Virus record (IMG/VR): IMGVR_UViG_3300048030_000040
Location: 1 to 24,531 of that record
DNA: 24,531 bases
Reading direction: 5' to 3' (one strand)
From: a virus
The notes beneath the pieces are model-generated. The model made no database searches. It was given only the letters and a program-made list of their open reading frames with translations, and was not told where the DNA came from. Shown here piece by piece: positions 1 through 24,531 of this stretch; the stretch's first letter is position 1; the number at the start of each line of letters is the position of its first letter. The translations under genes and the position numbers were made by a program.

Positions 1-6
1 CAGTTA

Positions 7-543
7 ATGGCTCGTACTAGAGTACCCAGCGAACAGTTAAACTTTAGGAGTGCGGCAACAGGTACGCACCTACTCGACACCTATTTAGAGGATGCCGAAA
101 AGGGCGGTCTTACGTTATCTGCCCTTCTTAGTAAGTTGTTCGACGACGCGACAGGTAACGTCGATGCTTTCACATTTACCTACGATGGGACAAGTGGTGC
201 TGAAAAGCTTTCTCTTAAAATCGGTACGGACGGTGCGGTAACTGAGATAGCTTCTTTTACTCAACTTTTTGCAGACCTAAACGCTTTCAAGTCAACGGCA
301 TTGGCTGACATGGAAGTAAAACGTGCTGATGCAGAAACAAGCGCAGCCGAGGCACTAGCTTCTGAGAACGATGCTGAGACTGCACAAGCGGCAAGCGAGG
401 CTGCACGGGACGCATCTATCGCGGCACGAGATTTATCACAAACATATGCCAACCAAGCTTTTCAAACAACGCCCGAAGTAATTCAGCAAGGGATTATTAT
501 TGCTCAACTACATGGCGAGTTATTCAATGGGAGTAGTTTATAA
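7..543 (+). CDS. Tail fibre N-terminal-like protein (short)
   Basis: 178 residues. The ATG overlaps an upstream stop (TAATG at 5-9), so a further gene of the same operon ends at the window edge. Residues about 18-92 resemble the N-terminus of the fibre-like protein at 12443: both have a T-L-x-x-L-L-x-K-L-F-D core followed by a small beta-rich section ending in (F/W)-T-Q-L. Residues about 105-150 are an Ala/Glu/Asp-rich heptad region (SAAEALAS, AASEAARDAS) of the kind that forms trimeric coiled coils in phage fibres. The receptor-binding part expected in a full fibre is missing, so this may be an adaptor to which another fibre attaches. The tail role is inferred from composition, paralogy and neighbours. 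No enzymatic motif is visible. Confidence 0.75.
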   Translation: MARTRVPSEQLNFRSAATGTHLLDTYLEDAEKGGLTLSALLSKLFDDATGNVDAFTFTYDGTSGAEKLSLKIGTDGAVTEIASFTQLFADLNAFKSTALADMEVKRADAETSAAEALASENDAETAQAASEAARDASIAARDLSQTYANQAFQTTPEVIQQGIIIAQLHGELFNGSSL

Positions 544-911
544 TGCCTAATATATCCGTATCAGACCAACAGTCTCTAGCTAACGAGTTATCCACTCGTT
601 TGCAGAACTTAGGTGCATCCACACCTAATGCTGACTTGGTTTATCTTACGAGGATGATCGAAATTTTTAACGGTGCTGCGAACCTTAGTGCCGTTTCAGC
701 CGAAGGTACAACACAGATTAACGCTGTTGTTGCCCAAGGTAATACTGAAATCAGTGAACTACAGACTGAAGGTTCAACCCAAATAACGGCAGTACAAAAT
801 GCGTCTGCCACCGAGCAAGCGGCTCTTGATGGACTTCAAACGAGCATCACGTCGGCGTTAAACGCTTTTCAGATGTCTCCGAGTAAAGTCTTTTTCCTTT
901 CTCAAAGCTAA
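543..911 (+). CDS. Small coiled-coil tail-associated protein
   Basis: 122 residues. It starts at a TAATG overlap with the preceding gene, which suggests translational coupling. Residues about 55-90 contain degenerate 10-12-residue repeats of the type (E/Q)G(T/N/S)T(Q/E)I(N/S/T), predicted to be helical or coiled-coil. The C-terminus is short and hydrophobic (KVFFLSQS). I do not recognise a named family. Its position between two tail-type genes and its coiled-coil character suggest a fibre connector or chaperone, but this is inference only. Confidence 0.7.
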   Translation: MPNISVSDQQSLANELSTRLQNLGASTPNADLVYLTRMIEIFNGAANLSAVSAEGTTQINAVVAQGNTEISELQTEGSTQITAVQNASATEQAALDGLQTSITSALNAFQMSPSKVFFLSQS

Positions 912-922
912 CGGAGTTTAAA

Positions 923-2758
923 ATGGCAAATGGATTACTAGGAAAAAAAGTCGTAGGGAGCCGTGATACTGAGGTCGTTTACACCGTACCATCAGCTAAA
1001 GTGGCAACTTACAACGTAAACGTTCTTAACGATGGGGCAGTAGCCGCCAACGTTAATTTGTATATTACTGACAAGACATATCAGGGAGAGGACTTCGTTT
1101 CATACGGAACGCCCTCAAATGCTAGTGTCACTTGGACAGCTTCAGATACATCTAACACAGTGGACTTGATGGGTGTTAGATCATCTGTCCTTGTGACTAG
1201 CATGAAGACTACACCAGTGGAACCAGCGGCGGCGAACACTGCTTCAACTCCAATTCAAGCAAACGTAATATTCTCGTACCAAACGCTAACGAATGAGTTA
1301 CATCATGTAGCTCAAGACAGCCAACGGAAGGGAAATCCAATCACGTTCTATAATGGAACGGATTTATACCTTCGATCCCCTGACGATGGTAACACTTACA
1401 CTATAGATAACTATGTAACTTCTGGCGGTTCGGCTGCTCAAACAGCATCAAATTTTGGAATGACCGCAAGTGACAACATCTTATGGGCAACTGCACAGGA
1501 TGGACCTTGGGCTTTAGCTTATGTTCAAGGTGTTCCAGGTTCGGCTGGTTCTTTGATCAACTCAATCAATGATTGGAGAGCCAATGCAGCTACTTACAAC
1601 ACAGCGTTTACTTGGGGTCTAGGGCAGATCACAAAGATTGCTGGGATTAAAACCAATGAAGAGAGATTTGTAGTCGGAACTTCAACAGGCTTCAACTATA
1701 TCTCAAACGACGACACACCAGAAACACAGGCTGAGTTTACATCAAATGCGATGTCACCTCCTACTGGCGTATCTGGCTATATGATTGGCGCGGCTGCAAT
1801 CGCAACGGACGCAACTGATGGCAAGCTTTATATAGCGTACTCAGGTGGCAAAGTGGCATATGCAGATTACACAACAGCGTCACCTTTTCCGACAACAGGT
1901 TACAGCGTGTTCGATTTCCCAACAGGGGTAACATACACAGATGTTGTGGACATTAGAGCCGAAGGTGCAAACTTTGTAATCGTGGTTGCTGGTGGTCAAA
2001 AATATAGCTCTTCTGATTTAGGGATAACTTGGACACAGATTAAGAGCTACGCAAAAATGCCTATGTCAATTGGTGTAGCAAGTATCGGTGGTTCAAATAA
2101 ATATATTGATATTGATATGTCGGGTGCGGTTCCAGAGTACACATTTGTAAGGGGCATGACGTATCGTATTCACCAGATTTCTTCTAGTAACAACGGGCAT
2201 CCACTTCTGTTTTCTACAACGGCTAACGGAACCCACGCTGGTGGTACTGCATATAATACTGGTATGACATGGCAGATGGGTAATCCATCGGCTACTGGTG
2301 ACTATACATCTGTGACAACTACAGAGTCAGATTGGACTTCAAATCACGCAACATACAATGGTGAAGTTCGAGTAATTGAGTGGACAGTCCCATCGGACGC
2401 TCCAAGCACACTTCACGTTTTTTGCTCAAACCACAGCGGCATGGGCTTCCCTGTTTCAATCGTGAGTGAACCAGCAACAGCACCGCATGACGATCAAACA
2501 TTGCTAGTTACTCAAACCATTTGGACTGACACTAACGGTGATGCCAACCGCAAGTATGATGTGATGTTCAACGGCGAAAGTTACATGCGTGAAAAGCGTT
2601 TCTTTGAGCTACCGCAATCAGACAAGTTCGATAAAGCAGAAATCGCCTCAAACGAAATCTTAGAGCGTACTGGCATCATGGCTTCGGCTGGTGAGCAATT
2701 CGTAATCACTTCAGACCAAGAAAACGTAATTGTAAGGGTCTACGGCATAGAGGAATAG
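923..2758 (+). CDS. Virion structural protein: propeller-like region plus cupredoxin-like domain
   Basis: 611 residues, RBS ACGGAG upstream. The N-terminus (about 1-120) is a beta-rich domain of the type often found at the start of marine phage structural proteins. Two Asp-box (BNR-like, S-x-D-x-G-x-T-W/Y) motifs lie at S152-Y159 and S363-W370, suggesting a beta-propeller between about 130 and 400. Residues about 405-515 look like a cupredoxin: H426 in NGHPL and the cluster C501-x2-H504-x2-M507 match a type-1 copper ligand set. The last 60 residues (ERTGIMASAG...VRVYGIEE) resemble C-termini of marine phage structural proteins as I remember them. It lies between tail genes, so a tail or fibre role is likely. 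Copper binding is not proven. Confidence 0.85.
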   Translation: MANGLLGKKVVGSRDTEVVYTVPSAKVATYNVNVLNDGAVAANVNLYITDKTYQGEDFVSYGTPSNASVTWTASDTSNTVDLMGVRSSVLVTSMKTTPVEPAAANTASTPIQANVIFSYQTLTNELHHVAQDSQRKGNPITFYNGTDLYLRSPDDGNTYTIDNYVTSGGSAAQTASNFGMTASDNILWATAQDGPWALAYVQGVPGSAGSLINSINDWRANAATYNTAFTWGLGQITKIAGIKTNEERFVVGTSTGFNYISNDDTPETQAEFTSNAMSPPTGVSGYMIGAAAIATDATDGKLYIAYSGGKVAYADYTTASPFPTTGYSVFDFPTGVTYTDVVDIRAEGANFVIVVAGGQKYSSSDLGITWTQIKSYAKMPMSIGVASIGGSNKYIDIDMSGAVPEYTFVRGMTYRIHQISSSNNGHPLLFSTTANGTHAGGTAYNTGMTWQMGNPSATGDYTSVTTTESDWTSNHATYNGEVRVIEWTVPSDAPSTLHVFCSNHSGMGFPVSIVSEPATAPHDDQTLLVTQTIWTDTNGDANRKYDVMFNGESYMREKRFFELPQSDKFDKAEIASNEILERTGIMASAGEQFVITSDQENVIVRVYGIEE

Positions 2759-2761
2759 AAC

Positions 2762-4687
2762 ATGGCTAAGAAAAGACGCAGTTATAAGGTCAACAGTACC
2801 GACTATAATATTGCTGGTGGTGGGGGCGGTGCATCGGGCGATGTCGTTCGCTTTATGCAAAAAGAAACCACTTCCGTTTCTGGTGGGGGTAATGGGGTTC
2901 TTTACACTCCTGGGACTGAGTTTGTAGCTAATCCAATTAAGGTTTACGTTGAAGCTGGTCTTGCAATTACAAGTGATGAGCAAACAAACAGTACAGTTTA
3001 TTACGACCATGCTTTTGAAATGAACAATGTATCTGCGTCCCAAGTTAATAACGCTGATGAATTGCCTACTGGATACGGCACAGAAATACCGTCTGGTCTA
3101 AGTGTTAATAATCAACAAGACAGTAACAATAATTCCCAAGGTTACACTAGGTTGTCTGGAACAGTTGGTTCAAACGTTGCCGAAGGAAGTTACAAGTTTA
3201 GGTATGAGGTATCGCAGCAAGGCTGGACAAAGCATTACATTGATTACGAAGTAGTTGTATGGCCTCCGAACACAACTCCTACATGGTCTAATAGTAGCTT
3301 TACAGAACCCATGATTATTAAAAATTATGTTACAAAACAATATTTAACGGTTGCTCCTACTGCGACGCAAGCTGTTGGGTTTGCAATTAAGTCTTTTAGT
3401 GGCTTTCTCACAGGGGTAGAGCCAAAAGTAGAAGATGTGTCTGCTGGTGCTGATGCTGGTCGAATTTATGTCGAAAACACACCTAATACTGCTCAAGGTG
3501 CAGTGACGCATAACGTCACTATGGAGGTTGATTTAGGTGCATACGGAAAAATGGAAAAGACTTTTTCTGGATCATTAACTTACGGCGATCCAGTAGGTCA
3601 GCTTTATATAGGGCCAGCAAGTATTAGTAATTGGGGTAATAGTGGTGTGCAACTTAGCTCTACTTACAGATATACTGGTGCATATTCCCCACAGAGCAGC
3701 TATCAAAGCTCTCCTTATGGCTCTACAGCTTGGAGGCCGATACAAGGTAGTAGCCCATCGGTAAATTACCTAACAGACAATGCTCGCGGCCCCTTCGGTG
3801 GTCGTGGTGCTGATGCGCAGTATTATTATGATTGGGTTGTTCCTAATGGCGTCACCTCGTTCTGTGTTGTCGCAGTTGGGGGTGGTGCTGGCGGTTGCTA
3901 CAATTGGTCGTCTTATGGCGGCGGCGGTGGGGGAACGTGTTGGGTAAACGACGTAACTTGTAATTCTGGCGAAACATTCCGTGTCTATATTGGCACAGGG
4001 GGAAGTGTAACCGCAAACGACACGACATCTGGTGGTGTTGCTGGCGGTGCTTCATGGATGGTACGATCAAGCAACGGTGAGGTTATTTTAAAAGGATACG
4101 GCGGTGGTGGGTATAACTATCACGGAAATGCTGGAAACGTAACAAGCCACAGCTATGCCCAGTACACTAATAACACTCAGCAAATGAACCCTGGAAGTGC
4201 TTCAGTTTCGACTGCTTATGGAACTTACGGTGCGAACTATGGCGGTGAGTCTAGTCGGTCTGGTGGTGGCGCGGCTGGTTATAGTGGTCAAGGTGGCAAC
4301 CCCAGTACTAGCGGATCGGGGGGCGGCGGCGGAGGAGGCCAAAACTATTCTTCTACCTATGGTTATCCCGCTGGTGGTGGAATTGGCTTGGATGGTCAAG
4401 GTGGCAACGGTGATAGTGGCTCAAGTTATAGTGGTAGCGATTGGACAAGAGGCAAATATTATTCGGGCGGCGGTGGATCGGGCGGTCACAGGGGTCGCCA
4501 AGCCGAAAATCCATTCCAAGGAAATGCACCTTTTGGTTCGCAATCAACTCACGGTGGAGAGCATGGCGGTGGTGCTGGAGGGTCAGGAACCTCATGGGGC
4601 GGCGGCTATGGTGCTAACGGCGGTGTGAGAATTATTTGGGGAACAGGCCGTAGCTACCCAAGTAACGCATTAACGGTTCAGACGTAG
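2762..4687 (+). CDS. Glycine-rich tail fibre / adhesin-like protein
   Basis: 641 residues, RBS GAGGAA overlapping the end of the preceding gene. The N-terminal part has basic residues and a Gly tract (GGGGGASG); about 60-280 is beta-rich with cadherin/Ig-like character. From about residue 344 a glycine-rich domain begins with the pattern W-V-V-P-N-G-V-T-S-F, then V-G-G-G-A-G-G, and continues to about 625 with many GGGG tracts broken by Tyr/Ser/Asn. This is the general plan of phage glycine-rich domains that precede or form the receptor-binding tip. The role in host recognition is inferred from that domain and from its place at the end of the tail gene group, just before a tail assembly chaperone-like gene. 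Confidence 0.85.
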   Translation: MAKKRRSYKVNSTDYNIAGGGGGASGDVVRFMQKETTSVSGGGNGVLYTPGTEFVANPIKVYVEAGLAITSDEQTNSTVYYDHAFEMNNVSASQVNNADELPTGYGTEIPSGLSVNNQQDSNNNSQGYTRLSGTVGSNVAEGSYKFRYEVSQQGWTKHYIDYEVVVWPPNTTPTWSNSSFTEPMIIKNYVTKQYLTVAPTATQAVGFAIKSFSGFLTGVEPKVEDVSAGADAGRIYVENTPNTAQGAVTHNVTMEVDLGAYGKMEKTFSGSLTYGDPVGQLYIGPASISNWGNSGVQLSSTYRYTGAYSPQSSYQSSPYGSTAWRPIQGSSPSVNYLTDNARGPFGGRGADAQYYYDWVVPNGVTSFCVVAVGGGAGGCYNWSSYGGGGGGTCWVNDVTCNSGETFRVYIGTGGSVTANDTTSGGVAGGASWMVRSSNGEVILKGYGGGGYNYHGNAGNVTSHSYAQYTNNTQQMNPGSASVSTAYGTYGANYGGESSRSGGGAAGYSGQGGNPSTSGSGGGGGGGQNYSSTYGYPAGGGIGLDGQGGNGDSGSSYSGSDWTRGKYYSGGGGSGGHRGRQAENPFQGNAPFGSQSTHGGEHGGGAGGSGTSWGGGYGANGGVRIIWGTGRSYPSNALTVQT

Positions 4688-4697
4688 GAGAGTTAAG

Positions 4698-4952
4698 ATG
4701 GTCTTTGAAGACACGCTAAGAGCAACGCGAAATGAAAAGTTAGCCAAATCGGATGTTATGATGATGCAACTCCTAGATAGTGCAACGTCATGGTCGGATT
4801 TCAATAGTAAACGTTCGGCATTGCTTACTTACAGACAAGCCTTACGAGATTTACCAGACAGCTTTCCAGAGGACATGGATGAAACAAACATACCAACCAT
4901 GCCTTTATCTCCTTCTGAGCAATCAACGCTAGACGCAGAAAGCGAAGAATAA
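4698..4952 (+). CDS. Phage tail assembly chaperone-like protein
   Basis: 84 residues, RBS TAGGAGAG. The sequence has the hallmarks of the Phage_tail_APC family: an early R-x-x-R-N-x-x-L-x-x-(S/T)-D segment (residues about 8-19) and the highly characteristic YRQALRDLP at 45-53, followed by an acidic tail. Members usually lie directly after a fibre or adhesin gene and are thought to help its assembly. This one follows the glycine-rich protein with a 10-bp gap, which fits. The family call is from the motif; the specific client is inferred. Confidence 0.8.
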   Translation: MVFEDTLRATRNEKLAKSDVMMMQLLDSATSWSDFNSKRSALLTYRQALRDLPDSFPEDMDETNIPTMPLSPSEQSTLDAESEE

Positions 4953-4979
4953 CCTTACAATCACTTTAAGAGGATAATT

Positions 4980-5222
4980 ATGAAACTTGTACCTTACCTT
5001 GACCCACACGACAATGAACAACATTACTTCGATGCCGAACAGTTTGACTTTACCCTAGCTTGGCAATTCCGAGAACCAGACGAAACAGGGGCAATTCCAT
5101 CCGATGCCACTGGTGCTTGGATAACTAAGATTGCCTTGAAGACAGGTGGGTTTATGCACTGTTCTGAAAAACCTTCCGTTATAGCGGAAAGAGTTTTGGC
5201 GGCATTATCAGATGAAGGATGA
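4980..5222 (+). CDS. Hypothetical protein, 80 residues
   Basis: RBS AAGAGGAT lies upstream and the ORF overlaps the next gene by 11 bp. The protein is acidic, with a mixed alpha/beta look and no membrane segment, signal peptide or recognisable motif. Trp31 and Trp48 and a single Cys are the only notable residues. Its place between a tail chaperone-like gene and an oxygenase gives no clear function. Confidence 0.65.
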   Translation: MKLVPYLDPHDNEQHYFDAEQFDFTLAWQFREPDETGAIPSDATGAWITKIALKTGGFMHCSEKPSVIAERVLAALSDEG

Positions 5223-5892
5223 AAGCTTCAAGTGTCCAATAGCAATCTTTCGTGACTTACCAGATGCAAAAGATATTGCTGACGAATTTGCTGAACTAGC
5301 CCAAGGTTTAAGATCGGACGATAAAAACGGCGGCTTAATAAGTGATGCTTGGAAAAACAGTGAAGTTGCTAAAGACCCTATGGACTATGAGAAGTATGGG
5401 TATACTAGCTTTTACAATTTTAACCTTACCAAAGAAAAGGGGTTTAAAAGAATACATGAACTTACGGTTCTTGGCATTGGTAAGTATTTAGACGAATTTG
5501 CAAAGCAGCACTTAAACTTTAAGCTTCTTAATTCTTGGTCTTCTATATATGGTAAGGGTCATTATATCCCCGAACACATACATAGCCACTCACATTTTAG
5601 TATAGTTTTTTATGCAGATGCCTCTGAAGGAACAGGCGAAATAATTTTTCGTAATCCTATGTATCCATTGTACGGAATGATGTTCACTGGTACGCAAGGT
5701 TTTTTCAATGATAACTTAGAAGTACAGCCCGAAAAAGGAATGATGATAATTTTTCCTAGCTTTGTACCTCATTATACCAAGCGACATATGGACGACAAAG
5801 AGAGAATTATATTTTCGTGTAATGCTCAAATTACCGAAAGCCACATTCCTCACCAACCAGCCACAGGCCCAAAAGTTAGGAACCCGATATGA
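5212..5892 (+). CDS. 2-oxoglutarate/Fe(II)-dependent oxygenase-like protein
   Basis: 226 residues, overlapping the genes on both sides (11 bp upstream, 4 bp ATGA downstream). The pattern N-x-W near 107-109, then H122-I-H124 followed by F-S-I-V-F-Y, then F-R-N-P, then G-M-M-I-I-F-P-S-F-V-P-H187, then R198 before I-I-F-S-x-N matches the putative 2OG-Fe(II) oxygenase family common in marine phages. H122/H124 and H187 are candidate iron ligands and R198 the candidate 2OG anchor. The acidic iron ligand is not obvious from the motif alone. Substrate unknown; possible targets are a virion or host protein, or a small metabolite. Confidence 0.8.
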   Translation: MKDESFKCPIAIFRDLPDAKDIADEFAELAQGLRSDDKNGGLISDAWKNSEVAKDPMDYEKYGYTSFYNFNLTKEKGFKRIHELTVLGIGKYLDEFAKQHLNFKLLNSWSSIYGKGHYIPEHIHSHSHFSIVFYADASEGTGEIIFRNPMYPLYGMMFTGTQGFFNDNLEVQPEKGMMIIFPSFVPHYTKRHMDDKERIIFSCNAQITESHIPHQPATGPKVRNPI

Positions 5893-6440
5893 GGCCGAGA
5901 TTCGATGTAGTACCTAATCTTTTCACATCAGATGAATGTGATTTCATTATAAAAACTGGGCGTAAAAATTTAAAAGATGCCAGCTTTGGCAATCAGAAAG
6001 AAAGATGGTTTCCTTCCCTACAAAGACGGTCAAAGGTTTCTTGGTTTAGTAATGGCAGTAATCCAGAGATTGACGTTTTAATACAAAGAGCGATAGCTGC
6101 TATGGTTGAAACAAGTCAATTTCACCACGGTGTCGTCTGCAATGAATATGAAGACGTTCAGTTTACAGAGTATCGAACGCTAGGTCATTATGGGATGCAC
6201 AAAGATGTAAGCATTACTGGCCCATATCGGTTAATTTCTGCAACCATCGAACTCTCTCCCAAAGGTTCTTATATTGGTGGGGGTCTTAGTATTAATTCAA
6301 TGTTTAAAGAAAAGGACATTAAAGCAGATCAAGGCTCTATGGTGGTTTTCCCAAGTATCCTTGACCATAAAGCCAAGACAGTTTTTTGGGGAAAAAGAAA
6401 CAGCCTTGTTCTTTGGGGGCAATACAGGGACGACACGTAG
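5889..6440 (+). CDS. Prolyl 4-hydroxylase-like 2OG-Fe(II) oxygenase
   Basis: 183 residues, starting at an ATGA overlap with the preceding oxygenase. The canonical facial triad is visible: H104-x-D106 (in YGMHKDVS) and H160 (in PSILDHKAK), with R170 ten residues later as the 2-oxoglutarate anchor, and the usual G-S-M-V-V-F-P strand before the distal His. Length and motif spacing fit the P4Hc/PKHD type. It is clearly different from its neighbour, so the pair is not a simple tandem duplication. Substrate unknown. The last codons (YRDDT) overlap the first copy of the repeated GGGACGAC motif. Confidence 0.85.
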   Translation: MRPRFDVVPNLFTSDECDFIIKTGRKNLKDASFGNQKERWFPSLQRRSKVSWFSNGSNPEIDVLIQRAIAAMVETSQFHHGVVCNEYEDVQFTEYRTLGHYGMHKDVSITGPYRLISATIELSPKGSYIGGGLSINSMFKEKDIKADQGSMVVFPSILDHKAKTVFWGKRNSLVLWGQYRDDT

Positions 6441-6462
6441 TCAGTGAATAGGGATAATGTCC
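6421..6462 (+). promoter_or_regulatory. Candidate phage promoter, copy A, with 5' hairpin
   Basis: GGGACGACAC at 6427-6436, preceded by AATACA, shared with four other gene-cluster boundaries. If transcription starts at the GGG, the transcript could form GAC/GTC (6432-6434 with 6440-6442) inside GGAC/GTCC (6428-6431 with 6459-6462). It stands before the basic mini-protein group whose first start codon is at 6476. It overlaps the 3' end of the oxygenase gene, so part of its conservation could be coding. Confidence 0.45.
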
Positions 6463-6475
6463 GAAAGGAGTTGTT

Positions 6476-6736
6476 ATGGCGACTAAACGTGTGTCGAAAA
6501 AATCTATGCCTTGTAACAAGCCTCGTCGCGCACCAGCGGGGAGCAAGAAGAAGTCTGTTGTAAAGGCTTGCTCGGGTGGCAAGGAAGTGGTTGTTCGATT
6601 TGGAGATCCTAAAATGTCTATCAAGAAGGGAAACCCAAAGAATAAAAAGTCTTATTGCGCACGTTCTGGCGGCATCAAGGGAAAGAGCAACAAACTAACG
6701 GCTAACTACTGGTCGCGTAGAGCGTGGGACTGCTAA
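6476..6736 (+). CDS. Lys/Arg-rich small phage protein, 86 residues
   Basis: RBS AAAGGAG. Strongly basic, with five Cys (residues about 12, 32, 62 and the C-terminal Cys among them). The section G-G-K-E-V-V-V-R-F-G-D-P, then K-K-S-Y-C-A-R-S, and the ending Y-W-S-R-R-A-W-D-C recalls a small basic protein family I remember from marine phages (KEKxIRFG...RHK...YWSxKxW), but I cannot confirm this by search. Function unknown. Possibilities are a nucleic-acid-binding virion component or a small metal-binding protein using its Cys residues. Confidence 0.75.
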   Translation: MATKRVSKKSMPCNKPRRAPAGSKKKSVVKACSGGKEVVVRFGDPKMSIKKGNPKNKKSYCARSGGIKGKSNKLTANYWSRRAWDC

Positions 6737-6737
6737 C

Positions 6738-7013
6738 ATGGGTGATCTAAAGGTTCCAGTAGCACTTGTTTTCGTAATCGTCGCACAAACTGTGGGTGCG
6801 GTATTTTATCTATCGGAGCAAGCCCACAGGATTGAGCATCTTGAAAACTCGTTAGCCAAGATCGACACAGATGTTGACCAATTATTTTTAGACACAGGAG
6901 ATTTGATAACCTTTGCCACCTACACTGAAAACAGATGGGCAGAGGCTTATTCAGACGACATGACATACATTCGTATGTTTGGAACTAAGAAACCCCCAGA
7001 ACAGGAGAACTAA
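6738..7013 (+). CDS. Single-pass membrane protein, holin/spanin-like
   Basis: 91 residues, 1 bp after the previous stop with no strong RBS of its own, so probably coupled. Residues about 5-25 (LKVPVALVFVIVAQTVGAVF) form one hydrophobic helix; the rest is a charged soluble domain with heptad-like spacing (H-L-E-N-S-L-A-K-I). Such a short N-terminally anchored protein could be a pinholin-like, inner-membrane spanin-like or other lysis-timing protein. No endolysin lies next to it, so the lysis role is only a possibility. Confidence 0.65.
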   Translation: MGDLKVPVALVFVIVAQTVGAVFYLSEQAHRIEHLENSLAKIDTDVDQLFLDTGDLITFATYTENRWAEAYSDDMTYIRMFGTKKPPEQEN

Positions 7014-7014
7014 C

Positions 7015-7125
7015 ATGCCAACAGTAGGTAAAAAGAAATTCCCTTACACAAAAGCTGGTAAGGCCGCTGCTAAGAAAGCCGCCAAGAAAACTGGCAAGCC
7101 TATGAAAAAGAAGAAAGGCTACTAA
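7015..7125 (+). CDS. Lysine-rich mini-protein, 36 residues
   Basis: RBS AGGAGAAC precedes the ATG, and the gap to the previous stop is 1 bp. The protein begins MPTVGKKKFPYTKAGKAAAK and ends K-K-K-K-G-Y; about 14 of 36 residues are Lys. The VGKKKFPYT...GKAAAK pattern resembles small proteins I remember from many phages, always of unknown role. It ends at TAATG with the next mini-gene. Probably binds nucleic acid or acts as counter-ion, but that is inference from charge alone. Confidence 0.7.
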   Translation: MPTVGKKKFPYTKAGKAAAKKAAKKTGKPMKKKKGY

Positions 7126-7274
7126 TGAGCCTCTACCGTAATATCAACAAGCGCAAAAAAGCTGGTACGTCGAGGAGTAAGTCTAACTCAACTATTTCGG
7201 ATGCAGCTTATTCAAATATGAAAAAGGGTTTCCCTAAGAAGAAAGGAAAGAAAAGTGGCAAAAGGACCAAGTAG
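7125..7274 (+). CDS. Lys/Arg-rich mini-protein, 49 residues
   Basis: The ATG overlaps the previous TAA by 1 base (TAATG), the usual arrangement in this genome. It begins MSLYRNINKRKKAGTSRSKS, followed by a middle section with S-T-I-S-D-A-A-Y-S-N-M-K-K-G-F, and ends in a Lys/Arg stretch. The opening S-L-Y-x-N-I-N-x-R-K-K-A-G-T-S-R recurs in phage small proteins as I remember them. Function unknown. Confidence 0.7.
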   Translation: MSLYRNINKRKKAGTSRSKSNSTISDAAYSNMKKGFPKKKGKKSGKRTK

Positions 7275-7368
7275 GCAATTACGAAAGGCGGGATGTGGAA
7301 GCATGACCGCTGCAAAGAAAGCACCGATTAAAAAGAAACCAAAATCAGGAATGAAAACTTCAAAATAA
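7255..7368 (+). CDS. Basic mini-protein with GTG start, overlapping its neighbour
   Basis: 37 residues starting at GTG (7255), 20 bp inside the end of the 49-residue gene in another frame, with AAGGA about 7 bp upstream of the GTG. The deduced product begins MAKGPSRQLRKAGCGSMTAA and continues through P-I-K-K-K to a terminal T-S-K. An internal ATG at 7303 would give only 21 residues; the upstream part looks protein-like (R-Q-L-R-K-A-G-C-G-S), which favours the GTG. It stops 2 bp before the next gene. Short, so only moderately certain. Confidence 0.55.
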   Translation: MAKGPSRQLRKAGCGSMTAAKKAPIKKKPKSGMKTSK

Positions 7369-7370
7369 CC

Positions 7371-7649
7371 ATGACAATTAAAACTGACCTTAAAGACCTA
7401 ATCGAACTTTCTGAAAGTAAAGGTTGGGCTAAAATTAACAAGGTCATGCAAGACGAAATACTAACCCTCGCTCTAAGCATGGCCCGATCACCAGATATGA
7501 CGCAGCAACAAATGGACTTCCAGCGTGGGGCAATTTGGGCCGCTGAACAATTACTAAACGTGCCAGAGCGTTTAATTCACAAACTACAAGGCGAACTGGC
7601 ATTAGAAGACGCAACTTATAACTCCGCTATGGCCGAGAAGGAAACTTAA
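7371..7649 (+). CDS. Small helical protein upstream of scaffold, 92 residues
   Basis: Starts 2 bp after the preceding mini-gene and ends 1 bp before the scaffold gene. Mostly helical, with conserved-looking D-F-Q-R-G-A-I-W-A-A-E-Q-L-L at about 50-63. No membrane segment or catalytic motif. Position before scaffold suggests a head-assembly accessory protein, but this is weak inference. Weak RBS, so translation may be coupled. Confidence 0.65.
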   Translation: MTIKTDLKDLIELSESKGWAKINKVMQDEILTLALSMARSPDMTQQQMDFQRGAIWAAEQLLNVPERLIHKLQGELALEDATYNSAMAEKET

Positions 7650-7650
7650 A

Positions 7651-8646
7651 ATGGCAAAAGAAGAAGACCAAATCGCTCGTATTGCAGCAAAGCAATTAAC
7701 AGGCGAGGCTCCAAAAGAGCAAAGCGCACCCGCTGAAAACGCAACCCCACAAGAGCAAGCTGCCCAAGTCGCTTCACCACAGACTGAAGGTGATAAATCG
7801 CAAGAGGCGGCTGTTATGTATAAGGTTAAGATGGGTGACAAAGAGCGAAATCTTACACCTCAACAAATCACAAGCACATTTGAGCGTTACCGAGACTTAA
7901 ACCACAAGCAAGCACAGATGAAACCTGTTATGGACTTAGCTGAAAAGATGATGTCGGCTGGTAATATTGATGGTGGCACGGCTGCAAAGCTTATGGAAGC
8001 TTCTATGCAAGCTTACACAAAGAATGCACAGATGGGTCGAGCAACTCAAAACCCTCAAGCTGGAACTGCACAGCCACAGCAACCATCGCCTAACGCGCAA
8101 CAGCCCAACTTAGATACTGAGTTTAAAAAGTATGAAGACGATAATGCTATTTCCCTTCCCCCTGGATATAGGGAAGCGGCTGCACGTCTAAATTCTATGG
8201 AACAGCGTTTGGGTCAGGGTATGCAAATGCTCAATCAAATGACACAGCGTATGGGCCAACAGGCACAGCAAGGCGTTCAGTCTTCACAGCAAGCCCAAGG
8301 GGATAGAATGGCGGCTGTTGAGCAAAGCATTCGTAACAACCTAGACCGCGCACAACAAGCGGCTGGTTTACCAGACGATGCAGTACAAGACTTCCAAGCC
8401 TATGCTGGTGAACGTGGTTATACCGCTGAAGATTTTGCAGATAGTAATTTGACTATGAAGGTAGTTCAAGACTTTTCAAATCAGCGAAACACACCAGAGT
8501 TTCAAAGGCTAAAGGACATGTCTTCACGTCGCCAAGCCTTTTTACAAACTCAATCAGGTAGCCCAGCTTCCGAGGCGGCAAGGCCAACTGGTGATGATAC
8601 GATGGCGCGGATGGCTGCAAAAGCATTATCCAATAGAAATCCATAA
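7651..8646 (+). CDS. Capsid scaffolding protein
   Basis: 331 residues, RBS AAGGAAA. Gln/Ala/Met-rich, highly charged and predicted helical, with long disordered stretches (Q-rich at about 130-155 and 195-225), which is the typical look of podovirus scaffolds such as T7 gp9. It lies immediately before the major capsid gene, the standard place. A motif near the N-terminus (D6-Q-I-A-R-I-A-A-K-Q-L16) recurs near the C-terminus (D316-T-M-A-R-M-A-A-K-A-L326). In T7-like scaffolds the C-terminal helix contacts the capsid. Function assigned from composition plus location, not from a clear family motif. Confidence 0.8.
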   Translation: MAKEEDQIARIAAKQLTGEAPKEQSAPAENATPQEQAAQVASPQTEGDKSQEAAVMYKVKMGDKERNLTPQQITSTFERYRDLNHKQAQMKPVMDLAEKMMSAGNIDGGTAAKLMEASMQAYTKNAQMGRATQNPQAGTAQPQQPSPNAQQPNLDTEFKKYEDDNAISLPPGYREAAARLNSMEQRLGQGMQMLNQMTQRMGQQAQQGVQSSQQAQGDRMAAVEQSIRNNLDRAQQAAGLPDDAVQDFQAYAGERGYTAEDFADSNLTMKVVQDFSNQRNTPEFQRLKDMSSRRQAFLQTQSGSPASEAARPTGDDTMARMAAKALSNRNP

Positions 8647-8665
8647 ATAAGGGACGACACGCGAC
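8641..8665 (+). promoter_or_regulatory. Candidate phage promoter, copy B (capsid)
   Basis: GGGACGACAC at 8651-8660 preceded by CCATAAATAA, directly after the scaffold stop codon. Shared with copies at 6427, 10019, 15502 and 21690. It would give a separate major capsid transcript closed by the terminator at 9991. The GGG is also the 5' end of the leader stem. As I remember it, the cyanophage Syn5 promoter also centres on ATTGGG followed by AC, a loose resemblance only. Confidence 0.5.
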
Positions 8666-8766
8666 TTAATTTTCCACATATTAGTACATGAACAGACGCT
8701 ACGGCTTCACTTGTTCTATAATGGGAAATTGGAAGGTCGCGTGTTTTCCGCGCCAACTAACGTCCC
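8651..8766 (+). promoter_or_regulatory. Long folded leader upstream of the capsid gene
   Basis: Nested complementary arms lie in this non-coding gap: GGGACG 8651-8656 with CGTCCC 8761-8766; ACACGCGAC 8657-8665 with GTCGCGTGT 8736-8744 (9 perfect pairs); AATTTTCC 8668-8675 with GGGAAATT 8723-8730 (8 pairs, one G-U); and a small inner GAACA 8690-8694 with TGTTC 8712-8716. The first two arms are contiguous on the 5' side. The capsid RBS and ATG (8802) lie outside, 35 bases downstream. It may stabilise the capsid mRNA or be a processing site. Confidence 0.6.
8717..8722 (+). promoter_or_regulatory. TATAAT box, possible host sigma-70 -10 element
   Basis: A perfect TATAAT lies in the capsid leader. 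A good TTGACA-like -35 is not seen at 16-18 bp upstream and there is no extended -10 TGn directly before it. It may be part of the leader fold rather than a promoter. Confidence 0.2.
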
Positions 8767-8801
8767 CCGAAAATTTTAACCTATCGAAAGGAGACTAGCA
8801 G

Positions 8802-9968
8802 ATGGCTGGTATTCAAGGACTTCGGGGTACAGGTCAGTTTAATACAGACTTTCGCCCGAAAAACTACCGCGAGCTTTTTACGCTCTTGGAACCAAACGGC
8901 AATGCGCCTTTGAACGGACTGTTAGCAATGACAGGTTCAGAGGCAACAGACGATCCTGAGTTCAAGAACTTTAGGGACGAATTGCCTGACAGAAAGCTGA
9001 CAGTAAACGGGGCAGTAGCTTCGACTTCTACTACAGCTATTACAGTAGACGCTGGTAACGACAACTTGTTTGCGGTTGCTGGTTCTATTGTTGTAAACGC
9101 AACCACAGGCGAGGTAATGCGTTGTACAGCGGATGCGACAGCAACAGCTTTAACTGTTGAAAGAAACATCGGCGGTACATCACACCAGATTGCTGATAAT
9201 GCAGAATTGTTCATAGCTGGTACAGCATATGAAGAAGGCGCGGCATCACCAACAGGAGTGAGTTTTGACGCGACGGTAGCTGAAAATTTTACACAAATTT
9301 TTCGTACCGCATTTACCGTGACCGAAACTTTGAGAGCCACAAATCTAAGGACTGGCGACAAAGAAGACGAAATGGCAACCAAAGCCTTAAAAATGCACAT
9401 GATGGATATTGAGAGAGCAATGTTCTTCGGTAAGAAGAACGAAAGCAACGGCTCAACATCACAGCCACGCCGTTTCACTGGCGGGTTGATCAATACTTTG
9501 TCAAACGTGATTGACCGTTCAACGGCTTCAAGCACAATGACAGAGGATCAATTTGATCGTGCATTGATCGAAGACATTTTTGCATTCGGTTCCAAGCAAA
9601 AAATTATGTTCTGCGGAGCAAAAGTTGCTGGACACTTGCAGAAATTCGGTAAGGACAGATGGACTCCACATGTGATCGAAGACACCTATGGCGTAAGCTT
9701 GACAGGTTATGAGACATTTGCGGGTACATTAGCCGTACATCTACACCCACAATTCCGTATGGTTCCTGGTATGGAAAATGCGGCGGTCATTATTGACTTC
9801 CCGTATATGAAGTACCGCTATATGGAAGGGCGTGATACGCAGCTTCTACGTGATAGACAAGCTGCCGATCTTGATGCAGTTAAGCACGAGTACCTAACGG
9901 AATGCGGCTTAGAATTGCTTCAAGACAAGGTTCACACCTACATCAAAAATTGGGATTTGGTTGCATAA
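8802..9968 (+). CDS. Major capsid protein (HK97 fold, SU10-like)
   Basis: 388 residues with a strong RBS (GAAAGGAGA). Residues about 65-150 form a beta-rich insertion with the T-T-A-I-T-V-D and L-T-V-E-R-N-I-G-G-T pattern seen in many phage capsid proteins. About 160-240 has F-T-Q-I-F-R-T-A-F-T-V-T-E-T then M-D-I-E-R-A-M-F-F-G and R-R-F-T-G-G-L, and about 300-385 has a P-domain-like end; together these resemble the SU10 major capsid family. It stands after scaffold, has its own promoter-like motif and leader, and is followed by a terminator, as expected for the most abundant virion protein. Confidence 0.9.
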   Translation: MAGIQGLRGTGQFNTDFRPKNYRELFTLLEPNGNAPLNGLLAMTGSEATDDPEFKNFRDELPDRKLTVNGAVASTSTTAITVDAGNDNLFAVAGSIVVNATTGEVMRCTADATATALTVERNIGGTSHQIADNAELFIAGTAYEEGAASPTGVSFDATVAENFTQIFRTAFTVTETLRATNLRTGDKEDEMATKALKMHMMDIERAMFFGKKNESNGSTSQPRRFTGGLINTLSNVIDRSTASSTMTEDQFDRALIEDIFAFGSKQKIMFCGAKVAGHLQKFGKDRWTPHVIEDTYGVSLTGYETFAGTLAVHLHPQFRMVPGMENAAVIIDFPYMKYRYMEGRDTQLLRDRQAADLDAVKHEYLTECGLELLQDKVHTYIKNWDLVA

Positions 9969-9990
9969 CCTTTATCACAGTTTGATTGAT

Positions 9991-10017
9991 AGGGCGGCTT
10001 CGGTCGCCCTTTCTTAT
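9991..10017 (+). terminator. Intrinsic terminator after the capsid gene
   Basis: AGGGCGGC, loop TTCG, GTCGCCCT (9991-10010) form an 8-bp stem with one G-U pair and a UUCG tetraloop, followed by TTTCTTATT. It lies 22 bp after the capsid stop, at the same place as the T7 terminator after gene 10, and is followed immediately by promoter motif copy C. Confidence 0.9.
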
Positions 10018-10027
10018 TGGGACGACT
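10010..10027 (+). promoter_or_regulatory. Candidate phage promoter, copy C
   Basis: GGGACGAC at 10019-10026, preceded by TTTCTTATT and directly abutting the capsid terminator. It would restart transcription for the genes from 10081 onwards. Unlike the other copies, no obvious 5' hairpin follows. The rest of the gap (10028-10080) is AT-rich and holds the RBS TAGGAG of the next gene. Confidence 0.5.
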
Positions 10028-10080
10028 AAGGGGTGAAAAATCAGCATAAATAATAGGTAGGTAAATTTAGGAGTAACCTT

Positions 10081-10419
10081 ATGACTAAAAAACGTGCGCG
10101 AGATAATAATGGTCGTCTTATTGGTGACGATCCTTCAACTCCCAATGTTAATGAAGCTTGGGTAAGTGAAGAAAACCCAAAGAAGAAAGCAAAGCAAAAG
10201 AAAGCACCCACACTAGAAGCGTCTAGTCCATTTTCCATGTATGTTTCGTCTGATGAAGAAGCGTCTGTCTTTGATCTTAGGATTGGTGATAGTCGAGTTC
10301 GTGGTGCGTGGGATGGTAGCCGCACACATGTTTGGTGGAAAGTTCCTAATGACCTTGTAAACTCTATGGCTAAACACCATCATGTTTGGTCAGGTCGCAT
10401 TATCAAGGCTGACGATTAA
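10081..10419 (+). CDS. Small head/neck-region protein, 112 residues
   Basis: RBS TAGGAG. The N-terminus is Lys/Arg-rich with N-G-R-L-I-G-D-D-P-S-T-P-N-V-N-E-A-W at residues about 10-27, a peptide I recall from small phage proteins near the capsid gene. A Lys-rich linker (31-43) follows, then a compact C-terminal domain (about 48-110) with three Trp (W77, W85, W86). Ends in a TAATG overlap with the adaptor gene. Could be a head-decoration or connector protein; function not recognised. Confidence 0.7.
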   Translation: MTKKRARDNNGRLIGDDPSTPNVNEAWVSEENPKKKAKQKKAPTLEASSPFSMYVSSDEEASVFDLRIGDSRVRGAWDGSRTHVWWKVPNDLVNSMAKHHHVWSGRIIKADD

Positions 10420-10919
10420 TGGGATATTCAGCGACTACGGAAAATTCAACAACGTCTGACACTTCCGTTGTGCAAACCAGTACATCTAGCGCAACACCAG
10501 AAAGCATTGTTAAGCCGTTTGCGGCTGGTTCAAAAGAGAACACCCCCCTTGAAGACTTGGTAAGATCGGCTCTTACTAGGGCTGGTAACTTCTCACCTTC
10601 CCGTATTGACGGTGAAGTGATGATGATGATGATTGAATTGGCGAACCGTATCGTTGAAGAAATAAGACGAAACCCTTATTGGACGGGTGGCGACATTGAC
10701 TACTACAATGATCCTACAGAGTGCCGCCCTATTCCAGACATGATAATGATTGATGGTTTGACCGCACATTATTTGATCCAACAGGGATCAGATAAGGCAA
10801 TGGTTTTTCTACAAATGTATCAAGCAAACTTAACGGATACTTTGCATAACCGTACTCATGGGAACAAAGGGTATACGGTTAATATCAAAGATGGTGGGTC
10901 GAACAAACGGTATAAATAA
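10419..10919 (+). CDS. Tail tube / head-tail adaptor protein (T7 gp11-like)
   Basis: 166 residues, TAATG-coupled at both ends. A Ser/Thr-rich N-terminus (1-40) is followed by a helical core: L-V-R-S-A-L at about 46, E-L-A-N-R-I-V-E-E-I-R-R-N-P-Y-W at about 72-87, then L-T-A-H-Y-L-I-Q-Q-G-S-D-K-A at about 113-126. Size, helical character and place between capsid and nozzle-like genes fit the gatekeeper/adaptor slot (T7 gp11, 196 residues). The assignment rests mainly on synteny and secondary-structure impression. Confidence 0.7.
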   Translation: MGYSATTENSTTSDTSVVQTSTSSATPESIVKPFAAGSKENTPLEDLVRSALTRAGNFSPSRIDGEVMMMMIELANRIVEEIRRNPYWTGGDIDYYNDPTECRPIPDMIMIDGLTAHYLIQQGSDKAMVFLQMYQANLTDTLHNRTHGNKGYTVNIKDGGSNKRYK

Positions 10920-12439
10920 TGGCAAGACTAGCTTACGCACCAATCGCTATAAAATCTCAGGCCACGACCTATTACGGGTTTCGTGGCATTGACCGTTCTC
11001 GTGACATTACAGCGATGGAAACCCAAAAGGATCAAAACTTTTTCAACCTTGAAAATTGTTTTGTGGACTATCGTGGTCAGTTAATACGAGATCCTAAGTT
11101 CTTTTTACATACTGGATCTAATCGGTTTCCAGTAAAAGCCCTTCGGTTCTACAACAGGGAAGGTGTTTGTTACGCAGAGGAAGACGCTGCAAATACTCAC
11201 TTAGCCTCAGATCGTGGTGATAGGGTGGAGTCGGCATACGCTAAAGATGCAATAATCACTATGACTAACTTTAAAGGTAAGGTGCATATTTTCTGTAAAG
11301 ATCACAGAATGTATCGTTATGATGGGTTTCAATTTGATACAGCAACAGCTTCTATCAAACCTTCCTTTGGAGTTCCTATTCAAAGAAGACTTGCTATATC
11401 TGGATTTAAAGATAGGCCAACGGTAGTTGAGTTTAGCAGAGTTGATAATCCCGACATCTTTCTAGAAGAAGAAGCTATTACTGAAGAAGTAACCCGTGCT
11501 TCATTTATCGACATTTCCAATCTTATTGGGACAGCGGATGAAATCACAGGGCTTGGAGCATTCGAGGCAAACCGACTAGCGGTTTTCACAAAAGACCAAA
11601 CGCTCGTTTACATCATCGACCCAGACTTTGAGCAATGGCAGCTAGACAGCCGTGCTAACCTTCGTATTGGTTGTATCAGCCACAACTCAATTGTGAATGC
11701 TGGCTCTGACCTTTTGTTCTGTTCACGTCGCGGTATTCACTCAATCATGCGATCAGAGCAAAACGGTATTACTATCGCGGAAGCTTCTCTCTCTGATGAA
11801 GTCGAGCCGCTATATCAAGAACTTGTAAAGACGACGCCAGATCCAAGAATGATCAGCGCGGTCTATGATCCCGACACACAAACCTATCATGTTTTCTTTC
11901 CGCGTCCTGGGGGTACTCAGACCAAGAGACTATCTATGAATTTCCGTTCTGGATATGAAATGGTCAACTTCCAATTAGGCGACACACTCTTACCGCGTTG
12001 CGGTGCATTCCTTGGTGGTCGTTTAATGTTTGGCACAGCGGATGGAGTTTATGAAGCAACGGACAGGGTGATTACTCAAGACACTGGCCTTGCTGATCTA
12101 AGACGCTCACCAATGGTTGCGGAAACTCCTGTCTTATGGCTGGGCGATTTTCTCAACAGTAAGCGTACACACTCAGTAATTATTCAAGCAACAGGAAGAG
12201 GTCGGTTTTTTATCGACGCTGTTGATGATGAAGAGCGTATGATGTCTTCGTTAGAAATAAATCTTGATCGTCTTCCTGGTGATACGCATTGGGGTGATGC
12301 TCCTCTAAAATCCGACTACACCTTCCCATTTAACCACATCTTTCGCGGCGTCAGGCTTCGGTTCCGCACAGAAGAAAAGGACGTTGATACCGACGTAACG
12401 GTTATCAGTTTTGCGTTCTTAATGCACAAGGAGAAATAA
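10919..12439 (+). CDS. Tail hub / nozzle protein, beta-propeller-like
   Basis: 506 residues, start coupled through TAATG. Beta-rich throughout, with repeated blades such as V-H-I-F-C-K-D-H-R-M-Y-R-Y-D-G, L-A-V-F-T-K-D-Q-T-L-V-Y-I-I-D, and I-V-N-A-G-S-D-L-L-F-C-S-R-R-G-I-H-S-I. These blade patterns are typical of podovirus tail hub or nozzle proteins (P22 gp10 and T7 gp12 types). It is shorter than T7 gp12 (794 residues). No enzymatic motif. Gene order (after the adaptor) supports a distal tail tube role. Confidence 0.8.
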   Translation: MARLAYAPIAIKSQATTYYGFRGIDRSRDITAMETQKDQNFFNLENCFVDYRGQLIRDPKFFLHTGSNRFPVKALRFYNREGVCYAEEDAANTHLASDRGDRVESAYAKDAIITMTNFKGKVHIFCKDHRMYRYDGFQFDTATASIKPSFGVPIQRRLAISGFKDRPTVVEFSRVDNPDIFLEEEAITEEVTRASFIDISNLIGTADEITGLGAFEANRLAVFTKDQTLVYIIDPDFEQWQLDSRANLRIGCISHNSIVNAGSDLLFCSRRGIHSIMRSEQNGITIAEASLSDEVEPLYQELVKTTPDPRMISAVYDPDTQTYHVFFPRPGGTQTKRLSMNFRSGYEMVNFQLGDTLLPRCGAFLGGRLMFGTADGVYEATDRVITQDTGLADLRRSPMVAETPVLWLGDFLNSKRTHSVIIQATGRGRFFIDAVDDEERMMSSLEINLDRLPGDTHWGDAPLKSDYTFPFNHIFRGVRLRFRTEEKDVDTDVTVISFAFLMHKEK

Positions 12440-12442
12440 GGC

Positions 12443-14011
12443 ATGGCCCGTCTAAAAGTATTATACCCTGGAAACCATACGTCGAGTGGAAATATCGGCG
12501 CAGATGTTGAGAACATAGTTCGATACATAAACTCAAGTGAGCTTGGGGACCAAACACTAGCGGAACTTCTAAAGAAGTTATTTGACGGTGACGGTATTCT
12601 CAAGGCTCCTGTTGAGCTACGCAAAGATAACATTAATGGTTTAGAGTACCGCGTTGGTGAATACACTGAAGCTGAAGTTGGTTGGACACAACTGGCTACG
12701 GTTGCAGATATTAGAGGCGCAAGCGGTAGCGACGTGGGTACAATCGGTGCGCCATTGTTTTCATCACGTCAAGATATTGTGGTAAATGAAGCCGATAGTA
12801 ATGGTGCTATTCAGTACCCAACAGGCACAACTGTTTTCAATTACATCCACGAGGCGGCTGATGCTATTGTTGTTTACATAAATGGAGCATTAGAAACTTC
12901 TTCAAATGTTACAGCCGACAATGCTGCAAACACTATAACTCTAGCACAAGCCACACAAGCAAATGATCTGATAACTGTTTATAAAGTTCAGTCTGCTAAC
13001 GATAGTGGTTTCACTCGTGAAGACGTTGTTGCTGGTACATCCCAAGCGGTGTTTCCGTTCGTACACAATGAAGACCAAAAAGTTCTTGTGTATCGAAACG
13101 GTGTATTGCAGAGATCAGGCGGTACGAATGATTACACACAGCAACCCGCAAACTCGACTATAACATTTACTTCCGCTTTGACAGCGGGAGACTTAGTTAC
13201 CTTCATTATTGTGGAAGACACTTCACAGGTTCGTGTGTCAGGACTAATGACCGAAGATAAGTTTACGAACACAAACGGTCTTATACCCTTTAACAAGTTA
13301 GCAATTCAAGATGCTGATATACCTCGTGCAAAGGTTGAGGGTGTAACCGAGTTACTTGCAAACCGAGGTCGGGTATATGTAAGCCCATCCGAGCCATTGA
13401 ATGCAAATGCTGGGGACATGTGGGTTGATACGTCTGCCTCACCAAACGTTCTGAAATTTTATAACGGAACAGGTTGGTTGCTCACTTCGCCCGACACGGG
13501 CATCCCAGCTTTCGGAACAACAAACGCCTTACAGTTTCTTCGCGTAAACTCAACAGGTGGTGGTCTTGAATTTGCAGACGTTGACTTTACATCCCTAGTC
13601 CCAAAAACTTATATCGGCGCGGCTGATGGAGTTGCGGGTCTAGACGCTACTGGTAAACTTCCAATTGCCCAACTTCCCGATACGTTTGCAACTAGGAGTT
13701 TCTTCTTTCAGCAATCAGGCTCAATAACAAACGGAGACTACGTTATCACTCGTGCGTTTAAACAAAACGTTCGTATCGACGCTATGGCTGTTAAAAGTAC
13801 AAGCGGATCAGGAAACGTACAGTTAAAAATAAACGGGATAAATGCTGGTGACGTTGTTGCTGCATCCTCGACATTAACTGAGCAAAACTTATCTGCCTCA
13901 ATCGCAATCGACGCGGTGACAACTTCTAAGGAAATAGCGTTCACTGTTTCGTCTGCTAACAACATATCAGATATAGAAGTCACACTAGCGGCGGTAATCA
14001 CGAATGTTTGA
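12443..14011 (+). CDS. Modular tail fibre-like protein
   Basis: 522 residues, RBS AAGGAGA. Residues about 16-87 match the N-terminal domain of the protein at 7 (T-L-A-E-L-L-K-K-L-F-D core). Two tandem beta modules lie at about 125-182 and 203-258, each with F-x-(Y/F)-(I/V)-H, a V-(V/L)-V-Y-x-N-G-x-L hairpin and a T-I-T(F/L) then D-L-(I/V)-T strand. Then A-G-D-M-W-V-D-T and K-F-Y-N-G-T-G-W (about 318-345), and G-L-D-A-T-G-K-L-P-I-A-Q-L-P (about 398-412), both common in fibres. The last 110 residues form a beta-rich tip. Likely an adhesin or fibre attached through its shared N-terminus. Confidence 0.85.
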   Translation: MARLKVLYPGNHTSSGNIGADVENIVRYINSSELGDQTLAELLKKLFDGDGILKAPVELRKDNINGLEYRVGEYTEAEVGWTQLATVADIRGASGSDVGTIGAPLFSSRQDIVVNEADSNGAIQYPTGTTVFNYIHEAADAIVVYINGALETSSNVTADNAANTITLAQATQANDLITVYKVQSANDSGFTREDVVAGTSQAVFPFVHNEDQKVLVYRNGVLQRSGGTNDYTQQPANSTITFTSALTAGDLVTFIIVEDTSQVRVSGLMTEDKFTNTNGLIPFNKLAIQDADIPRAKVEGVTELLANRGRVYVSPSEPLNANAGDMWVDTSASPNVLKFYNGTGWLLTSPDTGIPAFGTTNALQFLRVNSTGGGLEFADVDFTSLVPKTYIGAADGVAGLDATGKLPIAQLPDTFATRSFFFQQSGSITNGDYVITRAFKQNVRIDAMAVKSTSGSGNVQLKINGINAGDVVAASSTLTEQNLSASIAIDAVTTSKEIAFTVSSANNISDIEVTLAAVITNV

Positions 14012-15497
14012 TAATTTAACATCTGAGCAAATGAAACGTATAGCCGCGTCCCTATCTGGAAAGGGACGCTTTGGAGACACTCAACTTGTCCATGTTAATG
14101 AAGAAGAAGTAAAACTCTTAGAAAAAATTGGTGCGGGAACAATCAATCCCGACACTGGATTAAAAGAGTTTTACGTTGCTGGTTATGACAACTGGACTGA
14201 CATGATTGACGGTGGTGGTCCTGGGCAATCTGGTAACACTTATGACAATGACAATGATCCAAATAACGAGGTCACGGGTATTGCCGCTGTCTCTAATTCT
14301 ATGGCTGGCGCATCCCACGCTAACAATGGCCTTAATGACAAAGACAGTAAGAATGACGACAAGGATTATACCTACGAGTCCTTTACTGATATGTTTGATG
14401 GCGGCGGCATAGGTATGAAGGGAGACACTTACGGTCATGGTGATTTCTCTAACTTAGATAAAAATGGTGATGGATATATCTCTAAAGCAGAAAGCGGAAA
14501 GGGTTTAAAAGGCGGCATTGATGGCGACAAGGACAGCCCGTTTACAACTGTTGCCAACGTCGTAGGAATGGTGGCTAGTCCTATTGCTTATGGTCTTGGA
14601 AAGGTGGCGGCAAATGCGCTTGATGATGGTGGGTTATTCTCTAAAAAAGCTGGTACTAAAACTAATACAACCAATCCCGCTGAAGAGTATAGGAAAAGGG
14701 CGCGGAAAAGAAACCGTGACAATGATACTGAAACGACTACGCAATCAACCTCAACTGGTGAGACTGATACAACTGGTGCAGAAGGTGAGGACGGGACTTA
14801 TTCGGAGATAAGTAATAACCTTACATATAAGGGTCCAAATTTTACATCATTACCAGAGCGTCGTAAGTTTATAGAATATGACTACACAGATGGAACGGGC
14901 AAGCCAGTTTCTTCTTATAACGGTACTGCCAAGCCTTTTTATGTGGCTACAGATCAACAGAGTGTTGATGCTTATGTAGTTGCTGAAACAGCGTCAAATG
15001 CAATCGACCAAATGGTTTCGCAATTAGACACAGAATTGCAAGACAAACTTGCGGGTTCTATATCCGTACAACTAACACCAGATAACAAACTTGCATTATA
15101 TGTCGGGGACGAAAATAGCGGCTACGTCGAGGCGGTCTATACTTCAGACGACACTGGTATGTCTACTGCTATGAAAGATGTAGCAAACATGCTGGCATAC
15201 GGCGAGGCAAGCGGAGATTTAAAAATTGATGCTGGGTATACGGGGCGAGTTCGTTCAGCACAAAGATTTAAGGGCTATGATGATAGTGTATTAAACACTG
15301 AGTACGCTCGCTTAAAGTCTGAGGGTGATAACTATGAAAAGGGTACGCCATTGTACTTGCTTTGGTTAGAGCGTCTTCAAGAATTAGAGGATGAAATCAA
15401 AAGGCGTGACGGTAATCCAGCGGCTAACACAGCCGAATATTCAGTAAATGGTGTCACACGGTCTATCGCAACAGCGGCGGCGGGAATGTTTGCATAA
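14004..15497 (+). CDS. Virion-associated protein with EF-hand loop and GDT-EFY module
   Basis: 497 residues, overlapping the fibre-like gene by 8 bp. Residues 24-57 (G-D-T-Q-L-V-H ... K-L-L-x-x-I-G-A-G-T-I-N-P-D-T-G-L-K-E-F-Y) are shared with the 88-residue protein at 15558. A motif T-D-M-(I/F)-D-G-G-G-x-G-x-x-G-(N/D)-T-Y occurs twice, at about 64-79 and 127-142. Residues D152 to E163 (DKNGDGYISKAE) form a perfect EF-hand/dockerin-type calcium loop. A hydrophobic section at about 180-205 could be a membrane-active helix; a Thr/Arg-rich linker and helical C-terminus follow. Function unknown; position suggests a virion component. Confidence 0.75.
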   Translation: MFDNLTSEQMKRIAASLSGKGRFGDTQLVHVNEEEVKLLEKIGAGTINPDTGLKEFYVAGYDNWTDMIDGGGPGQSGNTYDNDNDPNNEVTGIAAVSNSMAGASHANNGLNDKDSKNDDKDYTYESFTDMFDGGGIGMKGDTYGHGDFSNLDKNGDGYISKAESGKGLKGGIDGDKDSPFTTVANVVGMVASPIAYGLGKVAANALDDGGLFSKKAGTKTNTTNPAEEYRKRARKRNRDNDTETTTQSTSTGETDTTGAEGEDGTYSEISNNLTYKGPNFTSLPERRKFIEYDYTDGTGKPVSSYNGTAKPFYVATDQQSVDAYVVAETASNAIDQMVSQLDTELQDKLAGSISVQLTPDNKLALYVGDENSGYVEAVYTSDDTGMSTAMKDVANMLAYGEASGDLKIDAGYTGRVRSAQRFKGYDDSVLNTEYARLKSEGDNYEKGTPLYLLWLERLQELEDEIKRRDGNPAANTAEYSVNGVTRSIATAAAGMFA

Positions 15498-15518
15498 ATT
15501 CGGGACGACTGACCGTCT
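15490..15518 (+). promoter_or_regulatory. Candidate phage promoter, copy D, with 5' hairpin
   Basis: GGGACGAC at 15502-15509, preceded by TGCATAAATTC, just after a stop codon. If the RNA starts at GGG, GACG (15504-15507) can pair with CGTC (15514-15517) around a 6-base loop. The 60-bp gap ends with the RBS AAAGGAG before the ATG at 15558. The hairpin lacks a U-tract, so it is not a clear terminator. Confidence 0.5.
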
Positions 15519-15557
15519 AATAAAAGGTTAAAGTCACATAAACAAAGGAGTTAAAGT

Positions 15558-15824
15558 ATGTCGTTTTCTACAGCAATTCTCGGATCAGCGGATGTATTCG
15601 GCCCTAACACGGGTACAAGCATCTCAAAACGTAAAGATGCTATGGCGGCTGGTGAAAAAATAGCAGAGCAAGGGCGGCATGGTGACACGATGGTTGTCCA
15701 CGCTTCGCCATTTACAATGAAGCTGCTTCAAGACATCGGTGGTGCTGGTTCATTTAATCCAAAGACAGGGATGCTTGAGTTCTACAATGTAGACGACATG
15801 GTTAGAAAACGGATGGGCTACTAA
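15558..15824 (+). CDS. Small GDT-EFY module protein, 88 residues
   Basis: Strong RBS AAAGGAG. Residues 42-76 (G-D-T-M-V-V-H ... M-K-L-L-Q-D-I-G-G-A-G-S-F-N-P-K-T-G-M-L-E-F-Y) match residues 24-57 of the 497-residue protein upstream. I recall similar segments (GDT..AHINP....LL...GGSGTINP.TGL.EF) in phage proteins near the internal virion genes, but cannot verify. No membrane or catalytic features. First gene after promoter copy D, so probably the first product of the ejection-protein transcript. Confidence 0.75.
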   Translation: MSFSTAILGSADVFGPNTGTSISKRKDAMAAGEKIAEQGRHGDTMVVHASPFTMKLLQDIGGAGSFNPKTGMLEFYNVDDMVRKRMGY

Positions 15825-15825
15825 A

Positions 15826-16245
15826 GTGGACAAATTGCGCGACGCAATCGAGATTTGGGCAAGTTGCCCAAAATACAGAGAGTACATAAGTAAGTTCCTT
15901 TGGTATCGGTTAGTTGCAGCTTACGATAACGATAAACTTCACGTTTACTATGACGGTGATAAACCTATTGGGTTTATTACTTATTGCTTCTTAACTGATA
16001 AAGAGGCTGAAAATTTAGAATGGTATGGGCCAGAAGCATTTAAACGAGAAAGTGGCGATCAGCTCTGGTTTATTGACATGGTAGCCAACGGTGGTCGTGC
16101 CGACGTTCTAAGAATTTGTAGAGATATGCGGAGCAAAATTAAAGACAAGTATCCGCTTGTAGAAACCGTTCTAAGTTTTAGACACGCAAGCCGCGTAGGA
16201 TCGTGGCCTAATAAGGGAAAATGGCATGAAACACACGCTTCTTGA
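15826..16245 (+). CDS. HlyC-like (toxin-activating acyltransferase) fold protein in the T7 gp13 position
   Basis: 139 residues, GTG start 1 bp after the previous stop, with GGATGG upstream. I-W-A-S-C-P-K-Y-R-E-Y (10-20) aligns with W-A-S-S-P-L-H-R-N-W of E. coli HlyC; K-P-I-G-F-I-T-Y-C-F-L (46-56) with its P-V-A-Y-C-S-W-A-N-L strand; and S-G-D-Q-L-W-F-I-D84 with S-G-D-R-K-W-F-I-D92. The catalytic Asp is kept (D84), but the catalytic His is Tyr (Y17). T7 gp13 (138 residues, also an acetyltransferase-like protein as I remember) occupies the same relative place. Possible role: a virion assembly protein or an inactive/altered acyltransferase. Confidence 0.7.
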   Translation: MDKLRDAIEIWASCPKYREYISKFLWYRLVAAYDNDKLHVYYDGDKPIGFITYCFLTDKEAENLEWYGPEAFKRESGDQLWFIDMVANGGRADVLRICRDMRSKIKDKYPLVETVLSFRHASRVGSWPNKGKWHETHAS

Positions 16246-18028
16246 TTTACTAGGATTAAACCCTCTTAACCCCAAAATTGTATTTGGTGGCGCATCTCAA
16301 GGTGGCGGCGGCTCCTCTAGTAGTGGCGGTGGTAGCAGTAGCAGTAGTAGCGCACTAGACAACAATCCAAATGCCGATGATGGCGGGGGAATGGAAACTA
16401 TTCTTAATGATGGTCGATCCCCAATAGAAAGTGCAGCCTCTACAACTAATGCGGGTAGTGGGCAAGATAACAACCCCAATGCGGGAGATGGCGGCGGCGA
16501 TAAGGGTGGTCAAGATAATAACCCGAATGCGGGTGACGGTGGCGGCTCTGCAAGTTCGGTTGGCGGTTCTGGTCAAGACAATAATCCAAACGTCGATGGG
16601 GATTTAAGTGTTGTTTTAGACAACAACCCCAATGTTGATGGACCGCTTGGAGTTACCACTACTGGTCAAGACAATAACCCTAATGTTGGCAGTAATAGCA
16701 GTTCGATAGGGTCGTCAGGTTACACGAGTTTAGATGCGATGGCGGCTAATATGGGGAGTGGTAGCGGTCAAGATAATAACCCTAATGCTGGCGGTGGTAA
16801 TACAGTACAAGCCGTAACAGGCTCATCAGGTTATCCGAGTGCAGATGCGACTGCCGCTGCTGCCTCTAGTGGACAAGATAATAACCCCAACGCTGGTGAT
16901 GGCGGCGGTTCTGTTGTTGTAGGAGACAACAATCCCAACGCTGGTGATGGTGGTGGTGCAGTGATGAATAACACTGCCCAAGACAATAACCCTAATGCCG
17001 AAGGTGGTGGGTACGCTTCAAACGTAGATCAAATACTTGTTGAAGAATACGGCTGGACCCTTGGGCCTGATGGTAAGGCAAAAGCTAATATGACGGGCGC
17101 GGTTTCGGGAACAGATTATGGTGATCCATCACAAGTACCCCCTAATGTTGGTGGCGGCGGTCAAGACAATAACCCTAACCAGAATGGTCCCGCAGTTATC
17201 CCGACAGGTGGTCCTGGTACTTTTCCAGTACCCACAAATGTTGGCGGCGGCGGTCAGGAAAATAATCCTAACGAGGGTGATGGCGGTGGTTTAGCTAGTA
17301 TTATCAGTGAAATTGCTGGCGGTGGCGGTACTGGATCTGGCGGCGGCGGCGGTGGCGGCGGCGGCGGCGGTGGCGGCGGTGGCGGCGGCGGCACTGGAAC
17401 AGGAACAGGAACAGGAACAGGCACGGGTACTGGCACGGGTACTGGAACTGGAACTGGAACTGGTGAAGGTGAAGGCACTGGCACTGGCACTGGTGAAGGT
17501 ACTGGTGAAGGTACGGGAGAAGGAACTGGCGAAGGTACTGGCGAAGGAACTGGTGAGGGAACTGGTGAGGGAACTGGTGAGTCACAAGTTAATAACGGTA
17601 GTGCTAATGATCAATTTGCCGATCAAAACAATGACGGTACGATTACTGCGTTAGAAGCTGAGATTGCAAACCTTCGTCAACAGCTTGCATTACTTACTAA
17701 TGGTTCTACTCAAGACACAGACGGTATGACGCGAGAAGAAATTTTGCAGTTAATAGCCGAGTCCATGCGTAATCAAAACTCTGCAAACTACAACCCTCTA
17801 GCTTATATGAACGCTTTTGGTTTCGCAGCGCAGCCAAATTATTTTGGACAGCCAATCCCAACATTCATGTCTCAAGATGGTGTTTATGAAAGACGGGCGG
17901 TCAGAGACAGAGACACAGGCGAGGTGCGCTATGTTAATGTTCCTATTGGCAACGCCTCTCTTACTGGCACGGGCGGTTTCCAACGCCGTAGACGTGCTGG
18001 CTTTGGGGGAACATTCGATACATTTTAG
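16226..18028 (+). CDS. DNNPN-repeat, Gly-rich virion-associated protein
   Basis: 600 residues; starts inside the end of the preceding gene (20 bp overlap, RBS AAGGG). N-terminal Gly/Ser stretch, then 12 copies of (Q/L)(D/E)NNPN, often followed by AGDGGG (residues 45-355). Next come about 18 consecutive Gly, a GT dipeptide tract and a GEGT tract (to about 452). Residues D466-E477 (DQNNDGTITALE) form an EF-hand-type loop leading into a short coiled coil (LEAEIANLRQQLALL). The C-terminal 100 residues are compact, ending in F-Q-R-R-R-R-A-G-F-G-G. Function unknown; it lies at the head of the ejection protein group. Confidence 0.8.
   Translation: MKHTLLDLLGLNPLNPKIVFGGASQGGGGSSSSGGGSSSSSSALDNNPNADDGGGMETILNDGRSPIESAASTTNAGSGQDNNPNAGDGGGDKGGQDNNPNAGDGGGSASSVGGSGQDNNPNVDGDLSVVLDNNPNVDGPLGVTTTGQDNNPNVGSNSSSIGSSGYTSLDAMAANMGSGSGQDNNPNAGGGNTVQAVTGSSGYPSADATAAAASSGQDNNPNAGDGGGSVVVGDNNPNAGDGGGAVMNNTAQDNNPNAEGGGYASNVDQILVEEYGWTLGPDGKAKANMTGAVSGTDYGDPSQVPPNVGGGGQDNNPNQNGPAVIPTGGPGTFPVPTNVGGGGQENNPNEGDGGGLASIISEIAGGGGTGSGGGGGGGGGGGGGGGGGGTGTGTGTGTGTGTGTGTGTGTGTGEGEGTGTGTGEGTGEGTGEGTGEGTGEGTGEGTGEGTGESQVNNGSANDQFADQNNDGTITALEAEIANLRQQLALLTNGSTQDTDGMTREEILQLIAESMRNQNSANYNPLAYMNAFGFAAQPNYFGQPIPTFMSQDGVYERRAVRDRDTGEVRYVNVPIGNASLTGTGGFQRRRRAGFGGTFDTF
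16358..17290 (+). repeat. 12-copy DNNPN coding repeat
   Basis: Eleven DNNPN and one ENNPN copy, irregularly spaced from about 11 to over 60 residues, mostly preceded by G-Q and followed by AGDGGG. Synonymous codons vary between copies (GACAACAATCC, GATAATAACCC), so the protein motif rather than the DNA appears conserved. A second repeat, S-S-G-Y-(T/P)-S-(L/A)-D-A, occurs twice within it. Confidence 0.9.
17318..17579 (+). repeat. Simple-sequence tracts: GGC/GGT, then GGNACN and GGNGAR hexamers
   Basis: A nearly pure GGC/GGT run to 17391 is followed by hexanucleotide units encoding Gly-Thr (17392 to about 17465) and then Gly-Glu-Gly-Thr. Units of 3 and 6 bp keep the frame when copy number changes. 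Such tracts are prone to slippage, so length may vary between isolates and may be mis-assembled. Confidence 0.9.
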
Positions 18029-18039
18029 GAGACACCCGC

Positions 18040-19194
18040 ATGAGTTGGGCAGACGTAATTGATTTGGGAATGGGTGCGCTAAACTTAGGTTCAGCCATCC
18101 GTTCAACTCGTGAAGCTGGTAGGCTTAACGATCTAACTGAGAAACAGATAAATGCTGACATTGCTCGTAATCAGGAAGTTGCTGATCTGTACGCCGAAGG
18201 GTCGTCTGTTATGTCGGACAATCTTTCGCGTCTATTGGCAACTTATGGAGACTTTGGGCAAGTTACCCCTTCGACGGTAAATCAGTTTAACAATTTTGTT
18301 ACTAAAAATCGTTCAGCCGAAGAAGCTGCAAACCGTAAAGAGGTTGATAATCTTACGGATTATGATCGCGCAAGACTTCGTGGCATGGAAGACATGTTCA
18401 GAGAATTTGCGGATGTAAAATTAAATCAAGGTCGTGATGAAGTTTACTTCCAAGATCAAAAAGCAAAAATGACCGCGCCAGATACGTTGAAGTATGCACA
18501 ACTTCAAGATCAGGTTGCTATGTCTTTCCAAAACCTTCGCAATCAAAATACTGAACGTGCATTAAATCGACAGTATTCTAAAGCACTAGCTAATATTCCA
18601 GAGGGTATGGAAAATTCCACTCTTCGTATCCAAATGGAACGTGCTTCTCAAGATGCGGCACGGGAAGCTTATAACAGTGATATGCTTGCGGCTGTTGGTG
18701 ATGCTCAACAATATATCGCTGGCTTACAGCAAGCGGCTTCTAACCAACAAAACATGACAAATGCGGAACGTAATATGTCTCGCAACCTAGTAACCGATAG
18801 TTTAAACTATGGCACAACTACCTTAAATAATGATCTGCGTAGCGGTCAATACGGTCAAGATTTCTATGGTAACGAAAAAGCAATGCGGGGTCGAAACATA
18901 GAGGAGATTGGCGCATTACAAGGAATGAGAAATAACACGGCATTATCTGATTACACCAATGCGTTAAACTTAACAGGTGCAGAAAACTCTTTAGCGAATG
19001 ACTTTATCAATCAAACGCTCGACCTTTCTACCGCACCTTACTCATATTCAGCGGATGGTCAGGCAAACATTTCAAATGCAAACTCTGTAAGTGCCTTGGG
19101 TACTATGGCTGCAAATCAACAGACTATGGCTAGTTCAGCTTCTAAAGGTCTTGGTGGATGGTGGTCTAACTACAAGTCAGTAAATAATTTCTAG
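18040..19194 (+). CDS. Internal virion / ejection protein (T7 gp14 position)
   Basis: 384 residues, RBS TAGGAG. A short amphipathic N-terminus (SWADVIDLGMGALNLGSAI) is followed by long, Gln/Asn/Ala-rich helices across most of the protein. No enzymatic motif. It is the first of three large helical proteins in the order seen in T7 (gp14, gp15, gp16, which form the ejection machine). It is about twice the size of T7 gp14 (196 residues). Assigned on synteny and composition, not on a sequence match. Confidence 0.7.
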   Translation: MSWADVIDLGMGALNLGSAIRSTREAGRLNDLTEKQINADIARNQEVADLYAEGSSVMSDNLSRLLATYGDFGQVTPSTVNQFNNFVTKNRSAEEAANRKEVDNLTDYDRARLRGMEDMFREFADVKLNQGRDEVYFQDQKAKMTAPDTLKYAQLQDQVAMSFQNLRNQNTERALNRQYSKALANIPEGMENSTLRIQMERASQDAAREAYNSDMLAAVGDAQQYIAGLQQAASNQQNMTNAERNMSRNLVTDSLNYGTTTLNNDLRSGQYGQDFYGNEKAMRGRNIEEIGALQGMRNNTALSDYTNALNLTGAENSLANDFINQTLDLSTAPYSYSADGQANISNANSVSALGTMAANQQTMASSASKGLGGWWSNYKSVNNF

Positions 19195-19203
19195 GATAAT
19201 AGA

Positions 19204-21684
19204 ATGATAGATTTTGGTTCGTTCCAGCAAGGTTATTCTGATAGTGAAAAAGACCTTGCGGCGAGAAGAAAAGAAAACGCAGCCTTGTATGCAAACTTTG
19301 TTGCAACTAATCCTGGGTCTAGTGCTGATGAAAGAGAAAAGTTTGCTGGCTCTTTAGCGGGTAACAATAAATCTTTTCGGGCAGTATTACCTACTCGGTC
19401 TTTGATGGAAAGTAATGTTGCTGAGTACAATCGCAAAGCCCAGCTTGCAAAAGATCAAGCCAGTAGAAAACTTAAATTAGAAAATATTAAGATTGCGGGT
19501 GAAGCCACAAATTATATGGCTGACTTGTTGCAGACTACCGATGCAGAAACCGCAAGTACAATGACCAAAGAAATATATGGCACGTTAATATCAGACGACT
19601 TACTTCCTTCAATTACAGCCCAAGCAAATCGTGTGGGATGGGCAAAGTTTCAACAGGAAGCCGCACCTCTAATTCAAAACTTTAGAGAAAATCCCTCACA
19701 AGCAAATTTAGATAGTTTGTTGCGCGAAGGGTATAGTCAAAAATGGGGCAATGATCTAAAGAAACAGTTTACAAGTGAACTACAAAAAGCAAAAGACACT
19801 GCTTTTGTGGCGGCAAATGCTAATATTCTTGATATGGCTCAAAGGGTAGATTTAGAAGACGATAATATTTTTAAAAGTCTTATGGAAGCGGAGTATGCAA
19901 AATACAATGATTTGCTTACCGACCAACAAAAACAACAAATAGAACTAGAAGGTCGTGCCCAATTAAAATTAAGAAGAACTGAATTAGCTGACACCAATAA
20001 AAGTAAATTAAAAGTTATTTATAAAAACGTTCTTGATAAGGTTAATACAGACGGCTACGAAACGGATGCAGAAATAGCTGAACAACTGAAGTTAGCTATT
20101 GAAGCTGATCCTGATTTAAAAGGTACTGACCCAGCACAATATATGTCCGATCTAGAAAAAGCCTTGGATGATAAGCGTGGAGAAGTATTAGACGAAAAGA
20201 ACAGGTTAGAAGAACAGGACATTATCACGTCTACCCAAGCTGCCCTAGCAAATCGTCAATATTCAGATGAAAATAATTTAGAATTAATTAAGAACATAAT
20301 TGAAGGTGAGGTTGCTTTAAATCCAGACAGTGATCAGGCAAGCACACAGCAAAACATTGATGTTGCTGCATTAAGCAATCAAGTTGCAACTCACCTTACC
20401 GCTATGGGGATGTATGGAATAAATGCAAACGACCAATCAATTGTTGCAAACATAACTCGTTCGGCTCTCGACATTCGCAAACGAGAACAAGGTGCTGAAG
20501 GTACTGATGCAGAAGTAATTTTAGATCAAAGCCATTTTGCTCAAGCATATGACGAAATGCTACGAAGTGGGGAAGGGTTAAACGATATTGAGCGTATAGC
20601 AATCCAGAAAGCACTAACTGAAAAGGGTTATGCTGGAATGGCTGATGTTGTAAAGCTAGGTGATCGTGACTTTGCTAGTGAAGTCGAAAAGCAAATTAAA
20701 GGAATGATCAGAGATCAAAAAGATATTTTCGATCAAACGGAAACAACGCTTGATGCCGTAAAAGGAAATGTAAATAATGAAGCTTCTCAAATTTTAAGTC
20801 AAATAGATAGAGGCGACATTACTGAGATTATAGATACTGGTGCGCAATTATTATCGGAAACAGTAAGTTCACAAAATGTCATTTCAATTCAAGAATTAGG
20901 CAATAAGGCTAGAACCGAATTGAACAAAGTGATGGTATCAGCAAGCGACCTTCGTTCTAAAGCAGATAGACTAGAGCAATTAGCGGCTAATGATTTTTAC
21001 AACAATGATCGAAACGCTGTTAAGGCGGCTAGAGCCGAAGTTGATAAGCTAAGAAAGCAAGCTGATGATCTTGAAACTGTTGGCGAAGGTATAGCGAATA
21101 CCATTCTTGATCTAAAAGGACGAATGACAATTGCTTCCGAAGGAAATCCACCAAACCCAGAGGCAAGTCAACTTCCTAAGATAGTATCTAATTACGCGGC
21201 TGAAGTAAAAGTTGCTATGGATAATTTCACAGAACAGGGTGTAGAAAAAACACCAGCGGAAATTGCTAACTTGGTGTTTGCAAGGTTACAACAAACTGAC
21301 AAAAACCTACTTCCTAAAACGCAGTATCAAGGATCAATTGATAACAGACGAACATCGACGGGAGAAGTTCCGTATGGTCCGTACCAAGGTCAAGATATAA
21401 ATAATCCTCTTGATCGTTTAGTTTCTGGTGGTTCCGAAGTGACTGATTACCTAACTGTAATGAAAATGATTTTTGAAGAACTTGGTATGGAAATGCCAAC
21501 AGCTACGGAAATGCGTGATGCCGCTGGCGCAAGAACAGTGGAAGAACAAATAATAGATCCTATTTCGGGAACTTATAATAGCATTGTTGATAGGTTCAAC
21601 TACGCATTCCCTAATTTTGATTTGTTTGAAAATCCTTTGGTTGATGATGATGGGAACATGAACCCTATTAAAATTCTTCCTTAA
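19204..21684 (+). CDS. Internal virion / ejection protein (T7 gp15 position)
   Basis: 826 residues, RBS TAGGAT, 9 bp after the previous gene. Almost wholly helical and charged, without membrane segment or Cys-rich motif; coiled-coil-like stretches at about 580-640. Size is close to T7 gp15 (747 residues) and the place between the putative gp14- and gp16-like genes fits a periplasmic tunnel component. Candidate transcript start copy E lies just after its stop, so the next protein may be controlled separately. Confidence 0.75.
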   Translation: MIDFGSFQQGYSDSEKDLAARRKENAALYANFVATNPGSSADEREKFAGSLAGNNKSFRAVLPTRSLMESNVAEYNRKAQLAKDQASRKLKLENIKIAGEATNYMADLLQTTDAETASTMTKEIYGTLISDDLLPSITAQANRVGWAKFQQEAAPLIQNFRENPSQANLDSLLREGYSQKWGNDLKKQFTSELQKAKDTAFVAANANILDMAQRVDLEDDNIFKSLMEAEYAKYNDLLTDQQKQQIELEGRAQLKLRRTELADTNKSKLKVIYKNVLDKVNTDGYETDAEIAEQLKLAIEADPDLKGTDPAQYMSDLEKALDDKRGEVLDEKNRLEEQDIITSTQAALANRQYSDENNLELIKNIIEGEVALNPDSDQASTQQNIDVAALSNQVATHLTAMGMYGINANDQSIVANITRSALDIRKREQGAEGTDAEVILDQSHFAQAYDEMLRSGEGLNDIERIAIQKALTEKGYAGMADVVKLGDRDFASEVEKQIKGMIRDQKDIFDQTETTLDAVKGNVNNEASQILSQIDRGDITEIIDTGAQLLSETVSSQNVISIQELGNKARTELNKVMVSASDLRSKADRLEQLAANDFYNNDRNAVKAARAEVDKLRKQADDLETVGEGIANTILDLKGRMTIASEGNPPNPEASQLPKIVSNYAAEVKVAMDNFTEQGVEKTPAEIANLVFARLQQTDKNLLPKTQYQGSIDNRRTSTGEVPYGPYQGQDINNPLDRLVSGGSEVTDYLTVMKMIFEELGMEMPTATEMRDAAGARTVEEQIIDPISGTYNSIVDRFNYAFPNFDLFENPLVDDDGNMNPIKILP

Positions 21685-21712
21685 TAAAAGGGACGATTGA
21701 AAGGGTACAATC
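21680..21712 (+). promoter_or_regulatory. Candidate phage promoter, copy E, with 5' hairpin
   Basis: GGGACGAT at 21690-21697, preceded by CTTAATAAAA, just after the stop of the 826-residue gene. GATTG (21695-21699) can pair with CAATC (21708-21712) around an 8-base loop. The weakest copy of the motif (T instead of C at position 8). The gap ends with TGGAGT before the ATG at 21750. Confidence 0.4.
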
Positions 21713-21749
21713 ATTTAATCTGTAGCAAGGTTAAATGGAGTACCTACAC

Positions 21750-24531
21750 ATGGCAGATAATAAATTAATTAGCGATGCCCTTGGCACAAGCTTTTCTTTC
21801 AACGCACCTTCCCAAAGTTCTACATCTTACACCGATTTACATGGTGTTGATTTGCTCACTAATCAGGATGCAATTAAAGATGTGCGAGATTATTATTCCG
21901 CGCAAGGCGTTACGTTTGAAAACTATGCTGACATGTGGGACAAATTCTATGGTGATAGACGATGGAATGACGTTAATACTCTAGGTGCGGCTGGTGCTTT
22001 AGTCGAAAGTACATTAGCTGGTGATGATCGTGACCGCCTAGCTAGACTATCAAAGATATGGGCAAATGCGCCGCAACGAGGTACGACACTAGACCGTGTT
22101 TGGGACTATGGTAAGGCCGCTATTCTTGATCCGACAAACCTTATTCCTGTTGCTGGGCAAGTTACAAAAGCAAAAACTGCCTTTAACCTCGCCCGTGCTG
22201 GCGGTAAAACTCTTCAACAATCTCAAAAAGCTGCCCGTACTGCTGGTGCTTTGCAAGCTGGTAAACAAGAGGCGATTATAGGTGGTGCTGTTGGTGGTGG
22301 TCTTGACGCAATGCAGCAAGCCACAGAGATACAGCAAGGCGTATCAGATGGTTTTGATGTTGGTCGATTTGCTGGCTCTGTTGCTCTTGATAGTGCCTTG
22401 TCTGGTGCGGCTGGGACAGCCTTAGACACATTTGGGACAAGCCAAGTTGGTAGAAGCTTGCCAGTTCTTAATCGGTTCTTGGGTGGCGATTATGCAGACG
22501 ATGTAGCTAGTTGGCAAAAGAACACTACGCTTGGTCAAAGTTTAACGACAAGAACACAATCCTTGGCGCGTGAGCGTGATGCTTTAGATGCTCAATTAGC
22601 AGACGAAAGTTTAGACATTGATCGTGATGTTGTTAAAGAACAGATCGAAACAATTGATATGGAGCTTTCGGACATCGAAGCTGATGGTACATTAGTCGAT
22701 GATCTAAATACAAAGCTAGACGACTTAGCAAAACAGCTACAAGACGGGCAAAAGAATGGTGTTGATATTGCTCCTATTCGTACCGAATACAATAAAACAC
22801 TAGACGAATTACAAACAACTACGGCTAAGAAACGGTTGCCACCTCGCGCACGTACAACTGAAGAAGTACGAGAAGGTGGTACATTTCCTGGTGAAAGAAC
22901 ACCAGAATTTAGAAGTGCTAGAACAACAGAGCCAGAAGCCGAAGTTAAGGCAGATGCAGAGGGTGATACAGATACACCAGAGTTTACAAGTACCCGTACT
23001 AGTGAAGACGTAGATACAGTCGAAAGTGGTAAAGTAAGAGTTGACGACACTGGCGATGCTGAAGTTGCTGAACTACCTGATTTTAAACCATCTCAATCAT
23101 TTAAAGATACTTTGCCTCAATTGCTAGAAGCAAACAAAGACATCATAACCACCCAAGAGGTTAAAGCTTTAATAGCCGAAAATAAAATACGGCTTACACC
23201 AGCAACAGGACAAATAGCTAAGAAGGGAATGGATGATCTGCAAAAGATCATTGATGAACGTCGTAACACAGCGGTTGTTTCAGAGGATGATGTTAAGGAC
23301 GCGACCAAGGATGCGCTAAGTACAGAGGCATCAAAAACAGAAGGTGACGCAGCCGAGAAAGCACCAATAAATGAGGAACTAGAAGAAAACCCACGTATTC
23401 AAAGAATTGAAAGTGATACCGACGACAGGGTTAGAGAGCTTATGAAAGCGGCTGAAGGTTTAGACGGTGATCCGATTGTAGCTATCCAATCTCGATTGTT
23501 AAAAACTGAAGCTTTTTCTAATTTTGATACACCAAATGTTAGAGAGCGTTTGTATAACTTGGCAATTGCTAGAGCAAATGCACAAGAAGCACCGAGAGAT
23601 ATAGGCTCTCCTACAAGCGACCCAAAGATTGCAGCGCAACTAAAGCAGTTACGAAAAGATAAAGCCGCTGGTAAAATTACAACCAAACAATTCAATGAAC
23701 TAAACCGTCGATTGCGTCCTGAGTTTGGGCGCAAGGCTGACCGTACCCAAGTATCAATGGATCGTCTTGAGGATGTGCCACCATTCGTTACAGATATGGA
23801 GACAGGACGCTTAGTAAAAAATCCTGATTTTGTAGAAGCAGATCAAGGTGTATCAAGCGCACTCAAGGGCAGTAAAAATATTGGTGGTGGTAACTTTGCT
23901 ACCGATGCAACTGGTACTAGACCGCCAGAGTTTGCCAAGTCTACAGTAAAGATCCAAGCTGAGAAGGATGCTAAAAGTGATCAGGGTAAACTATACTATG
24001 GTTATACTTCTTTCGTAGGTGATAGACATGCGGATGGTGTGACTTCAAGAGAAGACGGTTCAATAACGGCATACTATGTACCTGTTACTGGCAAATCATT
24101 TAAAAATCTAAACACTGCCCTCAAAGCTATGCAAGATCAGGGCATTAATACAAATGCTGAATACTCTTTACTGCAAGGTGAAGACGCTCCGATCTTTACT
24201 GACACACAGTTCACAAATGAAAAGAAATCTCTAGTCAGTCAACTTGAGAAAAAATTAATTACCAAAGAACAATTCAATGCAAAAGTTCAGCGACTAGAAG
24301 AACGCGCAGAAAACGCAATGGTCACGCCTACAAAGATAGATGTAGTGGGGCGGGATGGTAAAATAATTGAAAGAGTTAAGGCGGGTATACCCAACACTCG
24401 TGGGAATAAAGTTATTGCGGCTATCCCTCGCAAAGAGTTCGATGGTTCTGGTCGTGTAATTTTATCGAAAGTGTTGACCAAAAGACAAGTTGACAGTGGT
24501 AAAAGCGCAGAGGCATTGATCGGCAATGAGA
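21750..24531 (+). CDS. Large internal virion protein (T7 gp16 position), partial
   Basis: ATG preceded by TGGAGT; the frame stays open for 927 codons to the window end, so the 3' end is missing. The N-terminus (about 1-110) is soluble; about 105-230 is Gly/Ala-rich and mildly hydrophobic with G-G-A-V-G-G-G-L, suggesting a membrane-active segment. An acidic, disordered region at about 370-440 carries T-P-E-F-(R/T)-S-(A/T)-R-T-(T/S)-E twice. Two SHOCT-like segments lie at about 631-655 and 828-850. The size and last place in the group fit the largest ejection protein. No lytic transglycosylase motif is seen in the visible part. Confidence 0.85.
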   Translation, partial: MADNKLISDALGTSFSFNAPSQSSTSYTDLHGVDLLTNQDAIKDVRDYYSAQGVTFENYADMWDKFYGDRRWNDVNTLGAAGALVESTLAGDDRDRLARLSKIWANAPQRGTTLDRVWDYGKAAILDPTNLIPVAGQVTKAKTAFNLARAGGKTLQQSQKAARTAGALQAGKQEAIIGGAVGGGLDAMQQATEIQQGVSDGFDVGRFAGSVALDSALSGAAGTALDTFGTSQVGRSLPVLNRFLGGDYADDVASWQKNTTLGQSLTTRTQSLARERDALDAQLADESLDIDRDVVKEQIETIDMELSDIEADGTLVDDLNTKLDDLAKQLQDGQKNGVDIAPIRTEYNKTLDELQTTTAKKRLPPRARTTEEVREGGTFPGERTPEFRSARTTEPEAEVKADAEGDTDTPEFTSTRTSEDVDTVESGKVRVDDTGDAEVAELPDFKPSQSFKDTLPQLLEANKDIITTQEVKALIAENKIRLTPATGQIAKKGMDDLQKIIDERRNTAVVSEDDVKDATKDALSTEASKTEGDAAEKAPINEELEENPRIQRIESDTDDRVRELMKAAEGLDGDPIVAIQSRLLKTEAFSNFDTPNVRERLYNLAIARANAQEAPRDIGSPTSDPKIAAQLKQLRKDKAAGKITTKQFNELNRRLRPEFGRKADRTQVSMDRLEDVPPFVTDMETGRLVKNPDFVEADQGVSSALKGSKNIGGGNFATDATGTRPPEFAKSTVKIQAEKDAKSDQGKLYYGYTSFVGDRHADGVTSREDGSITAYYVPVTGKSFKNLNTALKAMQDQGINTNAEYSLLQGEDAPIFTDTQFTNEKKSLVSQLEKKLITKEQFNAKVQRLEERAENAMVTPTKIDVVGRDGKIIERVKAGIPNTRGNKVIAAIPRKEFDGSGRVILSKVLTKRQVDSGKSAEALIGNE

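Follow-up and report, generated by a model that had tools for sequence, protein, structure and literature searches.

A hairpin shared by the presumed scaffold and capsid genes of a marine phage family is a candidate RNA operator

The window analyzed here, meaning the whole 24.5-kb virus record, carries a 155-nt gap (8647–8801) between a presumed scaffold gene and the gene for a major capsid protein, as the preliminary description of this DNA had reported. The scaffold assignment is presumed from position and composition, and the protein had no match in Pfam or PHROG. The nearest cultured relative is Roseobacter phage CRP-810 (capsid protein, 71% amino acid identity over 99%), and the window shares the gene order of the CRP-810-type family (presumed scaffold, capsid, then tail genes), which places it in that family. 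The marine phage family of which CRP-810 is the type member is new, temperate, and globally distributed (PMC11288001), and the searched portion of that paper's text contained no promoter or RNA element. We collected about 250 loci with related capsid genes and, because many of these are overlapping copies of the same contigs, ran the tests on distinct sequences. A second viral scan, with alignment A1, gave the same best 80 contigs as before. Elsewhere in the window, several small lysine-rich ORFs that could encode nucleic acid–binding proteins lie just 5′ of the scaffold operon (6476–7370), and an ORF at 16226–18028 is rich in DNNPNAGDGGG-like repeats and also has a long run of glycine and threonine.

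Table 1. Features of the scaffold–capsid region, in window coordinates.
Feature	Position	Strand	Basis or remark
Operator-like hairpin CTC-C-GC(TATG)GC-C-GAG	7622–7637	+	Directly abuts scaffold Shine-Dalgarno AAGGA (7638–7642)
Presumed scaffold gene, 331 aa	7651–8646	+	Directly 5′ of capsid gene; composition
−35-like element GGGACGAC (+1 of the preliminary description; includes 5′ half of arm 1)	8651–8658	+	Strand bias; fixed distance to −10
5′ half of arm 2, ACACGCGAC	8657–8665	+	Pairs with 8736–8744; within promoter spacer; leader duplex beats shuffles
−10 hexamer CATATT	8677–8682	+	Logo of 94 leaders (position 27 A 0.83, position 31 T 0.85)
P1 hairpin, at predicted 5′ end of capsid mRNA	8690–8716	+	Same fold in most relatives; covariation
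P1 apex, operator-like, GA-C-GC(TACG)GC-T-TC	8695–8708	+	Mismatch conservation; covariation
P2/P3 domain: GGGA (8723–8726)/TCCC (8763–8766), TTGG/CTAA, P3 (8735–8754)	8723–8766	+	Fold from 8690
Weak hairpin CCT/AGG over Shine-Dalgarno AGGAG (8789–8793)	8780–8793	+	Predicted fold; Shine-Dalgarno itself constrained
Major capsid protein gene, SU10 type	8802–9968	+	Pfam PF17236, E 3e-38; PHROG 1328
Intrinsic-terminator-like hairpin (9991–10010), next GGGACGAC (10019), CATAAATA	9991–10050	+	End of capsid unit

The preliminary description had drawn attention to a long fold in this gap, and all of its parts are found in the sequence: arm 1 of six pairs (GGGACG, 8651–8656, with CGTCCC, 8761–8766), arm 2 of nine (ACACGCGAC with GTCGCGTGT, 8736–8744), arm 3 of eight (AATTTTCC, 8668–8675, with GGGAAATT, 8723–8730), and an inner 5-bp hairpin (GAACA/TGTTC, within 8690–8716). 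The fold also withstood comparison with dinucleotide shuffles: the plus strand of 8651–8769 gave −38.6 kcal/mol versus −25.1 ± 3.05 for the shuffles (z −4.4), and the minus strand reached only z −1.6. The expectation that relatives would conserve the pairing held for arm 2, in one clade only, and failed for arms 1 and 3. Pairing of arm 2 is kept in 9/9 clade-A sequences, one end pair excepted, with double (compensatory) changes. In the same nine sequences, the 5′ side of arm 1 is invariant and there are zero double changes, and arm 3 is intact only in the window and its two nearest relatives, being broken in most of the nine. The other clades have the promoter and leader described below and lack these arms.

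The GGG at 8651 had been proposed as the transcription start, which is very probably wrong because GGGACGA(C) recurs as a −35-like element at a fixed distance from a TATAWT −10 element. In 533 kb of related loci, redundant contigs included, there are 204 copies of GGGACGA on the plus strand versus nine on the minus strand. A logo of 94 distinct capsid leaders displays GGACGA, a weakly conserved spacer, TATAWT, and a pyrimidine–purine step at the expected start; these leaders were picked by GGACGA, whose conservation is therefore partly by construction, but that of the −10 element and the start is not. Across the 94, the distance from GGACGA to the −10-like hexamer is the same, with the start step 38 nt downstream, and beyond the capsid leaders GGGACGA again has an AT-rich motif resembling CATAAATA at a constant spacing downstream. 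The capsid mRNA of the window is thus predicted, from sequence, to start at ∼8689–8690 from a sigma-70-type promoter. We found no conserved block directly 5′ of GGGACGA, and no RNA polymerase gene is annotated in CRP-810.

GGGACGA occurs at or near gene boundaries elsewhere in the window (6427, 10019, 15502, and 21690), where it probably marks promoters of other late units; the copy at 10019 comes directly after the capsid terminator. A candidate activator of these promoters is CRP-810 gp13 (L083:7867–8331), a LuxR/GerE-type helix-turn-helix protein (Pfam E 3.5e-11) encoded beside the integrase. At several loci (L028, L032–L035, L038, and L040), the −35 element lies between the halves of an inverted repeat, for example TGCACGAGGGA/TCCCTCGTGCA.

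A start at ∼8689–8690 would leave the 5′ halves of all three arms upstream of the transcript, inside the promoter, so that the long three-arm fold, if the promoter prediction is right, could form only in read-through RNA of the scaffold operon, where arm 2 may have a role. Promoter-region segments complementary to the leader (P ≤ 0.05) were found for 13/51 leaders, versus 2–3 expected. All 13 come from clades A, C, and E, with pairing targets that differ from clade to clade, and in these clades ≤13 nt separate the stop codon from the −35 element and no terminator intervenes. Most members of the CRP-810 group, and clade I (L050 and L054), have a terminator-like hairpin at this place and no promoter-embedded arms; some clades have neither. 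Plausibly, the promoter-embedded arms refold the capsid leader when transcription of the scaffold operon continues into the capsid unit.

The idea of a new structured RNA before the capsid gene survived, but the RNA that is conserved is a different one, starting at ∼8690 rather than at 8651. This deeply conserved structure consists of P1, the P2/P3 domain, and a weak hairpin over the Shine-Dalgarno sequence, and helices equivalent to P2/P3 covary in the CRP-810 group. A structure written for 17 sequences of that group gave 86% paired cells and a covariation of 0.415 versus 0.187 when shuffled and ≤0.11 when the pairing partners were slid; the shuffle controls ignore relatedness, whereas sliding preserves it and the signal nevertheless collapses. 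A covariance model built from this structure recognized leaders of its own group strongly and that of the window weakly (21 bits, E 0.02 and 0.0095); the two groups have a common motif and architecture but are not interchangeable. Because the helices shift register between clades, RNAalifold on a single MAFFT alignment of all leaders recovered no more than the tetraloop stem and a portion of P3, and group-wise alignment with a covariance model succeeded where the all-leader alignment failed. At gathering threshold, no Rfam 15 family matched the window, and within 8600–8830 none matched up to E 5. Taken alone, the folding energy of the leader from its predicted start is unremarkable, and a lesson of this locus is that the conserved fold of a gap may differ from its most stable fold.

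Some further pairings were noted in the leaders. In some clades, though not in the window, GGNAC could form a pseudoknot with a small hairpin (UUGCG-UNCCU-CGCAA) through the loop of the latter, and a possible tetraloop contact with a 3′ CGUA motif was rejected as inconsistent. In the capsid leaders of L022, L024, L039, and L043–L048, the loop CUACGGC can pair with an upstream GCCGUA to form a more stable alternative hairpin, the 5′ strand of which lies partly upstream of the predicted start.

Unasked, the covariance model also gave weak but recurrent matches at a second syntenic site 1.2 to 1.4 kb upstream, directly before the scaffold start. The element at this site is the P1 apex again: a stem, a C·Y mismatch, GC/GC, and usually a YNHG tetraloop. 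Among 70 distinct scaffold starts, taken without requiring a stem, GC-YNHG-GC is present at 63, and the mismatch is C·C or C·U in 63/63. The flanking stem of the scaffold site covaries (0.521 versus 0.127 shuffled; slid controls ≤0.205), as does the capsid-site hairpin (0.525 versus 0.149 shuffled), where a pyrimidine–pyrimidine mismatch is found in 79/81 distinct leaders; the capsid-site rows were chosen with the stem score counted, which biases their paired percentage upward, and the scaffold rows were not. A Shine-Dalgarno sequence follows the scaffold hairpin by 0–3 nt in 61/67 sites, and in L166 and L167 the scaffold-gene hairpin occurs in tandem. Tetraloops are identical at the two sites in 19/57 genomes, versus 10.5 expected (0/5000 permutations as high; kinship uncorrected); both loops are GNRA in L064 and L066, and both are UGCG in L216. 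We also observed that, at the scaffold site, C·U goes mostly with UACG/UUCG loops and C·C with CAAG/UAAG/UAUG. The divergent capsid leaders of L192, L194, L195, L215, L223, and L165 keep C·C and GC/GC with the tetraloops UCGC, UAAC, UUAC, ACAA, ACCA, and AAUA.

The hairpin is restricted to these two genes in the complete genome of CRP-810, where mismatch-bearing, gene-leading copies occur only at gp46 (presumed scaffold) and gp45 (capsid), the remaining matches to the descriptor being inside genes or without the mismatch. Six distant SU10-type phages had no recognizable hairpin at their scaffold or capsid genes. When 2.9 million viral contigs were scanned with one version of the scaffold hairpin plus Shine-Dalgarno sequence, 103 stretches matched. 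Among the 80 of these that were listed, 27 sit 0.7 to 2.2 kb before a related capsid gene, and four more (L269, L287, L305, and L314) stand before a scaffold-like start with the capsid gene slightly more distant or beyond the collected stretch. One further match, L255, lies before an unrelated ORF, and almost all of the others either have short stems or lack a plausible start. Thus, among the listed matches with a long stem and a start codon, the genes are scaffold genes with one exception. The literature we searched held no description of the shared hairpin or of the leader element.

The best explanation, which we consider somewhat probable, is that the two hairpin copies are operators for one trans-acting factor that would coordinate scaffold and capsid expression. 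This reading draws on what the comparison of relatives established, namely the structures and their covariation, their placement, the gene restriction, and the loop concordance. The chief rival dispenses with a binding factor: P1 would stabilize an abundant late mRNA, as 5′-terminal stem-loops (for example, in ompA and T7 gene 10) do, and the scaffold hairpin would protect or present the Shine-Dalgarno region. Almost all relatives do have P1 at the predicted 5′ end; a C-G pair would be stabler, though, and yet the Y·Y mismatch is kept (63/63 and 79/81 sites), and stability by itself would not account for linked loop classes at two genes. We consider this rival unlikely, if still a serious contender, and the conserved mismatch is the best argument for recognition over mere stability.

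The remaining explanations are far less probable. That transcription starts at GGG 8651, with the whole three-arm fold as a leader that protects the mRNA or guides RNase III, would suit the z-score of −4.4 and the compensated arm 2 of clade A, but GGACGA acts like a −35 element, a −10 and a start following it at set distances, conservation is lacking for arms 1 and 3, and the arms are absent from most other clades, which leaves this model improbable. We give slightly less credence to an antitermination RNA of the HK022 put kind, which would modify RNA polymerase. Two hairpins immediately 3′ of a promoter would fit such an RNA; a terminator-like hairpin after the capsid gene in the window and many relatives, and a scaffold-gene hairpin standing alone at a ribosome-binding site, speak against it. 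Least probable of all is a small-molecule riboswitch governing capsid translation: the layout, in which a conserved domain of several helices precedes a weak hairpin over the Shine-Dalgarno sequence, would suit one, but loops and junctions vary widely among clades, and the scaffold copy occurs without the rest of the domain.

Translational operator hairpins at phage ribosome-binding sites are known from the MS2/R17 coat protein and T4 gp43. Like them, the hairpin described here is small, has definite unpaired and loop positions, and is located at a ribosome-binding site, although at the scaffold gene only and not at the capsid gene; where the MS2/R17 operator has a bulged A and an ANYA loop, ours has a C·Y mismatch and, in most copies, a YNHG loop, and, unlike the MS2/R17 and T4 gp43 operators, it is common to two genes of a DNA phage and is an operator only putatively. 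In P22, the scaffold protein is autoregulated after transcription, and our proposal would likewise couple control of scaffold synthesis to capsid assembly; we know of no RNA operator of such a kind in P22. With the T7 gene 10 leader and the ompA stem-loop the capsid leader shares a stem-loop at the 5′ end of an abundant mRNA, but here the hairpin apex is constrained in detail and common to a second gene, and the promoter has a sigma-70-like −10 element in place of the phage-polymerase promoter of T7 gene 10. Domain d of the enterovirus oriL, to which 3C/3CD binds, carries YNHG-consensus tetraloops in which the loop fold, rather than the sequence, is kept (PMC5633025). Most loops at both of our sites are YNHG tetraloops as well, but domain d is a replication element in the cloverleaf of an RNA virus, whereas ours lies in mRNA leaders of a DNA phage with no cloverleaf, and the resemblance is surely convergent. 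Structured leader RNAs have been found by comparative genomics in marine phages before, such as manA, wcaG, and PhotoRC-II, which are linked to metabolic or photosynthesis genes (PMC2864571); the present leader, found in the same way in marine phages, belongs to the capsid gene and matches no Rfam family.

Under the two-operator explanation, the capsid mRNA would start at ∼8690 from a GGGACGA-N19-TATAWT promoter and carry a structured 5′ UTR, and a trans-acting factor would bind both hairpins and so couple two shell-building genes. A phage gene probably encodes the factor, given that the element tracks the phage family through different hosts. Candidates would be the scaffold or capsid protein, or one of the small basic (lysine-rich) proteins encoded just upstream; the presumed scaffold protein is not an obvious RNA-binding protein because its own ends are not strongly basic. 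At the scaffold site, the factor would compete with the ribosome. The capsid hairpin lies 80 to 100 nt from the Shine-Dalgarno sequence, so a simple block of the ribosome is inapplicable and the route must differ; there the factor might act at a distance, via the leader fold. In clades without an intergenic terminator, promoter-embedded arms such as arm 2 could refold the leader in read-through RNA and thereby separate the two units. A more specific version, which we put forward tentatively and hold to be somewhat unlikely, is a two-gene RNA regulon in which one phage protein, possibly the scaffold protein, reads the hairpin on both mRNAs and sets their ratio, with the promoter-embedded arms switching the capsid operator off in read-through.

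The leader and its hairpin represent a candidate RNA family that Rfam lacks. The way in which tailed DNA phages balance scaffold against capsid protein is poorly understood, and a defined RNA operator common to the two genes would make this question directly testable. If true, the two-operator explanation would add a viral RNA–protein recognition pair in an abundant and little-known family of marine phages.
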